Both the position numbers and the translations under genes were made by a program. DNA of 64,000 bases from a bacterium (GTDB taxonomy: Bacteria; UBA10199; 2-02-FULL-44-16; JAAZCA01), in NCBI GenBank assembly GCA_021810905.1, contig JAJZQH010000008.1, positions 1 to 64,000 on the forward strand, given 5' to 3'. Positions 1 through 64,000 of this stretch are shown piece after piece. The notes under the pieces are model-generated. The model was not told where the DNA came from. It was given only the letters and a program-made list of their open reading frames with translations, and made no database searches. Positions within the stretch are counted from its first letter, which is position 1. Each line of letters begins with the position of its first letter.

Positions 1-42
1 TGACTTCTGGATTCTGGCTTCTCGCTTTATCTCTTGTCCTCC
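1..42. repeat. Right-hand remnant of a 7-base-unit inverted-repeat element
   Basis: The window opens in two or three units of the TTCTGGA / TTCTGGC type, the same family as the complete element at 1215-1310 and the one at 31607-31690. The left arm would lie outside the window. It ends about 30 bases before the start codon of the barrel gene. Confidence 0.5.
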
Positions 43-70
43 TCCTCAAAACCCGGCATATAGCGGCGTC

Positions 71-1213
71 ATGAAACGATTTTTTTCAATCCTCGTCTTG
101 TGCGCGATCGCGTTTTTTTCGATAGCGGCGCACGCTGAAGGGACGAAGCAAAAATCCGTGCTCGGCGGCTTTGAGTTGTCCGGATATCTCGACGCGGGCT
201 TCGGATGGCAGCGCTTTTCCAATGACCCGGTCACTGAATTCGCGAACGACGGATCGTTTGCCGGCGTGCTTGGCTCGGTCATCTCCAACGTCAACTCGGG
301 AATCCCGCCGGCGCCGGGGCAGGACGACGTCGAGGCCTTCGTGGAGGTCGCGGAGCTCGATATTGCAAAATCGTTCGGCGATCGCGCAAAGCTCCGCGCG
401 GACGTCTGGTTCGGCCGGCCCCTCTCGGGTTCGTGGGTCGCGGGCGCCGATCTCGAACAGGCGTATCTAACGGTGACACTCTGGCAGGATCATGCGTTGG
501 AATTCACGATAGGCCGCTTTGGCACTGCTGCGGGATTCGAACCATACGATCCGTATAACCTCGACACGATCTCCTGGAGCATAGTCACGCGCGCTCAACT
601 TTATCCTTATTATCTGACCGGTGCACAGCTCTCATTTGACGTCACTGACAACATTTCCATCTACATTGCAGCGGCCAACGGCGTCACGGTCGACACGAAC
701 GCGAAGGACAGCGACGTACCGGGCGGCATTATGTCCATCGGCTATTACTGGGGTCCCGAAGACAAAGAAAACAGCTTCGTCTTCACGCCGTATATAAGCC
801 CTGATTCTGACAGCAACCGTCACTTCTCGTTCGGCGCGGACGCCACTCTCATCGTCTGGGCCACGAATTACCTGCAGATAGCCGCAGAGGGCATTTTCCA
901 CCGCGACAACGCAGTCACGGGCGGCGTTAATACCAATTATGCAGCAGGGCTATTGAATCTTCACTGGGATATGACCGATGCGTTGTACGGAGTGCTCAAG
1001 TATTCGTTCGCCAAGCAGTTTGCTGCCGGCAACGGTTTCTTCAGCCGTACCGGCGCGCAGCAGCAGATACACGAAGCGAGCGTCGGATTGGGCTATTTGC
1101 TGGCCGACGGAATAAAGTTCAAGTGGGAGGGCCGGCTCGATATCGTGGCTCCAACAGGCGCGGCCAGACAGTGGGTGCCTGGTACTGCCATTGAACTCGC
1201 GTGCGCATTCTGA
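71..1213 (+). CDS. Outer-membrane beta-barrel protein, porin-like (BBP2 type)
   Basis: A 380-residue exported protein. Residues 1-22 form a signal peptide (charged MKR, hydrophobic core, AHA cleavage site). The rest alternates short amphipathic strands and turns, with the block EFTIGRFGTAAGFEPYDP near residue 150 typical of the putative beta-barrel porin-2 family, and the chain ends in Phe as outer-membrane barrels often do. The probable role is a passive channel in the outer membrane; the substrate cannot be read from the sequence. No Shine-Dalgarno is visible before the ATG: the 5' side is pyrimidine-rich and adjoins a short-period repeat. The stop codon lies two bases before the next repeat element. 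The barrel class is well supported, the exact family less so. Confidence 0.8.
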   Translation: MKRFFSILVLCAIAFFSIAAHAEGTKQKSVLGGFELSGYLDAGFGWQRFSNDPVTEFANDGSFAGVLGSVISNVNSGIPPAPGQDDVEAFVEVAELDIAKSFGDRAKLRADVWFGRPLSGSWVAGADLEQAYLTVTLWQDHALEFTIGRFGTAAGFEPYDPYNLDTISWSIVTRAQLYPYYLTGAQLSFDVTDNISIYIAAANGVTVDTNAKDSDVPGGIMSIGYYWGPEDKENSFVFTPYISPDSDSNRHFSFGADATLIVWATNYLQIAAEGIFHRDNAVTGGVNTNYAAGLLNLHWDMTDALYGVLKYSFAKQFAAGNGFFSRTGAQQQIHEASVGLGYLLADGIKFKWEGRLDIVAPTGAARQWVPGTAIELACAF

Positions 1214-1214
1214 A

Positions 1215-2856
<1,642 letters not shown>

Positions 2857-2858
<2 letters not shown>

Positions 2859-2893
2859 TCTACCCCACCAAACCTCCCCTTACAAAGGGGAGG
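2857..2893. repeat. GATCTACC/TTACAAAGG palindrome, single unit
   Basis: One unit (GATCTACCCCACC... then CCTCCCCTTACAAAGGGGAGG) of the family found doubled at 38530, 41043, 43846, 54925 and 55900. The inner CTCCCCTTACAAAGGGGAG is a perfect hairpin. It begins inside the yajC stop codon and ends 23 bases before secD. Confidence 0.85.
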
Positions 2894-2915
2894 AGTATCA
2901 CATGAGGATAGTTAC

Positions 2916-4655
2916 ATGATGCCAAATGCATGGAAATGGAAAGTCGGGCTGCTGCTTGGGCTCATCGTTATGTCCGTATATCTCCTCCTACCGACCTACC
3001 TCGGTGTAGCAGCCAAGCGCGAAGCCGCGCAGGAGAGCGGCACGCCGCTGCCGTGGTATTTCTCGGCGCTGCCAGACAAGGGAATAAATCTAGGCCTCGA
3101 TCTGAGGGGCGGCATCTACATGGAGTTCGAAGTGGAGTCCGACAAGGCGATCTCCAACAAGGTCGACATGTTCGCGTCCGACACCGAACGATGGCTCAAG
3201 AAAGAAAACATCAAGTTCGAGTCGGTGAGGCAGGACACATCCACGCACACATTGCTCGTCTCAGGACTCGAAAGTTCGGACGAACAGCGCGTCGTCGACT
3301 ACATAAACGAATTCTACGCGGATGCGCTCATCAAACGCCCGATCCCAGGCGATTCGAAGGCGCAGCTGGCGTACGGCATCCAGGATAAGTACGAGGCCCA
3401 CCTCAAGGATCAGATCGTGAAGCAGGCCCTGGAAAAGGTCCGCAACCGCATCGACAGATACGGCGTCGCGGAGCCCACGATCCAGCGGCTTGGCAGCGAC
3501 CGCATCGCGATAGAGCTGCCGGGCATCAAGGATCCGGAACGCGCCATCAACATCATCAAGAAGGCCGGACAGCTCGAGTTCAAGATCGTGGACGACACCA
3601 TGCCCGAGGCAAAGCTCCGGGAATTGGTAGCTGAAGTTCGCAAGAGCGAAAACCTGCCGGACGATTATTCGATAAAGACCGTCGCCAGGATCAACGAACT
3701 GCTCAAGGACAAGCTGCCCACGGACGACGAAATCGCGTTCGAAGTCCAGTACGATCCGGTCACGCACAAACAGACCGGCAGCGTGCCGTACCTTCTGCAT
3801 CGCAAGGCCGAAGTTACGGGCGATATGCTCAAGAACGCGCAGGTCAACGTACAGAACAACGAGCCCTATGTCTCACTCTCATTCGATTCGCAGGGAACCA
3901 CCCTCTTCGGCGAGACCACGACGAAAAACGTTGGAAAGCGCATGGCCATACTGCTGGACGGCACCGTCACCAAGGCGCCGGTCATACGCGAGCCTATCAC
4001 GGGCGGACAGGCGCAGATCACGCTCGGTTACGGCAGATACGCGGATCAGATGAAAGAGGCGGAGGATCTCTCCCTGGTGTTGCAGGAAGGCGCCCTCCCG
4101 GCTCAACTCACCGAGGCCACAAAGTCGGTCGTGGGTCCCTCACTCGGAGCCGATTCCATTCATCAGGGAATCCTGGCCACGATCATAGGCGCGATCGTCG
4201 TGTGCGGCTTTATGCTGATCTACTACAAGGGGTCGGGCGTGATCGCGAACGCAGCGGTGCTGCTGAACCTTTTTTTCATCCTCTCGGCCATGGCGCTCTT
4301 GCAGGCAACGCTGACGCTGCCGGGCATCGCCGGCATGGCGCTGACTCTGGGCATGGCGGTTGACGCCAACGTCCTTATCTACGAGCGAATACGCGAGGAA
4401 CTGCGGCACGGCAAGACCGCCAAGGCGGCCATCGATGCCGGCTACGGAAACGCTATGCGAACGATCATCGATTCCAACGTCACCACGCTGATCGCCGGAG
4501 TCGTGCTCTATCAGTTCGGCACCGGACCGATCAAAGGCTTTGCGGTCACGCTGATCGTGGGTCTCATAGTCAGCATGTATACGGCATGCATCTGCACCCG
4601 CATGGTTTATGATTACCTGATCATCAAGCGGAAGATTACGCACGTGAGCGTGTAG
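2916..4655 (+). CDS. secD: Protein translocase subunit SecD
   Basis: A 579-residue RND-type membrane protein that pulls exported chains across the inner membrane using the proton-motive force, with SecF and YajC. One N-terminal membrane segment is followed by INLGLDLRGGIYMEFEV, the D1 signature, then a large periplasmic region (roughly residues 60-390, including RVDRYGVAEPTIQ-type residues and GGQAQITLG), and five C-terminal membrane segments with GMALTLGMAVDANVLIYERIREE, the DAN/ER motif. Length is normal. A second in-frame ATG follows at 2919. secF starts 23 bases downstream. Confidence 0.97.
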   Translation: MMPNAWKWKVGLLLGLIVMSVYLLLPTYLGVAAKREAAQESGTPLPWYFSALPDKGINLGLDLRGGIYMEFEVESDKAISNKVDMFASDTERWLKKENIKFESVRQDTSTHTLLVSGLESSDEQRVVDYINEFYADALIKRPIPGDSKAQLAYGIQDKYEAHLKDQIVKQALEKVRNRIDRYGVAEPTIQRLGSDRIAIELPGIKDPERAINIIKKAGQLEFKIVDDTMPEAKLRELVAEVRKSENLPDDYSIKTVARINELLKDKLPTDDEIAFEVQYDPVTHKQTGSVPYLLHRKAEVTGDMLKNAQVNVQNNEPYVSLSFDSQGTTLFGETTTKNVGKRMAILLDGTVTKAPVIREPITGGQAQITLGYGRYADQMKEAEDLSLVLQEGALPAQLTEATKSVVGPSLGADSIHQGILATIIGAIVVCGFMLIYYKGSGVIANAAVLLNLFFILSAMALLQATLTLPGIAGMALTLGMAVDANVLIYERIREELRHGKTAKAAIDAGYGNAMRTIIDSNVTTLIAGVVLYQFGTGPIKGFAVTLIVGLIVSMYTACICTRMVYDYLIIKRKITHVSV

Positions 4656-4678
4656 GCGACAAAAGGAGCGAAATAAAC

Positions 4679-5596
4679 ATGCAGATCTTCAAGAACGCGC
4701 ATTTCCCTTTCATCAAATATGAGGCGCTCTTCGTGGGCCTCTCTTTCCTGCTCTTCTTCGCGGCCATCTTCGTCATGACGACGAAGGGGTTCAACTACGG
4801 CATCGATTTCAAGGGCGGCGCAAAGCTCACGTACAAATTTTCAGAGGCGACGCATGAAAACCAGGTCCGCAAGGCACTCGAGGGAACGGAATTCGCCGAC
4901 GCGAGCGTGGTGCGCTACGGCGAACCTTCGGAAAACCGCATGAGCATCAAGGTGGCGCTGCCCGAGGAACACGCTAAGATCGGGGAGCAGATCACGGCGG
5001 CGCTGGATAAGGGCTTCGGGGCCGGAAAGGTCACCCTCGAACAGGAGGAGACCGTAGGTCCGCGCGTCGGAAAGGAGATGCGCAAGAGGGCGTGGCTGAC
5101 CATCATATTCTCATGGCTCATGATGCTCATCTATATAGGATACCGCTTCGACTTCCTCTACGGGCCAGGCGCGGTCCTCTCGCTCGTGCACGACACCACG
5201 ATCACGATGGGCATCTTCGCGTTGCTGGGAAAAGAGGTGAATCTCACGATCCTCGCCGCGATCCTCACCCTCATCGGTTACTCTATTAACGACACCATCG
5301 TGGTCTTCGACCGCATACGTGAAAACAGGCACCGCATATCGCACGACACCATCAAGGACGTGGTCAACGAGAGCATCAACTCCACGCTGTCCCGAACCGT
5401 CATCACTTCCTTGACCGTGTTCCTCGTGGTGGTCGTCCTCTTCTTCGAGGGCGGAGGCACGCTGCACGACTTTGCGTTCACCATGATCATCGGCGTTATC
5501 ATCGGTACCTACTCCTCCATCTTCGTCGCATCGCCGTGTTACATCTGGCTCTACAGATACTGGCCCTCGATGAGAAAACTCTGGGCAAAGAGATAA
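4679..5596 (+). CDS. secF: Protein translocase subunit SecF
   Basis: A 305-residue partner of SecD in the inner membrane. Features are an N-terminal membrane segment, GFNYGIDFKGGAKLTY (SecF form of the D1 motif), a short periplasmic domain, and five membrane segments containing GYSINDTIVVFDRIREN. A clear Shine-Dalgarno (AAGGAG) lies eight bases before the ATG. It ends the tgt-yajC-secDF unit; five bases after its stop a one-armed 9-base-unit repeat begins. Confidence 0.97.
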   Translation: MQIFKNAHFPFIKYEALFVGLSFLLFFAAIFVMTTKGFNYGIDFKGGAKLTYKFSEATHENQVRKALEGTEFADASVVRYGEPSENRMSIKVALPEEHAKIGEQITAALDKGFGAGKVTLEQEETVGPRVGKEMRKRAWLTIIFSWLMMLIYIGYRFDFLYGPGAVLSLVHDTTITMGIFALLGKEVNLTILAAILTLIGYSINDTIVVFDRIRENRHRISHDTIKDVVNESINSTLSRTVITSLTVFLVVVVLFFEGGGTLHDFAFTMIIGVIIGTYSSIFVASPCYIWLYRYWPSMRKLWAKR

Positions 5597-5600
5597 CGGC

Positions 5601-5637
5601 GCAAGCAACGTAAACAACGCCAGCAAAGCCAGCAACG
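5601..5637. repeat. 9-base-unit repeat arm (GCAAGCAAC family), single arm
   Basis: Four units of nine bases in a row: GCAAGCAAC, GTAAACAAC, GCCAGCAAA, GCCAGCAAC. The same family has both arms at 26626-26818 and 54352-54463. A complementary right arm is not clear here; only a short TTGCGCTGC follows, next to the recJ start. Confidence 0.7.
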
Positions 5638-5665
5638 CTCGAAAAACAACTTGCGCTGCTTATCT

Positions 5666-7396
5666 ATGATTGGTTTTTCCAGAGAAAATCTGCCTCGCTC
5701 ATGGCGGCTGCGCGAATATGATGAATCTGCGGCTGCGCGCCTCGCACACGAGCTCGGCCTTCACTTTGTCACTGCCCGTGTTCTTGCCGCGCGCGGTTTG
5801 AGCGATTCATCTTGCGCCCGCCGATTTCTCTATCCAGCCCTCGATGATATCCCTGATCCATTTTCCATACCGCAGATGAAGCAGGCTGCGGAACGCCTCG
5901 CTGCCGCGATTTCCCGGAAAGAGCGCATCGCCGTCTTCGGCGACTACGACGTCGACGGGATATCCGGCACGGCGCTCCTTTCCGAGTTCTTGGAGGCTTT
6001 GGGCGCATCACCGATCGCACTGCTTCCCGACCGGCTTGCGGAAGGATACGGAATTTCGGCGGAGATCGTGGAGGGACTTTGCGCCAGGGGCGCATCGCTC
6101 ATCGTGACCGTGGACAACGGAACCAGGGCCGTCCATGCGGTGGGACGCGCCCGCGAACTCGGCGTTGACGTGATAATCACGGATCATCACGATGCGGGCG
6201 ATGAGTTGCCCAACGCCACGGCCATCGTGAATCCGAAGCTGTCGGACGACGATTCTCCGCTCCACGGCATATCCGGCTGCGGCGTGGCCTTCATGCTGGC
6301 GCTGGCGGTGAGGAGGTTGCTTCGGGAGAAAGGTCTCCTGCCTGCGCCAGAGCCTAACCTCAAGCGATGCCTCGATCTCGTGGCGCTTGGTACTATCGCC
6401 GACGTAGTCCCGCTTACGGGAGCGAACCGCATGCTGACCAGGTTCGGACTTTCGGAACTTGCAAATGCTCATCGCGCCGGCGTTAGAGCGCTTCTGGAAT
6501 CTTCCTGCACCGCGGCCTCGGAGATAACGACGGGCGCCATCGCTTTCAGGCTCGCACCGCGCATCAACGCCGCGGGCAGGCTGGGAGATGCGCACGAAGC
6601 GCTCTCCCTCCTGCGTTCCACGAGTAACGACGGCTCGCGCGCCATCGCCGCGAAGCTGGAATTGATGAATCGCGAGCGCCAGCGGATGGAAGAGAGGATG
6701 TTCGGCGAAGCGCTGAGTATCACAGGATCATCGGTCGAATCGCCTGATGGAGCACTCGTCGTTCATTCCGAGGCATGGCATCCAGGCGTGATCGGCATCG
6801 TGGCGGCCAAACTCGCCGAGCGGATGTTGCGGCCCGCGGTAGTGATCGCAGGCGGTCCTTCTCAGGCGCGGGGTTCGGCGCGCAGCAACGGATACTGCGA
6901 TCTGGTGGCGGCGCTCTCCTGCTGCAGAGACTGTCTGTTGCGCTTCGGCGGCCATTCCATGGCAGCGGGTCTCTCGATAGAACCAAAGCGCGTGGATGAG
7001 TTCAGGAGGCGTTTTTCAGAGGCATGTGCCGCGCAGGCCGCACAAAGCCCAGCCCCGTCGCTCGCGATCGACGCCTGCGTCGCTCCATCGGATATCAATG
7101 AACAACTCGTCGAAGAGCTCGGGCTCATGCAGCCATTCGGCGCGGGCAACCCGGAGCCGTTGCTCGCTATCCAATCGGCTCGCATCATCGACAAAAGGAC
7201 CGTGGGCACAGGGCATCTCAAACTCAAGATCGAAGCGGACGGATCGAAGTTCGATGCAATCGGTTTCAACATGGCCGACGCAATCGAGCCGGAGACAAAA
7301 ACCGTGGCGCTCGCCTTCTCACCCCAGCTCAACACGTGGAACGGCGTAACGTCCGTACAGCTCAAGCTCAAGGATATCGCTCCCATCCGTCATTGA
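5666..7396 (+). CDS. recJ: Single-stranded-DNA-specific exonuclease RecJ
   Basis: A 5'-3' single-strand exonuclease of recombination and mismatch/base-excision repair. The DHH phosphoesterase core is intact: FGDYDVDGISGTALL (metal site), TVDNGTRA, IITDHHDAG (DHH), GISGCGVAF. The DHHA1 half follows with HPGVIGIVAAKLAERM and FGGHSMAAGLSIEP, and a C-terminal OB-like domain completes about 576 residues. I choose ATG 5666 over TTG 5651 because the conserved region starts after it and neither has a Shine-Dalgarno; the leader is the edge of the 9-base repeat. Confidence 0.95.
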   Translation: MIGFSRENLPRSWRLREYDESAAARLAHELGLHFVTARVLAARGLSDSSCARRFLYPALDDIPDPFSIPQMKQAAERLAAAISRKERIAVFGDYDVDGISGTALLSEFLEALGASPIALLPDRLAEGYGISAEIVEGLCARGASLIVTVDNGTRAVHAVGRARELGVDVIITDHHDAGDELPNATAIVNPKLSDDDSPLHGISGCGVAFMLALAVRRLLREKGLLPAPEPNLKRCLDLVALGTIADVVPLTGANRMLTRFGLSELANAHRAGVRALLESSCTAASEITTGAIAFRLAPRINAAGRLGDAHEALSLLRSTSNDGSRAIAAKLELMNRERQRMEERMFGEALSITGSSVESPDGALVVHSEAWHPGVIGIVAAKLAERMLRPAVVIAGGPSQARGSARSNGYCDLVAALSCCRDCLLRFGGHSMAAGLSIEPKRVDEFRRRFSEACAAQAAQSPAPSLAIDACVAPSDINEQLVEELGLMQPFGAGNPEPLLAIQSARIIDKRTVGTGHLKLKIEADGSKFDAIGFNMADAIEPETKTVALAFSPQLNTWNGVTSVQLKLKDIAPIRH

Positions 7397-7474
7397 CGCA
7401 TTTATTTTCGGTTTACTTGCCACTACCTCCAAGATAGTTATGGGACTGTTCCAGGGATTTGAAAGGAGAAACCT

Positions 7475-8164
7475 ATGGTGGGAGCAATTGCACTCATCTC
7501 CGGCGGCGTTGACAGTATCGTCGCAGTAAAACTCGCGCTGCGCAACGAGTCCGTGCGAATGGGGCTCACCTTCGATTACGGCCAGCGCGCTCGAAAGCGC
7601 GAAATCGAAGCAGCGGGCGTATTCTGCCGGGCAAACGGCATCGAGCACCGGGTCATCGAGCTGCCGTGGCTCTCCGGCTCCACGAAGACGGCGCTGGTCG
7701 ATCAATCTAAGAAGATTCCGGAGGTCACGCCGGAGACGCTTGACCGCGACTCCGAGGCCAATGCCATAGCCGTATGGGTGCCCAACCGCAATGCCGTGTT
7801 CGTCTCCATCGCCGCCGCTATCGCGGAATCGCACGGTTCCACTGCAGTCATAGCCGGTTTCAACATGGATGAAGCCGCGACCTTCCCGGATAATTCCCAG
7901 GCCTTCGTCACTGCGATGAATGCAACGCTCGCCGTATCCACGATGAACAGAGTGGAGATACGCAGCGCGACTATTCAGATGAAAAAGGCCGAGATAGCAC
8001 GCGCATTCGCTTCGTTGGACCTGGAACCCGATCTTTTCTGGTGTTGCTATGAAGGTGGAGACCAACTCTGCGGAAAATGCGAGTCATGCGCGCGAACGAT
8101 GAAGGCGTTCCGCGACGCGGACGCATGGGAACTCGTGGCGCGACGCTTTCCGCCAGTGCGCTGA
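7475..8164 (+). CDS. queC: 7-cyano-7-deazaguanine (preQ0) synthase QueC
   Basis: An ATP-dependent enzyme that converts 7-carboxy-7-deazaguanine and ammonia to preQ0 for queuosine. The N terminus carries the PP-loop LISGGVDSIVAVKLAL; the C terminus holds the zinc cysteines in CCYEGGDQLCGKCESC. The length of 229 residues is normal. AAAGGAG lies eight bases before the ATG. It is preceded by 78 bases in which I do not recognise a preQ1-type aptamer. The product of queE (16543-17289) is its substrate. Confidence 0.95.
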   Translation: MVGAIALISGGVDSIVAVKLALRNESVRMGLTFDYGQRARKREIEAAGVFCRANGIEHRVIELPWLSGSTKTALVDQSKKIPEVTPETLDRDSEANAIAVWVPNRNAVFVSIAAAIAESHGSTAVIAGFNMDEAATFPDNSQAFVTAMNATLAVSTMNRVEIRSATIQMKKAEIARAFASLDLEPDLFWCCYEGGDQLCGKCESCARTMKAFRDADAWELVARRFPPVR

Positions 8165-8192
8165 AATACGGATACAATTTTTCGGTGGGCTT

Positions 8193-8750
8193 ATGAACAG
8201 CATCTGGATCGACGAACAAGTAACCTACGACGGGACGCAGCTCCGCTCTCACTGGATCTATGACAGGTCCGGAATGCTTGGCGACGCGATCGCATTTTTC
8301 GTGGGACCTGCGGAAGTTCCTATCGACCACATGGTCGACCTGATGGACGTAGCGCAGAACGCGCCTATATTTTCCAAACGCATGCTTCACTTCATCATCG
8401 AACACTACGACGGCGATCTCCCGCTTGCCATAGCCAGACAGAGGCTTCTCACGTCCATCGCCGCGGAAGAACTGCGCCGGCGTGCAGCAAGCGCCGCTAT
8501 TGAGCGCCGCGGCGACGACATATTCGACGGAGAGCGCAAGGTCTCGGTATCCATTGCCACGTCCTCGCCGGTATCGTGCCTGATTCACTTTGCGATGAAC
8601 GTCATAAGCGACGGCACGCCCGTGCCGACCAAAGGGCTTTCCGACTACGGCATCGAACCAAAGAGTCTGGCCGACGCGATCGCAAAACAATACTGCGAGG
8701 AGATCTCTTCCATGAACATCGCTCGCTGCAAAGTGCGCGCCGTCAAATAA
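8193..8750 (+). CDS. DUF366 family protein
   Basis: A 185-residue cytoplasmic protein. The blocks TYDGTQLRSHWIYDRSGMLGD, FFVGPAEV, DHMVDLMDV and MLHFIIEHYDGDL match my recollection of the DUF366 family, whose function is not established to my knowledge. It starts 28 bases after queC on the same strand, so co-transcription with a queuosine gene is likely and a role in deazapurine or tRNA metabolism is a reasonable guess. No membrane segment or signal peptide. Its stop is only 12 bases from the stop of the convergent gene. Confidence 0.75.
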   Translation: MNSIWIDEQVTYDGTQLRSHWIYDRSGMLGDAIAFFVGPAEVPIDHMVDLMDVAQNAPIFSKRMLHFIIEHYDGDLPLAIARQRLLTSIAAEELRRRAASAAIERRGDDIFDGERKVSVSIATSSPVSCLIHFAMNVISDGTPVPTKGLSDYGIEPKSLADAIAKQYCEEISSMNIARCKVRAVK

Positions 8751-8762
8751 CTCCCGCTGCGA

Positions 8763-9443
8763 CTAATTCTTCATCTCTCCCGTCTTCTTTTCATACGGAT
8801 TTTCTATCTCTATTGCGAGCTCGAGCAGCACTGTCTGCCCGGAGAGCCACTGATCGTAATCGGCAAAGTCCGCTTCGGGGAGCACTGTCCTTCCTACGAG
8901 TTTAGCCTCAAGCGAGTCTCCGTCGACGTATCCTTCGACCTGTTCTCCCTCCACTGCGATTGGAGCTGTGGAAAGCATGATATCCGGAATGACCACATCG
9001 ACGATGGGCGACGTGCCGTCTTTGATCTCCGCGGCGCGCGATTCATAGGCGCGCACCCTCACGTCTGCGTGATCCAGGGTGACCACAGGGAAATTGCTCC
9101 AGCCGACGACGGGCGTCGTGCCCGGCATCTCGTCGACCAGCACCGTGAGCGCGGACAGCCCGGCTGGCGGCTTATCCGATTCATAGGTAAGCCTGGGGAT
9201 GGACTCGCCCTTGATTTTGGCGCTCTTGCCCTCGATGGAGTAGCAGAGCTCTCCCTGACCTTTAGCGGCAAAATCCGGCGCATCCGGAAGAGTGACAAAA
9301 CGCGCAGTCAGCGTCATCGCCACCTTCACCGTGGCCTGGCAATCAGCGGGTTGCGGCGCCTGAGCCGCATCTGCGGCACGCGGACAATTGAGCAGAGCGG
9401 ATGCAGCGACAACGGCAACAACAATCGAGCGCATGATCTTCAT
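8763..9443 (-). CDS. Secreted protein of unknown function
   Basis: A 226-residue exported protein. The start at 9443 is set by a strong Shine-Dalgarno (GAGGAGGTG) five bases upstream and gives a clean signal peptide (MKIMRS, hydrophobic core, cleavage near ADA-AQAP). The mature part has two cysteines that could pair (near PADCQAT and GELCYS) and looks all-beta. No family recognised. It is transcribed towards queC-DUF366 with a 12-base gap. Confidence 0.7.
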   Translation of the reverse strand: MKIMRSIVVAVVAASALLNCPRAADAAQAPQPADCQATVKVAMTLTARFVTLPDAPDFAAKGQGELCYSIEGKSAKIKGESIPRLTYESDKPPAGLSALTVLVDEMPGTTPVVGWSNFPVVTLDHADVRVRAYESRAAEIKDGTSPIVDVVIPDIMLSTAPIAVEGEQVEGYVDGDSLEAKLVGRTVLPEADFADYDQWLSGQTVLLELAIEIENPYEKKTGEMKN

Positions 9444-9583
9444 GAGCACCTCCTCATTTGACGCCGCCATAAGACAGCAACAAGCCAGCGCTCACAATAT
9501 GCGACGCGTTACCGCAATGACGAGATGCAGCGTGCTGCTACGTGCCAGGAAGGACGCGAGCGAGTGCCTCGTGAATCCCAAGT

Positions 9584-9840
9584 GAAGGCATTACGGGATT
9601 GTCTGTTTCGGAACGCGCCTCCCGCGGCGACCCTCTCGCTATTCGCGGGCGGCGAACCTTCCGCACTCCGCCTGCCCATGTGCATTTTCAAGAGCAGGCG
9701 GCTGCGGCTTTCACCGCCCGCTCATGGCGACGGGTCCCTCTGCGTGACCTTCGGTCACGCACAGATTGTCTCCACTGGAGCTGGAAGTTGCCCCGCCGCT
9801 CCCGGCGATGTTCCGAAACAGACAATCCCGTAATGCCTTC
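9584..9840. repeat. Large palindrome with perfect 31-base arms
   Basis: Left arm 9584-9614 and right arm 9810-9840 are exact reverse complements (31 of 31). The 195-base interior includes a smaller hairpin, GCGTGACC-TTC-GGTCACGC, near 9742-9762. It lies in the 830-base gene-free stretch between the secreted protein and the dGTPase. No protein-coding signal is convincing inside. Confidence 0.85.
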
Positions 9841-9937
9841 AAATAGAGCAGTCACTCGGCGACCGATAACTTCTTCATGTTGATAGAACTGGCGCTCGGC
9901 AAGCGAGATCTTCATAGGGACGACAGGAAGTGGATCA

Positions 9938-10276
9938 ATCCGCGATCGTCTGTATCGGCTCTGGCACTTGGTTTGACTCATGGTCTGCGGGAGTTCTTGC
10001 TGGGCGACTCGCGTAGTGAGCCGTCTTTGTCGGCGAGTGGTTGCCGGTCGTGCCCGAGAAGAAGTCAGAGGCGCACGACGCCGAGGCTGTTCGAGCTCGC
10101 GAAAGCGTGGTTTTCAAGTTGTAAAGGCTTCTTTTGCTTTCGCGAGCGAGTTCCGAGGCGAGGCAACCCGAGACCGTTACAAAGACGTGCGAACGGAGCG
10201 TCGGAGCCCAGCAAGAACTCCTGCAGACCATGTGTCAACATTGAACGCCAGAGCCGATACAGGCGATCGCGGATTA
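9938..10276. repeat. Large imperfect palindrome, about 70-base arms
   Basis: Left arm about 9938-10006 and right arm about 10206-10276 share in inverted form ATCCGCGATCG, TGTATCGGCTCTGGC, ATGGTCTGC and GAGTTCTTGCTGGGC. A second inverted pair (GAGCTCGCGAAAGC / GCTTTCGCGAGCGAG) lies inside, so the segment could fold as one long stem. The outer edge of the right arm coincides with the dGTPase stop codon (10274-10276), so it could terminate that gene. Confidence 0.82.
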
Positions 10277-11434
10277 CACCCTCTCGTTCGGGTCGAATAG
10301 TTTGGCGTGTTCGTTCAGGGCGAAGCGGTCGGTCATGCCGGCGATGTAATCGCAGACGCGGCGGGAGGCGTGGCCTTCCTCGCGGATCGCGCGCTCCAGC
10401 GACGGAGGCAGGACCTTGGGGTTGTTGAGATAGGTGTGGAAGAGCGCGCCAAGTATGCGCGTGGATTTGTCGGCCATGCGCTCAACGCGATAGTGGCGGT
10501 AGAGATGCGCGAAGAGGAAATCCTTGAGCTCCTTTGTGGCCGAGGTGATTTCAGGGCCGAAGGCCACGAGCGGCTCCGCAGTCCTTGCAACGGAATCGGT
10601 GTCCATAATGCCGAGAGATTCGATGCGCCGCTTTGTCTCGCGCTGAAGGTCGGTGACGAGAGTATGGATGAGCCGGCTGATCGTTCGATATTTGGCGATC
10701 TTGCTGGATATGCCGGGCGAGGCCTTTGCGACCCTCGTCTTCGTCTCCTGCCAGAGCCGCACGCCCTCGAGATCTTCTTCGCGCAGCATGCCTGACTCCA
10801 GCCCGTCGTCGAGGTCGTGATTCATGTAGGCGATCTCGTCCGCGACGTTTACTATCTGCGCCTCCAGCGAAGGATAACGCGGGGTCGCTATGTGAAGGCC
10901 CTTGAGGTCGGGCGAGTCGTATTCGCTCGCGTGTTTGACGATTCCCTCAAGAACCTCGATGGAGAGGTTGAGCCCGGGAAATTCGGGATAGCGGCGCTCG
11001 AGCAGCGTGACCACGCGGTAGCTCTGACGGTTGTGCTCGAAGCCGCCGTTATCCTTCATGAGGTCGTTGAGCGCCGTCTCCCCGCGATGCCCGAACGGCG
11101 TGTGGCCGAGATCGTGGGCGAGCGCAATCGCCTCGGCCAGGTCTTCATTGAGCCTGAGCGTACGCGCGAGCCCGCGCGAGATCTGCGCCACCTCCAGCGT
11201 ATGCGTGAGCCTGGTGCGATAGTAGTCGCCCTCGTGATTTACGAAGACCTGCGTCTTGTATTCGAGCCTGCGGAACGCCTCGCAATGGATGATGCGGTCG
11301 CGATCGCGCTGAAAACAACTGCGGAACGGGCAAGGCTCCTCGGGATGAACGCGGCCGCGGCTGTGGCCGCTCTTCGCGGCATACGGCGCCAGTGCCGCCT
11401 CTTCCCTGAGTTCGTATTCCTCGCGTGTGATCAT
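10274..11434 (-). CDS. dgt: Deoxyguanosinetriphosphate triphosphohydrolase-like protein (HD domain)
   Basis: A dNTP triphosphohydrolase family member that would cleave a dNTP to nucleoside and tripolyphosphate. The HD metal site is visible as RLTHTLEVAQIS (H), ALAHDLGHTPFGHRGE (HD), NRQSYRV and IVKHASEYD. It is 386 residues from ATG 11434 (MITREEYELREEA), the usual size of the short bacterial type. Upstream ATGs lie in the palindrome at 11493-11631 and would add an unconserved tail. Substrate specificity cannot be told from sequence. Confidence 0.88.
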   Translation of the reverse strand: MITREEYELREEAALAPYAAKSGHSRGRVHPEEPCPFRSCFQRDRDRIIHCEAFRRLEYKTQVFVNHEGDYYRTRLTHTLEVAQISRGLARTLRLNEDLAEAIALAHDLGHTPFGHRGETALNDLMKDNGGFEHNRQSYRVVTLLERRYPEFPGLNLSIEVLEGIVKHASEYDSPDLKGLHIATPRYPSLEAQIVNVADEIAYMNHDLDDGLESGMLREEDLEGVRLWQETKTRVAKASPGISSKIAKYRTISRLIHTLVTDLQRETKRRIESLGIMDTDSVARTAEPLVAFGPEITSATKELKDFLFAHLYRHYRVERMADKSTRILGALFHTYLNNPKVLPPSLERAIREEGHASRRVCDYIAGMTDRFALNEHAKLFDPNERV

Positions 11435-11492
11435 GCCGCCGGGATACCGCAGCCCGCCGAAGTGCGCAACAGAAAAGGCGGGGGCCGTGCCA

Positions 11493-11631
11493 CAGAGTAC
11501 GCGGATCACCCCGCCCTCCCGGCGAATGAGTCGACACGGAGTTAATCTATGTGCATCAGGTTAACGTTGGAATAAGTGCCATCGCGTTCCCGATCATTCG
11601 GCGGGAGGGCGGAATAATCCGCTTGCTATGT
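11493..11631. repeat. Palindromic element, AGAGTACGCGGATCA family, copy 1
   Basis: Left arm 11493-11534 (ACAGAGTACGCGGATCA, CCGCCCTCCCGGCGAATGA) pairs with right arm 11585-11631. The same left-arm sequence recurs at 44674 and 60503, and the right-arm start GCGTTCCCGATC recurs at 44766. It sits between the MFS stop and the dGTPase start. Confidence 0.8.
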
Positions 11632-11651
11632 ACCTCTTCGCAGCGGTTGGA

Positions 11652-13013
11652 TCACTCCTCTTCAATAAACGGAATCGGTTCCTCTTGCGAGACCTCTTCG
11701 GCGGCGCCGCGGTCGAGGCGGTGCGTTACCAAGCGGTAGATGAGCAGCAGCAGGAACGCCGTGACCCCGATGCCGGCGTAGACGAACCAGATGTAGTTCG
11801 CGTGCGCGTAGGCGCCCGAGATCTGATCCGGGGTGAGCTTTTTGGGATCGGGGCAGAAGGCGTCCAGCAGGTAGCCAGAGAGCGCAAATCCGAAGAGCCA
11901 CGCGAAGAACGTGGTCAGGTACTGATACCCCATGTAGAGCCCCTCTTCGCCCTTGGGCGCCTGCTTGGAGGCGTACTCGTAAAAGCGCGGGGAGAGGAAA
12001 CACTCGGCCAGACCCATGATCGCGATGCCAACGATCATGCTCAGAGTTATCGGATTCATGGTGACGGCGCCGAATAGCGTGATCGCCGATGCGCCGGATG
12101 GAGCGAGCCACGGCGAGAGCCCCACGACGAGCGCGGATAGTGGGATCATGGCGAGCGCGACTGCGATGGAGGTGATCGGTTTTGCGCGCTGCATGAGGTG
12201 CGTGATCGGCACCACGAAGAAGACGACCATGAACGGATTGATGTTGGCCAGCCACTCCGGCGACGCGCCCGGGCCGATCAACCTCAGCATGTACTTGGGC
12301 ATGGTGGCGTAGAGCTGACCCTGAATCGCCCAGAAGCCGGCGACGATCAGTATGAGGACCATGAAGCGCACGTTGCGGAGCACGCGGCCGAGGCCCGCCA
12401 GAGCCTCGCGCACTCCTCTGCCCGCGACGCCGCTGCCCTCCACGTTGCGGTAGAAGAGCGCGGTCATGATGAGCGCAACCACCGCCATAACGGCCGCATA
12501 ATAGTTGATGTACTCCAGGCCCATGGAGACGCGCAGCGGCTTGGCCACGGTCTTGCCGAAGAATGCGCCGAAGTTGACCACCTGATAGAATAGAGAAAAT
12601 GCACGGGCGCGGTGCTCCGCATCCGAGCATTTGGCCACCGTACCGGTGATCACCGGCTTCACCATGGCCCCGCCCACCATTATCAGCCCCAATGAAGCGA
12701 GGGCCGTGCCCTTGAGCTGGAATGCGCCGAGCAGCGAATAGCCCGCAGCGAGAAGGCTGAAGGCCATGATTAGCGCCGCACGAAAACCGATGCGGTCGGC
12801 CAGCGCCCCGAGAAACGTCGGCAGCAGATAGAGCACGGAGGCAAAGCAGGCGACGATCCAGCCCGTCTCCACGTCCGTGAACCCGACGCGATCCGTGAGA
12901 TAGACCGCGAGCGCGATGAAACAGCCGTAATAAGCCGCGCGCTCAAAGAGTTCGATGCCGTTGGCGATCCAGAAAATAGACGGAAAGCGCCAGGAGAGTT
13001 TTTTTGATGTCAT
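11652..13013 (-). CDS. POT/PTR-type peptide transporter (MFS)
   Basis: A 453-residue inner-membrane protein with about 12 to 14 membrane segments. The first helix carries ELFERAAYYG, the proton-coupling ExxERxxYY motif of proton-dependent oligopeptide transporters, followed by the MFS loop GALADRIGFR. Peptide/proton symport is the likely role, but the family also has nitrate and amino-acid members. Start 13013 is chosen for AAGGAG nine bases upstream and because MTSKKLSW leads directly into the first helix. It is monocistronic, and the palindrome downstream may end transcription. Confidence 0.85.
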   Translation of the reverse strand: MTSKKLSWRFPSIFWIANGIELFERAAYYGCFIALAVYLTDRVGFTDVETGWIVACFASVLYLLPTFLGALADRIGFRAALIMAFSLLAAGYSLLGAFQLKGTALASLGLIMVGGAMVKPVITGTVAKCSDAEHRARAFSLFYQVVNFGAFFGKTVAKPLRVSMGLEYINYYAAVMAVVALIMTALFYRNVEGSGVAGRGVREALAGLGRVLRNVRFMVLILIVAGFWAIQGQLYATMPKYMLRLIGPGASPEWLANINPFMVVFFVVPITHLMQRAKPITSIAVALAMIPLSALVVGLSPWLAPSGASAITLFGAVTMNPITLSMIVGIAIMGLAECFLSPRFYEYASKQAPKGEEGLYMGYQYLTTFFAWLFGFALSGYLLDAFCPDPKKLTPDQISGAYAHANYIWFVYAGIGVTAFLLLLIYRLVTHRLDRGAAEEVSQEEPIPFIEEE

Positions 13014-13368
13014 CGTCGCCGCTCCTTGTAATTGAGAATGAAGGGTTATGGCGTACGGCATCGAATTGCGCCATCATTTTTTTTAAAAAGTGCGCTACAT
13101 GGCGTGGGACGAATACTTCTATCATCACCGAAATCACTACTATCACCTGCTCCACTCAATTCAGGGAGACAATTTCTACGACCAAAATAATCGATGGGAA
13201 CTTCAGGAATGATGGAATCCCAGGGATTGGTAGAGCGAATCGGAAAGGGACGCTCATCTCAGTACATCTTGAAAAAATAGACTCCCAGCAATGATATGCC
13301 TGCTCATCGGAATATAAACATTCCCCAGGCGACAGCACTTCGAAAGCAGGCTGTTTGACCTCAGCCCG
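13014..13368. other. 355-base intergenic region
   Basis: No gene seen. It holds the POT Shine-Dalgarno at its left edge. A T8-run/AAAAAGTGCGC segment at 13075-13095 resembles TTTTTTCGAAAAGTGCGCCA at 16138 and 16263, which is therefore a small dispersed repeat whose role is unclear. Confidence 0.5.
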
Positions 13369-15918
13369 TCACAATGCCAGCATACATTCTCTCTTCTTCA
13401 ACCAGACAGCAATAGCTCCGGCAACATCCAAGCGACCGGATGTAAGGGCATAATTGACGATCGTGCCCATGTTTTTCACAAGGGCTTCGGCAACCTCTGC
13501 CTCATTTCGTTCCCTGAGGTTGGCAATTTCTGCATCAAGAAGTTTCAGAAATCCTTCTTCGCCCTTAAAGGCCGCGATCACTTTTGCCATGTAGTCCATG
13601 TCGCCGGAATTGAGCGCATGATTGACGATCGTGCCCTTGTTCCTTGCAAGGGCTTCGGCGGCCTCGTTTTCTCCTTGTTCCCTGAGGCTTGCGATCTCAT
13701 TGTCCAGCAGCCTGAGAAACCCTTTCTCACCCTCAAACGCAGCTACAACCTTGCCCACGTAGTCCAGTTGGCCGGAATCGAGAGCGCAAGAGACGATCGA
13801 ACCCTTGTGATTCTCGAGGGCATCGGCAGCCTCCGCCTCATTTCGTTCCCTGAGGTTGGCAATTTCTGCATCAAGAAGTTTCAGAAATCCTTCTTCGCCC
13901 TTAAAGGCCGCGATCACTTTTGCCATGTAGTCCATGTCGCCGGAATTGAGCGCATGATTGACGATCGTGCCCTTGTTCCTTGCAAGGGCTTCGGCGGCCT
14001 CGTTTTCTCCTTGTTCCCTGAGGCTTGCGATCTCATTGTCCAGCAGCCTGAGAAACCCTTTCTCACCCTCAAACGCAGCTACAACCTTGCCCACGTAGTC
14101 CAGTTGGCCGGAATCGAGAGCGCAAGAGACGATCGAACCCTTGTGATTCTCGAGGGCATCGGCAGCCTCCGCCTCATTTCGTTCCCTGAGGTTGGCAATT
14201 TCTGCATAAAGAAGTTTCAGAAATCCTTCTTCGCCCTTAAAGGCCGCGATCGCTTTTGCCATGTAGTCCATGTCGCCGGAATTGAGCGCATGATTGACGA
14301 TCGTATCCTTGTTCTTCGCAAGGGCTTCCGCCGCCTCTGCATCCCCCCGTTCCCTGAGGCTCGCGATCTCCGTTGCCAGAAAATTTAAAAATCCTTCGTC
14401 ACCATCAAACGCAGCGACCACCTTACCGACATAGTCCAACTGACCGGAAGAGAGCGCATGACTGATGATCGTGCCCTTGTTCCTTGCAAGGGCTTCGGCG
14501 GCCTCGTTTTCTCCTTGTTCCCTGAGGCTTGCGATCTCATTGTCCAGCAGCCTGAGAAACCCTCTCTCACCCTCAAACGCCGCTACAACCTTGCCCACGT
14601 AGTCCAGTTGACCGGAATCGAGAGCACGATAAACGATCGAGCCCTTGTTCTTTGCAAGGGCTTCCGCCGCCTCTGCATCCCCCCGTTCCCTGAGGCTCGC
14701 GATCTCCGTTGCCAGAAAATTTAAAAATCCTTCGTCACCATCAAACGCAGCGACCACCTTACCGACATAGTCCAACTGACCGGAAGAGAGCGCATGACTG
14801 ATGATCGTGCCCTTGTTCTTCGCAAGAATTTCTGCTGCTTCCGTCTCACCTCGAGTCATGAGGCTATCGACACCCGTATAGAACTCTCGAAGCGTCTTGC
14901 CGTTGCGAAATGCCTTAATCACCTCTTCAATATAAGTCGCAGGTTGGCCGGAAACAATCGCACGACTAATGATCGAATTGATGTTTCCCTGCCGGCTCCC
15001 TCCTGGTTCACCTCCAAGGAGTGCTGCGGCCTCTAATACAACCTCGTCCTCCGATTGCCGCATCTCGTCCACAAATGCATTAAGATCCCTGAGCATCTTC
15101 GGCATCTGGCGCGCGACCTCAACGGGATATGCAGTATCTCTTTTTTGGGTTGCTATCAGGAGGATCGTTCTCCGATTTTTTTCAAGGAGCAGCGCACTCT
15201 GCATTTTCAGTGAATCGATACGAGTTTCAGGCATTTGCTTCATTCTCTCCGTAACACCGAGCAACCAACCTTTCACACGGATGAGCCCTGCTACATCCAA
15301 GCGATGCAATGATGCATTCAATTTCGATGGTGCAATCCCACCACTCCGACCCAAACGCCAGAGCGACTGCAGGAGCCCTCCTGCCTCACGCCCCATCCTT
15401 TGAGAACATTCTTCCTCGAGCTTCATCTTCCCCGCAACGATAAGCCAGGCGGCGCAGACTACCTTCAGAAACGCAGGTTGTCCGTGCTGCCCGTAGACCT
15501 CTGCTGCACCCGCAAAGAAAGCCTCCCTTGCACGTGCGCTCCACGCATCCTTGAACACACCCCTTCCTGCCACGAGTTTTCCCTCTCGCACCAAACCGAG
15601 AAATTCGCCCGCACTGAGCGTGCGCGGATCGATCGACTCCGGGATATCGCCTGCCCTCTCTTCCACGTGCCCACTGCCTTCAACACCCAACAGATACCCT
15701 TGAGTCTCAAGGATCAAGGCATCCCGAGTCTCAGCCTGCACCTTACCAAGGTGCACGGATTGCATCTGCGCAAGGAGGGCCTTTGCTTCGCCACCAGCTT
15801 TATTGCCGATTGCGGCTTCCAATCTTGAAACAAGCTGCTCGACCTCAATGTCGCTATTGGCTGATACGATCTGCCTGGAATCGGCTGCAGACGCCATTGC
15901 AAAGCTGTCCGCAGGCAC
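13369..15918 (-). CDS. Large protein with eight 56-residue tandem repeats
   Basis: An 849-residue protein with no membrane segment. About 400 helical residues are followed by eight repeats of 56 residues (consensus LARNKGTIV.HAL.SG.LDY..KV.AAF.GE.GFL.LL..EIA.LRE.....EAAEA) and a partial ninth at the C terminus. The repeats look like a two-helix solenoid of the kind used for protein binding. Their DNA is nearly identical, so expansion is recent. The first codon here is GTG, and an ATG lies at 15897. The frame is open upstream except for one TAA (15952-15954), beyond which a 35-codon cysteine-rich leader with ATG and Shine-Dalgarno is found. The intact gene probably began at 16059. Function unknown. 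Confidence 0.75.
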   Translation of the reverse strand: MPADSFAMASAADSRQIVSANSDIEVEQLVSRLEAAIGNKAGGEAKALLAQMQSVHLGKVQAETRDALILETQGYLLGVEGSGHVEERAGDIPESIDPRTLSAGEFLGLVREGKLVAGRGVFKDAWSARAREAFFAGAAEVYGQHGQPAFLKVVCAAWLIVAGKMKLEEECSQRMGREAGGLLQSLWRLGRSGGIAPSKLNASLHRLDVAGLIRVKGWLLGVTERMKQMPETRIDSLKMQSALLLEKNRRTILLIATQKRDTAYPVEVARQMPKMLRDLNAFVDEMRQSEDEVVLEAAALLGGEPGGSRQGNINSIISRAIVSGQPATYIEEVIKAFRNGKTLREFYTGVDSLMTRGETEAAEILAKNKGTIISHALSSGQLDYVGKVVAAFDGDEGFLNFLATEIASLRERGDAEAAEALAKNKGSIVYRALDSGQLDYVGKVVAAFEGERGFLRLLDNEIASLREQGENEAAEALARNKGTIISHALSSGQLDYVGKVVAAFDGDEGFLNFLATEIASLRERGDAEAAEALAKNKDTIVNHALNSGDMDYMAKAIAAFKGEEGFLKLLYAEIANLRERNEAEAADALENHKGSIVSCALDSGQLDYVGKVVAAFEGEKGFLRLLDNEIASLREQGENEAAEALARNKGTIVNHALNSGDMDYMAKVIAAFKGEEGFLKLLDAEIANLRERNEAEAADALENHKGSIVSCALDSGQLDYVGKVVAAFEGEKGFLRLLDNEIASLREQGENEAAEALARNKGTIVNHALNSGDMDYMAKVIAAFKGEEGFLKLLDAEIANLRERNEAEVAEALVKNMGTIVNYALTSGRLDVAGAIAVWLKKRECMLAL
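13372..14826 (-). repeat. 168-bp tandem repeat array inside the repeat protein gene
   Basis: Eight full 168-bp units plus a 111-bp partial unit, all in frame. Units fall into at least three sequence types that recur in order, with blocks repeated nearly exactly at spacings of 336 bases (13631 to 13967) and 504 bases (13967 to 14471). This indicates duplication of two- and three-unit blocks. Confidence 0.92.
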
Positions 15919-15951
15919 GCAATGCAGTGGCTCGACGGAGCACGCCTCAAG

Positions 15952-16059
15952 TTATTCCGGGCATTCAACATCATCAGGTTCACAACATACGTCTGCCAGT
16001 GCGCCAGACGAACAGAGAAGCACCGGGTCGATCGAAATTGAATTGAAACCAGTCGCCAT
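15952..16059 (-). pseudogene. Detached cysteine-rich leader of the tandem-repeat protein
   Basis: ATG at 16059 is preceded by GGAGAGGG and opens 35 codons (MATGFNSISIDP..., four cysteines, ending ECPE) closed by TAA at 15952-15954. The following codons continue in the same frame into the 849-residue repeat protein without another stop. It resembles the short Cys leaders of the membrane-protein family and has a degenerate sigma-28-like box upstream. The likely reading is a nonsense mutation splitting an intact gene; a sequencing error or a genuine short peptide are alternatives. Confidence 0.55.
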
Positions 16060-16107
16060 GCCCTCTCCAACGTAAGTCATCCAGCCACGATATTTCCCTC
16101 AGACATG

Positions 16108-16134
16108 TTTTCGTCCCGACCGCTCAATAGTTGC
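16108..16134 (-). promoter_or_regulatory. Degenerate sigma-28-like promoter before the tandem-repeat gene
   Basis: On the minus strand GCAACTAT, an 11-base spacer, then GACGAAAA. Spacing and -35 match the box upstream of five other genes, while the -10 has two differences from GCCGATAA. It lies about 50 bases before the ATG at 16059. Confidence 0.4.
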
Positions 16135-16292
16135 TTCTTTTTTTCGAAAAGTGCGCCACGGCCCTCTGTATCCCGGTCGCGGAGAAGTTCGTTGAGGGCC
16201 TCGTCATGCCTCGATTAATTTCTTCGGATTCGGGTGATGTCGGACGGGGGACATTTATTCGTTTTTTTCGAGAAGTGCGCCATGGCCCTTTT

Positions 16293-16533
16293 CGCCCTTT
16301 GTCGGAGACACTCGTCGAGGCACATTGAATGCCATTTCTGGATCAGCTGGAAGGGATTTGTCGAGCGCGCCTAGAGGAGGCCGGGTTCAGCAGCCGTAGA
16401 ATCATTCCGGCCGACGTAAGGCAGGCGGCTCGCCGGCGTTTGAGGCGAGTCGCCGGCGATCGACAAATCCCTTCCAGCTGATCCAAAATATGGCGACCAG
16501 GGCGTGCCGAGATAAACGTCCCCGACAAAGGGC
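16293..16533. repeat. Large palindrome downstream of queE
   Basis: Outer arms CGCCCTTTGTCGG...GGCAC (16293-16323 and 16504-16533) and inner arms TGGATCAGCTGGAAGGGATT-TGTCGA (16339-16363 and 16460-16485) pair over most of 240 bases. The centre carries a GCCGGCGT(T)TGAGGCGA motif also seen in the 53766 palindrome. It ends ten bases after the queE stop and may act as its terminator. Confidence 0.8.
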
Positions 16534-16542
16534 GTGCAGGAC

Positions 16543-17289
16543 TTAAAACACGCCCCATTGCTTGTGCATCTGCGGGACCGTTCGGACGTCTTCGAGGTAG
16601 GCGCCTACGAGCCGCTCCACCGAGTGCAGGCGATCCTCAGAGATGGGGCGGTTGAATTTCAAGGTGGGAGTTGCAGGCTGGATTACGATCGGGATGTATT
16701 TGTTGACCTTCGTGACGATGCCGATGGCCTCCTGCAGGTCGCGGTCGCTCGTATCAGCGGTCACCACCATCTTCACGTATATCTCTCGGCCAGATGCGAC
16801 CGCGGCTCTGAGAAACGTCGCATGGTCCGCCCATCGCTGCGTGCAGCCGGACGAAGACGGGAGTTTGATGTCCATGCTCACTACGTGGACGTGAGGCAGC
16901 ACAGAACAGAGCGCCGAGTGAAGCACGCCATTTGTTTCGAGAAGTATCCTGCGATGCGGCGCTACCGAAGGGAGCCATTCGGAGAGAAACGAATGCTGCT
17001 CGAGCGGTTCGCCGCCGGTGATGGAAATCCACGGGTCGTCGAACGACTGCATGATCTCGCTTAACGCCGTTGCGGTGACGGGATTTTTTACGGATATGAA
17101 GCGCGTCGAACGCGGAGGAGTTTCAACTCTGCACGAATCCGATTCGCAGCTCCCCTGCGGCGTGTCGCAAAAGCTGCAGCGCAGATTGCAGCGCGCGAAA
17201 CGCACGAAGGTCATGGGCTCGCCCACATAGAGCCCCTCGCCCTGGAGCGAGCTGAATATTTCAATTAATTGTGCGGTGTGATCGGGCAT
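16543..17289 (-). CDS. queE: 7-carboxy-7-deazaguanine synthase (radical SAM)
   Basis: A 248-residue radical-SAM enzyme that makes the 7-deazapurine ring of queuosine from 6-carboxytetrahydropterin. It has SSLQGEGLYVG at the N terminus, the cluster motif CNLRCSFCDT (CxxxCxxC), and ISITGGEPLEQ (SAM-binding GGE). The start MPDHTAQLIEIF has GAGGA nearby upstream. It stands alone, transcribed leftwards, between two members of the lineage-specific large-protein cluster, which suggests later rearrangement around it. Confidence 0.93.
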   Translation of the reverse strand: MPDHTAQLIEIFSSLQGEGLYVGEPMTFVRFARCNLRCSFCDTPQGSCESDSCRVETPPRSTRFISVKNPVTATALSEIMQSFDDPWISITGGEPLEQHSFLSEWLPSVAPHRRILLETNGVLHSALCSVLPHVHVVSMDIKLPSSSGCTQRWADHATFLRAAVASGREIYVKMVVTADTSDRDLQEAIGIVTKVNKYIPIVIQPATPTLKFNRPISEDRLHSVERLVGAYLEDVRTVPQMHKQWGVF

Positions 17290-17381
17290 CGGAGTCCTCG
17301 CGCCGCGTTCCTTGAACGGCGGGACTCTTTACACCATGATGGCGGCAACGGGAAAGCAAAAAAATCCAATCCTGAAAAAGA

Positions 17382-19067
17382 TCATCTCCCTTTTTTCGCT
17401 CTGTCGATGAACGTTTCTCTTTCTCTCGCCCGATCCGCATCCCTGTACGACCTGCCATCTGCTCCGGCAGAACTCATAGTTTCCGCGGCTCGAACTGTCC
17501 TCTGCGTCTCCATCATCCCATTTGAGCTCGGCGTCCCGAGGAGCCGCGCCGCCATGGCGACGGTGTCGCTATTGATGTTGCCACCGTTCCAATATTGTCT
17601 GGCGACCTCCGGGTTCTCAATTACCGCATCAGCGAATGCACGAGCTATGGGCTCGCATTTGTCAGGGGCTATCTTGCCCGCGTAGTTATTCTTCAGATAA
17701 TTCTTCATTGACCTGTATATGTTGTCTCTGGTTTCTAGCAATTCGGAAGCAAACCAGTCATAGTGCGCTGCCTTCAGCGTTTCGGCGCTGGACCTTGTGA
17801 ATCCATTCGCATTGAGCGCCTCCATGGCCTTCGTTACGTCCTCGAAGATGAGTTCGATGGTTTCTGTTTTGGCAATGCGCCGTTCGGCCGCAAGCTCTAC
17901 AGATTTCTTCAGCACCGCCTCCACGGAGCTGGCAAGCGCTGAATCAGGCCGCCTGTAATAAGTCTCGGCGAATAATCCGACCAGCTTGAGTACGGAACCT
18001 GATATGCGCACGTTGTTCTTCGACTCATAGTTGCCTACGGCCCCACTGCTCATCTGCTTCAGAATCGATATGAGTTCGTCGCTGACGCGGTTCTCGAATG
18101 CGACAGGAGTATGATCATCGCCATCGCGCGCGATGATCACGGGAACGCCTGAGCTGAAACGTCCGGCCGGTTGTGAAAATGTATCGACGATGGGGCTGCG
18201 CCGGCTGGCAGGCGTGGGGCTACGTTCCGATGCACGACCTTCCGGGACCGTGGGAGGCGGAGGAGGCAGGGTCGGATGATTGCCTATAGCCCTGAGCTCC
18301 GCCTCTATCGCATCGCGCTCGCGCGCGAGTTTCGGATCCTCCACGAACGGAGCTGCCGGCCTCACGGAATCCGGCATGCTGAGTACGGGCGTGGCGATCC
18401 GCTTTTCCGCGGCCTTCATCTGCCCGCGCTTCGACGAGCCCGGCGCGCTGTCGGGTCTTTTCAGATTATCCTGATTCAAATCCGAACCGGAACCGAAGAG
18501 CCCCTTCACACGCCTGAATGTCCACCCGATGAACTTCAAGATACCATAACCCGAGAGGGCTGCGGCCGCCGTGGCCATGGTAATCGCGAGGATAGTTCCC
18601 GGCATGCCCAGTTTGTCCAGCATTTGCTGAACACCGCTCTGAGCCTCTTCCTTGAGCCTGTCTGCCTGTTTGTCTATGTCGGGCGGCAATACGCTCCCAG
18701 TAGGGGCAGGATTAGTCTCAGCGGCGGATTTTGCAGGCTCAGCGGGTCGGCGGAGCTTGAAGAGTTTCCAGCCTCTCGTTGCGGCGGGATTGTTTGCAGG
18801 GCCATCGCGGCAGACGCCATCCCAGCCGAGAAATGCCGTCCAGTTGATCCTCTGTACGAGCCCGATGTCATAAGGGCCCGCAGCCCTTACGCCTTTCTGG
18901 CCGGCAACCATTTCCACGAGCCTGTTGCGCTTCACGCCGGCGGGCGCAAACGAATCCACGTCCGTTACGGAGTCGCACGAGCTGAAGCACTGCGGAGCGC
19001 ATTGCTTGCTATCGTAATTGAAGGTACCGCATCGATTTCTACCTTTGTCATCTACCGGGCACACCAT
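17382..19067 (-). CDS. Cys-leader membrane-anchored protein, 561 residues
   Basis: No known family recognised. Start 19067 is fixed by GGAGG six bases upstream and a sigma-28-like box 26 bases before it. Residues 1-31 contain CPVDDKGRNRC and further cysteines; residues 81-104 (GWDGVC ... LFK) match the second half of the leader module in three other proteins here. A Pro/Ala linker, one membrane segment (about 157-181), and a Pro/Ser-rich stretch follow. The C-terminal half is helical and includes MKNYLKNNYAGKI...FADAVIENP, a module shared with the AAA+ protein at 50352-52862. There is no classical signal peptide, so topology is open. Probably part of one envelope complex with its paralogues (inference). 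Confidence 0.78.
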   Translation of the reverse strand: MVCPVDDKGRNRCGTFNYDSKQCAPQCFSSCDSVTDVDSFAPAGVKRNRLVEMVAGQKGVRAAGPYDIGLVQRINWTAFLGWDGVCRDGPANNPAATRGWKLFKLRRPAEPAKSAAETNPAPTGSVLPPDIDKQADRLKEEAQSGVQQMLDKLGMPGTILAITMATAAAALSGYGILKFIGWTFRRVKGLFGSGSDLNQDNLKRPDSAPGSSKRGQMKAAEKRIATPVLSMPDSVRPAAPFVEDPKLARERDAIEAELRAIGNHPTLPPPPPTVPEGRASERSPTPASRRSPIVDTFSQPAGRFSSGVPVIIARDGDDHTPVAFENRVSDELISILKQMSSGAVGNYESKNNVRISGSVLKLVGLFAETYYRRPDSALASSVEAVLKKSVELAAERRIAKTETIELIFEDVTKAMEALNANGFTRSSAETLKAAHYDWFASELLETRDNIYRSMKNYLKNNYAGKIAPDKCEPIARAFADAVIENPEVARQYWNGGNINSDTVAMAARLLGTPSSNGMMETQRTVRAAETMSSAGADGRSYRDADRARERETFIDRAKKGR

Positions 19068-19092
19068 ATATACCTCCTGCGCTGCGACTTCT

Positions 19093-19119
19093 TTATCGGC
19101 TGAAATCAAAAAAAGTTGC
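19093..19119 (-). promoter_or_regulatory. Sigma-28 (FliA)-type promoter
   Basis: Minus strand GCAACTTT, 11-base spacer, GCCGATAA. The E. coli FliA consensus is TAAAGTTT-N11-GCCGATAA, so the -10 is exact and the spacing identical. It lies 26 bases upstream of the 561-residue protein gene; the same box precedes the genes starting at 22225, 50061, 52862 and 59207. Confidence 0.8.
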
Positions 19120-19159
19120 TAAAATTCGCAATTGATGCCGCCGTAAAATTCGCAATATA

Positions 19160-22100
19160 TCAGGGTTTGAAGATCATCTCCTCGAAATTCCACCCTTGCC
19201 TCCTGGCTACTTCGAGACGCTCCCTGCGCCACGCGTCGAATGCCCCCTGAGTTCTCGCAACCTCCGCGGTGTAGCTCTGCTGCATGACCATACGCAGCTG
19301 AAATTCCGCGTAACCGCCGTCGAACGCCTTGCGCTGCTGCTGCGTGAGCCCTCCCCATAGCCCTTGCAGCCTTTCCATGCCCTCGCTGTTGGCACGTACG
19401 AACAGAGACGCGCTCGAGAAGTCGATGTTGAATTTTCTGCCCATCTCCCGCGCCACGCGCGTAAGCCGCTCGGCCCTTACCCATGCCCTGGGCATGAAAT
19501 CTCCTGTTTCCATCTTCATCGCCGGATCGCGCGATATGACATATTTATTGGAGGCGCTCAACGCATGCGATTTAACAATCAGCCTCTCTGCCTCTGCCGA
19601 GAGTTCTTCAGGCGTCAATCCTTCGTATTCGGGCATATTGTTCATCTGCGCCACGAGGAGCTCATGCTCGGTATAGAGGTTCATCCGCTCTTCGGCGTCT
19701 GTGGGATAGAGGCGCACGTTCTCCACTACCCTCGGCTTGATGCCGTTTTTGTTCATCGCCTGCGCCACCGACCCTTTCTGTACGATTCCGTCCTTCGGCG
19801 GACTCATCAGGGCGTCCAGCACGATGTTGCGCGCGACATCAGTGCGTTTATCTGCATCGGCGAGTTCGGGGATTGCACTGAACTGACGTACGACGTACTC
19901 CACTCGTCTGTCGAACTGCAGCCTGACCTCGTTGAGAATATGATCCGTGCTGTCAAACACCTGCCTCTTCGCAAGCTCGGATACATCGCCGTCGATGGCT
20001 CCGAAGTCGTTGACCTCCGTATCAATGCCCGCGGATTCATGGGGAAGGTCGTAATTGTAGATCTGCAGACCATCGGTGTCCGGTAACGTCCGGATGCCGT
20101 TATTGCGGAGGAGCGTCCAGATATCTTCGCGCGCCATCTGACCTAACTTGACCGAGCCGGAATATTTTGGCCTTAAGCCTCCCACGACGACGACCCTGGC
20201 GACGAGTTCCTGTCTCTCTGGATTGAGTTTTTTATACCAGTCGTCGCACTCCGTCACACTGCCGCCGGATTCCTTACGCCATTGTTTTACATTCAGCAGC
20301 TGCGCCTTGACGCTTTGGACGCGCCGAGCGATCAACGCATCGAGTTCGGAAGAAGCCGACCCCATTACCACAGGACCGACGGATTTGCCAGGGACTCTAT
20401 TCATGACACTGACCGCGTCTACGATCTGCGGCGGTATTTCTCCGTTCGTAACGCCGGCCGCGTGCGCGCTGTCCGCAAGGGCCCTGGCCATCTCGATCTG
20501 CTGGTCCGTATCGAGGAGCCGCGTGACCGCCGTATAGGTCTTGAGCTGATGCAGAATATGAAGAAGCTCCATCGTCCTATCGAGATCCATGCCCGATTTC
20601 GGCTGTTCAAACATGGCGAGAGCAGCTGCTTTTACTCCAGCCATACGCGCAGCTTCCTGTTGCCTGATCCACGGCTCGGGTATGACGAATTCTTCGAGCG
20701 ATGGAGCGCCCGCTTTCTTCGAAAACGACGCCGCGACCCGCCGCTGTTGTTCGAACACGGCGCGATCGGCTGCCGTCAGGCCATCGATGATGCCCTGACG
20801 CTCCGCCTGCGTCTTCGCGATCCAGCTGATCAGATCAGCAGCAGCGCGGCGCGCAATTTCGCCCTTCCCCACGGGATTCGCCGCCAGATCGGCATTGCTG
20901 GGTATGACCGACATCTGCTCGCATAGCAGCTTGAAGGCCGGCTCGAACTCCGCAGCCATTCGCTCAGGCGTCTTCGGATGCCACACGGAGTTGAAGGTGT
21001 GGGCGTCGGAAAGGTACATTTTGTCCCTATCGCCCTTCATAGCAAAAAGTTCCGCATCCCCAAAGTACCCATGTTGCCTCGCTGATTTCGCATTCTGCTT
21101 CCATCCCATGAGGCCTCGTTGAAGATCGACCACGTACGAATATTTTCCATCGCCCTTCGCATCGATCTCGACCCACCTATGAAAACTGCCCCCAACAAAC
21201 CTGCCTTGAACGAATCGTGATGGAATTAGCGCTTCCTGCAGCGCTATCTGCAGGAGGATGAACCGATGCTCCTTGTTGGCGCCGCTCGCATCGAACACGC
21301 CGACCCTGATCGGATCTACGTCGCCGCCTTTGTCATTGGCATAAGTGCTGGTGATGAGGCCTGCGATCTCGATGGCCGCGTCGAGCTGCGGACGGCCGGA
21401 GGCCCGGATCTTCTCGCCGATCTCCCGCGCCTTCTTGAGCAGCGCATATGCCCGCTGATCGTCGCCAAAGTTGGCTGTGATGAGCTCATTGGTGTGGGGA
21501 GCGGGCTCGCCGAGTACAAATCCAGGCGCAGGGATAATATCCCCTTTCGCAAGATACTGGTTCGCGAGCTCCTCGTGATTCCAGGGCTTGATCGAATCGG
21601 GTTTCTCCTGATCCGGCATGGCGTCGAAATTGCGCTGCCATTCTTCGAACGCTTCGCGAAGGAGGCGGGGATCCCAGTCTGGCGGCGTGGGCTGGGGCTC
21701 ATTGACTGGCGGCGCCGCAGGGGGCACGGGCTCGGGGACGACCGAAGGCGCGCCTGTATTTGGATCGAGAGGAAGAATCGTAGCTCTGCCAATATCCTCG
21801 GCAGCTGCAATAAGAGCCGCAGCTTTTCGATTATTATTCCTGATGAGCAGCGCAGCAACGCTTGCAGATACCAACGCTGCGACGGCAAAGACGCCGCCGA
21901 TTATGAGGGGGTTATAATCTTTTCTGTCTCCCTCTGGAGGAGGCGGTGGCGGAGGAGGCGATCCCCCTGAATTGGAAGATGCAGCGGGTGCGGGCGGGTT
22001 GAGCTTGAATTGCCCGAATGTGGGCCTCTCCTGGTCCGCCATCATGCAGCAGATCTGAAAACCGGGCTTGAGCAGGTCCGCGAGCTTCGGGATATCCGCA

Positions 22101-22225
22101 TAAGTCCCGGGCTGCTGATCTATCGGCTCGACAACACGGGACTGGTCCCCCTCCCTGCATGCAGGCAGGAGCGAAGGCTTGCAGATGCAGCCCTTTTCAT
22201 CGCATGTACTGACAAACGGCGGCAT
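19160..22225 (-). CDS. Cys-leader membrane-anchored protein with transglutaminase-like region, 1021 residues
   Basis: Start 22225 (MPPFVSTCDEKGC) is chosen for the TAAGGA six bases upstream and its match to the 905-residue paralogue's N terminus. Leader module: C8, C13, C15, C23, then GFQICCM at 55-61 and QFK at 72-74. A Pro-rich linker leads to one membrane segment (about 106-128) and a second Pro-rich linker. Residues about 300-370 (RFILLQIALQ..., FHRWVEI, YVVDLQRG) resemble the transglutaminase/EDR1 fold with His-349 and Asp-367, but the expected catalytic cysteine position reads KEHR. The remaining 650 residues are helical and unrecognised. No signal peptide. Function unknown. Confidence 0.78.
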   Translation of the reverse strand: MPPFVSTCDEKGCICKPSLLPACREGDQSRVVEPIDQQPGTYADIPKLADLLKPGFQICCMMADQERPTFGQFKLNPPAPAASSNSGGSPPPPPPPPEGDRKDYNPLIIGGVFAVAALVSASVAALLIRNNNRKAAALIAAAEDIGRATILPLDPNTGAPSVVPEPVPPAAPPVNEPQPTPPDWDPRLLREAFEEWQRNFDAMPDQEKPDSIKPWNHEELANQYLAKGDIIPAPGFVLGEPAPHTNELITANFGDDQRAYALLKKAREIGEKIRASGRPQLDAAIEIAGLITSTYANDKGGDVDPIRVGVFDASGANKEHRFILLQIALQEALIPSRFVQGRFVGGSFHRWVEIDAKGDGKYSYVVDLQRGLMGWKQNAKSARQHGYFGDAELFAMKGDRDKMYLSDAHTFNSVWHPKTPERMAAEFEPAFKLLCEQMSVIPSNADLAANPVGKGEIARRAAADLISWIAKTQAERQGIIDGLTAADRAVFEQQRRVAASFSKKAGAPSLEEFVIPEPWIRQQEAARMAGVKAAALAMFEQPKSGMDLDRTMELLHILHQLKTYTAVTRLLDTDQQIEMARALADSAHAAGVTNGEIPPQIVDAVSVMNRVPGKSVGPVVMGSASSELDALIARRVQSVKAQLLNVKQWRKESGGSVTECDDWYKKLNPERQELVARVVVVGGLRPKYSGSVKLGQMAREDIWTLLRNNGIRTLPDTDGLQIYNYDLPHESAGIDTEVNDFGAIDGDVSELAKRQVFDSTDHILNEVRLQFDRRVEYVVRQFSAIPELADADKRTDVARNIVLDALMSPPKDGIVQKGSVAQAMNKNGIKPRVVENVRLYPTDAEERMNLYTEHELLVAQMNNMPEYEGLTPEELSAEAERLIVKSHALSASNKYVISRDPAMKMETGDFMPRAWVRAERLTRVAREMGRKFNIDFSSASLFVRANSEGMERLQGLWGGLTQQQRKAFDGGYAEFQLRMVMQQSYTAEVARTQGAFDAWRRERLEVARRQGWNFEEMIFKP

Positions 22226-22248
22226 ATCTATCCTTACCCCCATCTATA

Positions 22249-22275
22249 TTATCGGCAGATTTCGAAAAAAGTTGT
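22249..22275 (-). promoter_or_regulatory. Sigma-28 (FliA)-type promoter
   Basis: Minus strand ACAACTTT, 11-base spacer, GCCGATAA, 24 bases before the ATG of the 1021-residue protein. It differs from the consensus of the group at one -35 base. Confidence 0.8.
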
Positions 22276-22302
22276 GTCCTAATAATTCCGTGTAACTACC
22301 TG

Positions 22303-22351
22303 TAAAAAAAGAAAAAATCCGCCGCCGGTCTTTTTTGCCGGCGGCGGATTC
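22303..22351 (-). terminator. Rho-independent terminator of ppdK
   Basis: On the minus strand a perfect stem AATCCGCCGCCGG / CCGGCGGCGGATT with an A-rich loop, followed by TTTTTTC and a further T tract. It begins 23 bases after the ppdK stop. Confidence 0.9.
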
Positions 22352-22373
22352 ATATCGATCTGAAAAATCCGTC

Positions 22374-25061
<2,688 letters not shown>

Positions 25062-25082
25062 TAAATCCTCCTGTTAAGTTTC

Positions 25083-25224
25083 AAGTGGTACGTTGGTACG
25101 TTAGTACTTTGGTACGTTGGTACGTTGGTAAAAACTGTAAAATAGCGGGTTGTAACGATCTTGATCCTTCACAACGATTTTAACTAACGTACTAACGAAC
25201 CAACGTACTAACGTACTACTTGTA
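25083..25224. repeat. 8-base-unit inverted-repeat element (GTACGTTG / AACGTACT)
   Basis: The left arm is five GTACGTTG-type units starting after AAGTG. The loop is about 55 bases, beginning AAAACTG and containing GTTGTAACGATC / GATCCTTCACAACG, itself partly palindromic. The right arm is four (C)TAACGTA / CCAACGTA units ending ACTACTTG. It fills the ppdK-glyS gap. Confidence 0.88.
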
Positions 25225-25227
25225 TAT

Positions 25228-26544
25228 TCACTTGCTGAATGCGAATTTGTCTCTCAAGTATTCAACGACCTTCTCGATCGCGATACGATCCTGCGCCATC
25301 GTGTCGCGGTCGCGCACCGTGACGGCGTGATCGTTCTCTGACTCGAAGTCGTAGGTCACGCAGAAAGGAGTGCCGATCTCGTCGTGGCGGCGGTAACGTT
25401 TGCCGATGGATCCGGCATCGTCGTATTCGCTCACGAAGTGACGCCTCACGTCGATTTCCAGTTTCTTTGCAGGCTCCGCGAGCTTGCCGGAGAGAGGAAG
25501 CACGCCCACCTGGACCGGCGCGACGGACGGATGGAAACCCATGACCACCCTCTTCTCGCCCTTTACCTCTTCCTCGCGGTACGCGTCGCACAGCACTGCG
25601 AGCGCGGTGCGATCGACCCCCACGGACGTCTCCACAACGTACGGCAGGAACTTTTCCTTGCGCCCCTCGTCGAAGTACGTGAGGTCTTTTCCAGACTCGC
25701 GCATGTGGTTGCCCAGGTCGTAGTCCGAGCGGTTTGCAATGCCCTCCATCTCCGACCAGCCGAACGGCATCTTGTATTCCACGTCCGTGCAGCCCTTTGC
25801 GTAGTGCGCCAGCTCGCGGTGCTCGTGCGGCCTCAGTCGCAGGCCTTCCGGTTTCACGCCGATATTCTTGAACCACTCGAAGCGGTAGGAGATCCAGTAC
25901 TCGTACCATTTGTCAGACTCCGAGGGATGGCAGAAGAACTCCATCTCCATCTGTTCAAATTCGCGCGAACGAAAAATGAAATTTCTCGGAGTGATCTCGT
26001 TTCTGAAGGCCTTGCCTATCTGCGCTATGCCGAAAGGCACTTTCATGCGGCCGGACATCTGCACGTTCTTGAATTGCGTGAAGATCGACTGGCACGTCTC
26101 CGGCCGCAGATACGCGACTGAAGCGTTATCGGCCGTGGCGCCGACATGCGTCTGGAACATGAGGTTGAACTCGCGCGCCTCGGTGAGTTCGCCGCCGCAT
26201 TCAGGGCAGATATGCCCCGTGCTTCCGTCTTCTGACGCAGGCACGTCGTCGGCGCGGAAACGGCGCTTGCACGCCTTGCAATCGACCATCGGGTCGTTGA
26301 AGCTTGCCACGTGGCCGGAGGCGATCCAAGTCTGGGGATGCGCGACTATGGAAGTATCGATGCCCACGACATCATCGCGCGTCTGGACCATCCGCTTCCA
26401 CCAGGAATCCTTGATGCGCCGCTTTAGCTCACAGCCCACGGGTCCGAAATCCCAGAACCCGTTGATCCCGCCGTAGATCTCGCTGGATTGATAGATGAAG
26501 CCTCGTCGCTTGCAGAGCGACACGAGCACGTCCATTTCGACCAT
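25228..26544 (-). CDS. glyS: Glycyl-tRNA synthetase, single-chain (alpha2) type
   Basis: Class II synthetase charging tRNA-Gly. It has 438 residues, with LCKRRGFIYQSSEIYGGINGFWDFGP at the start (motif 1 region), a CKACKRRF...CPECGG zinc-binding insertion, FRNEITPRNFIFRSREFEQMEMEFF (motif 2) and TSVGVDRTALAVLCDAY near motif 3, then an anticodon-binding domain. This is the eukaryote/Gram-positive-like form, not the alpha/beta form of gamma-proteobacteria. AAGGGG lies before ATG 26544; a second ATG at codon 4 is possible. Confidence 0.95.
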   Translation of the reverse strand: MVEMDVLVSLCKRRGFIYQSSEIYGGINGFWDFGPVGCELKRRIKDSWWKRMVQTRDDVVGIDTSIVAHPQTWIASGHVASFNDPMVDCKACKRRFRADDVPASEDGSTGHICPECGGELTEAREFNLMFQTHVGATADNASVAYLRPETCQSIFTQFKNVQMSGRMKVPFGIAQIGKAFRNEITPRNFIFRSREFEQMEMEFFCHPSESDKWYEYWISYRFEWFKNIGVKPEGLRLRPHEHRELAHYAKGCTDVEYKMPFGWSEMEGIANRSDYDLGNHMRESGKDLTYFDEGRKEKFLPYVVETSVGVDRTALAVLCDAYREEEVKGEKRVVMGFHPSVAPVQVGVLPLSGKLAEPAKKLEIDVRRHFVSEYDDAGSIGKRYRRHDEIGTPFCVTYDFESENDHAVTVRDRDTMAQDRIAIEKVVEYLRDKFAFSK

Positions 26545-26625
26545 ATAAACCCCTTGAATATAGGGAAAAAAGAGAGCGCTCGCCTATCACGCCCGCCGAT
26601 GCGCGTCAAGGCGAGAATACCCGCT

Positions 26626-26818
26626 GATGCCAGCAAGGCAGGCAACGAACTATAATATAATGCGTAAATGCGTAACGAGCGGAGCTCGGAACAAATGACC
26701 TTGATCGTCAGAACGGAGTGACAACGCGAGAAACGCAAGCAACGCGTGTCTATCCGGGTATTAGAACCCGTCCATTTTCGCGTTGCTTGCTTTGCTTGCG
26801 TTTCTCGCTTTGCTGGCC
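26626..26818. repeat. 9-base-unit inverted-repeat element (GCAAGCAAC / GTTGCTTGC)
   Basis: An outer pair of units at 26626-26647 (GCCAGCAAG, GCAGGCAAC), a left arm at 26730-26750 (GCGAGAAAC, GCAAGCAAC) and a right arm at 26776-26818 (GTTGCTTGC, TTTGCTTGC, GTTTCTCGC, TTTGCTGGC). Left and right arms are complementary. It occupies the divergent gap between glyS and the adaptor gene. Confidence 0.8.
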
Positions 26819-26884
26819 GAACTTGGCTTTTTCCATTGCCCTTATTGCCTTCTTATCTATAATCTCCGGCAATTCGGGGGCTAC

Positions 26885-27967
26885 ATGCGGGCTGCAATAT
26901 TCATTACCATAGCTGCAATAATCATCGTGGCGTTCAGCTGTTCGAACGAACGCGGCGGGTTCTTCTCGCGCCTGCTCAAAGGCGGCGGCAGCGGCGTGCC
27001 GGTTACCGTGGAGAGCGTCGTATCCGATGAATCTCCGGAAATCATCTCAGTATCCGCTACAATAGATCCGGCGGAAACCGTTGATATACCTGCTCCCGCC
27101 GACGTTACTGTGGAGAGAATACTCGTGGCGGACGGAGACCGCGTGAATGCCGGCGATCCGGTCGCTCGCATCTCGGAAGATGAAATCAATAATCGGCTGA
27201 CGCGCCTGCGCTCCGACATGCGCGATGCACAGGCCACTCTGGAAAAAGATTCCTATGTGATGCGCAACCGCGACAGGCTGCTGGAGGAAGAGCGCATCGA
27301 CCGACAGCAATACGAGGCGCTTGACGGGCAGGTCGCTGCAGACGAAGCCAATGTCGACAAGATCAAACAGGACATCTCGAAACTCGAGGCAAAAATCGGC
27401 AATACGGTCATAACGACTCCGCTGGGAGGGATCGTATCCAGGCGCTCTTCGCCGACGGTTTCGCAGGCTGGCGCCCCGCTGCTGTCAATCACCCGTATCA
27501 ATCCGGCCACTGCTACCTTCAGGCTGAAGTCGGAACAGACCACCATCGTCAAGACAGGCATGCCGGCAAAGGTAATACTGCCCGTCTCGGGCACGGAGCC
27601 GGTTGAGGGCACGATATCGTCGGTCGATCCAAAGATCGATCCAGCCGACAGGACGTTTGCCGTGCAAGTACAGGTGCCGAACGCCCAGGGTTTTTTCAAG
27701 TCCGGAATGCGCGTTGAAGTGGACTTCGAGGGCCCGAAGATGCGGCGCACATATCTGATCCCGCGCGACGCGCTCATCAGGGACCAGCGCGACTATTTCG
27801 TATATACGGTATCGAAGGGAGTGGCGCACAAGGTACAAGTCATACCCGAGAGGATGTCGGGTTCGCAGATCGAGATCTCTCGAGGTTTGAGCGACGAAGA
27901 CATGGTAGTCGTAAGGGGACAGGACAAACTCGCCGAAGGCACGGTGGTCGATATCTGGAGAAAATAA
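26885..27967 (+). CDS. HlyD/RND-type efflux periplasmic adaptor, lipoprotein
   Basis: A 360-residue membrane-fusion protein that would bridge an inner-membrane pump and an outer-membrane channel. The start at 26885 gives a lipoprotein signal (MRAAIFITIAAIIIVAFSC). The split barrel-sandwich domain (VDIPAPADVTVERILVADGD... and TTPLGGIVSRR...) encloses a helical hairpin of about 85 residues. A beta-barrel and membrane-proximal domain follow, with KSGMRVEVDFEG and LIPRDALI. No pump or outer-membrane channel gene is adjacent, so partners must be encoded elsewhere. GGGGG five bases before the ATG is the only candidate ribosome site. Confidence 0.88.
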   Translation: MRAAIFITIAAIIIVAFSCSNERGGFFSRLLKGGGSGVPVTVESVVSDESPEIISVSATIDPAETVDIPAPADVTVERILVADGDRVNAGDPVARISEDEINNRLTRLRSDMRDAQATLEKDSYVMRNRDRLLEEERIDRQQYEALDGQVAADEANVDKIKQDISKLEAKIGNTVITTPLGGIVSRRSSPTVSQAGAPLLSITRINPATATFRLKSEQTTIVKTGMPAKVILPVSGTEPVEGTISSVDPKIDPADRTFAVQVQVPNAQGFFKSGMRVEVDFEGPKMRRTYLIPRDALIRDQRDYFVYTVSKGVAHKVQVIPERMSGSQIEISRGLSDEDMVVVRGQDKLAEGTVVDIWRK

Positions 27968-27970
27968 AAT

Positions 27971-28052
27971 CGTGATTCGTCGTTCGTGGATCGTAAAAAC
28001 CTGAGTGGGTTACGATTTACGATTTACGATTTACGATTTACGATTCACGAAT
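27971..28052. repeat. 7-base-unit inverted-repeat element (GATTTAC / CGTGATT)
   Basis: The left arm is CGTGATT-CGTCGTT-CGTGGAT-CGTA, the loop begins AAAACCTGAG, and the right arm is five GATTTAC/GATTCAC units. It starts three bases after the adaptor stop and ends at the base before the next ATG, which therefore has no Shine-Dalgarno. Confidence 0.88.
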
Positions 28053-28820
28053 ATGCTCAGACATCTCTCCATAGCGTTGGTCTTGATATTGGCGCTCTGT
28101 ACGCAGGCGTGGAGTTCGCCCAAGGCTGCCTACGGATGGAACCGGCTCGCGGACGGGTTGCTCTATGCCAACTATTCCTTCCCTATCGGTGAAAATGAGC
28201 GCGGCACGATACACGCGTTCCTGATCGATCCGAAAAAATACAATCTCGGCGTAGCCATTGCGTCCAACGAAAATTCAGGGGCCACGGTCGAGGCCCTTGC
28301 CGGTCGCGAGAAAGCTTTCATCGCCATCAACGGCGGTTTTTTCACTCCCGAACATAAGTCGATCGGCCTTATCGTCAATAACGGCAAGGCCATCAGGCCG
28401 CTGCACAACACGAGCTGGTGGAGCGTATTTTATATCAAGGACGGCGTGCCGGCCATCTCCACGCCCAGGGAATTCGTGCTCGCCCCATCTGTTTCTATTG
28501 CGCTGCAGGTTGGTCCGCGCCTGGCTATCGACGGCGTGATTCCAAAACTCAAAGAGAGCGTATCCGCGCGCTCCGCTATCGGCGTCACCGGAGACGGGAA
28601 GGTAGTGATCGCAATTACACAAGGACTCGGCATATCCATGAACGAACTCGCCAGGCGCATGAGCGTCTCTCGCTTTGAAGGCGGCCTTGAGTGCCCCAAC
28701 GCCATGGCGCTGGACGGCGGCAGCTCCTCGCAGCTCTACGCGAAGATAGGCAAATTCGAACTCTCACTCGACGGACTTGCGAACATCACCAACGCGGTCG
28801 TGGTAAAATCGGCGCGATAA
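28053..28820 (+). CDS. Secreted phosphodiester glycosidase-like protein (NAGPA/DUF2233 family)
   Basis: A 255-residue exported protein. The start at 28053 gives a signal peptide (MLRHLSIALVLILALCTQAWS); an upstream in-frame ATG would add only repeat-encoded residues. Family landmarks are FIAINGGFF, SARSAIGVTGDGKVVI and MALDGGSSSQLY, typical of the NAGPA phosphodiester glycosidase fold that acts on sugar phosphodiesters or exopolysaccharide. The substrate is unknown. It is convergent with the next gene at a 42-base gap. Confidence 0.88.
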   Translation: MLRHLSIALVLILALCTQAWSSPKAAYGWNRLADGLLYANYSFPIGENERGTIHAFLIDPKKYNLGVAIASNENSGATVEALAGREKAFIAINGGFFTPEHKSIGLIVNNGKAIRPLHNTSWWSVFYIKDGVPAISTPREFVLAPSVSIALQVGPRLAIDGVIPKLKESVSARSAIGVTGDGKVVIAITQGLGISMNELARRMSVSRFEGGLECPNAMALDGGSSSQLYAKIGKFELSLDGLANITNAVVVKSAR

Positions 28821-28862
28821 TCCCGAAGGATATCTCGCCCGACTATCTCCCGAGGATCGCAC

Positions 28863-30026
28863 TCATCCATCATTGCCGGATCTTGGCCGGACAGCATCGT
28901 ATCGAACGCGGAGGGCTTGCGCCCTTCGGAGATTCTCTTCCTCGATGAACGCGCCTGCCCTCTCGCGGAGCAGGAGAACGGCATCCTGTAAAGACGGCGC
29001 CTCTCCCGCAGGAATAACGGTCCCCTCGCCCCCATCAGCACTCGGCCGCAACCACCCCAATTCTACGAGTGCGGCGTTCATGGCCTCCTTGACAGCGCTG
29101 CTCCTGTCGTCCGCCAGTTTCTTCGCGAGAAGTTCACCGCTGGCATTGAAAAATTGAGCTCCTGAAGGGCTCAGGCGTTCTAAGGTTTTGGCCGCAAGCA
29201 TGAGAAGCCGACTTCGGCCCGTGTTGAAATCACGGCGCCGTCGGGCATCAGGGTCGGAGAGAGCGCAATCGGCCGCATCAACAAACCAGCTATCTCCGGC
29301 ACGCCTGCAATCGGGCGCGGCTATGACCATCACCAATGTTTCCTTGTTGCTCCTCGATTGAACCTCCGGGTCACTCCAACAGAGGTGGATCACATGCGTT
29401 GCTGCAGCGAGGAAGAGCGTCCCGCATAGATTATGCACTTCCTCGGGGGAAGGCGCACAAAAAGCTGTTTCGATGCGATCCGCGATCGGAATATCGGCGA
29501 TCAGTTGAAACCACGGCGGGGCCTTCATCGCGTCCATGAGATCGAACAAGGCGTCAAGTTGTTCGGAGAGATCCGGAGACAAAAGGGACGGGCGTCGCGG
29601 CGCCGGCGCACCTTCAGGCCGGGGAGAAGGCGAGGCGGTGAACCGGCGTTCATCAAAGACATCATCTTTCGAAAAGAGCGTCGGAGGTCGATCGAGCTCC
29701 GCTGCATCGATCGAAGTGCCGACTCCAAGCCTGGCATCACCGAAGTTCATCTCCGTGAGCGACAACGCGCGCAATGCTTTTTCAGAAGGTTCGATGTAGG
29801 GTAATCGCGTGATCGGCGGTTGCGATGGCTCTCGCGGAAGGTCCGCGTCCGAGATATAGACGGAGACGCCATCGTCGCTGACGACCTCCCGGCCGCCTTC
29901 TGCGTCGTTTCCCTGCTGTTCGGGCACATGGACTTCGGCGTCGTCCACGGCAGGTTCACCAGCGCCGGCATCCAGCATTCCCGCGCCGGCGCAATTCATC
30001 GGATCGATCGGAAGACGAGTAGACAT
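28863..30026 (-). CDS. Hypothetical acidic protein with a short leader
   Basis: A 387-residue protein not recognised as any family. The start at 30026 is chosen because GGGGAAGAGAG precedes it and because longer versions would run into rho. It begins MSTRLPIDPMNCAGAG, loosely like the detached leader at 16059 (IDP...C...GAL). An acidic, disordered stretch of about 130 residues with many Asp/Pro follows, then a helical C-terminal 200 residues with several cysteines. No signal peptide or membrane segment. It is downstream of rho on the same strand with a 41-base gap. Confidence 0.65.
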   Translation of the reverse strand: MSTRLPIDPMNCAGAGMLDAGAGEPAVDDAEVHVPEQQGNDAEGGREVVSDDGVSVYISDADLPREPSQPPITRLPYIEPSEKALRALSLTEMNFGDARLGVGTSIDAAELDRPPTLFSKDDVFDERRFTASPSPRPEGAPAPRRPSLLSPDLSEQLDALFDLMDAMKAPPWFQLIADIPIADRIETAFCAPSPEEVHNLCGTLFLAAATHVIHLCWSDPEVQSRSNKETLVMVIAAPDCRRAGDSWFVDAADCALSDPDARRRRDFNTGRSRLLMLAAKTLERLSPSGAQFFNASGELLAKKLADDRSSAVKEAMNAALVELGWLRPSADGGEGTVIPAGEAPSLQDAVLLLRERAGAFIEEENLRRAQALRVRYDAVRPRSGNDG

Positions 30027-30067
30027 CTGATACCCTATCTCTCTTCCCCCACAGGAAACGCCTTCTC

Positions 30068-31315
30068 CTACCGGTTCATGGACATGAGGAATTCTTTGTT
30101 CGTCTTGCAGGGCGAAAGCTTGTCGAGCAGGAACTCCATCGCGTCGATCTGATTGAGCGGCTGCAGCATCTTTCGCAGGATCCAGACCTTCTGGAGTTCT
30201 TCGTCGTTGAGCAGGAGCTCTTCCTTGCGCGTGCCGGACTTGTTGATGTCCATGCACGGGAAGATTCGCTTCTCCATGAGCTTGCGGTCGAGATGTATCT
30301 CCATGTTGCCCGTGCCCTTGAACTCCTCGAAGATGACCTCATCCATGCGCGAGCCGGTGTCGATGAGCGCCGTACCGATGATCGTGAGCGAGCCGCCCTC
30401 TTCGATATTGCGCGCGGCGCCGAAGAAGCGCTTGGGCTTGTGCAGTGCGTTTGAGTCCACGCCGCCGGAAAGGATCTTGCCCGAAGGCGGCACTACCGCG
30501 TTGTAGGCGCGCGCCAGTCGCGTGATTGAGTCGAGCAATATTACCACGTCCCTGCCGTGTTCCACCATGCGCTTTGCCTTCTCGATCACCATCTCCGCGA
30601 CCTGCACGTGGCGCTGCGCCGGTTCGTCGAACGTGGATGAGACTACCTCCGCCTTGACCGAGCGCTGCATGTCGGTGACTTCCTCGGGCCGCTCGTCGAT
30701 GAGCAGGACTATCATCATGACTTCAGGATGATTTGACGTGATGGCGTTCGCCACGTTCTGCAGGAGCACCGTCTTGCCCGCGCGCGGCGGAGAGACGATA
30801 AGGGCGCGCTGACCTTTGCCTATAGGAGTGAACAGGTCCATGATTCGGGTGGAATTGTTCTTCGCATCGAACTCCAGGCCGAGTCTCTTGTTCGGATATA
30901 GAGGAGTGAGATTGTCGAAGAGGATCTTCTCCTTCGCCTTCTCAGGGCCCTCGAAGTTTATATTCTCCACCTTGAGGAGCGCGAAGTAACGCTCGCCCTC
31001 TTTCGGCGGTCTTATCTGGCCGGAGATAGTGTCTCCAGTTCTGAGGCTGAAGCGCCTGATCTGCGAAGGAGAGACATAGATGTCGTCGGGACCCGGCAGA
31101 TAGTTATAGTCCGGAGAGCGGAGGAAGCCGAAACCGTCGGGCAACGTCTCCAGCACGCCCTCTCCAAAGATAGCGCCGTTCTTTTCAGTCTGCGCCTGAA
31201 GGAGGGCGAAGATAAGTTCCTGTTTGCGCATCGCCGCAGCGCCCTCGATGTTGAACTGGTTTGCGAGTTCGAGAAGCTCGCCGATCTTCTTTTCCTTCAG
31301 CTCGTTGAGATGCAT
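30068..31315 (-). CDS. rho: Transcription termination factor Rho
   Basis: Hexameric RNA helicase that ends transcription. It has 415 residues from ATG 31315 ([18 protein letters not shown]). The N-terminal cold-shock-like RNA-binding domain carries [29 protein letters not shown]; the ATPase domain has [10 protein letters not shown] (Walker A), [18 protein letters not shown] (Walker B region) and [37 protein letters not shown] precedes the start. A GC-rich hairpin lies in the leader (31355-31372). Confidence 0.97.
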
Positions 31316-31606
31316 GCTCCACCATTTCCTTTCATTACAGTGAACCGACGCGCACCGGCGCACCTGCGCCGGATGCAAAAATACATTCAGTTTATAGTTG
31401 TCTTGCTATTCATGCGGAGGAATTCCGAAACCCACAATCATTAGTGTCCGAGTGTTAGTGCGGCCTACAGAGAGGCACCCGTCTATCAGAGATGATGCCC
31501 TTGTTTTTATTGAGGATTGCCAGATGACCAATAATTACTGATACTTTCGAAAGGCTGTTCCTTGATGCGCTAAATTCCTAAATAAGTCAAGAGGTTTGAT
31601 TGCACA
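31316..31606. other. Divergent rho / dapF intergenic region, rho side
   Basis: No gene seen in 290 bases. On the rho side, a perfect hairpin CCGGCGCA-CC-TGCGCCGG at 31355-31372 would lie in the rho 5' leader and might take part in rho autoregulation; that role is speculation. No clear -35/-10 pair could be chosen for rho. Confidence 0.4.
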
Positions 31607-31690
31607 AAGACAGAAGACAGAATTCAGAAGACAGAATTCAGAATGACATCTGAATAAACCTTCTTCTGGATTCTGGATTCTGACTTCCTG
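31607..31690. repeat. 7-base-unit inverted-repeat element (GACAGAA / TTCTGGA)
   Basis: The left arm is GACAGAA, GACAGAA, TTCAGAA, GACAGAA, TTCAGAA, the centre about 20 bases, and the right arm TTCTTCTGGATTCTGGATTC. It is the same unit family as 1215-1310 and lies 20 bases upstream of the dapF promoter. Confidence 0.85.
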
Positions 31691-31710
31691 AGCAGTCCCG
31701 GCCGATTGCC

Positions 31711-31739
31711 TTGACAAAGCAGACCTCACCTGTTATCGT
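31711..31739 (+). promoter_or_regulatory. Sigma-70-type promoter of dapF
   Basis: TTGACA (31711-31716), 17-base spacer, TATCGT (31734-31739). The -35 is perfect and the -10 matches at four of six positions. Transcription would start near 31746, about 60 bases before dapF. Confidence 0.6.
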
Positions 31740-31808
31740 GTCGTTCACTTTCACATTATAAATCAGCCAGTTAGGCGTTGCGAGGCACGGCACGCCGGAG
31801 GGAGCACC

Positions 31809-32651
31809 ATGAGCGCCCAGGCAAAAACCAAGAATCGGCCCTTTGTGAAGATGCAGGGTATCGGCAACGACATGATCGTGCTTGATTGTCTCAAGCAGAC
31901 TATCGCAAATCCAGCGCATACAGCGCGCAAACTCTGCAACCGCCACTTTGGCATCGGCGCGGATCAGCTCCTCCTGCTGCAAAAATCGCGAAAATGCGAC
32001 TTCACCATGCGCACCTTCAACGCCGACGGCGGCGAGGCGGAGATGTGCGGCAACGGAGTTCGCTGCATCGCGCGCTACGTGAAGGAACATGGCCTCTCGT
32101 CAAAGAAAGAGCTCGTGATAGAAACGCTGGCCGGACCGATAAAGGTAAAACACATGGGCAAGCTCATCGAGGTGGATATGGGCGAGCCGGTGATGAAGGG
32201 CAAGGATATACCCGTAAATCTCTCAGGCAGGATCATCAACCGGCCCCTCAAGACCGAGACAAAGGAGTTCCGCATCACCTGCCTCTCGATGGGCAACCCC
32301 CATTGCATAACGTTCCACGACAACCTCGACAACCTGCCTGTGGACCGCTACGGACCGCTGCTGGAGACGTATCACATCTTCCCGAAGCGCACGAACGTCA
32401 GCTTTGTCAACGTCACGAGCCGCAATGAACTGCACATGCGCGTATGGGAGCGCGGTACCGGCGAAACGATGGCGTGCGGCACCGCGGCGTGCGCATCGGC
32501 CGTGGCCTCCGTTCTCAACGGATTCACAGACCGTACGGTCACGGTGGCGCTGCCGGGCGGCAAACTCGAAATCGAGTGGAACCAGAAGGACAATCACGTC
32601 TACATGCGAGGGCCCGCGGAAGAGGTATTCAGGGGGGAGATAGAGATCTGA
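31809..32651 (+). CDS. dapF: Diaminopimelate epimerase
   Basis: Converts LL- to meso-diaminopimelate for lysine and peptidoglycan. It has 280 residues with both catalytic cysteines: FNADGGEAEMCGNGVRC (first) and ERGTGETMACGTAACAS (second). KMQGIGNDMIVLD marks the N terminus. GGAGGGAG lies before the ATG. dapA and dapB follow 1 to 2 kb downstream, separated by a HEPN-MNT pair on the other strand. Confidence 0.96.
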   Translation: MSAQAKTKNRPFVKMQGIGNDMIVLDCLKQTIANPAHTARKLCNRHFGIGADQLLLLQKSRKCDFTMRTFNADGGEAEMCGNGVRCIARYVKEHGLSSKKELVIETLAGPIKVKHMGKLIEVDMGEPVMKGKDIPVNLSGRIINRPLKTETKEFRITCLSMGNPHCITFHDNLDNLPVDRYGPLLETYHIFPKRTNVSFVNVTSRNELHMRVWERGTGETMACGTAACASAVASVLNGFTDRTVTVALPGGKLEIEWNQKDNHVYMRGPAEEVFRGEIEI

Positions 32652-32666
32652 GGGACTCGGCCGACG

Positions 32667-32981
32667 TCACGCCGCAATGGCCTCCTTGCGGATGCTGCTC
32701 CAAAGGGGTGAAAGGCGGTTCGTCCTCAATTCATCCGGATCTACCAGGACGATCTGTATCCGTGGATCAATTTCAAATGCGATGAACACGGCCTGCTTTC
32801 TAAAGCGCTCCCGCTGCCGTTTGAAGGCGGATGAGACGAGGCAGATATCGATATCGCTGTCCGGCAGCGCTTCGTTTCTGGCGTATGATCCAAAAAGCAT
32901 CATGCGCGACAATGGAAATCCCGCCGCCCGCAATGCGCGCTTGAACTGCTGAATTACGCCTCTAATTTCTTTCGGAGCCAT
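32667..32981 (-). CDS. MNT-type nucleotidyltransferase (antitoxin-like partner)
   Basis: A 104-residue minimal nucleotidyltransferase. The active-site block MLFGSYARNEALPDSDIDICLV shows the GS...DxD triad. It overlaps the preceding HEPN gene by 28 bases, and the two form a HEPN-MNT module. In characterised pairs the MNT protein modifies or neutralises the HEPN RNase; that role here is inference. A second pair with the same order and overlap is at 44909-45615. Confidence 0.85.
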   Translation of the reverse strand: MAPKEIRGVIQQFKRALRAAGFPLSRMMLFGSYARNEALPDSDIDICLVSSAFKRQRERFRKQAVFIAFEIDPRIQIVLVDPDELRTNRLSPLWSSIRKEAIAA

Positions 32982-33355
32982 TTCCAGAGTTCCTTTGTGA
33001 CATCGAAATATTTTTTGGCATACGGCCGATTCACCTTCTTATAAAATGCACGCAGATCCTCGGGATAGCGCGCCTCCATGTTGAACCTGTTTATCTGATC
33101 GAGCGCTTCGATCTGCGTCTTGGTAAGCGGGATGTCTGCCTTGCCAGCCAGATAAAGGAGATTATGCGTAAATGGCGGGTGATCTTTGAGAGCCCGCGTC
33201 GCAAGCGCCTTGAGCAATTTCTCAAGCGAGAGATGACAGAGAAAGAGACAGTAGTCGTATTTGCCGGTACGAAAGAGCGACCTGGCTGTATCAAAGTCAT
33301 GGACAGCCGCGTCCACCCAATATTTCACAATCCTGGCAATATCTTTTGATGTCAT
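32954..33355 (-). CDS. HEPN domain protein (toxin-like partner)
   Basis: A 133-residue four-helix HEPN protein. It contains CHLSLEKLLKALATRALKDH (a possible Rx4H motif, R-ALKD-H), FTHNL and ARYPEDL, which also occurs in the second HEPN protein of this window. The first gene of the pair, it overlaps the MNT gene. Whether it is an active RNase cannot be told. Confidence 0.82.
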   Translation of the reverse strand: MTSKDIARIVKYWVDAAVHDFDTARSLFRTGKYDYCLFLCHLSLEKLLKALATRALKDHPPFTHNLLYLAGKADIPLTKTQIEALDQINRFNMEARYPEDLRAFYKKVNRPYAKKYFDVTKELWKWLRKKLEA

Positions 33356-33755
33356 TGCTCTTCATGTAACAAAGTCCTTGCACCAAGACAATGCGAAATG
33401 CCGATCTCTGCCCGAGGAAAAAAAACCCATATCTGCCCCGGCAAGGACTGACATATCGATATCCTCCAATAACGTTATATCCGGTTATGGTTCCTTATAG
33501 CACTATTGACGGAAAAGTTGCGCGGCTTTTTTCATGTCTTTTTCGAAATTCACGTGCTCGATACATCCCGCGGCACGTCAAACACATGGTGTGGCAGCGG
33601 GATCAGGGAGGCGCGATATATATGGATATCGCGCCATCGCGACCTCTGAGCTGTTTCATTCACCCAACAGGCGAGCTTCATATTCGCGGTTAAATTTATG
33701 TTGATTATCAACTCGTTATAAAGCATTCTCCAAAAACTTCCAAGGAGGCCGTATT
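33356..33755. other. 400-base region before dapA
   Basis: No gene seen. It contains a hairpin GGCGCGATAT-ATATGG-ATATCGCGCC at 33610-33635 and a 13-base palindrome GTTGATTATCAAC near 33701-33713, 40 bases upstream of dapA, which could be an operator. On the minus strand near 33505-33531 there is GCAACTTT-N11-TGCTATAA, a poor relative of the sigma-28-like box pointing at the HEPN gene. Confidence 0.4.
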
Positions 33756-34631
33756 ATGCTCTTTTCCGGAATATTGACCGCCATCATCACCCCCTTTCGC
33801 GACGGCCGCGTGGATGGGGACGCGCTGCGAAAACTCGTGGACTGGCAGATCGCGAATGGAGTCGACGGGATCGTACCGTGCGGCACCACGGGCGAAGGCG
33901 CGACCCTCACATTTGAAGAACACGATCGGGTAATCCGCATCGTTGTTGAGCAGGCGGCAGGCCGAGTGCCGGTGCTGGCGGGCGCGGGCTCCAATTCCAC
34001 GGCTAACGCGATCAAGCTAGGAAAGCAGGCAAAGGCCGCGGGCGCTGACGGCCAGCTTCAAGTCACGCCCTATTACAACAAGCCCACACAGGAAGGTCTC
34101 TATCAGCACTTCCGCGCAATAGCCGAGCTCGTCGATCTTCCGATGGTCATGTACAATGTGCCCGGCCGCACCGCGGTGAACATGCTGCCGGAGACGACCG
34201 CTCGGCTCGCCTCCATCGACACGATAGTCGGGATAAAAGAAGCATGCGGAAATCTAGATCAGGTGAAACGGGTGATCGCGGATACGCCCAGGGAATTCGC
34301 GGTGCTCTCCGGCGAAGATGCCATGAACCTCGACATCTATCTCGCAGGCGGCAAGGGCGCGATATCCGTAACCTCGAATGTTGCGCCGGACCGCGTGGCT
34401 GCGGTGTGGGATTCGTTCGAACGCGGAAATAAGGATGAGGCGCGGCGCCTGCACGACGCACTCTCGGTTCTCAACAAAGTGATGTTCATCGAGACCAACC
34501 CTATCCCTGCCAAAACATCCCTTGCGATGATGGGCCGATGCCGCGAGGAATTCAGATTGCCGATGACTCCCTTGAGCGAGGAGCACAGGGTGGAGTTGCA
34601 AGGTGTGTTGAAAACCTCCGGCATATTGTGA
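33756..34631 (+). CDS. dapA: 4-Hydroxy-tetrahydrodipicolinate synthase
   Basis: Condenses pyruvate with aspartate semialdehyde in the lysine/DAP pathway. It is a 291-residue TIM barrel: GTTGEGATL (substrate loop), the tyrosine block VMYNVPGRTAVN, and the Schiff-base lysine in IVGIKEACGN. AAGGAGG is seven bases upstream. It is followed after 19 bases by dapB. Confidence 0.96.
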   Translation: MLFSGILTAIITPFRDGRVDGDALRKLVDWQIANGVDGIVPCGTTGEGATLTFEEHDRVIRIVVEQAAGRVPVLAGAGSNSTANAIKLGKQAKAAGADGQLQVTPYYNKPTQEGLYQHFRAIAELVDLPMVMYNVPGRTAVNMLPETTARLASIDTIVGIKEACGNLDQVKRVIADTPREFAVLSGEDAMNLDIYLAGGKGAISVTSNVAPDRVAAVWDSFERGNKDEARRLHDALSVLNKVMFIETNPIPAKTSLAMMGRCREEFRLPMTPLSEEHRVELQGVLKTSGIL

Positions 34632-34650
34632 TCGAGAAGGATTGGGTGAC

Positions 34651-35424
34651 ATGATCAAGATCATAGTAACAGGCGCAAGAGGCAGGATGGGCAGCCGCAT
34701 CGCGGCGCTGGTCAAGGATGAGCCGGATATGGCGCTCGCAGCGGGCATAGATATCGGCGACTCCTTTGAGGCAGCGCTCGCCTCTTTGAAGGCAGACGCG
34801 GTTATCGACTTTACCGTTGCGGAGGCAGCAGCTGGCAACGCTGCACTTGCAGCCAAAGCGCGCGTGCCGATCGTGATCGGCACCACTGGCATGAACGAGG
34901 CGCAGAATGCGGCAATAGTCGAGGCATCGCGGGCAATACCGATCGTCCACTCCTCCAACATGAGCATCGGCGTAAATGTGATGTTCTCCATAATCGAAAA
35001 GGCCGCGCGTGCGCTGGGCCCCACGTACTCCATCGACATCGAGGAGACCCACCACATGCACAAGCTCGACCGGCCGAGCGGGACTGCGAAGAGCATGGCC
35101 GAATCCGCAGCCAGAGGGCTGGGCGTGCGCAATCCGAAGATCGCGGCATTGACCGAGGATGAACCGTGGACGCGCGGCGCCCGCGACGATTATATCAGCG
35201 TGCGCAGCTTCCGCAGCGGCGAAGTCATCGGGGACCACTCGATAAGATTCTCGGGCCCCGCCGAGCAACTCTGCATCCAGCACCACGCCGAGAATCGCGA
35301 CCTCTTTGCGCAAGGCGCGCTGGCTGCAGCACGCTGGATCGCCGGAAAACCCGCGGGACTCTACACGATGGCGGACGTGCTCGGTCTCGTTCGTTCGTGC
35401 GATGGTGCGTTCGTGCGTTCGTAA
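34651..35424 (+). CDS. dapB: 4-Hydroxy-tetrahydrodipicolinate reductase, tail altered by a repeat
   Basis: NAD(P)H-dependent step after DapA. Rossmann start IKIIVTGARGRMGSRI; catalytic block EETHHMHKLDRPSGTAKSMAE. The start 34651 has GAGAAGG ten bases upstream. The conserved protein ends at GLYTMADVLGL; the last 11 residues (VRSCDGAFVRS) and the stop are encoded by units of the 8-base repeat beginning at 35385, so the original 3' end was replaced or lost. Confidence 0.95.
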   Translation: MIKIIVTGARGRMGSRIAALVKDEPDMALAAGIDIGDSFEAALASLKADAVIDFTVAEAAAGNAALAAKARVPIVIGTTGMNEAQNAAIVEASRAIPIVHSSNMSIGVNVMFSIIEKAARALGPTYSIDIEETHHMHKLDRPSGTAKSMAESAARGLGVRNPKIAALTEDEPWTRGARDDYISVRSFRSGEVIGDHSIRFSGPAEQLCIQHHAENRDLFAQGALAAARWIAGKPAGLYTMADVLGLVRSCDGAFVRS

Positions 35425-35520
35425 AACCTGTCCAGATTTTCGATCGCACGATCGCACTAACGTACCAACGCACGGTTTTTCGAGCGCGCGAGAGTACGAT
35501 CGCACCAACGCACGGGTTTT
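35385..35520. repeat. 8-base-unit inverted-repeat element overlapping the dapB 3' end
   Basis: The left arm is GTTCGTTC, GTGCGATG, GTGCGTTC, GTGCGTTC; the loop begins AAAACCTGTCC; the right arm is GCACGATC, GCACTAAC, GTACCAAC, GCACGG. A second right-arm-like block (GATCGCACCAACGCACGG) follows near 35500. Unit sequences are more varied than at 36256 or 37066. Confidence 0.78.
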
Positions 35521-35547
35521 CTCACCCGTTGATGCCCGGAGTTGAAG

Positions 35548-36123
35548 ATGGACCATATCGTCTACATCGGCATAGGTTCAAATCTTGGCGACAGGCTCTG
35601 GAACTGCCGCCGCGCGGTGGAACTTCTTGCGCAGTACGAAGCGATGAAAGTCGTTCGCGTATCTCCGTGGTATGAGAGCGAGGCAATACCCGTCGATGGA
35701 GGAGAGAGAGGTCCGCAACCCTGGTTTATCAACGGCGCGATTGAAATCCGAACAACCCTCTCCGCCAGCGAACTGCTCGCAGCGCTTCAGGGGATAGAGC
35801 GTGAGATGGGCAGGGAGCTGCCGCGGTCCAAAGGCGCTCCCAGGACGATCGATCTCGATATCCTGCTGTATGGAGGCGCAGTAATCAACGAAGTTGACCT
35901 CATAATCCCGCACCCGGAGCTGGCCAAAAGATCATTTGTCTTGGCGCCGCTGTGTGATATAGCACCTCACGCTGTAGAGGCCTTAAGCGGGCATTCGGTC
36001 AAACAACTCCTGCAGAATCTGGAGGCGGGCTTCCGTGTTCAGGCTCATACTGATAGCAATAGCCGGCTATGCGCTGTGGCGCATATTGCGCAGGCCCAGG
36101 GCCGCTGTAACGCGAGCCGCTGA
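35548..36123 (+). CDS. folK: 2-Amino-4-hydroxy-6-hydroxymethyldihydropteridine pyrophosphokinase
   Basis: Transfers pyrophosphate from ATP to hydroxymethyl-dihydropterin in folate synthesis. It has 191 residues: YIGIGSNLGDR, PQPWFINGAIEIRT, and the signature RTIDLDILLYGG, then IPHPELAKRSFVLAPL. ATG 35548 with GGAG upstream is preferred to TTG 35542. The last 30 residues are outside the domain and overlap the next gene by 89 bases, so this tail is probably not conserved. Confidence 0.93.
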   Translation: MDHIVYIGIGSNLGDRLWNCRRAVELLAQYEAMKVVRVSPWYESEAIPVDGGERGPQPWFINGAIEIRTTLSASELLAALQGIEREMGRELPRSKGAPRTIDLDILLYGGAVINEVDLIIPHPELAKRSFVLAPLCDIAPHAVEALSGHSVKQLLQNLEAGFRVQAHTDSNSRLCAVAHIAQAQGRCNASR

Positions 36124-36250
36124 CGGGCCGGCGGCACCCGCCGAGATGGTAGCATGCGCGCGCTGCGGCACTTACGTAATTTCGAACGAAGCCATAGGCC
36201 GCGGCGAAAAGCGTTATTGCAGCGACGAATGCGCTTTTAATAACAAGTAG
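36035..36250 (+). CDS. Small membrane protein with a four-cysteine zinc-like motif
   Basis: A 71-residue protein starting at GTG 36035, with a good GGAGG nine bases upstream inside folK. An N-terminal membrane segment (FRLILIAIAGYALWRIL) is followed by CARCGTYV...RYCSDEC, a CxxC...CxxxC zinc-ribbon arrangement like that of the PP0621-type small proteins. Translation is likely coupled to folK through the 89-base overlap. Function unknown. Confidence 0.7.
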   Translation: MFRLILIAIAGYALWRILRRPRAAVTRAADGPAAPAEMVACARCGTYVISNEAIGRGEKRYCSDECAFNNK

Positions 36251-36255
36251 AATCC

Positions 36256-36395
36256 AAGTGGTACGTTGGTACGTTAGTACTTTGGTGCGTTAGTACAAAA
36301 ACTGGTATAGTCCGAGGTCACAATTAAACGTACCAACGTACCAACGTACCAACGTACCAACGTACCAACGTACCAACGTACCAACGTACCAACAC
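36256..36395. repeat. 8-base-unit inverted-repeat element upstream of the transaldolase gene
   Basis: The left arm begins AAGTG-GTACGTTG and has four to five units; the loop is AAAAACTGGTATAG...CACAATTAA; the right arm is eight perfect CGTACCAA units. It has nearly the same loop as 37066-37185, so the transaldolase gene is bracketed by two copies. Confidence 0.92.
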
Positions 36396-36406
36396 AGAGG
36401 AGACCT

Positions 36407-37054
36407 ATGAAACTCTTTATCGACACCGCAGCAATCGAAGAAATACGCGAAGCAAACGCCATGGGCGTGCTCGACGGCGTTACTACCAACCCGTCGCTCG
36501 TGGCAAAGACCGGCCGCGACTTCAAGGCTGTCGTGAAGGATATTCTTAAAGAGATCCCGGACCGTCCGGTGAGCCTTGAGACCACGGCGCTTGATGCAAA
36601 AGGCATGATCGAACAGTCAAAGCAGCTCGCCGACATGGGGCCGAACGTCATCTGCAAAGTCCCATCCACTGTCGAGGGACTCAAGGCCATCAAGGCGCTC
36701 ACCGGCATGGGAATCAAAACGAACTCCACCCTCTGCTTCTCTCCGAACCAGGCGCTGCTGGTCGCCAAGGCGGGCGCCACGTTCGTCAGCCCGTTCGTCG
36801 GAAGGCTCGATGATATTTCTCAGGTTGGAATGGATATCATCGCGGATATCGTGCAGATATTCGAGAATTACGATTACGAAACCGAGGTGCTGGTAGCGAG
36901 CGTCCGCAACCCGCTGCACGTGCGCGAGGCCGCTCTGCTTGGAGCCGATATCTGCACGATCCCGTTCAGCGTGATCAAGCAGCTCATGCAGCATCCGCTA
37001 ACGGATATCGGGATCGATAAATTTTTGAAGGATTGGGAAAAGGTGCCGAAGTGA
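36407..37054 (+). CDS. tal: Transaldolase, fructose-6-phosphate aldolase-like short form
   Basis: A 215-residue TIM barrel of the short transaldolase (MipB/TalC) group in the pentose phosphate pathway. It has [16 protein letters not shown] at the start, [14 protein letters not shown], the Schiff-base lysine in NVICKVPST, and [25 protein letters not shown] before the ATG. Transaldolase versus fructose-6-phosphate aldolase activity cannot be settled by eye. Confidence 0.94.
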
Positions 37055-37065
37055 AAGTAAATGAA

Positions 37066-37185
37066 TAGTGGTACGTTAGTACTTTGGTACGTTAGTACAA
37101 AAACTGGTATAGTCCGGTGTCACAATTAAACGTACTAACGTACTAACGTACTAACGTACTAACGTACTAACGTACCACTTGTCAG
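37066..37185. repeat. 8-base-unit inverted-repeat element downstream of the transaldolase gene
   Basis: The left arm is GTGGTACGTTAGTACTTTGG and the next units, the loop AAAAACTGGTATAG...CACAATTAA, the right arm six CGTACTAA units ending CGTACCACTTG. Apart from unit number and one base per unit it repeats the 36256 copy. Confidence 0.92.
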
Positions 37186-37211
37186 CAATTTGATCTACAA
37201 AGGAGTCCGCG

Positions 37212-37790
37212 ATGTCCTTCACCAACGACAAGACCAGAGAGATCAACTGCAAGATCGTCTACTACGGACCGCCGCTGTCGGGAAAATCCACTACGCTGCG
37301 GCAGCTCTACGGCGAGGTGCGCAAGGACAGCAAGGGCGACATGATCTCTCTCTCGCAGGACAAGGATCGCACCCTCTATTTCGATTTTGTGCCGCTGAAT
37401 CTCGGCAAGGTAGGCGGTTACACGGTACGAGTGCATCTCTACACGGTGCCCGGCGAAGCGGGCTACGAGCAGAGCCGCTCGCTCATCTCAAAAGGAGTCG
37501 ACGGCGTAGTCTTCATTGCAGACTCGCAGCTCGCAAGGATGGAGGCGAACCTCGCGGCTCTCTCGGGGCTCAAGGAGATCCTGCGCAAGGAAGGACACGA
37601 ATGGGGCGAAGTTCCGTGCGTCTTCCAGTACAACAAGCGCGACCTTCCCGGCGCAGTGCCATCGAAGGATCTCGCGCACTACCTCAACGACGAAGGTCGG
37701 GAAGAATTTGAAACGGTGGCCACCACAGGCAAGGGAGTATTCGAAGCCTTCAAGGCGATCACGCAGCTGGTGTTGAAAGCTCTGGGCTGA
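37212..37790 (+). CDS. MglA-like small GTPase
   Basis: A 192-residue Ras-like GTPase of the bacterial MglA group, which sets polarity and controls gliding or pili in myxobacteria. P-loop YGPPLSGKSTTL; TLYFDFVPL (the TxxFDF block of MglA); LYTVPGE replaces the Ras DTAGQE; NKRDLPGAV is the guanine-specificity motif. AAAGGAG lies before the ATG. No mglB (roadblock) gene is next to it, so its GAP would be elsewhere. Confidence 0.9.
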   Translation: MSFTNDKTREINCKIVYYGPPLSGKSTTLRQLYGEVRKDSKGDMISLSQDKDRTLYFDFVPLNLGKVGGYTVRVHLYTVPGEAGYEQSRSLISKGVDGVVFIADSQLARMEANLAALSGLKEILRKEGHEWGEVPCVFQYNKRDLPGAVPSKDLAHYLNDEGREEFETVATTGKGVFEAFKAITQLVLKALG

Positions 37791-37798
37791 AGGCTGCT

Positions 37799-38518
37799 TT
37801 ACCGGCAGTTCTGGCAGAGATCGAACCACCCTTCCGGCAGGTTCTTCGCGCGTTTTTTCAGGAATTCGATCTGTTTCTTCGGAGCGATCTTCTGGCCGCA
37901 TTTCTTGCACTTGGCCATTTCGAAAGTGACGTTCCAGATGGGGAGCGTGCGGGTGTCTGCGTCCTCTTTCATCTCTATGTACTTCGTGGGACAGATGTAC
38001 GAGCACGAGCCGCAACCGATGCAGTCGGTCGCTTCATGATAAAAAGGAGACGAGATCTTTCGATGCGACCCTCGCTGCGCGAAGCCGATGGCGTTGGCTT
38101 CCACCACCTCGCTGCACGCGCGTATGCACATGCCGCAGAGGATGCACCCCTCGTCCTGCGTGGGGAAGCGCGAGGATTCGACGCCCAGTATTTTAGCGAG
38201 CTCTATTATTTCAGGCGTCTTCGAAGAACGCGCAAGCGTGAATTCCATTATCATCTTCCGCTCGCGGATCACCTTCTCGGAATTGGTACGGAAGACCTGA
38301 CCTTCCTTAACGGGGAAGTTGCAGGATGTGATCATTTTGGACCAGTCGCCGCGATCCCACTCCACGATGCAGATCCTGCAGACACCGTACGGCATCAGAT
38401 CCTTATGATCGCAGAGCGTGGGAATGAAGATGCCCTTGCGGCGGCAGACGTCCATAAGCATCTCACCGGCAGTAGCCTCAACTTTTTCGCCGTCGATTGT
38501 TATCGTTATCTTTGACAT
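37799..38518 (-). CDS. Ferredoxin-type subunit, HoxU / NuoG N-terminal-like
   Basis: A 239-residue iron-sulfur protein, last gene of the por-nuo operon. The [2Fe-2S] domain has CRRKGIFIPTLCDHKDL and YGVCRICIVEW; two [4Fe-4S] sets follow (CILCGMCIRACSE and CIGCGSCSYICPT). The C terminus carries CKKCGQ...CQNC, a zinc-ribbon or extra cluster. It lacks the long catalytic half of NuoG. It probably passes electrons between the oxidoreductase and the NuoEF-like flavoprotein. It is convergent with mglA (8-base gap). Confidence 0.85.
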   Translation of the reverse strand: MSKITITIDGEKVEATAGEMLMDVCRRKGIFIPTLCDHKDLMPYGVCRICIVEWDRGDWSKMITSCNFPVKEGQVFRTNSEKVIRERKMIMEFTLARSSKTPEIIELAKILGVESSRFPTQDEGCILCGMCIRACSEVVEANAIGFAQRGSHRKISSPFYHEATDCIGCGSCSYICPTKYIEMKEDADTRTLPIWNVTFEMAKCKKCGQKIAPKKQIEFLKKRAKNLPEGWFDLCQNCR

Positions 38519-38529
38519 GGATCAACACT

Positions 38530-38612
38530 CCCCCCTCCCCTTTGTAAGGGGAGGGTCGGGGTGGGGTAGATCATGATCTACCTCCCCTTCCCCCTCCTTA
38601 TAAAGGAGGGGC
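38530..38612. repeat. GATCTACC/TTACAAAGG palindrome, head-to-head pair
   Basis: Two inverted units joined at GGTAGATCATGATCTACC; each outer part is a perfect small hairpin (CCCTCCCC-TTTGTAA-GGGGAGGG and CCCCTCC-TTATAAA-GGAGGGG). It fills the gap between the nuoF-like and HoxU-like genes. Confidence 0.92.
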
Positions 38613-38620
38613 AAAATACA

Positions 38621-40516
38621 TCATTTGATTTGCACCGCATCGTATTTGCACGCCTCGAAGCACATGTTGCACCTGATGCACTTCTCGTCGATGATCTTGT
38701 GCATCTTGAGCTTCGGGTTCACCTTGCCCTTGATGGCGCCCTGGGCCGGTTTGTCGGTCGCGACCGCGGCCTGCGTGGGGCAGACTCGCGCGCACGCGGT
38801 GCAGCCCGTGCAGTTCTTGTCTATCACCGAATAATTTATCAGAGCTTTGCACGCGCCTGCCGGGCATCTCTTTTCAAGGATATGCGCGTCGTATTCGTTT
38901 CTGAAATATCGTATGGTCGAGAGCACGGGGTTAGGAGCCGTTCCACCGAGCGCGCAGAGTGACGCGTCCGTGATCGCCTCCGACATCTCCTCCAGGAGCT
39001 CGACATCCCCCGCTTTTCCTTCGCCCTTGCAGATGCGGTTAAGAATTTCGAGCATGTGGCGCACGCCCTCGCGGCACGGCACGCACTTGCCGCACGATTC
39101 CTCGGAGAGGAACTCCGTGAAATAGCGCGCGATGTCGACCATGCAGGTGTTCTCATCCATGACGATGAGACCGCCCGAACCCATCATCGATCCGGCCTTG
39201 GTGAGTTCATCGAAATCCACTGGCAGATCGAGCAAGCTCTCAGGGATGCATCCGCCCGAAGGACCGCCGGTCTGAACCGCCTTGAATTTCTTGCCGTTCG
39301 GAATGCCGCCGCCCATGTCGAAGATGATCTCGCGCAGCTTCACTCCCATCGGCACTTCGACGAGACCGGTGTTCTTGATCTTGCCGACCACGGAAAAGAT
39401 CTTCGTCCCTTTGCTCGTTGCAGTGCCGATCTTCGAATACCACTCCGAACCGTTGTTGATGATCATGGGAACGTTGGCCCACGTCTCCACGTTGTTGAGG
39501 CAGGAGGGTTTGTTCCAGAGGCCGTATTCCGCGGTATGTATATACTTTGCGCGCGGCTCGCCGATTTTTCCCTCGAGCGAGGCCATGAGCGCGGTGGATT
39601 CTCCGCACACGAACGCGCCGCCGCCGCGGCTGATGATGATGTCGAAATCGAATCCGGAGCCGAGGATGTTCTTACCTATGAGACCCATCTCGCGCGCCTT
39701 ATCCAGCGCGATTCTGGCGTTCTTCACCGCGAGAGGATATTCGTTGCGCACGTAGATGTAGCCTTCGTTCGCCCCGATGGCGTATGCGCCGATGACCATG
39801 CCCTCTATCACGCTGTGCGGATTTCCTTCGAGCAGCGAGCGATCCATATACGCGCCCGGATCGCCTTCGTCCGCGTTGCAGATGACGTAGCGCTTCTCCC
39901 CCGGCTGCGCCTTGCGCACGGTTTCCCATTTGCGGCCGGTTGGAAAACCGCCGCCGCCGCGGCCGCGCAGGCCCGCTTTTTTCACCTCATCGATGACAGC
40001 CTCCGGCTTCATCGCTAATGCCTTTGGCAGTGCCGCATAGCCGCCCACTGCGATGTAATCTTCAATCGAATCCGCATTGATCCGCTGATTGTTCGCGAAC
40101 ACCAGGCGATTCTGCCGCGCGTAGAACGGAACCTCTTTTTCGTGCGCCGCCTTTTTGCCGTCTTCGAGTACGTAGAGCAGCTTGTCGATGAGCTCGCCTT
40201 TCATCACCGTCTTTTCAATGATGGCAGGGACATCGGCGACGTCGATGCGCTGATAAAAGATCCCCGATGGAGCCAGCAGCGCCAGGGGGCCCCTCTCGCA
40301 AAAGCCGTGGCAACCCGAAACGCGCAGCTCAACTTCTTTCTCCAGCTTGCGGGAAGCGAGCTCCTGCCGGAACGCATCGATCACCTTCTGGCATCCATAG
40401 CCGTGGCATCCGGTGCCGCCACAGATGGTGATCGTCTGTTTCACGGATTCGCGTTGCTTCTTGAGTTTTTCTCGCAGCGCATCGAGCTCTTTGCCGGTTT
40501 TGAGTATCTGTGTCAT
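38621..40516 (-). CDS. nuoF: NuoF/HndC-like NADH-binding flavoprotein with N- and C-terminal clusters
   Basis: A 631-residue subunit. The N-terminal thioredoxin-like [2Fe-2S] domain has CGGTGCHGYGC and SGCHGFCERGPL. The FMN/NADH domain carries GLRGRGGGGFPTGRKWE and CNADEGDPGAYMDRSLLEGN, and the cluster motif ESCGKCVPCREG. The C-terminal 2x[4Fe-4S] ferredoxin has CTGCTACARVCPTQA and CIRCNMCFEACKYDA. This composition matches hydrogenase/Fd-linked NuoF forms rather than respiratory complex I. Start 40516 is chosen for GAGGA five bases upstream. It links ferredoxin electrons to NAD(H) or NADP(H). Confidence 0.93.
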   Translation of the reverse strand: MTQILKTGKELDALREKLKKQRESVKQTITICGGTGCHGYGCQKVIDAFRQELASRKLEKEVELRVSGCHGFCERGPLALLAPSGIFYQRIDVADVPAIIEKTVMKGELIDKLLYVLEDGKKAAHEKEVPFYARQNRLVFANNQRINADSIEDYIAVGGYAALPKALAMKPEAVIDEVKKAGLRGRGGGGFPTGRKWETVRKAQPGEKRYVICNADEGDPGAYMDRSLLEGNPHSVIEGMVIGAYAIGANEGYIYVRNEYPLAVKNARIALDKAREMGLIGKNILGSGFDFDIIISRGGGAFVCGESTALMASLEGKIGEPRAKYIHTAEYGLWNKPSCLNNVETWANVPMIINNGSEWYSKIGTATSKGTKIFSVVGKIKNTGLVEVPMGVKLREIIFDMGGGIPNGKKFKAVQTGGPSGGCIPESLLDLPVDFDELTKAGSMMGSGGLIVMDENTCMVDIARYFTEFLSEESCGKCVPCREGVRHMLEILNRICKGEGKAGDVELLEEMSEAITDASLCALGGTAPNPVLSTIRYFRNEYDAHILEKRCPAGACKALINYSVIDKNCTGCTACARVCPTQAAVATDKPAQGAIKGKVNPKLKMHKIIDEKCIRCNMCFEACKYDAVQIK

Positions 40517-40562
40517 GCGTTCCTCGTCCATCCCGCCATCAAGGCATCTGCGGGCTCCTTTG

Positions 40563-41027
40563 TCACTCGCCCTTGGTCTTCAGATCTTCTATGAGTTTTG
40601 CCGTTTTTGTTCCGTCCATGCGGCCGTGGTACTCTTCGTTGACCACGATCACCGGACCCAGCGCGCAAGCGCCAACGCAGTTGACCGTTTCCAGAGTGAC
40701 GTTGGCGTCTTTAGTCGTCTGACCGGCGACAATACCGAAACCGCGCTCGATCTCCTCGAGCAGACGCTGCGCCCCGCGCACGTGGCAGGCCGTGCCCATG
40801 CAGACCTGGCAGACGTTTTTACCGCGAGGTTCCAGAGAGAAAGCGCGAAAAAACGTGGCCACGGAGAAGACCTGCGCGATGGGAATGCCCAGCAGCTCCG
40901 ACACCCTCTCCAGCGGTTTTTGCGGAAGATATCTGTATTGCGCCTGCACGTCCTGCAGGATGCCTATGAGCTGGTCCTGGCGATTGCCGTGATCTTTGCA
41001 GATTTTGTCGACGTGAGAGATGTCCAT
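40563..41027 (-). CDS. nuoE: NuoE/HndA-like [2Fe-2S] subunit
   Basis: A 154-residue thioredoxin-fold subunit. Cluster cysteines CMGTACHVRG and VNCVGACALGPV match NuoE. The helical N terminus has YRYLPQKPLERVSELLGIP. It is followed 46 bases later by its partner nuoF; this is the only junction in the operon without a repeat. Confidence 0.93.
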   Translation of the reverse strand: MDISHVDKICKDHGNRQDQLIGILQDVQAQYRYLPQKPLERVSELLGIPIAQVFSVATFFRAFSLEPRGKNVCQVCMGTACHVRGAQRLLEEIERGFGIVAGQTTKDANVTLETVNCVGACALGPVIVVNEEYHGRMDGTKTAKLIEDLKTKGE

Positions 41028-41042
41028 TTGAACTCCTGCTTC

Positions 41043-41121
41043 TCCCCTCCTTTGTAAGGAGGGGAGGGGGAGGTAGATCGTGATCTACCCTACCCTGACC
41101 CTCCCCTTACAAAGGGGAGGG
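41043..41121. repeat. GATCTACC/TTACAAAGG palindrome, head-to-head pair
   Basis: Same architecture as 38530-38612 with centre GGTAGATCGTGATCTACC, in the gap between porB and nuoE. Confidence 0.92.
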
Positions 41122-41127
41122 AATTGT

Positions 41128-42057
<930 letters not shown>

Positions 42058-42077
42058 ATGTTTACCTTTGTTATCAA

Positions 42078-42253
42078 GTAGTACGTTAGTACTTTAGTAC
42101 GTTGGAAAAAACATGTGAATCGGCAAGTAGTACGTTGGTTCGTTAGTACTTTGGTACGTTGGTACAAAATCTGGTATAAACAAAGTTTACAATTAAACGT
42201 ACTAACGTACTAACGTACTAACGTACTAACGTACTAACGTACTAACGTACCAC
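42078..42253. repeat. 8-base-unit inverted-repeat element, composite
   Basis: A partial copy (AAGTA-GTACGTTA..., ending AACATGTGAATCGGC) is followed by a full copy with left arm units GTACGTTG/GTTCGTTA, loop AAAATCTGGTATAA...TTACAATTAA and eight CGTACTAA units. The terminal CGTACCACTA overlaps the porA stop codon (TAG, 42253-42255). It fills the porA-porB gap. Confidence 0.9.
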
Positions 42254-43425
42254 TATCCCCTCACCCCATACATCTCGAACGGTTCCTTCTGTCCTTCATC
42301 CGCGATTTTTTCGCCGCGCTCGATTATTTCGACGAACTGTTCGGGCAGGATATCGCGGCCGCCCAGCCCTGCGACGATGGACGCGATCTTCGACCGTTTC
42401 TCTTCGTTATAAAGTGCGCTGCGAACCTCAGTGGCCACCGGGCTCGACGTGCCCGACGCTATTGCTCGATCAAGGATCACGAGCCGCTTTGCGTTGCGCA
42501 CGGCCGCCCTCAATTCGTCGAACGGGAACGGCCTCCAGAGGCGGATGCGCACCTGGCCGACCTTCCTTCCCTTTGCGCGGAGTTCATCCACCGCAACGGA
42601 CGCGGTCTGGCTGTAGCTGCCCATAGTGAGGATGAGCGTCTCCGCGTCGTCGGCTTTGTAGGTTTCCACGAAGTTGTATTTACGTCCGAAGTGTTTCGCA
42701 AAATCGTCGAGCAGTTCGCGCAGCACTGGGCGGGTGCCCTGGAAGGCGACTTCCTGTGATTTTTTTATCTCGCTGTAGATGTGCGGCGGAGCGAAGGTGC
42801 CCATGTTGACGGGTTTGCGCGGATCGAGAGGCACCGGGAAATCGTTCGGGGGCAGATACGCGTCCACCGCCGCCTGATCCTCGATGATGATCGGCTCAAC
42901 CACGTGCGTCAGATGGAATCCGTCGAGGTTTACCATTACCGGGAAGAGGACCCGTTTGTCTTCCGCCGCGCGAAACGCCCACAGCGTGAGGTCGAACGCA
43001 TCCTGCCCGCTCTCGCAGAATATCTGCACCCAGCCGGTATCGCGCACCGCCATCACGTCCGAGTGATCGCCCCACACAGACAGCGGAGCGGAGAGGGCGC
43101 GGTTGGCCTCGGCCATGACGATAGGAAGCCGCATGGATGACGCGATGTAGACGACCTCGTGCATGAGCTCGAGCCCCTGCCCTGAAGTCGCCGTGAACGT
43201 GCGTGCGCCTGCAGCGGCCGAGCCCAGGCAGGCGCTGAGTGCCGAATGCTCGCTCTCCACGGTGATCGATTCCGCGTCGAGTTCGCCCTCTGCTACCATT
43301 TCGGAGAGTTTCTCCACGATGTGCGTCTGCGGCGTAATAGGATAAGCGGCGATTACATCCGCCCTTGCCAGCTTCACCGCCTCGGCGACCGCCAGAGAAA
43401 CCTCAAGTCCTTCGCGTTTGCCCAT
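42253..43425 (-). CDS. porA: Pyruvate:ferredoxin oxidoreductase alpha subunit
   Basis: A 390-residue TPP-enzyme pyrimidine-domain subunit, with AYPITPQTHIVEKL, ESEHSALSACLGSAAAGARTFTATSGQGL, and SVWGDHSDVMAVRDTGW. The start at 43425 (MGKREGLEVSLAVAEAV) has TGAGG upstream; the in-frame TTG at 43431 is less likely. The C-terminal stop is part of a repeat element. Confidence 0.94.
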   Translation of the reverse strand: MGKREGLEVSLAVAEAVKLARADVIAAYPITPQTHIVEKLSEMVAEGELDAESITVESEHSALSACLGSAAAGARTFTATSGQGLELMHEVVYIASSMRLPIVMAEANRALSAPLSVWGDHSDVMAVRDTGWVQIFCESGQDAFDLTLWAFRAAEDKRVLFPVMVNLDGFHLTHVVEPIIIEDQAAVDAYLPPNDFPVPLDPRKPVNMGTFAPPHIYSEIKKSQEVAFQGTRPVLRELLDDFAKHFGRKYNFVETYKADDAETLILTMGSYSQTASVAVDELRAKGRKVGQVRIRLWRPFPFDELRAAVRNAKRLVILDRAIASGTSSPVATEVRSALYNEEKRSKIASIVAGLGGRDILPEQFVEIIERGEKIADEGQKEPFEMYGVRG

Positions 43426-43440
43426 AATCAAACCTCAATT

Positions 43441-43523
43441 TGTGTCATCGCGAGCGAACGAAGTGAGCGTGGCGATCCCAAGAGTTCCGGGAGATTGCTT
43501 CGCTCCGCTCGCAATGACACATC
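43441..43523. repeat. TGTCAT-CGCGAGCG palindromic repeat
   Basis: TGTGTCATCGCGAGCGAACG at the left pairs with CGCTCGCAATGACACA at the right; inner AGTGAGCG and GGGAGATTGCTTCGCT complete the hairpin. This type of TGTCATTGCGAGCG palindrome is, to my knowledge, common in deltaproteobacteria and relatives. It fills the porD-porA gap. Confidence 0.9.
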
Positions 43524-43525
43524 GT

Positions 43526-43831
43526 TTATTTTTTCGCCTCTTTCTTCTCACTGCCGCTCAAGGGCACCATGGTAAACGCGCCGGTCCAGCACTCGCGGGC
43601 GCAGATTCCGCAGCCCTTGCAGTAGTATTCGTTAACGTCGACATAGCCGTCTTCCATGATCCTGATCGCCGCGTCCGGACAGAACATGTAACAGACGCCG
43701 CACTTCACGCAGCGCTCTTTGTCGTAGACCGGCTTCTGGCTGCGCCAGTCTCCCGTGCGGTACGCGCGCGCGCCGCCGGGGGTCTCGACCACGAATCCTG
43801 TTTCGATATCTTTCCAGGTCTTTTCTGCCAT
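43526..43831 (-). CDS. porD: Pyruvate:ferredoxin oxidoreductase delta (ferredoxin) subunit
   Basis: A 101-residue 2x[4Fe-4S] protein: CVKCGVCYMFCPD and CKGCGICARECWT. It carries electrons from the TPP centre. ATG 43831 is preferred, with GGAG seven bases upstream; ATG 43843 is an alternative four codons earlier. Confidence 0.94.
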   Translation of the reverse strand: MAEKTWKDIETGFVVETPGGARAYRTGDWRSQKPVYDKERCVKCGVCYMFCPDAAIRIMEDGYVDVNEYYCKGCGICARECWTGAFTMVPLSGSEKKEAKK

Positions 43832-43845
43832 GGGAGTCTCCATCA

Positions 43846-43923
43846 ACCCCTCCCCTTTGTAAGGGGAGGATGGGTGGGGTAGATCGCGATCTACCTCCCC
43901 TGCCCCTCCTTACAAAGGAGGGG
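43846..43923. repeat. GATCTACC/TTACAAAGG palindrome, head-to-head pair
   Basis: Centre GGTAGATCGCGATCTACC, flanked by CCCTCCCC-type hairpins as at 38530 and 41043. It fills the porG-porD gap. Confidence 0.92.
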
Positions 43924-43927
43924 AAAT

Positions 43928-44479
43928 TCATCCACTGACTTTCGTTTCTTCAAATGCCTTCTTCAGCGCCTCTATGTTTCGCTCTGCCAGCTTCGGGTTG
44001 AAGCGGTGTTTGATCTGCGGGATCAGCGAATCAAGCGGCACAAGATTGCTCGCCTTAAGCAGCGCGCCTATCATCGTCGTGTTGGTGATCGGGACCTTGA
44101 GCGTCTCGAGCGCGATTTTGAGCGCATCGACCGTAGCGAGCCTGCCCTTGTATTTCATCGTGCCGCGCACGTCGCTTTCGTTCTGATGCGTGTTGATCAC
44201 GACGAGTCCGCCGGGCTTGAGCCCTGCCGTCACGTCCATGATGTTGAGCAATCCGTCGTCGAGCACCACGACGATGTCCGGGTGCGTGACTTCCGCGCGC
44301 ACCCTTATCTCTTCCTCGGAAACGCGCAGATACGCCTGCACAGGCGCGCCGCGGCGCTCGGGGCCGAATGACGGCATTGATTGCGCATACCGGCCCTGCT
44401 CTATCGCCGCAAGGGCAATGAGCTCCGCGGATGTAACCGCGCCCTGGCCGCCGCGCCCATGGAATCTGATCTCGATCAT
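43928..44479 (-). CDS. porG: Pyruvate:ferredoxin oxidoreductase gamma subunit
   Basis: A 183-residue subunit with [24 protein letters not shown] and [22 protein letters not shown], both diagnostic. First gene of the operon. ATG 44479 has weak GGAAG upstream; longer in-frame versions lack conservation. Confidence 0.93.
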
Positions 44480-44673
44480 GGCAGTGTCTTCCGAAGTGTT
44501 GAAATGCTTGGATTTTTTCGCCCGGTTTCGTTCGAGGCGCGCGGACCTTCGCGCTTTCAGGTCCATATGTCAAGGGCGAGTTTCCAGATTCTTCGACGTC
44601 GTTCAGCGAGCGCTGTGCCACGAAATACGCGCTTGCTCCCGGCTAGCCTCGTGTTACGAATCTGCATCGCGCC

Positions 44674-44815
44674 AAGAGTACGCTGTCCTTCCCTCATGCC
44701 GGCGGGACGAATCGACACCGAGTCATGCAAACTCATGCGCGCATATCAGCGGATATATTGCTTATGCGTTCCCGATCGCCCGGCGGCCGTGAGGAGGAAC
44801 AGCTCGCTCTGTGCC
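44674..44815. repeat. Palindromic element, AGAGTACGC family, copy 2
   Basis: Left arm AGAGTACGC...CCGGCGGGACGAATCGACACC (44674-44720) and right arm GCGTTCCCGATCGCCCGGC...GCTCTGTGC (44766-44815) pair imperfectly. It matches the 11493 copy and the 60503 half-copy. It lies in the divergent gap between porG and the HEPN gene, 430 bases long, where I see no other gene. Confidence 0.75.
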
Positions 44816-44908
44816 CTTAACAACTGCGAAATGGCACGGAGCTCGCCGAAAAAGCGGAAGCAAATGTCACTTGTTGCCGCACAAAAAATCTGTTACTCGG
44901 TTAGATTG

Positions 44909-45298
44909 ATGGAGAGCAAAGTCAAGACATGGTTTGATCTGGCAACCGGCGACCTCGAGTTTGCCGGTGAGATACTGGCCGCAAAGAAACGCCCTCATTA
45001 TTCCGCGCATTTCTGCCAGCAGGCCATTGAAAAGCTGTTAAAGGCAATCGTACAGAAACGGACCGGTAAAGCGCCCCTTCCTGTGCACAATCTCAAGACC
45101 CTCTGCAATCAGGCAAAGCTGGAATTGCCAGACGAAAAAATGCAGTGGCTGCTGAATCTCGCACCACATTATCTTGGCGCAAGATATCCTGAAGACCTTT
45201 TCGAGCTGCAGAAACAATATACACAGGCATTCAGCGAGCGCTTGTACAAAGAAACTCAGGAGATATTCGAATGGTTGCGCAAAAGTTACCTCAAATAA
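44909..45298 (+). CDS. HEPN domain protein, second pair
   Basis: A 129-residue HEPN protein (MESKVKTWFDLATGDLEFAGE..., HFCQQAIEKLLKAIVQKR, VHNLKTL, ARYPEDL). The arginine-to-histidine spacing is longer than the classical Rx4-6H, so RNase activity is uncertain. No convincing Shine-Dalgarno; an in-frame ATG at 44866 is an alternative start. It overlaps the MNT gene by 28 bases, as in the first pair. Confidence 0.82.
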   Translation: MESKVKTWFDLATGDLEFAGEILAAKKRPHYSAHFCQQAIEKLLKAIVQKRTGKAPLPVHNLKTLCNQAKLELPDEKMQWLLNLAPHYLGARYPEDLFELQKQYTQAFSERLYKETQEIFEWLRKSYLK

Positions 45299-45615
45299 AA
45301 AAGGCAATTACTCAATACGTGAATGCCCTGGAAAAAATGGGCATTCATGTTGAACGCGTCATTCTATATGGCTCTTATGCCAAGGGACATGCCCATTCCG
45401 CCAGCGATATAGATATTATCGTTATTTCGCGAGACCTCGCTGGATGGCCCCCCATCGAGCGACTCCAGATGCTCTCCAGGGCCACTGCAACCATAGAAGC
45501 GCCGCTCGAAGTACTGGGTTACACCCCGCAGGAAATAAAACGTCGCGGGGAGAAGAGTATCTTCTGGGAAGAGATAACCAAAAGCGGCATGGAAGTATAC
45601 AACAGGGCGGCATAG
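45271..45615 (+). CDS. MNT-type nucleotidyltransferase, second pair
   Basis: A 114-residue protein with VILYGSYAKGHAHSASDIDIIV, the GS...DxD site. Probable partner of the HEPN protein upstream. A strong terminator follows 18 bases after the stop. Confidence 0.85.
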   Translation: MVAQKLPQIKKAITQYVNALEKMGIHVERVILYGSYAKGHAHSASDIDIIVISRDLAGWPPIERLQMLSRATATIEAPLEVLGYTPQEIKRRGEKSIFWEEITKSGMEVYNRAA

Positions 45616-45632
45616 TGCAGCTTTGAAAGATG

Positions 45633-45668
45633 AAAGGGCCAGGCGTTTTGTGCCTGGCCCTTTTATTA
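45633..45668 (+). terminator. Rho-independent terminator after the HEPN-MNT pair
   Basis: AAAGGGCCAGGC stem, loop GTTTTGT, GCCTGGCCCTTT stem, then TTATT. Twelve paired bases; it could also serve the convergent gene at 45685. Confidence 0.9.
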
Positions 45669-45684
45669 TTGATGCACGCGCCGA

Positions 45685-47298
45685 TTATGATTGGGTGTGG
45701 GCGTTCGGGTTCACTACATTCATGTCGACAACGACCAGACCGGCGGCTGTCTGGACAAGATTTACTGCAAAGAGTCCGACGGCCATTGCACCCAGCGTGC
45801 CTGCGGCCATGGCAAATCCGGGAACGCTCGTGGGGTTCTGGAACTCCTGATAGCTCGATCGTGCAGTAGCCTTCATCTCGGCTATCTTTAACTCCACCAT
45901 GGCGCTTCCCAGCATCCACATCGCGCTGAGCGTGGACACCTGCTGAGTTGCTTCCTGTGCGGTCTTGGCTGCCTGCTCTGCGGTCTTTTCGGCCGCGGCT
46001 TCCTCGGCTACCTTCTCAGCGGGTTTCTCGAGCTCGATCTTCGTCTCCGGTTCGCCCTCCGGCAGTCTGATTTCACGCGAACCGCCGTTGTTCACAAATG
46101 GAGGCGGCTCCTGTGGCGGAGGAGTCGGAGAAGTTGGTGGAGGAGGCGGTCCCTTTATTTTGCTGAGGAGAAAGCCAGCTCCCGTAATAAGAGCTGTTAC
46201 TGCGGCCTCCGGAACACCTCTTTTGATAGCTGCCTGCACGACCGCCTTCACCACGAAGGCAAAGCCTGTACCAGCAGCTCCGCCAAGGAGACCCATCCCG
46301 GTGAACCATCCTGCGATACGCGCGGCCTCAAGATTTTTTTCCGCCTCGGTCGGTGGCTTCGGCGGCGCGGGATATCTTGAGATCTTCTCCTTAATCGCGT
46401 CGCACCTCTGCTTGCGATTCTCAACCAGGAAGGAACAATCGCCCAGGGCCTTGACCACATCCTCATTTCGCGCGCCGTCGTTATAGGGATATCCATAGAT
46501 CCCCCTGACCGGCGTATTCGTGCAGAGATGAACCGCTGTTCTGGGGAATTCTGGCGCGCCGTATTTGCGAAACTCATTCGCCTCATTTTTCGTCATCGGG
46601 ACCGTCAACAGAACGGTCTTCTCATAGGGAGGCAAAAAAACGTCGGAACAAGGAACCGCTATCTCGTTTTCATATTCTGAATTCAGATCGATCGTTCCCG
46701 TGTCCGGATTTATCTCTCCGACGACGAAGTCGTTTGGAGCTACGATATATCGCTCTTTGCCCGTATCGCCCTTTGCAGAGAGCGGCAGTTGGAGAACCCC
46801 TGACAAGAGACGGACTTTTTCCGCGGCAGGCACGGTCTTGTCCGCGTTGATGACGCTGAGAATAAGACCCGGCCTTTTTTCCAGCGGCAATTTTATCTGA
46901 TCAAATATCCTCTTCAGAAAATCGACCTTCGCTTCAGGAGAAGCCGCCTGATCCGCATTCACAATGGCAAGAGAGGCAGCGGCCTTGATTTCCGGAGAGA
47001 CATTGATGCGTTCAAACGCCTTCAACAGGAACTCCAATTTGTCTCTCAGGCTGGCGGATTCGCTGTTGTTGAGGATCTTTACAATGTCATCCGTCTTTTT
47101 TTCCGCCGTATTGAGAATAGACTCTTCCGACGACACGATCTCGTCGATTCGAGCGCGATCAATGCGGACATTTGCACGCATCAAGCCCGGGAAATGCAGA
47201 TCTGCATCCGGCGCTTCCGCGTCTTGGGGTTGACCGAAAAAAGAGGGAATCGAGTTCGATGCCGAACCTGCGGGTATTGGATCTCCTCCAGAAAACAT
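45685..47298 (-). CDS. Large membrane protein of the lineage-specific cluster, 537 residues
   Basis: No family recognised. It has about 300 mainly helical residues, then a hydrophobic stretch (about 325-385, Gly/Ala-rich, two possible membrane segments), a Pro-rich linker, a Glu/Ala-rich charged stretch resembling a coiled coil (EKVAEEAAAEKTAEQAAKTA), and a C-terminal membrane segment. It lacks the Cys leader. It starts 45 bases after the stop of the 905-residue gene, with GGAGG upstream, so it is probably in an operon under the promoter at 50135. Confidence 0.72.
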   Translation of the reverse strand: MFSGGDPIPAGSASNSIPSFFGQPQDAEAPDADLHFPGLMRANVRIDRARIDEIVSSEESILNTAEKKTDDIVKILNNSESASLRDKLEFLLKAFERINVSPEIKAAASLAIVNADQAASPEAKVDFLKRIFDQIKLPLEKRPGLILSVINADKTVPAAEKVRLLSGVLQLPLSAKGDTGKERYIVAPNDFVVGEINPDTGTIDLNSEYENEIAVPCSDVFLPPYEKTVLLTVPMTKNEANEFRKYGAPEFPRTAVHLCTNTPVRGIYGYPYNDGARNEDVVKALGDCSFLVENRKQRCDAIKEKISRYPAPPKPPTEAEKNLEAARIAGWFTGMGLLGGAAGTGFAFVVKAVVQAAIKRGVPEAAVTALITGAGFLLSKIKGPPPPPTSPTPPPQEPPPFVNNGGSREIRLPEGEPETKIELEKPAEKVAEEAAAEKTAEQAAKTAQEATQQVSTLSAMWMLGSAMVELKIAEMKATARSSYQEFQNPTSVPGFAMAAGTLGAMAVGLFAVNLVQTAAGLVVVDMNVVNPNAHTQS

Positions 47299-47343
47299 AT
47301 CTAACCTCCAGCCCCCCCTTAAGGAGCTTAAGGTCGCTTAAGC

Positions 47344-50061
47344 TTATTTTACCCTTCCTTTATTACGTGCTTCCCAAAATCTGCTCCACCAGCCGCGTCC
47401 CACATTGCCCTCACCCGTCGTATCGATGGCCCTCTCCACATCTACAGGCCTCATGGGCAGCTGCATGTGGGGTCCGCCAAGGCGCTGGCATTCTACCGTG
47501 AGATAGAGAAGCGGAGAGACTCCGCTCGCCTTCATGCCGTCGATCAAAACGCGTGAAGGCTGCGACTCTCCGAAATTTCTTTCGACGTATTCCCTCCACG
47601 CATTGCGCTGCCTCTCCGAAATCCTGTCGCTCTTGAATACAGGGTCATTCTCAAGGAGCTGCAGGATCCGAGCAGCCGGAGGCGTGATATCGGGCGAAAG
47701 CAGAGAAGAGCCCGACGGCATGGACAGCAGTGCGGCCTCCAGCCTCACCTCTCCGCTGAACGACTCGCGGGCGCTCAACACGCCGGCCTGCCTCAGCAGA
47801 TCCGTGACGGTATCGCCGTTGACATAGACCTCCTGCGGTCCGGCAGTCACAACGCTGCTTTGAGTCAGGAGCTTCCGCGCGATGAGGCGCGAACATTCGA
47901 GCTGGCCCGCAAACTTCATATCCTTGAATGGCGCCTTGTCCGCGACCTGGCTGAAGACCCGCGCAACTGCCTTTCCCGCGAGCACCCTCTCGTTCACGCC
48001 GAGGTTGTCCCACCACACCCCGCCTTTCATCGCTAACGGGCGATTTGAAGAACCCGCGCCCCAGACGTCCTGCGCGTATCGGTCCCTGAGCTCGGCATCC
48101 TGCTGAACGGAATTGCTCCTGCCAAGTCTCGCTACCCAATTCACGATCCGTGAAAGCAAGGTCAACCCCTCCTGCGGAGGTTCCACTGCTATTGTGGGCC
48201 TGGTGCCGTCCGGATCAGCATCAGCAGGACGGTTCCATACCTGCGTCGGTCTGCCTGAGACCGGATCATAGACAAGGGTCTTTGTCGCATCCGAATCAGG
48301 TGCGCCCGGATTGTACACCGGCGTCTTTGCCGCATCCCCTCTGAGAGGAGGCGGGTTGATGGACGGCAGTATGCGACCTGTGCCAATATGTGTTGAGGTC
48401 GCATGCGGCGGCACGGCATCGAACGATGGGCTGACACGGCCTACGCCTATGGATATCAACCATAGCTCCGAATTGATGAGGCCGCTGCTTGTATCGGTCG
48501 GATCCAGATACTTCGACGTTAGCGCATTTCGCTCTCCGTCATTCATCACAACCGTATAAACGATGGCCGCCTTTGCCCAGAGCTGGGCCTCGAATGGATC
48601 TGCAACGCCCATCCCTTCGATCTTCGCTTTCAAATTCGCATAAGCGTCGCAGCGCCTCTGCATCTCCTGCTGGTCAGGCAAGCTGTTGCCGCTTCGGTCG
48701 CGCTTGATGGTCAGACTGTCCGCGAAGTTTTTTTCCGGACCCACGACGATATTATTGCCGGTATGGTTCAGCTTCAGATTGAAAGAACGTGACAGGTCCA
48801 GGGAATTGCCGCTATTCACCCAGCTCGCGATCCTCGCCTTATCCTGCCACGGCCTGTTTTTATACCAGGAGGCCCTTTCCAATATCGACGCGACCCTCTG
48901 GATTTCGGTCAACGCCTTGACGGTCTCGAAATGAACATCGGAGTCCTGAGCGCCTGCCACGGGCCTTTGCCGCGTTGCGGTCATATCGGGGAGCGGGTTG
49001 AACGGAGGGCTCGTCTTACCGACGCCCAGCTGGCTGAGCCATGTTTCAGAAAGCATAAGCGGTTTTCTAGGCTCACCAAACGTCGCACTCAGAGCAGTTG
49101 CTTCGGCGTCGGTCATTGACCCGAGCGAAGTCAGTGCAACCTGTGACCAGACATCGACGTCTACGGGATCTACAACTCCCATTCTCTTTATCGTCTCAAC
49201 AAGTTCCTCGTGCCCATCGCAATAGCTCTTCATCTCATTCGGCCCGGGAAGGGCGCTGTTCCTGGGATCGAGAACTACAGCGACGGGTTGACCGTTATTG
49301 ATCCTCTTCACATGAGCAGTGCGCATTCCGGTGGCGGCGTCGAGTGGACCGTATGTCACCTGCAGTTGAAAGCGGCTCAGATCGGTCTCGCCGCTCAAGA
49401 TAGCCGCGGCGATCTCCGCCTTTTCCCTCACCGGCTTCGTGCTGTACCAATCCGCCTTGTTCAGCTCCTTAGCGATCATGGCGATGCGCACGATCGACTT
49501 GACCGTCTCGTAATTTTTCGGAAGCGCGGGATTTGTTGCGCCTATCACCGGGGGCGGAGGTGTCGGAGTTGGAAGACGAGCAGGAGTCGTAGCAATAGGC
49601 GGCGGTGTCGCCGCAATCTTTCCTGCATTTGGATCCACGACAGGAGGCTTCTGGGCCGCGTGCCGCCTGGCGCTGCGACTCCCGAGCACCGCCGCAACAG
49701 AGGCGCCAAAGAGCCAGAGAGCGGCTGCTCCTATGCCAATGCCGATCAGCGCGTCGTTGTTATTTTTATCTGAAGGTTTATCCTCATCGTCATTCTTTGG
49801 GTTCGCTGTTCCGGTCGGAGAAGGTTGTGGCGCCGCCGAAGCGACCCTCTTGTACTGGCCCCATTTCGGGTTCGCCGGGTTCGTCGTCATGCAGCAGATC
49901 TGGAAGCCTGATTTGACCGAACCCGCGACATCGGCGATCTCTTCAAGGCTCCTGGGCTGTTTTGAAAGCTGTTCGACAGTCGTCGACGAATCCGCAGCCG
50001 GGCACTTGGGAAGATACGTGGTGTCGCATTTACAACCTGTTGGTCCGCACTTTGGCGCCAT
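47344..50061 (-). CDS. Cys-leader membrane-anchored protein with internal duplication, 905 residues
   Basis: The leader has C5, C10, C12 and C20 (MAPKCGPTGCKC...LPKC), then GFQICCM at 52-58 and WGQYK at 67-71, aligning closely with the 1021-residue protein. A Pro/Asp linker precedes one membrane segment (about 104-126). Two consecutive homologous regions of about 185 residues follow, each starting ETVK..., A.WY..(K/R)P...KA.IA and containing (N/D)...LPDQQEM / LPGPNEM and WL..(L/I)GVG(K/R). The C-terminal 280 residues are unrecognised. No signal peptide. GAGAGG precedes the ATG. Confidence 0.78.
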   Translation of the reverse strand: MAPKCGPTGCKCDTTYLPKCPAADSSTTVEQLSKQPRSLEEIADVAGSVKSGFQICCMTTNPANPKWGQYKRVASAAPQPSPTGTANPKNDDEDKPSDKNNNDALIGIGIGAAALWLFGASVAAVLGSRSARRHAAQKPPVVDPNAGKIAATPPPIATTPARLPTPTPPPPVIGATNPALPKNYETVKSIVRIAMIAKELNKADWYSTKPVREKAEIAAAILSGETDLSRFQLQVTYGPLDAATGMRTAHVKRINNGQPVAVVLDPRNSALPGPNEMKSYCDGHEELVETIKRMGVVDPVDVDVWSQVALTSLGSMTDAEATALSATFGEPRKPLMLSETWLSQLGVGKTSPPFNPLPDMTATRQRPVAGAQDSDVHFETVKALTEIQRVASILERASWYKNRPWQDKARIASWVNSGNSLDLSRSFNLKLNHTGNNIVVGPEKNFADSLTIKRDRSGNSLPDQQEMQRRCDAYANLKAKIEGMGVADPFEAQLWAKAAIVYTVVMNDGERNALTSKYLDPTDTSSGLINSELWLISIGVGRVSPSFDAVPPHATSTHIGTGRILPSINPPPLRGDAAKTPVYNPGAPDSDATKTLVYDPVSGRPTQVWNRPADADPDGTRPTIAVEPPQEGLTLLSRIVNWVARLGRSNSVQQDAELRDRYAQDVWGAGSSNRPLAMKGGVWWDNLGVNERVLAGKAVARVFSQVADKAPFKDMKFAGQLECSRLIARKLLTQSSVVTAGPQEVYVNGDTVTDLLRQAGVLSARESFSGEVRLEAALLSMPSGSSLLSPDITPPAARILQLLENDPVFKSDRISERQRNAWREYVERNFGESQPSRVLIDGMKASGVSPLLYLTVECQRLGGPHMQLPMRPVDVERAIDTTGEGNVGRGWWSRFWEARNKGRVK

Positions 50062-50134
50062 GACAACCTCTCCCTCAACTATCGTGAACCGTGAACGTGA
50101 ACCGGGATGAAGCGGCCCCCGCCTCCGTATTTAT

Positions 50135-50161
50135 TTATCGGCGGATTTCGCCAAAAGTTGC
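50135..50161 (-). promoter_or_regulatory. Sigma-28 (FliA)-type promoter
   Basis: Minus strand GCAACTTT, 11-base spacer, GCCGATAA, 73 bases before the 905-residue gene. The leader between contains GTGAACC / GTGAAC short repeats (50083-50106). Confidence 0.82.
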
Positions 50162-50166
50162 TAAGA

Positions 50167-50270
50167 AAAACAGCACTCAGCTATCAGCTCTCAGCGGTCA
50201 GCTTTAACCCTTTGATATAACGAGGTTTAAACTGAGTGCTGAAGGCTGAATGCTGAGTGCTGCCTTCAGC
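50167..50270. repeat. 7-base-unit inverted-repeat element (AGCTNNC / GCTGANN)
   Basis: The left arm is AGCACTC, AGCTATC, AGCTCTC, AGCGGTC, AGCTTT; the centre is about 30 bases; the right arm is GCTGAAG, GCTGAAT, GCTGAGT, GCTGCC. It lies just upstream of the promoter at 50135 in the gap before the AAA+ gene's stop. Confidence 0.85.
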
Positions 50271-50351
50271 ATCTACATGACGGAGCAAATAATCCATGTT
50301 CCAAATTTGTGCCTGGCACCTTTTTGCGCCGGCGTCTGATTGAAAGACAGA

Positions 50352-52862
50352 CTATCTCCTAACCACATCAATAATTTCTCTCCTCGATCTTCTCATCTCC
50401 TCATTCTCAATGCGTTCGAAGCCCCTGGCAGTATCTTCTGCCCTAATGGTCGTCATCGGGCGTATCACGGCGTTTCCACCCGAAGGACGGCTGAACTGCC
50501 ATGTTATATCCGCGCTGTTCCGGTTGAATATACCGTCGCGGAAATACGTGCCCGCAAATCCAGGCACATTGACGACCGCATCGGCAAATACCCCGGCCAT
50601 AACCTCCATGCTTTTTTCGCCAATATTATTTCTATAATTTTCCTTCAAATACTGCATTGCCTTTGAATATGCATCCGTCCTTGTCGGCGCCATACCAGAG
50701 CCATCGCTGTCCACTGCGCTTACCCCGTTATTCGAACTGTACGTATACGATGAAGATCTGGCGCTCTTAATGAGCTCCTGCTCAATCAAACGCGCAAGTG
50801 TTGGAGAGACGTAATCCACCGCTGAACGCGCGACTGGAACGACGGTATCGACGACTACATCAGTCACGTTCGTATCTGTGTTTCCCGGGTGGTTCAAAAT
50901 TAAGGTATTTTCCCCACCGACAAGCATCATTGTGATGGGATCTGTCGGGATCTCCGCCGCACGCGCGTCGCCGGAATTGAGGGCAAGTCCACCGCCGACG
51001 ATAAGCGGACCGGCAATTGAAGTGATTCTCCCGCCAGGGCCCCTCCACGGAGGAGGCATTGGCGGCGGAAGCACTCCCGTGCCACCGGACGGGGCAAGTG
51101 ACGGTTCCACAAACTTCGCTGTGGGGTCAACCTGCCTTCCTGTCATCTTCGAGACCGTGCTCGCCACGTCTTGTACATTGATCTCCAACGGTTGACTCGC
51201 ATCCGTACGGCGCGCCACGGAAGCCTGTTCAATAGTGAGCACAATCAACTGGTCGATTGCATCGTAGCGAGCATGACTCTCCGGCGGCATGTTCAAGAGC
51301 GCGAGATTGACCGCGGCCTCGCCTGCCTCAGGCGTTATTGTTACATTATAATCTGCCTCATAAAATGGTACTGTCGAATTCTTGATGATTGAACGAAGTA
51401 CATCCACGTGAAGATCGTGCACTACCTGAGGCGGGAGACGGCGTGCTAAATCCACCAGCCATGGAATAGTTTTTACGAGAGCCTGGAAGCTCTTTGGAGT
51501 TGTAGAGCCGGCAAAGCGTGAATTGCGGGTCAGCGCATCCTTGAGGGCGGAACCAAGGGATTCCGAGTTTCCGCCGCTGGATGTGCCGGAAGTGAGGAAG
51601 TCGGAGAGTTCCGGGAAATAGACCGCTTTGCCTTCTTTCATGGCACGAACCAGTTCAGCGTTGCGCGCCGCCGCATCGCCGCGAATGTTGATATTCGCGC
51701 CGAATTTATTCGGGTCCACGATTAAGATCGTCTTGATCGTGCCATCGTAAAACTTGCGCGGAACGCGTTTGTCTTTCAGTGCTATAAGCTGGGCAGCGCG
51801 CTCGACGATCTTGTCCTTTCCGACGCCGGATTCTCCGAGTAAAAGCGGGTTTGCATAACGAGGCCGTGCGAGACGGCGTAAAAACTCAAGAGCCTCTTCA
51901 TCGCGACCCAATATCTCATACTTCTGACGATTCAACGCCAGCTTTGACCTCTGATCTGCGACGAGATCGCTTGTGTAGTTCTCCAGTTTGTTTTTGTCCG
52001 AATCGCCGTCCATCATTTTACGACTGAGCTTGTATTGTTTATAGAAAAGAACAGAAAGAACAGCGGATGATAAAACACTCACTGTGAACCCCATTACCTG
52101 AAAAATCCGGCCCCAGAGATCTCTGTCATTCTGTCCATCTTGGGGCGTCTTTGCCAGCAAATCCTTGAGATATGCTGCCAATTTTTTGCGCGTCTCCTTT
52201 AAGTTTTTATTCATCTCCTCCGAGGAGCTGGAAATCGGCATCTGCGATTCATCTTCGATCAGGGGAATGTTGGTTGTCAGCCAGTTGTAATTATTGGGAA
52301 AAAGATATGTGCCAGGCGTGTAACTGCCATCTGGCTGCTTCTGAGGGGCATATCCGTTCTTGATGACGACGTCGTCCTCGTTCCAGCCGAAGGCCTGCGC
52401 GAGCGCCATCATCTCTGCTGGATTCATTTTAAATCCCTTGGGATCTCTTATTGTTCCAGCAGGCCCGGTCTTGTAGTAGGCCAGAAAACTGGCCATACCC
52501 GAGGCCTTGTACGCAAACCATCTAAATGGTGAAAAAACCGAACGACAGATACCCGCATATCCGTATTGTGTTAATGGAATCTTCTTGTCCGGACCGGCGA
52601 CGAGAAGCCGCTTAATCTCGTTTTCATCAAAATCAGTCGTCTTCGGGTTGTCCGGGAGAGGCGATCTCGCTCCTTCCGGAGGCTTATCAGTTTCATTTTC
52701 AGTCAAAAACCTGTACTCAGTCGCACCGGTCAGTTTGTTGGGGACCATTACAATCGCGCGTTTCTCCACCCACACATCTCCTGGTGCGACCGGATCGCAT
52801 ATAGGGTATTGGTCTTCGGGGCAAACCTTCCCGTCTACGCCGCACACCTGTCCGCCTACCAT
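50352..52862 (-). CDS. Cys-leader membrane-anchored Clp-type AAA+ protein with altered Walker motifs
   Basis: 836 residues from ATG 52862 (GGAGGAGGG upstream). Leader: C7, C14, C22 (CGVDGKVCPEDQYPIC) and GYAGIC...WFAYK at 101-119. Residues about 147-190 (MMALAQAFGWNEDDVVIKNG...PGTYLFP) loosely resemble LysM. One membrane segment at 255-276. ILGRDEEALEFLRRL...NPLLLGESGVGKDKIV aligns with the first nucleotide domain of ClpA/ClpB, but the Walker A Ser/Thr is Asp-350 and the Walker B block reads VYFPEL instead of hhhhDE. Sensor (GSTT) and an RR near the arginine finger remain. The C-terminal module MQYLKENYRNNI...FADAVVNVP is shared with the 561-residue protein. A remodelling or scaffold role at the membrane is inferred. 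Confidence 0.8.
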   Translation of the reverse strand: MVGGQVCGVDGKVCPEDQYPICDPVAPGDVWVEKRAIVMVPNKLTGATEYRFLTENETDKPPEGARSPLPDNPKTTDFDENEIKRLLVAGPDKKIPLTQYGYAGICRSVFSPFRWFAYKASGMASFLAYYKTGPAGTIRDPKGFKMNPAEMMALAQAFGWNEDDVVIKNGYAPQKQPDGSYTPGTYLFPNNYNWLTTNIPLIEDESQMPISSSSEEMNKNLKETRKKLAAYLKDLLAKTPQDGQNDRDLWGRIFQVMGFTVSVLSSAVLSVLFYKQYKLSRKMMDGDSDKNKLENYTSDLVADQRSKLALNRQKYEILGRDEEALEFLRRLARPRYANPLLLGESGVGKDKIVERAAQLIALKDKRVPRKFYDGTIKTILIVDPNKFGANINIRGDAAARNAELVRAMKEGKAVYFPELSDFLTSGTSSGGNSESLGSALKDALTRNSRFAGSTTPKSFQALVKTIPWLVDLARRLPPQVVHDLHVDVLRSIIKNSTVPFYEADYNVTITPEAGEAAVNLALLNMPPESHARYDAIDQLIVLTIEQASVARRTDASQPLEINVQDVASTVSKMTGRQVDPTAKFVEPSLAPSGGTGVLPPPMPPPWRGPGGRITSIAGPLIVGGGLALNSGDARAAEIPTDPITMMLVGGENTLILNHPGNTDTNVTDVVVDTVVPVARSAVDYVSPTLARLIEQELIKSARSSSYTYSSNNGVSAVDSDGSGMAPTRTDAYSKAMQYLKENYRNNIGEKSMEVMAGVFADAVVNVPGFAGTYFRDGIFNRNSADITWQFSRPSGGNAVIRPMTTIRAEDTARGFERIENEEMRRSRREIIDVVRR

Positions 52863-52915
52863 ATAGCCCTCCTCCAGAGGCATTTCCCGCGGGGCGGGAG
52901 AGTGCCTCATGTTTG

Positions 52916-52942
52916 TTATCGGCAGATTTTCAAAAAAGTTGC
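52916..52942 (-). promoter_or_regulatory. Sigma-28 (FliA)-type promoter
   Basis: Minus strand GCAACTTT, 11-base spacer, GCCGATAA, 54 bases before the AAA+ gene ATG at 52862. Confidence 0.82.
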
Positions 52943-52999
52943 TTGGTTACGAAGCCGGCATGCCGCGCGGGCGATCCTTCGATGCCGTCTACGTCATTG

Positions 53000-53025
53000 T
53001 TATCGGCGGGAAATCGCTTAGTTGC
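53000..53025 (-). promoter_or_regulatory. Second, weaker sigma-28-like box in tandem
   Basis: Minus strand GCAACTAA, 10-base spacer, GCCGATAA. The -10 is exact but the spacer is one base short. It is about 80 bases upstream of the first box and points the same way. Confidence 0.5.
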
Positions 53026-53030
53026 GTGGG

Positions 53031-53071
53031 GGAGAAAAAAATAAAACGGATCAGGAAAACCTGATCCGTTT
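53031..53071 (-). terminator. Rho-independent terminator of the 156-residue gene
   Basis: On the minus strand AAACGGATCAGG, loop TTTT, CCTGATCCGTTT, followed by TATTTTTTTC. It ends transcription arriving from the 53251-53721 gene just before the tandem sigma-28 boxes. Confidence 0.85.
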
Positions 53072-53125
53072 CATCGTCATGAGTCCGCTCGCGACATGTG
53101 CGCGGGCGGCAATCTATGAATGCTC

Positions 53126-53235
53126 CCCGCGGCAAGCCGCGGGGTATCACCGGCAACATCTCCGATCACCCTCACCCTTCCCTCTCCCCTCAAGGGAGAG
53201 GGTGGCGGAAACCCCGCAGCAAGCTGCGGGGAATC
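53126..53235. repeat. Three small palindromes (CCCCGCGGC, CCCTCTCCCC, CCCCGCAGC types)
   Basis: CCCCGCGG-CAAG-CCGCGGGG (53126-53147), CCCTCTCCCCTCAAGGGAGAGGG (53180-53202) and CCCCGCAG-CAAG-CTGCGGGG (53212-53232). The first and third are the same element type with one compensated base pair. These are common intergenic palindromes in related bacteria (recollection). Confidence 0.85.
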
Positions 53236-53250
53236 ATCTCATTGAGCGCA

Positions 53251-53721
53251 TCAGCCCCTGGGCGATACCCCTGCCCCAACCTCTGCCTGCTTCTGGGCCG
53301 GCGCGGAATCGGAATCAGGCTCATCCTCCTTGAGGAAGCGGGCGTACTCTTCGGGGGTGATCGAATTCATGATCGCCCGTAAAAGCACTACGACGCCGAT
53401 GACAGCTCCCAGCCCGATGCCGATACCTTCAAACACTGAGTAATCGCGGCCGGAGGATGGTTCAGTGGCCTGGGGAAGCGCCGGCACGGCCGCCATGAGT
53501 GCCGTCACCTCTCCAAAGCGACGGGCGCGCGAACCGATATCCCCCAACGCAATAGACGGCGTACTTGCGAAATAGACACGCGGTTCCGAAACGAGCGGGT
53601 CTGCAGAATCAGCATCATCGGCAACCGCATCGGATGCGATCTCCTCAGCAGGAACCGTCTCTGCTGCAAATAATGGCGCCTGCACCGCAAGCAGCCCCTC
53701 ATTGATACCAAGACTTCCCAT
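53251..53721 (-). CDS. Small single-pass membrane protein, 156 residues
   Basis: Not recognised. About 105 N-terminal residues rich in Ala, Asp and Glu with no signal peptide, one membrane segment (FEGIGIGLGAVIGVVVLL), and a short charged C terminus. GGGAGG precedes the ATG. It is upstream of the AAA+ gene but separated from it by a terminator and promoters; layout (long N-terminal part, single Gly-rich membrane helix) resembles the larger cluster proteins. Confidence 0.65.
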   Translation of the reverse strand: MGSLGINEGLLAVQAPLFAAETVPAEEIASDAVADDADSADPLVSEPRVYFASTPSIALGDIGSRARRFGEVTALMAAVPALPQATEPSSGRDYSVFEGIGIGLGAVIGVVVLLRAIMNSITPEEYARFLKEDEPDSDSAPAQKQAEVGAGVSPRG

Positions 53722-53765
53722 ATCGACCTCCCTGATGTCATTCTGAGATAATTGCGAAATCTTGT

Positions 53766-53913
53766 AATACAGATGTTCCGTGGTACTTTTCTCGGTGCTC
53801 GGAGGGCGCCGCTTTCTAAGCCTCTAATAACGCGGCGCCCGGAGGGCAGCCGAGGAGCCGGCGTCTGAGGCGACGAGAGCGTGCCGAGAAAAGTGCCACG
53901 GAACATCTGTATT
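53766..53913. repeat. Large palindrome with 33-base arms
   Basis: AATACAGATGTTCCGTGG (left, 53766) pairs with CCACGGAACATCTGTATT (right, to 53913), continued by ACTTTTCTCGG / CCGAGAAAAGT. An inner hairpin GGGCGCCGC...GCGGCGCCC spans 53804-53840. The centre includes GCCGGCGTCTGAGGCGA, as in the 16293 palindrome. It follows the archease stop. Confidence 0.88.
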
Positions 53914-53926
53914 GTCCGATGTCACG

Positions 53927-54343
53927 CTAGATATCGAATATCACTTCCGCGTGCCATCTGCCTCGCTCGTCCTGTTTTACCGAAAGCTTGTGATACGTCA
54001 CCGCCTTGACCGCCAGCTTCTGGGTGTGGCGGGATGCTTCGAACTTGAGCCCCTTGGCCGATGCCTTTACGTGATGCTCGTCGAGCTCGTCGATCCAGAA
54101 TTTCGAAAGCACTAGCCGACGGGTTTCAAAGATAAAGAGCAGTTCGGAGAGCCATCGCACCAACAGTTGATCCAGCGCGGGCGCCTCGACTTCGACGGGC
54201 ACTTCTATTGAGGGGATGTACTCTCGCTTTGAAGCCACCATAAGGTCGAAGACGGCCTCAGCCGAACTGAGGAAGAGCTCCTCAAGCGAGGAGCCCTCGA
54301 CCTTGATGCCGATATCCGCTGTGTGATCGATGATTTGGTACAT
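53927..54343 (-). CDS. Archease
   Basis: A 138-residue protein with YQIIDHTADIGIKVEG, the archease signature, and Asp/His metal-binding candidates. Archease activates the RNA ligase RtcB; no rtcB is in the window. There is no Shine-Dalgarno: the start codon is preceded directly by a 9-base-unit repeat arm. Confidence 0.88.
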   Translation of the reverse strand: MYQIIDHTADIGIKVEGSSLEELFLSSAEAVFDLMVASKREYIPSIEVPVEVEAPALDQLLVRWLSELLFIFETRRLVLSKFWIDELDEHHVKASAKGLKFEASRHTQKLAVKAVTYHKLSVKQDERGRWHAEVIFDI

Positions 54344-54351
54344 CGGAAATA

Positions 54352-54463
54352 GGCCAGCAACGCAAGCAATGTAAACAACGCAAGCAACGCGAAAATGCTC
54401 AGAATGCCTGCTTATAAATCACGCGTTCCTGGCATTGCTGGCGTTTCTCGCGTTGCTGGCGAT
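54352..54463. repeat. 9-base-unit inverted-repeat element (GCAAGCAAC / GTTGCTGGC)
   Basis: The left arm is GCCAGCAAC, GCAAGCAAT, GTAAACAAC, GCAAGCAAC; the loop is about 32 bases; the right arm is GTTCCTGGC, ATTGCTGGC, GTTTCTCGC, GTTGCTGGC. It fills the gap from nine bases before the archease start to four bases after the ndk stop. Confidence 0.9.
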
Positions 54464-54466
54464 TTT

Positions 54467-54901
54467 CTACACCCATTCATATTTCACGATTTCATTCGGC
54501 TCGAAGAAATATGCTATCTCGAATTTTGCGGTGTCGGGTGCGTCTGAACCGTGGACCGCGTTGCGCTCGATGTTCGTTCCGAAGTCGCAGCGTATCGTAC
54601 CCTCGGCGGCCTCTTCGGGATTCGTGGAGCCCATGGTCTCGCGCCACTTGGCGATTGCATTTTCGCCCTCGAGAACCATGACCACGCATGGACCCGACGT
54701 CATGAACTTCACGAGGCTGTCGAAGAATGCCTTGCCCTTGTGAACTGCATAAAAACCCTCTGCGCGCGCGCGGTCGAGATGCTGCATGCGCATCGCCACG
54801 ATCTTCAAGTTCGCGTCTTCAATGCGCTTGCAGAGCTCTCCGATAATCCCCTTTTCAAGGGCGTCGGGCTTGATTGCTGCCAGAGTCCGTTCCACTGTCA
54901 T
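54467..54901 (-). CDS. ndk: Nucleoside diphosphate kinase
   Basis: Equilibrates NTP and NDP pools. 144 residues, with [15 protein letters not shown], the phospho-histidine in [13 protein letters not shown], and [18 protein letters not shown] precedes the ATG. Standard length. Confidence 0.96.
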
Positions 54902-54924
54902 GATGTTCTCCTTTGTTATAAATT

Positions 54925-55000
54925 CTCTCCCTTTGTAAGAGGGAGTCAGAGGGGGTAGATCATGATCTACCTCCCCTTACCCCTCCTTACAAAGGAGGGG
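54925..55000. repeat. GATCTACC/TTACAAAGG palindrome, head-to-head pair
   Basis: Centre GGTAGATCATGATCTACC; the left hairpin is degenerate (CTCCCTTTGTAAGAGGGAG), the right perfect. It lies between ndk and the TPR lipoprotein gene. Confidence 0.9.
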
Positions 55001-55035
55001 CACAAGTAACCAAGCGCGCTCATTTTGTAAACCAT

Positions 55036-55845
55036 TTACTTCTTCTTCGGCTTCGAAGATTGCTCCGTGCCTCCCCGGTCCTCTATGCTCTTCAGGCGCG
55101 CATCCACCACCTTCTCATTCGCATATTCGCTGCGTGCGCTGCGCGTCAAGTCGCGCGCCATGCCCATGTACCCCATCTCCTCCAGGCACGTTGCCATGTG
55201 CAGCTTGACTTCGGGTGCGAGAGTGGACTTCGGAAAATCCCTGAGGAACCACTGATAGTACTCGGCCGCGCGTTCGGTATTGCCTTCGATGAAGAAACTC
55301 TCAGCAGCCAGGAAAAGCGCCTGTTCGCGCACGTCGTCGGGGATATCCTTGCCCTCCACCAGCTGCTTGATCTCCACGCGCGCCTGCCTGTAATTGCGGC
55401 CTGAGATATACGCCCCGGCAAGCAGGACGCGGTAGCGATAGGCGTCAACGCCGAAGCCGAAATGCTTAAGAAGCGTGGAGTAATCCGCGATGGCCCCTTC
55501 GTAATCGCCCTTTGCCTCGAGGAGCTCCGCCCTTCTTTCGTGCGCGACCTGCGCCGCCTGCGACAGCGGTTTCGCCTTGATCGCCTCTCCATAGGCGAGA
55601 ATGGCCGAGGGCGTATCGTCGAGAGCCGTGGAATAGAGATCGGCCACGCGAAGCAGGATGCCGGCGCGCCGCGGATCATCTCTGAATTTTTCAGCTATGG
55701 AGCGATAGTCCGAAAGGGCCGCGCGCGCGTCTCCTGCGCCGAGCCGCGCCTCGGCATCCGCAACGCGCTCCTCAAAGGTAGCGCGATTGCAGGCTGAGAG
55801 AGAAATCAGCAAGGCACAAAACAGTATATGGAGAAAGGTGCGCAT
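55036..55845 (-). CDS. TPR-containing outer-membrane lipoprotein (BamD/YbgF-like)
   Basis: A 269-residue protein with a lipoprotein signal (MRTFLHILFCALLISLSAC, lipobox LSAC). About five tetratricopeptide-like helical pairs follow (for example ALSDYRSIAEKFRDDP, GDYEGAIADYSTLLKHFG, AAEYYQWFLRDFPKSTLAPEV). The last block resembles BamD/YbgF tail repeats. A periplasmic scaffolding role is likely; the exact orthology is not settled. Confidence 0.82.
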   Translation of the reverse strand: MRTFLHILFCALLISLSACNRATFEERVADAEARLGAGDARAALSDYRSIAEKFRDDPRRAGILLRVADLYSTALDDTPSAILAYGEAIKAKPLSQAAQVAHERRAELLEAKGDYEGAIADYSTLLKHFGFGVDAYRYRVLLAGAYISGRNYRQARVEIKQLVEGKDIPDDVREQALFLAAESFFIEGNTERAAEYYQWFLRDFPKSTLAPEVKLHMATCLEEMGYMGMARDLTRSARSEYANEKVVDARLKSIEDRGGTEQSSKPKKK

Positions 55846-55849
55846 TATT

Positions 55850-56015
55850 TGTGAATAGTGAATAGTGATTGGTGACTCGTGACTGGCGTTTTATCTCAGG
55901 ATCTACCCCACCCTACCCCTCCCCTTACAAAGGGGAGGGAAACTTCCCCTCCTTTGTAAGGAGGGGACAGGGGAGGTAGATCGTGTAATTCACGCCAGTC
56001 ACGAGTCACGATTTA
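55850..56015. repeat. 7-base-unit inverted repeat (GTGANNN) with a GATCTACC palindrome nested in its loop
   Basis: The left arm is GTGAATA, GTGAATA, GTGATTG, GTGACTC, GTGACTG, GCG; the right arm is CGCCAGTCACGAGTCACG-ATTTACG. Between them (55900-55984) lies a tail-to-tail pair of GATCTACC units. The gyrA TAA stop (56013-56015) is formed by the last right-arm unit. Confidence 0.9.
55900..55984. repeat. GATCTACC/TTACAAAGG palindrome, tail-to-tail pair
   Basis: The unit order is inverted relative to the other pairs: GATCTACC ends are outermost and the TTACAAAGG hairpins meet at AAACTT in the middle. Confidence 0.9.
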
Positions 56016-58457
56016 CGGATTTTCCCCTTCCCCTTCATCCTCAGCAAGCCTCGCGACCGTGACCACCTTTTCTCCCTCGTCGAGGGAGATGAGGCGCACG
56101 CCCTGCGTGTTGCGTCCTATGACCGGGATCTCCTTCGAGCGGGAGCGGATAACCTTGCCGCCGTCGGTGACTATCATGATGTCGTCCACGTCGGTCACCT
56201 GCATCACGCCGCACACCGGACCGTTGCGATCCGAGACCTTGATGGTGATGATGCCGGAGCCGCCGCGCGACTGCACGCGGTACTCGTCGCACGGGCTGCG
56301 CTTTCCGTAGCCGCGCTCGGTGAGCGTGAGGATGGATGCGTCGGTCGCAAGCACGTCCATGCCGACCAACGCATCCCCCTTGCCCAGCGAGATGCCGCGC
56401 ACGCCGCGTGCGGTGCGACCCATTGCGCGCACCTCGGATTCGTCGAAACGTATCGCCTGGCCCTCGCGCGTAGTGAGCAGCACCTGCTGCGATCCGCTCG
56501 TGAGCCGCACCGAAATGAGTTCGTCCCCTTCATCTATTGATGTCGCGATGATACCGCCAGCTCGCGGATTCGCGTAAGCCATGAGCTCGGTCTTTTTGAT
56601 CACGCCGTTTCTCGTGGCCATGAATACGAACTGCCCTTCTGTAAATTCCTTAACCGGCAGGATGGCGGCGATTCGGTCCTCGCTCGACATGTTAACGAGA
56701 TTGGTGATCGCCTGCCCCCTGGCCACGCGCCCGACCTGCGGGATCTCGTGTACCTTGAGCCAGTAAACCTTGCCGGACGTGGAGAAGATGAGCACGTAGG
56801 AGTGCGTGGAGGCGATGAAGAGATCTTCCACAAAATCCTCTTCGCGCGTGGCCATACCCTGCTTGCCGCGGCCGCCCCTGCGCTGCGCCCGGTAGATGCT
56901 GATCGGGTTGCGCTTGACGTAGCCGCGGTGGCTCACCGTGACCACCATCTCCTCTTCCTGGATGAGGTCTTCGACGGTAAGGTCGTCTGTCTTTGCCTTG
57001 ATGACCGTTCGCCGTTGATCGCCGTATTTCTCCTTCATGGCGACCAGTTCATCGCGGATGATCTTCATGATTTGCCGCTCGTCCGAGAGGATGGCTTTGA
57101 GTTCCTTGATGAGATTCTGGATCTCCTTGTACTCCGCGACGATCTTTTCGCGCTCGAGACCCGTGAGCCGCTGCAGGCGCAACTCCAGGATGGACTGCGC
57201 CTGGAGTTCCGAGAGTTTGAAACGCTTGATCAGCGCGTCGCGAGCCGCTGCAGGTTCCTTGGATTTCTTGATGAGCGCCACGACCTCGTCGATGTTCTCC
57301 ACCGCAATCTTGAGGCCTTCCAATATGTGTGCGCGCTCCTCGGCCTTGCGAAGGTCGTACGCCGTGCGCCGGATCACGACCTCCCTGCGGTGGTCGATGA
57401 ATAGCTGCAGCGCGTCCTTGAGATTCATGAGTCTTGGCTGCCCCGCCACGATGGCCAGCATGATGATGCCGAAACTCTGCTGCATGGCGGTGTGCGCGTA
57501 GAGCTGGTTCATTATGACGCCGGCGACGATGCCGCGCTTGAGCTCCACCACTATGCGCATGCCGTCGCGGTCGGATTCGTCGCGGATGTCGGAGATGCCT
57601 TCGATCTTCCCGTCGCGGGTCAGCTCCGCAATGCGCTCGATGAGGCGCGCCTTGTTGACCTGGTACGGAATCTCAGTGACCACGATGCATTCGCGGTCGC
57701 CCTTTGCCATCGGTTCTATGATGGAGCGCGCACGCAACTTGAGGGCGCCGCGGCCTGTCTCATAGGCCTGCTTGATCCCCTCTTTGCCGTGGATGAAAGC
57801 TCCCGTGGGAAAATCCGGGCCGGGGATGAACTTCATGAGGTCTTTGATCTCAAGCGCCGGATTATCGATGAGCGCGGTGAGGCCGTCTACCACCTCGCCC
57901 AGGTTGTGCGGCGGGATCTTGGTGGCCATGCCCACGGCTATGCCGTCGGAGCCGTTGATAAGAAGGTTCGGCACCTTAGAGGGGAGTACCAGCGGTTCGG
58001 TCGTGGTGCCGTCGAAGTTCGGTGCGAAATCGACAGTCTCCTTGTCGATATCTGCCAAAAGCTCCTCGGCCATGGCCTTGAGCCGCGCCTCGGTATATCG
58101 GTATGCGGCTGCTGAATCGCCGTCTATGGAACCGAAATTTCCTTGCCCGTCGATGAGCGGGTATCGAAGGTTCCACTCCTGCGCCATTCTTACCAGGGTA
58201 TCGTAAACAGCGGCGTCACCGTGGGGATGATACTTCTTGAGCACCTCGCCCACGACGCCGGCGCACTTGGAGAAGCGCTTGCTGGAGAGGATGCCCTCGC
58301 GGTACATCGCGTAGAGGATGCGCCTGTGCGCTGGCTTGAGGCCGTCGCGCACGTCCGGCAGCGCACGGCCGATGATGACGCTCATGGCGTAATCGAGATA
58401 CGAGCCGCGCATCTCGTCTTCTATATTGATGGGGATTACTTCAGCTGCGTTGTTCAT
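56013..58457 (-). CDS. gyrA: DNA gyrase subunit A
   Basis: Introduces negative supercoils with GyrB. 814 residues from ATG 58457 (MNNAAEVIPINIEDEMRGSYLDYAMSVI; GGAGG upstream). Catalytic tyrosine in AAAYRYTEARL; quinolone region HPHGDAAVYDTLVRMAQ has Ala where E. coli has Ser-83. The GyrA box RRGGRGKQG, diagnostic of gyrase rather than topoisomerase IV, is present near the start of the C-terminal beta-pinwheel. The last residues and stop run into a repeat element. Confidence 0.97.
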   Translation of the reverse strand: MNNAAEVIPINIEDEMRGSYLDYAMSVIIGRALPDVRDGLKPAHRRILYAMYREGILSSKRFSKCAGVVGEVLKKYHPHGDAAVYDTLVRMAQEWNLRYPLIDGQGNFGSIDGDSAAAYRYTEARLKAMAEELLADIDKETVDFAPNFDGTTTEPLVLPSKVPNLLINGSDGIAVGMATKIPPHNLGEVVDGLTALIDNPALEIKDLMKFIPGPDFPTGAFIHGKEGIKQAYETGRGALKLRARSIIEPMAKGDRECIVVTEIPYQVNKARLIERIAELTRDGKIEGISDIRDESDRDGMRIVVELKRGIVAGVIMNQLYAHTAMQQSFGIIMLAIVAGQPRLMNLKDALQLFIDHRREVVIRRTAYDLRKAEERAHILEGLKIAVENIDEVVALIKKSKEPAAARDALIKRFKLSELQAQSILELRLQRLTGLEREKIVAEYKEIQNLIKELKAILSDERQIMKIIRDELVAMKEKYGDQRRTVIKAKTDDLTVEDLIQEEEMVVTVSHRGYVKRNPISIYRAQRRGGRGKQGMATREEDFVEDLFIASTHSYVLIFSTSGKVYWLKVHEIPQVGRVARGQAITNLVNMSSEDRIAAILPVKEFTEGQFVFMATRNGVIKKTELMAYANPRAGGIIATSIDEGDELISVRLTSGSQQVLLTTREGQAIRFDESEVRAMGRTARGVRGISLGKGDALVGMDVLATDASILTLTERGYGKRSPCDEYRVQSRGGSGIITIKVSDRNGPVCGVMQVTDVDDIMIVTDGGKVIRSRSKEIPVIGRNTQGVRLISLDEGEKVVTVARLAEDEGEGENP

Positions 58458-58673
58458 GAATGGGCCTCCAAATTCGGCGCATCCTGCTCCCCGTGCAGTC
58501 AAAAGTCAACGCCAACTTCGCGGCGAATTCAGAGGGAGGTTGCCGTACAACTCTTATAATATCGACGTTTCCCGGCCGTCACTGCGGTTCTTCGCCGATC
58601 TCTATAAAATGCGGAGCCGCCAGCCTGTCGACCGCTGATACAGAAAAAATCGTCATCGCCCGCATCTTTTTGT
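58458..58673. other. gyrA / HU divergent intergenic region
   Basis: No gene seen. A possible gyrA promoter on the minus strand is GTGACG (58577-58582), 15-base spacer, TATTAT (58556-58561); spacing is short, so support is weak. The HU promoter lies to the right. Confidence 0.35.
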
Positions 58674-58702
58674 TTGACATCGATTGAGGCCGAACGTAAA
58701 TT
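58674..58702 (+). promoter_or_regulatory. Sigma-70-type promoter of the HU gene
   Basis: TTGACA (58674-58679), 17-base spacer, TAAATT (58697-58702). The leader to the HU ATG is about 80 bases. Confidence 0.65.
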
Positions 58703-58791
58703 GCGTTTCAACGGATGGCGGCGAATGCAAGTAACATGAGGTTCCGACAGCTGCCGCACTCCGAATCCAATCGCGGAAAGGGGGTGACAAC

Positions 58792-59064
58792 ATGACAAAG
58801 GCCGAACTCATCAACTACATTTCGAAGGACTGCAAGATCTCCAAGGCTATGGCGGAGAACGTTCTTAACGCGGTGACGCACAACGTTGGCAAGTGCCTCC
58901 GCAGGAAGGACAAGATCACGCTGACCGGCTTCGGAACGTTCTACGTCTCCAAGCGCCGCGCACGCACGGGCCGTAACCCGCAGACTGGCGCAGAGATCCA
59001 GATTAAGGCTCGCTCTGTTCCGCGCTTTAAGCCGGGCAAGCAGCTGAAGGATTGGGTTGCATAA
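58792..59064 (+). CDS. HU-family DNA-binding protein
   Basis: A 90-residue histone-like protein that bends DNA. MTKAELINYISKDCKISKAMAENVLNA is the dimerising helical part; LTGFGTFYVSKRRARTGRNPQTGAEIQI is the beta-arm with the RNPQTG tip. GGGGGTGA before the ATG. Its own promoter and terminator make it monocistronic. Confidence 0.95.
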   Translation: MTKAELINYISKDCKISKAMAENVLNAVTHNVGKCLRRKDKITLTGFGTFYVSKRRARTGRNPQTGAEIQIKARSVPRFKPGKQLKDWVA

Positions 59065-59086
59065 GCATCGCTCTCGAAGAGTTTTC

Positions 59087-59117
59087 AAAAAGGGCGCTCC
59101 ACGTGGGCGCCCTTTTT
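59087..59117 (+). terminator. Rho-independent terminator of the HU gene
   Basis: AAAAAGGGCGC, loop of nine, GCGCCCTTTTT, 23 bases after the HU stop. Confidence 0.9.
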
Positions 59118-59158
59118 GCTGCCTCTTTGAGTCATGCAAGCTGCGCCGAAAAATATGC

Positions 59159-59185
59159 GCAACTTTCTCGATTTTCTGCCGATAA
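59159..59185 (+). promoter_or_regulatory. Sigma-28 (FliA)-type promoter
   Basis: Plus strand GCAACTTT, 11-base spacer, GCCGATAA, 22 bases before the ATG of the 68-residue gene. The only copy on the plus strand. Confidence 0.82.
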
Positions 59186-59206
59186 GAGTATTGAAAGGAG
59201 TTACTC

Positions 59207-59413
59207 ATGGGCGACAAGTTCAGCAGCAACCCGGTTCCAGGCTCAATACGTCTCCGGATCATGGCGGGTAAAGAGCAGAGTGCGAGCGTTCTTTACGAAG
59301 TTTCAACCGACGACAATGCAGGAAACACCAAGGTCCTTGGTCAGACCAGATTGCCGGCTCGTATGATGCAGGACCTGATTCAGGATCTGCGGAAGATCAT
59401 CAACGGGCGATAA
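59207..59413 (+). CDS. 68-residue protein of unknown function under a sigma-28-type promoter
   Basis: A small soluble protein (MGDKFSSNPVPGSIRLRIMAG...) with an N-terminal beta-rich half and a C-terminal amphipathic helix (MMQDLIQDLRKIING). AAAGGAG is seven bases before the ATG and a terminator follows, so it is a complete single-gene unit. Not recognised. The shared promoter puts it with the Cys-leader membrane proteins; abundance or a structural role is a guess. Confidence 0.8.
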   Translation: MGDKFSSNPVPGSIRLRIMAGKEQSASVLYEVSTDDNAGNTKVLGQTRLPARMMQDLIQDLRKIINGR

Positions 59414-59441
59414 GCCTTTCTCCCGGTTAAAAAAACTCGAC

Positions 59442-59474
59442 AAAAACCCCGTCTCTTCGTGAGGCGGGGTTTTT
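59442..59474 (+). terminator. Rho-independent terminator of the 68-residue gene
   Basis: AAAAACCCCG stem, loop of 13, CGGGGTTTTT stem, then CTTCTT. Nearly symmetric, so it may also serve the tRNA-Arg transcript from the right. Confidence 0.9.
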
Positions 59475-59510
59475 CTTCTTCCCACTTCCACTTCTCACTG
59501 CTTTCAAGGG

Positions 59511-59583
59511 CGGGCCCAGCAGGACTCGAACCTGCGACCCTCTGCTTAGAAGGCAGATGCTCTATCCACTGAGCTATGGGCCC
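59511..59583 (-). tRNA. tRNA-Arg (anticodon TCT)
   Basis: A 73-base cloverleaf without encoded CCA. Acceptor GGGCCCA / TGGGCCC with discriminator G; D-arm TAGCTCAGTGGATAGAGCA; anticodon stem TCTGC-CTTCTAA-GCAGA, anticodon TCT reading AGA/AGG; T-arm GCAGGTTCGAGTCCTGC. Confidence 0.96.
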
Positions 59584-59716
59584 ATTGGTCTATTTTTTAG
59601 CATTGATGAGCAACATAAGGCAACAGGACTCACGTAAAAAGTGGACCTGTACGAGAGGGAAAAATTTTGTTCCATTTTTCACGTCTAGGGGATGAACTGA
59701 CCGCCGTGTCTTCCGG

Positions 59717-59792
59717 TCGGGGTGAGAGGATTCGAACCTCCGACTTCCTGCTCCCAAAGCAGGCGCTCTAATCCAGGCTGAGCTACACCCCG
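59717..59792 (-). tRNA. tRNA-Pro (anticodon TGG) in an extended acceptor palindrome
   Basis: A 76-base cloverleaf. Acceptor CGGGGTG / CACCCCG, discriminator A; anticodon stem CCTGC-TTTGGGA-GCAGG, anticodon TGG; T-arm GGAGGTTCGAATCCTC. The flanks continue the acceptor helix for 13 further perfect pairs (59705-59724 against 59786-59805), so leader and trailer of the precursor could pair completely. Confidence 0.95.
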
Positions 59793-59833
59793 ACCGGAAG
59801 ACACGACAACATGTTTTCAAGGTGAGTTGCTTC

Positions 59834-60442
59834 TTACGATTCCCGCAAAATTTCAACCAGTATTTCCTTCATCTTCCGCAGGGCCCGGCCTCTATGGCTG
59901 ATCGCGTTTTTGCGCTCCATCGGAAGCTCGGCCATCGTGGCGCGCTCCTCTGGAACGTAGAAGAGCGGGTCGAATCCGAAGCCGCCGCCACCGCGATATT
60001 CGCGAATGATCTCGCCCTCGCAGCGGCCTTCCGTGGTCCATTCCCGGCCGTCCGGCGCCGCCAGCGCCATTGTGCATACGAACGCCGCGCCTCGCTTTCC
60101 GTCAGGCACCCCTCGCATCTCGCGCAAGAGCTTTTCGTTATTGGCCTGGTAATCGCCCTGTTTTCCGGCATAGCGCGCGGACTCAACGCCCGGCGCCCCG
60201 CCCAGCGCCTCGACTACAAGCCCTGAATCGTCGGCAAGGGCCCAGCATCCTGTGGCAGCGGCCACTTCCCGCGCCTTCTTGAGCGCGTTGGCAAGAAACG
60301 TGCTCCCGTCCTCCACGACCTCCGGGACTTCAGGATGCTCGTCAAGAGAACCTGCATCCACGTCCATGCCTTCAAGCAGGTGCATGATCTCAGCGACCTT
60401 ACCCGAATTTCGCGTCGCCAGGATGAGCCGCATCTTCTTCAT
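59834..60442 (-). CDS. rdgB: Non-canonical purine NTP pyrophosphatase (RdgB/HAM1)
   Basis: Hydrolyses ITP/dITP/XTP to keep them out of nucleic acids. 202 residues, with LILATRNSGKVAEI, ALADDSGLVVEALGGAPGV, the block FGFDPLFYVPEE and SHRGRALRKM. Either ATG 60442 or the one three codons later could start it. Confidence 0.95.
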   Translation of the reverse strand: MKKMRLILATRNSGKVAEIMHLLEGMDVDAGSLDEHPEVPEVVEDGSTFLANALKKAREVAAATGCWALADDSGLVVEALGGAPGVESARYAGKQGDYQANNEKLLREMRGVPDGKRGAAFVCTMALAAPDGREWTTEGRCEGEIIREYRGGGGFGFDPLFYVPEERATMAELPMERKNAISHRGRALRKMKEILVEILRES

Positions 60443-60502
60443 AGTGCAGCGGCCTTACCAGAAGCACCAGTCGCTGACAAGTGCACAAGCAAGCGGCTCC
60501 CT

Positions 60503-60554
60503 ACCACAGAGTACGCGGATCATCCCGTCCTTCCGCCGGGACGAATCGACACCG
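60503..60554. repeat. AGAGTACGCGGATCA element, half-copy 3
   Basis: CACAGAGTACGCGGATCA...CGCCGGGACGAATCGACACCGA, matching the left arms at 11493 and 44674. A right arm is not evident; the next palindrome starts 36 bases on. Confidence 0.8.
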
Positions 60555-60589
60555 AATTCAATTCAGATAATCACCTGCGCAGTGGTACG

Positions 60590-60890
60590 CGATGAGCGCG
60601 CTTTGTCATCTCGCCGAACAATGTTTGTTGCAGTGTCCGGATCGAGTCTATGGGCGACTCGCCGAGAGGGAGCGGGTACCCACCGCAGATCGGCCGGGAA
60701 GGAAGGCCGGAACTGGAGCACTGCGGAATGCGCGCGTTTTCGTGCGCATTCTGCAGTGCGGAATTCCGGAAGGATTTCCGCCCGGCCGGCTGCGGAAGGG
60801 TGCGACCGGAGGCGCCGGAGCCGATAGACTCGATCCGGCCACTGCAACACTTGTCATTCGGCGAGACCCTGCAACACGCGCGCACTGCGT
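60590..60890. repeat. Large palindrome, about 300 bases
   Basis: TTGCAGTGTCCGGATCGAGTCTAT-type left arm (about 60629-60655) pairs with ATAGACTCGATCCGGCCACTGCAA (about 60825-60850), extended outwards by TCTCGCCGAA / TTCGGCGAGA and inwards by GGCCGGGAAGGA..., ending in a GGAATGCGCGCGTTTTCGTGCGCATTC hairpin. It lies in the divergent rdgB / barrel-gene gap. Confidence 0.8.
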
Positions 60891-60924
60891 GACACGGAGT
60901 GTACTGCATGGTACAACCCTGCAC

Positions 60925-61569
60925 ATGCGGCGACTTGTGCTCACAGCCTTAGTGCTTGCGCTCTCTGCGTCAGTCGCAGCCACAGCCACCGCGCGGCCGG
61001 GCCAGGGTTTCAACAAGGGCCCCTATCTTGCACTTGAAGGCGGAATCGCACAGGTAAAATACGATCACGATCAGACAAACCCGGCCTTCAACAGCGGCGA
61101 TTTCGATCCTGCATTCGGTTTTCTCTTCGGATGGAATGCCTGGGACTGGCTCTCTGCTGAATTGCAGGGGCGATACTCCACCAGCACCAAGGCGGGCCAG
61201 CGCGAGCACATAGCGTCGGCAAATCTATACGGCAAGGCATTCCTCATCACAAACGCCCTCACGGACTTTCCGACCCTGAGGATACTTCCTTTCCTGAAGG
61301 CGGGAATGAGCATACACGTGGGAGTACTGCCCGGAAGCAGCGGCTCTACAGACACTAAAGTGACGACCGTAGGCGTTGGACCCTCTGTCGGCGGCGGAAT
61401 AGCATTCACATGGAAGAAGTACGTCTATTTCGGGATGGACGTGCAGGAGGACTTTCTATTTTTTGGGGACACGCGCCAGGAAGTAAACGGCGTACCAGGC
61501 ACGACAGTTTATAAGGGCGGATTCTACCCATCGCTCGGCGCGATGGGATTTATCGGAGTGCATTACTGA
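60925..61569 (+). CDS. Small outer-membrane beta-barrel protein
   Basis: 214 residues with a signal peptide (MRRLVLTALVLALSASVAATATA) and strands alternating with turns, e.g. GPYLALEGGIAQVKYD, PAFGFLFGWNAWDWLSAELQGRYS and a C-terminal strand ending MGFIGVHY. It resembles eight-stranded OmpA/OmpW-like barrels. No Shine-Dalgarno is visible; the leader is the edge of the large palindrome. Function unknown. It is convergent with dnaB at a two-base gap. Confidence 0.8.
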   Translation: MRRLVLTALVLALSASVAATATARPGQGFNKGPYLALEGGIAQVKYDHDQTNPAFNSGDFDPAFGFLFGWNAWDWLSAELQGRYSTSTKAGQREHIASANLYGKAFLITNALTDFPTLRILPFLKAGMSIHVGVLPGSSGSTDTKVTTVGVGPSVGGGIAFTWKKYVYFGMDVQEDFLFFGDTRQEVNGVPGTTVYKGGFYPSLGAMGFIGVHY

Positions 61570-61571
61570 TT

Positions 61572-62966
61572 TCAAAACGCCGGTAGATCCTCAGAGGGCG
61601 GCATCGCTGGAGGAGCCACATAGTCGTCCGGCCCGTGAGCCAGATCGTCGAAGCGCGTGAGATTAGAGCGAAACGCCAGCGTCACTTTCCCGGTGGGACC
61701 GTTTCGCTGTTTTCCGATGATAACTTCCGCCTTGCCTGCGTCGGGGCTCTCACGGTTGTACATCTCGTCGCGATAGATGAATGCGATGACGTCGGCGTCC
61801 TGTTCGATCGCTCCCGATTCGCGAAGATCCGATAGCTGTGGCCGCTTGTCCTGTCTCGCCTCCACGCCGCGGTTGAGCTGCGAGAGCGCAACAACCGGGA
61901 CGTGCAGCTCCTTGGCCAGCGCCTTGAGCGAGCGCGATATTTCCGAGATCTCGCGCTCGCGGCTCTCGATGCGTCCGACCCCGCGCATGAGCTGCAGGTA
62001 GTCGACGACGATAAGACCGAGGTCGTGCTCGCGCTGAAGCCTGCGGGCCTTCGCTCGCACTTCGAGCACGTTGAGCGCTGGCGAATCGTCGATGAAGATA
62101 GGCGCCTCCGAAAGGAGCCCCGCGGCGCGCGTGAGCCTCGGCCAGTCGCCCTCTGAGAGAAAACCTCCGCGCAGCTTGGACGCGTCCACTTCGGCGCGAG
62201 AACAGAGCATGCGCTGCACAAGCTGCTCCTTCGACATTTCCAGCGAAAACACGGCGCTCACGACGCCCGCTTCCACCGAGGCGTGCTCCACGATATTAAG
62301 TGCGAATGCCGTCTTGCCCATGCTGGGACGGCCGGCCACGATGATCAGATCCGACCTCTGCAGTCCGCACGTGATGCGATCCAGCTCGCGATAACCCGTA
62401 GGCACGCCCGTGATCAGCTCCTTGCGTTCGTAGAGCTGCTCTATCGCCTTGAAACTGTCTTTGACGATTTCCTTGACGGAAGCGAAGCCCTGCCTGATCT
62501 TGCGCTGCGCCACCTCGAAGATGATTTTCTCAGCGGTGTCTACGAATTCGTCGACGCTGCCGTCTTCTCGGTAGCCGCGTTCGGCGATTTCAGTGGCGCC
62601 CTCTATCAGCTGCCGCAGCACCGCTTTCTCGCGCACTATGCGGGCATAGGACCCGACGTTTGCCGAAGTAGGCACGCGGTCCACGAGCGACGCCAGATAG
62701 GAGGCGCCGCCGACTTCATCCAGAGCGCCGGCGGTCTTGAGTTCGGTGGTTACGGTTACGAGATCCGACGGCTCGTTTCGTTGATAAAGCGCGATGACTG
62801 CATTGAAGATCCTGCGATGTCCTTCGCGATAGAAGTCGTCGGCCGAGAGCACCTCCACCACGCGATGGATTGACTCGTTGTCGATGAGCATGCTGCCCAG
62901 GATCGACTGCTCGGCTTCCTGATTCTGCGGCGGCAATTTGAGCTGCCTGACGTCGGGAAGAGACAT
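61572..62966 (-). CDS. dnaB: Replicative DNA helicase DnaB
   Basis: Hexameric 5'-3' helicase at the replication fork. 464 residues: N-terminal domain NQEAEQSILGSMLIDNE, ATPase GRPSMGKTAFALNI (Walker A), GLIVVDYLQLM (Walker B), LSQLNRGVEARQDKRPQLSDLRESGAIEQDAD. No intein. It is preceded directly by a 7-base-unit repeat and has no visible Shine-Dalgarno. Placement downstream of rplI is common in bacteria. Confidence 0.97.
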   Translation of the reverse strand: MSLPDVRQLKLPPQNQEAEQSILGSMLIDNESIHRVVEVLSADDFYREGHRRIFNAVIALYQRNEPSDLVTVTTELKTAGALDEVGGASYLASLVDRVPTSANVGSYARIVREKAVLRQLIEGATEIAERGYREDGSVDEFVDTAEKIIFEVAQRKIRQGFASVKEIVKDSFKAIEQLYERKELITGVPTGYRELDRITCGLQRSDLIIVAGRPSMGKTAFALNIVEHASVEAGVVSAVFSLEMSKEQLVQRMLCSRAEVDASKLRGGFLSEGDWPRLTRAAGLLSEAPIFIDDSPALNVLEVRAKARRLQREHDLGLIVVDYLQLMRGVGRIESREREISEISRSLKALAKELHVPVVALSQLNRGVEARQDKRPQLSDLRESGAIEQDADVIAFIYRDEMYNRESPDAGKAEVIIGKQRNGPTGKVTLAFRSNLTRFDDLAHGPDDYVAPPAMPPSEDLPAF

Positions 62967-62969
62967 AGT

Positions 62970-63085
62970 TAGTGACCGGTGACCGATGACCGGTGACCGG
63001 TCACCAGCGGTAAATAACGGGTGTCAGAAACAAAAGCATCCGAGTTATTCACGCTGGCCACTGATCACTGGCCACTAATCACCGA
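62970..63085. repeat. 7-base-unit inverted-repeat element (GTGACCG / CCACTGA)
   Basis: The left arm is GTGACCG, GTGACCG, ATGACCG, GTGACCG, GTCACC; the centre is about 45 bases; the right arm is GCTGG-CCACTGA-TCACTGG-CCACTAA-TCACC. It fills the rplI-dnaB gap and ends three bases from the dnaB start. Confidence 0.88.
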
Positions 63086-63096
63086 ACCTTTTCAGT

Positions 63097-63540
63097 TCAC
63101 TTCTTCACGACCCATACCTTGACGGTGCCCGTGACTTCCGGATGCAGCCTTACCGGCACTTCGAAGATGCCCAGCTGTTTGATCGGCGCGTCGAGATGGA
63201 TGTCGTGGCGATCGATGGAGAAACCCTCACTGCGAAGCGCGTCCGCGATATCCTTGTTTGTGACGGAACCGAAGAGCTTGTCGTCTTCACCTGATTCGCG
63301 CGCTATCGTGAGCGAAACGCCCGCGAGCTTTGCGGAGAGTTCGTCGGCGCCCTTCTTCATCTTCTGAAGCTTTGCCGCAACTACCCGCTTCTGGTGCTCC
63401 AGCTCGCGCAGGTTGCCGGGCTCAGCTACTACCGCCTTTTTTCTAGGCAGGAGATAATTGCGGCCGAAACCTTCGCGCACGTTGACTACATCGCCGGCCC
63501 TGCCGACGTTGGGAACATCCGCCTGTAAAATGACCTGCAT
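63097..63540 (-). CDS. rplI: 50S ribosomal protein L9
   Basis: 147 residues. MQVILQADVPNVGRAGDVVNVREGFGRNYLLPRKKAV is the conserved N-terminal domain; a connecting helix and C-terminal domain follow. ATG 63540 has AAGGAGG six bases upstream. Confidence 0.97.
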   Translation of the reverse strand: MQVILQADVPNVGRAGDVVNVREGFGRNYLLPRKKAVVAEPGNLRELEHQKRVVAAKLQKMKKGADELSAKLAGVSLTIARESGEDDKLFGSVTNKDIADALRSEGFSIDRHDIHLDAPIKQLGIFEVPVRLHPEVTGTVKVWVVKK

Positions 63541-63556
63541 GATAGCCTCCTTGAAT

Positions 63557-64000
63557 TCACGATTGATGGTGCAGCGCACGCCAGCGCCGCAGCCTGAAAT
63601 CCACCCATACATCGGCGACACCGAGCAGAACCAGCATCACGCTTGCCGCCTGAAGGAATATAATCATCGCTACATACGCAAGCGTGCGCAGCAGCGGAAA
63701 TCGAATACCCTGAAGCAGGTATACCGTGACCGCAAGTCCCTGGAAAAAATAAAGCGCGCCGAGCACTATGATGCAGTTGAGCGCGACCAGGGATAGCCAG
63801 CCGGTGTGCGCCGCATAGCGGTCGCCGAAAAAGGAGACGCCGGCCGCGATCACCGCCCATACCATGACATCCGGCAGCCTGAATCTTGCGACGTTGTGAA
63901 CGTGCGAAAACGGGTGATGGTTTTTGATCAACCTGCGGCCGATCACCAGGTTCACAACGACAGCGAAAATCGCAAAGACGGATACGAGCGAAGGCATCAT
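63557..64000 (-). CDS. Membrane protein, DUF2232/YybS-like, C-terminal part
   Basis: 147 residues reach the window edge. At least four membrane segments and a short basic tail. Position directly upstream of rplI on the same strand fits the DUF2232 (YybS) proteins usually found between rpsR and rplI. The reading frame begins with ATG-ATG at the edge, but the family is longer (about 300 residues), so the 5' part is most likely outside the window. Confidence 0.7.
   Translation of the reverse strand: MMPSLVSVFAIFAVVVNLVIGRRLIKNHHPFSHVHNVARFRLPDVMVWAVIAAGVSFFGDRYAAHTGWLSLVALNCIIVLGALYFFQGLAVTVYLLQGIRFPLLRTLAYVAMIIFLQAASVMLVLLGVADVWVDFRLRRWRALHHQS

Follow-up and report, generated by a model that had tools for sequence, protein, structure and literature searches.

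Clp motors are textbook Mg-ATP machines, and a gene within the window, the 64,000-nucleotide stretch of bacterial DNA analysed here, raises the question of what a Clp-type AAA+ domain is kept for when both of its magnesium ligands have been replaced. The encoded protein consists of an N-terminal domain, a transmembrane (TM) helix, one AAA+ domain of the Clp NBD1 type, a Pro-rich stretch, a helical module and a basic tail, in that order. Its features are as follows.

50352..52910, minus strand: whole gene of the tethered single-NBD Clp-type protein (P0001), 852 aa, one open frame from the ATG at 52910
52131..52862, minus strand: N-terminal domain, residues 17-260, with Cys23, 30, 38 and 122; predicted to lie outside the cytoplasm; homologous to the N-termini of tethered proteins from family f5
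52041..52097, minus strand: TM helix, residues 272-290, by hydropathy; sequence re-read from the DNA
51120..51998, minus strand: AAA+ domain of the ClpA/B/C NBD1 type, comprising large part and lid (305-597), by sequence and structure matches
51813..51836, minus strand: altered Walker A GESGVGKD, Asp366 replacing Thr; re-read from the DNA
51675..51695, minus strand: equivalent of pore loop 1, NINIRGD, Tyr lost; re-read from the DNA
51609..51626, minus strand: altered Walker B AVYFPE, Pro433 replacing Asp and Glu434 kept; re-read from the DNA
51438..51443, minus strand: arginine finger pair R490-R491; all 19 tethered proteins compared have Arg at the R491 position
50355..51119, minus strand: C-terminal part with Pro-rich stretch, hydrophobic stretch, helical module (about 703-807) and basic tail, also present in the paralogue at 17382-19109

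Translation probably starts at the ATG at 52862 (Met17; 836 aa), the start used in the original prediction, rather than at 52910, because a strong Shine-Dalgarno-like GGAGGAGG was found ahead of it when the DNA was re-read. The assignment of the central domain to the first nucleotide-binding domain of ClpA/ClpB is borne out at several levels. Residues 307-589 match ClpA NBD1 (1ksf) with an E of 2.8e-15 in a phmmer search against PDB sequences, and the NCBIfam ClpA model matches residues 300-592 (E 5.5e-17); the scores place the protein outside the ClpA and ClpB families themselves (61.2 bits against a cut-off of 993 and 48.2 bits against 1232, respectively), and Pfam AAA_5 reaches 21.5 bits, just below its cut-off of 22. 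There is one NBD stretch only and no D2 match. In the AF2 model, where pLDDT is mostly above 80 across the AAA domain, an NBD1 fold with its lid is confidently predicted over residues 305-597, which superposes on D1 of ClpC, ClpA and ClpB; the best matches are 7uiy_D (ClpA) in Foldseek (E 2.8e-14) and 9gi1_b (ClpC) in VIA-align (Z 26.1, 2.4 A over 266 residues), and these fold matches are not independent of homology, because the AF2 input alignment included ClpA/B NBD1 segments together with the family.

The motif changes noted earlier, an Asp in Walker A and a Walker B reading VYFPEL with Pro, were confirmed on the DNA, as was the persistence of the sensor and the arginine finger. In particular, GESGVGKD departs from the Walker A consensus GxxGxGK[ST] and AVYFPE from the Walker B consensus hhhhDE, and the Tyr of the canonical pore loop KYRG has become Ile; the Walker A Lys, the Walker B Glu, sensor 1 (GSTT, residues 468-471) and the finger are all retained.

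The membrane tether, likewise proposed from the start, is found at residues 272-290, and the AAA domain begins directly behind it, at about residue 305. The net charge is -1 before the helix and +1 after it, so that the more positive side faces the AAA domain. TM helices exceeded the threshold in seven of nine proteins checked, with the C-terminal flank more positive in 7/7, which suggests a topology with the N-terminus outside and the AAA domain inside. The N-terminal domain had been described as LysM-like, a reading that found no support: it gives no Pfam LysM match at E up to 1, and its model has low confidence (pLDDT 61.5) and resembles nothing in the PDB at E up to 0.001. A profile of this domain matches proteins in 9 of 290 genomes, all of them from the window's phylum (families f1, f2 and f5), with no match in the remaining genomes searched, about 244 of which lie outside the phylum. 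Alignment of the f1 and f5 N-terminal domains gave an hhalign E of 9e-5 and a score of 39.9, whereas 20 column shuffles scored no higher than 15.7; homology between the f1 and f2 N-termini is marginal (E 0.0013). The Pro-rich stretch after the AAA domain is modelled with low confidence.

The altered motifs are shared by relatives within the window's order, where nine genomes were searched. Four further genomes (G002, G006, G003 and G001) contain full copies, all of them open frames. The G002 copy reads GPSGVGKD / VYFPEI and is located near gyrA, as in the window; the G006 copy reads GETGVGKK / PYIPEL and starts near a contig end, so that most of its N-terminal domain is missing as read. The copies in G003 (DELPREGKD / VYISEI) and G001 (DAGTGEGKD / VYISEI) have broken P-loop glycines. 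The pore-loop Tyr is lost in the window genome (G000) and in G002; it is present in three relatives. Among the rows examined, no tethered copy was found in G005, G007 or G008. The genome G001 also has a truncated and rearranged second copy of 458 aa (G001:C19; L058 286-1662), with NIGEGKD / VYISEI and no finger; it is a chimera whose N-terminus resembles one of the neighbour genes at the main locus and is followed by a lidless altered AAA core and by the main copy's C-terminal tail. Genome G004, from the sister family f2, has a different set of three tethered AAA proteins: P0007 is canonical (GMAGVGKT / VIDEL), P0008 is a second copy with Walker motifs (GAERSGKS / FFDEG), and P0009 is degenerate (GEHGVGKA / FIDHL). 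P0007 is the only fully canonical tethered AAA found in the order, and a TAG lies inside its lid (L043 7369-7371), with the frame open to the contig end; the TAG may reflect an assembly error, a pseudogene or recoding.

The altered form is fixed in all five genomes of families f1 and f3 where the protein was found, which led to rejection of a local decay of the motifs. Moreover, between G000 and G002 the identity is 60% in the AAA domain, 45% in the TM-linker, 29% in the N-terminal domain and 20% in the C-terminal part, so that within this protein the altered domain is under the tightest constraint; in the same pair of genomes ClpB NBD1 is 85% and gyrA 82.5% identical, which means that the domain has diverged faster than ClpB, yet is the best-kept part of its own protein.

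Profile searches across 46 genomes of the phylum revealed further large single-Clp-NBD1 proteins, mostly behind a TM helix (L070, L071, L072, L073, L105-L110, L112, L113 and L115), and 19 tethered proteins were compared. The comparison leaves out L060 and L061 (TM below threshold), L074 (a fragment), the truncated G001:C19 copy, L110 and L113 (tethered and canonical, with long insertions), L111 and L114 (partial AAA matches) and the remaining profile rows (E about 1e-5 to 4e-9, including one in G002:C83). TM hydropathy is above threshold in 15 of the 19; in P0004, P0006, L072 and L115 the corresponding position has only a stretch below the threshold. All 19 have the Walker A Lys, and all 19 the finger Arg. 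The residue after the Lys is Ser/Thr in nine, Asp in six, and Lys, Ala, Gly or Glu in one each; the Walker B Asp is found in ten and the Walker B Glu in 17. Among the controls, 45 distinct NBD1s taken from ClpA/ClpB frames with two NBDs, K-T is present in 45/45, DE in 44 (one was missed by the pattern) and the Arg-Phe/Leu finger pattern in 45.

Both Mg ligands are absent from eight of the 19 proteins (P0001, P0003, P0004, P0005, P0006, L109, L112 and L115), which come from eight genomes in families f1, f3, f5 and f11; the loss is thus shared by orthologues across family-level distances, in answer to the alignment that the original prediction had proposed. L109 and L112 (family f5) read GKD / QE, and L115 (G016, family f11) reads GKG / TE. 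All eight keep the Walker A Lys, the Walker B Glu and the finger Arg. Six have Asp after the Lys, even where other P-loop residues are broken (G003 and G001); the exceptions are Lys in G006 and Gly in G016. Two P-loops outside this set end in GKE, those of L106 (G014; GPPGWGKE) and L111 (G036; GPDGVGKE), and since L106 keeps the Walker B DE, loss of the Walker A Thr alone occurs as well.

Canonical orthologues had been named as the finding that would turn these changes into local decay. Other families of the phylum do have tethered relatives with canonical motifs, which indicates that the Mg-ligand loss is derived, having happened once or several times, and decay gains no support from them, given the fixation in f1 and f3. 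In a tree from all columns the eight Mg-ligand-free proteins form one clade with support of 99/98; without the columns of the two Walker motifs and the finger, the same eight have only 38/51 and form no supported clade, so that a single origin is neither shown nor rejected. An earlier tree had carried long-branch warnings.

With about even confidence, we read the protein as a hydrolysis-dead, membrane-tethered Clp NBD1-type AAA+ oligomer that serves as a scaffold. A structural ring or scaffold is preferred to a motor because the relatives in the phylum share the change and the residues of the subunit contact are kept; together with the altered domain being the best-conserved part, this is the pattern to be expected where subunit contact is needed and hydrolysis is not. 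The subunit would be unable to perform ordinary Mg-dependent ATP hydrolysis. Its AAA domains would probably come together below the inner membrane in a ring, complete or partial, that stays static, and the retained finger Arg, Walker B Glu and Walker A Lys would lie where the subunits meet. Such a ring would fix the Cys-containing N-terminal domains, and probably a neighbouring partner membrane protein too, across the membrane. The scaffold or pseudo-ATPase role suggested by the original prediction fits the shared loss of Mg ligands and the retained Lys, Glu and Arg; as a function it remains a reading of the sequence. Several observations run against it. The pore-loop Tyr kept in three relatives is needless for a purely static ring, and residual catalysis could also explain why the Walker B Glu and the finger were kept. 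Further points against it are the variation after the Walker A Lys in G006 and G016, the missing finger of the second G001 copy and the weak clade support of the eight proteins once the motif columns are removed.

The surroundings of the gene contain a candidate for that partner, as well as a reduced paralogue.

45685..47298, minus strand: 537-aa protein, a diverged version of the partner membrane protein, hhalign E 3.3e-6
47344..50061, minus strand: 905-aa protein with a Cys-rich N-terminus and no family match, between the AAA gene and the partner; linked by position only
17382..19109, minus strand: paralogue P0002, 575 aa, with a TM and the C-terminal module of the window's AAA protein; of the AAA domain it retains the lid and lacks the P-loop part, by sequence comparison

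The AAA gene usually has a short membrane protein for a neighbour: one of 287-356 aa with a YxGxxxGxC motif adjoins it in G001, G002, G003, G006 and G004 (5 of 46 genomes). The 537-aa protein of the window matches this family with an hmmsearch E of 6.2e-8 among six candidates, and the gene after L115 (G016) is another divergent copy (hhalign E 5.5e-5), both values coming from very small searches. The paralogue at 17382-19109 is a further step in the loss of the nucleotide site.

Other genes nearby were noted in passing. The 905-aa protein seems by eye to be internally duplicated, with similar halves around KADWY.../RASWY..., and two adjoining frames at 44381-45615 (plus strand), judged by eye, resemble a HEPN-domain protein and a nucleotidyltransferase of the MNT type, which might form a toxin-antitoxin pair. 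In G004, a 574-aa protein with a zincin-like HECYH motif lies just before the partner and AAA genes (L043 133-1857; Pfam MPTase-PolyVal at only E 0.027). In family f5, a short Pro/Tyr/Gly-rich protein starting with MSFL precedes the AAA gene (L109 4655-5386 and L112 4770-5582), at the place held by the partner in the window's order. The cluster members obtained no Pfam, NCBIfam or PADLOC name beyond AAA/Clp and weak matches, and PHROGs returned a Clp-like 'ATP-dependent protease' family and one weak family of unknown function. A role in anti-phage defence was considered and set aside: P0001, P0003, P0004 and P0006 match no PADLOC family at E up to 0.1, and P0007 gives weak P-loop matches only.

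The main alternative, which we consider unlikely, is that the dead tethered subunit joins an active AAA+ ring, gives its finger in trans and recruits the ATPase to the membrane. The available text of two reports describes such activators, LAP1 and LULL1, whose nucleotide-free AAA+ domains lie just behind a TM helix and lend an arginine finger to Torsin (PMC4358337, PMC4999309); the window protein resembles them in that its TM leads straight into a nucleotide-site-deficient AAA+ domain whose finger is conserved. The mixed set of G004, with its canonical, Walker-bearing and degenerate proteins (GKA / DH in P0009), would also suit an activator. In contrast to LAP1 and LULL1, no finger-less ATPase partner was found for the window protein. 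The intact tethered Clp-like partner sought in the window genome was not found; the sole Clp-like ATPase found there is a soluble two-ring ClpB with its own RR finger pair, and a third AAA match (G000:C18) is one that we take by eye to be RarA-type. Across the phylum, no canonical tethered copy was seen in seven of the eight genomes with the Mg-ligand-free form, among the profile rows examined, so that the dead form seems to stand alone; in the exception, G016, a second tethered protein (L107) keeps K-T and has no recognisable Walker B. These two results, the missing canonical copies and the finger of ClpB, place the scaffold above an activator. ClpA is above its cut-off in 13 of 46 phylum genomes and in none of the nine genomes of the order; ClpP is present in 9/9 of the order. 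A further difference is that LAP1, in the text available (PMC4358337), has no recognisable Walker A and a blocked pocket, whereas the Walker A loop of the window protein is intact except for the Asp.

A more doubtful variant of the scaffold is a nucleotide-free ring in which a cluster of the Asp, the Walker A Lys and the Walker B Glu binds the neighbour's finger in place of the gamma-phosphate, an idea that stems from the retention of the Asp in 6/8 proteins even with P-loop glycines gone. If true, the former motor would have become a permanent trans-envelope frame, held in an ATP-like state. Less probable again is a decay at the level of the lineage, with an ATPase drifting to loss in a protein kept for its N- and C-terminal parts; the paralogue that retains only an AAA lid and the truncated G001 copy are consistent with it, but the AAA domain is the best-conserved part, its Lys, Glu and finger are kept in 8/8 and every full copy is an open frame. 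The least probable alternative is an active ATPase with altered metal ligation, where Asp366 replaces the lost Walker B Asp as metal ligand, as the Asp in f1 and f5 proteins and the Glu and finger kept in 8/8 would allow, but which is disfavoured by the Lys or Gly at its position in G006 and G016, the broken P-loop glycines of G001 and G003 and the pore-loop Tyr lost in G000 and G002.

Returning to the preferred scaffold, the phylum offers active tethered NBD1s in some families and Mg-ligand-free ones with their contact residues in others, a natural series on the value of an AAA+ ring without hydrolysis, and the locus points to an uncharacterised multi-gene membrane system of the phylum, unnamed by the Pfam, NCBIfam and PADLOC models searched. 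Among open-access titles and abstract openings, nothing was found on a tethered, degenerate or pseudo Clp/AAA+ family like this one; within that scope the protein appears to be a new Clp NBD1-type pseudo-AAA+ with a membrane tether. Compared to ClpA, ClpB and ClpC (Hsp100 D1), it has the same fold, domain order, sensor 1, finger pair and lid, but only one NBD, a membrane tether, and neither the Mg ligands nor the pore-loop Tyr. FtsH and i-AAA belong to an AAA family other than the Clp NBD1 type. As is proposed for the window protein, FtsH, i-AAA and the FtsHi pseudo-proteases are membrane-anchored with a single AAA ring and, in the text available, include inactive members (PMC8197885); the window protein differs in having no protease domain. 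A parallel for an inactive ring that helps assembly is the D1 ring of Pex1/Pex6, described in the available part of its source as ATPase-dead with the Walker A Lys kept; there, D1 belongs to the same chain as an active D2 and has no finger motif (PMC9265785), whereas the window protein keeps its finger and has no second ring.
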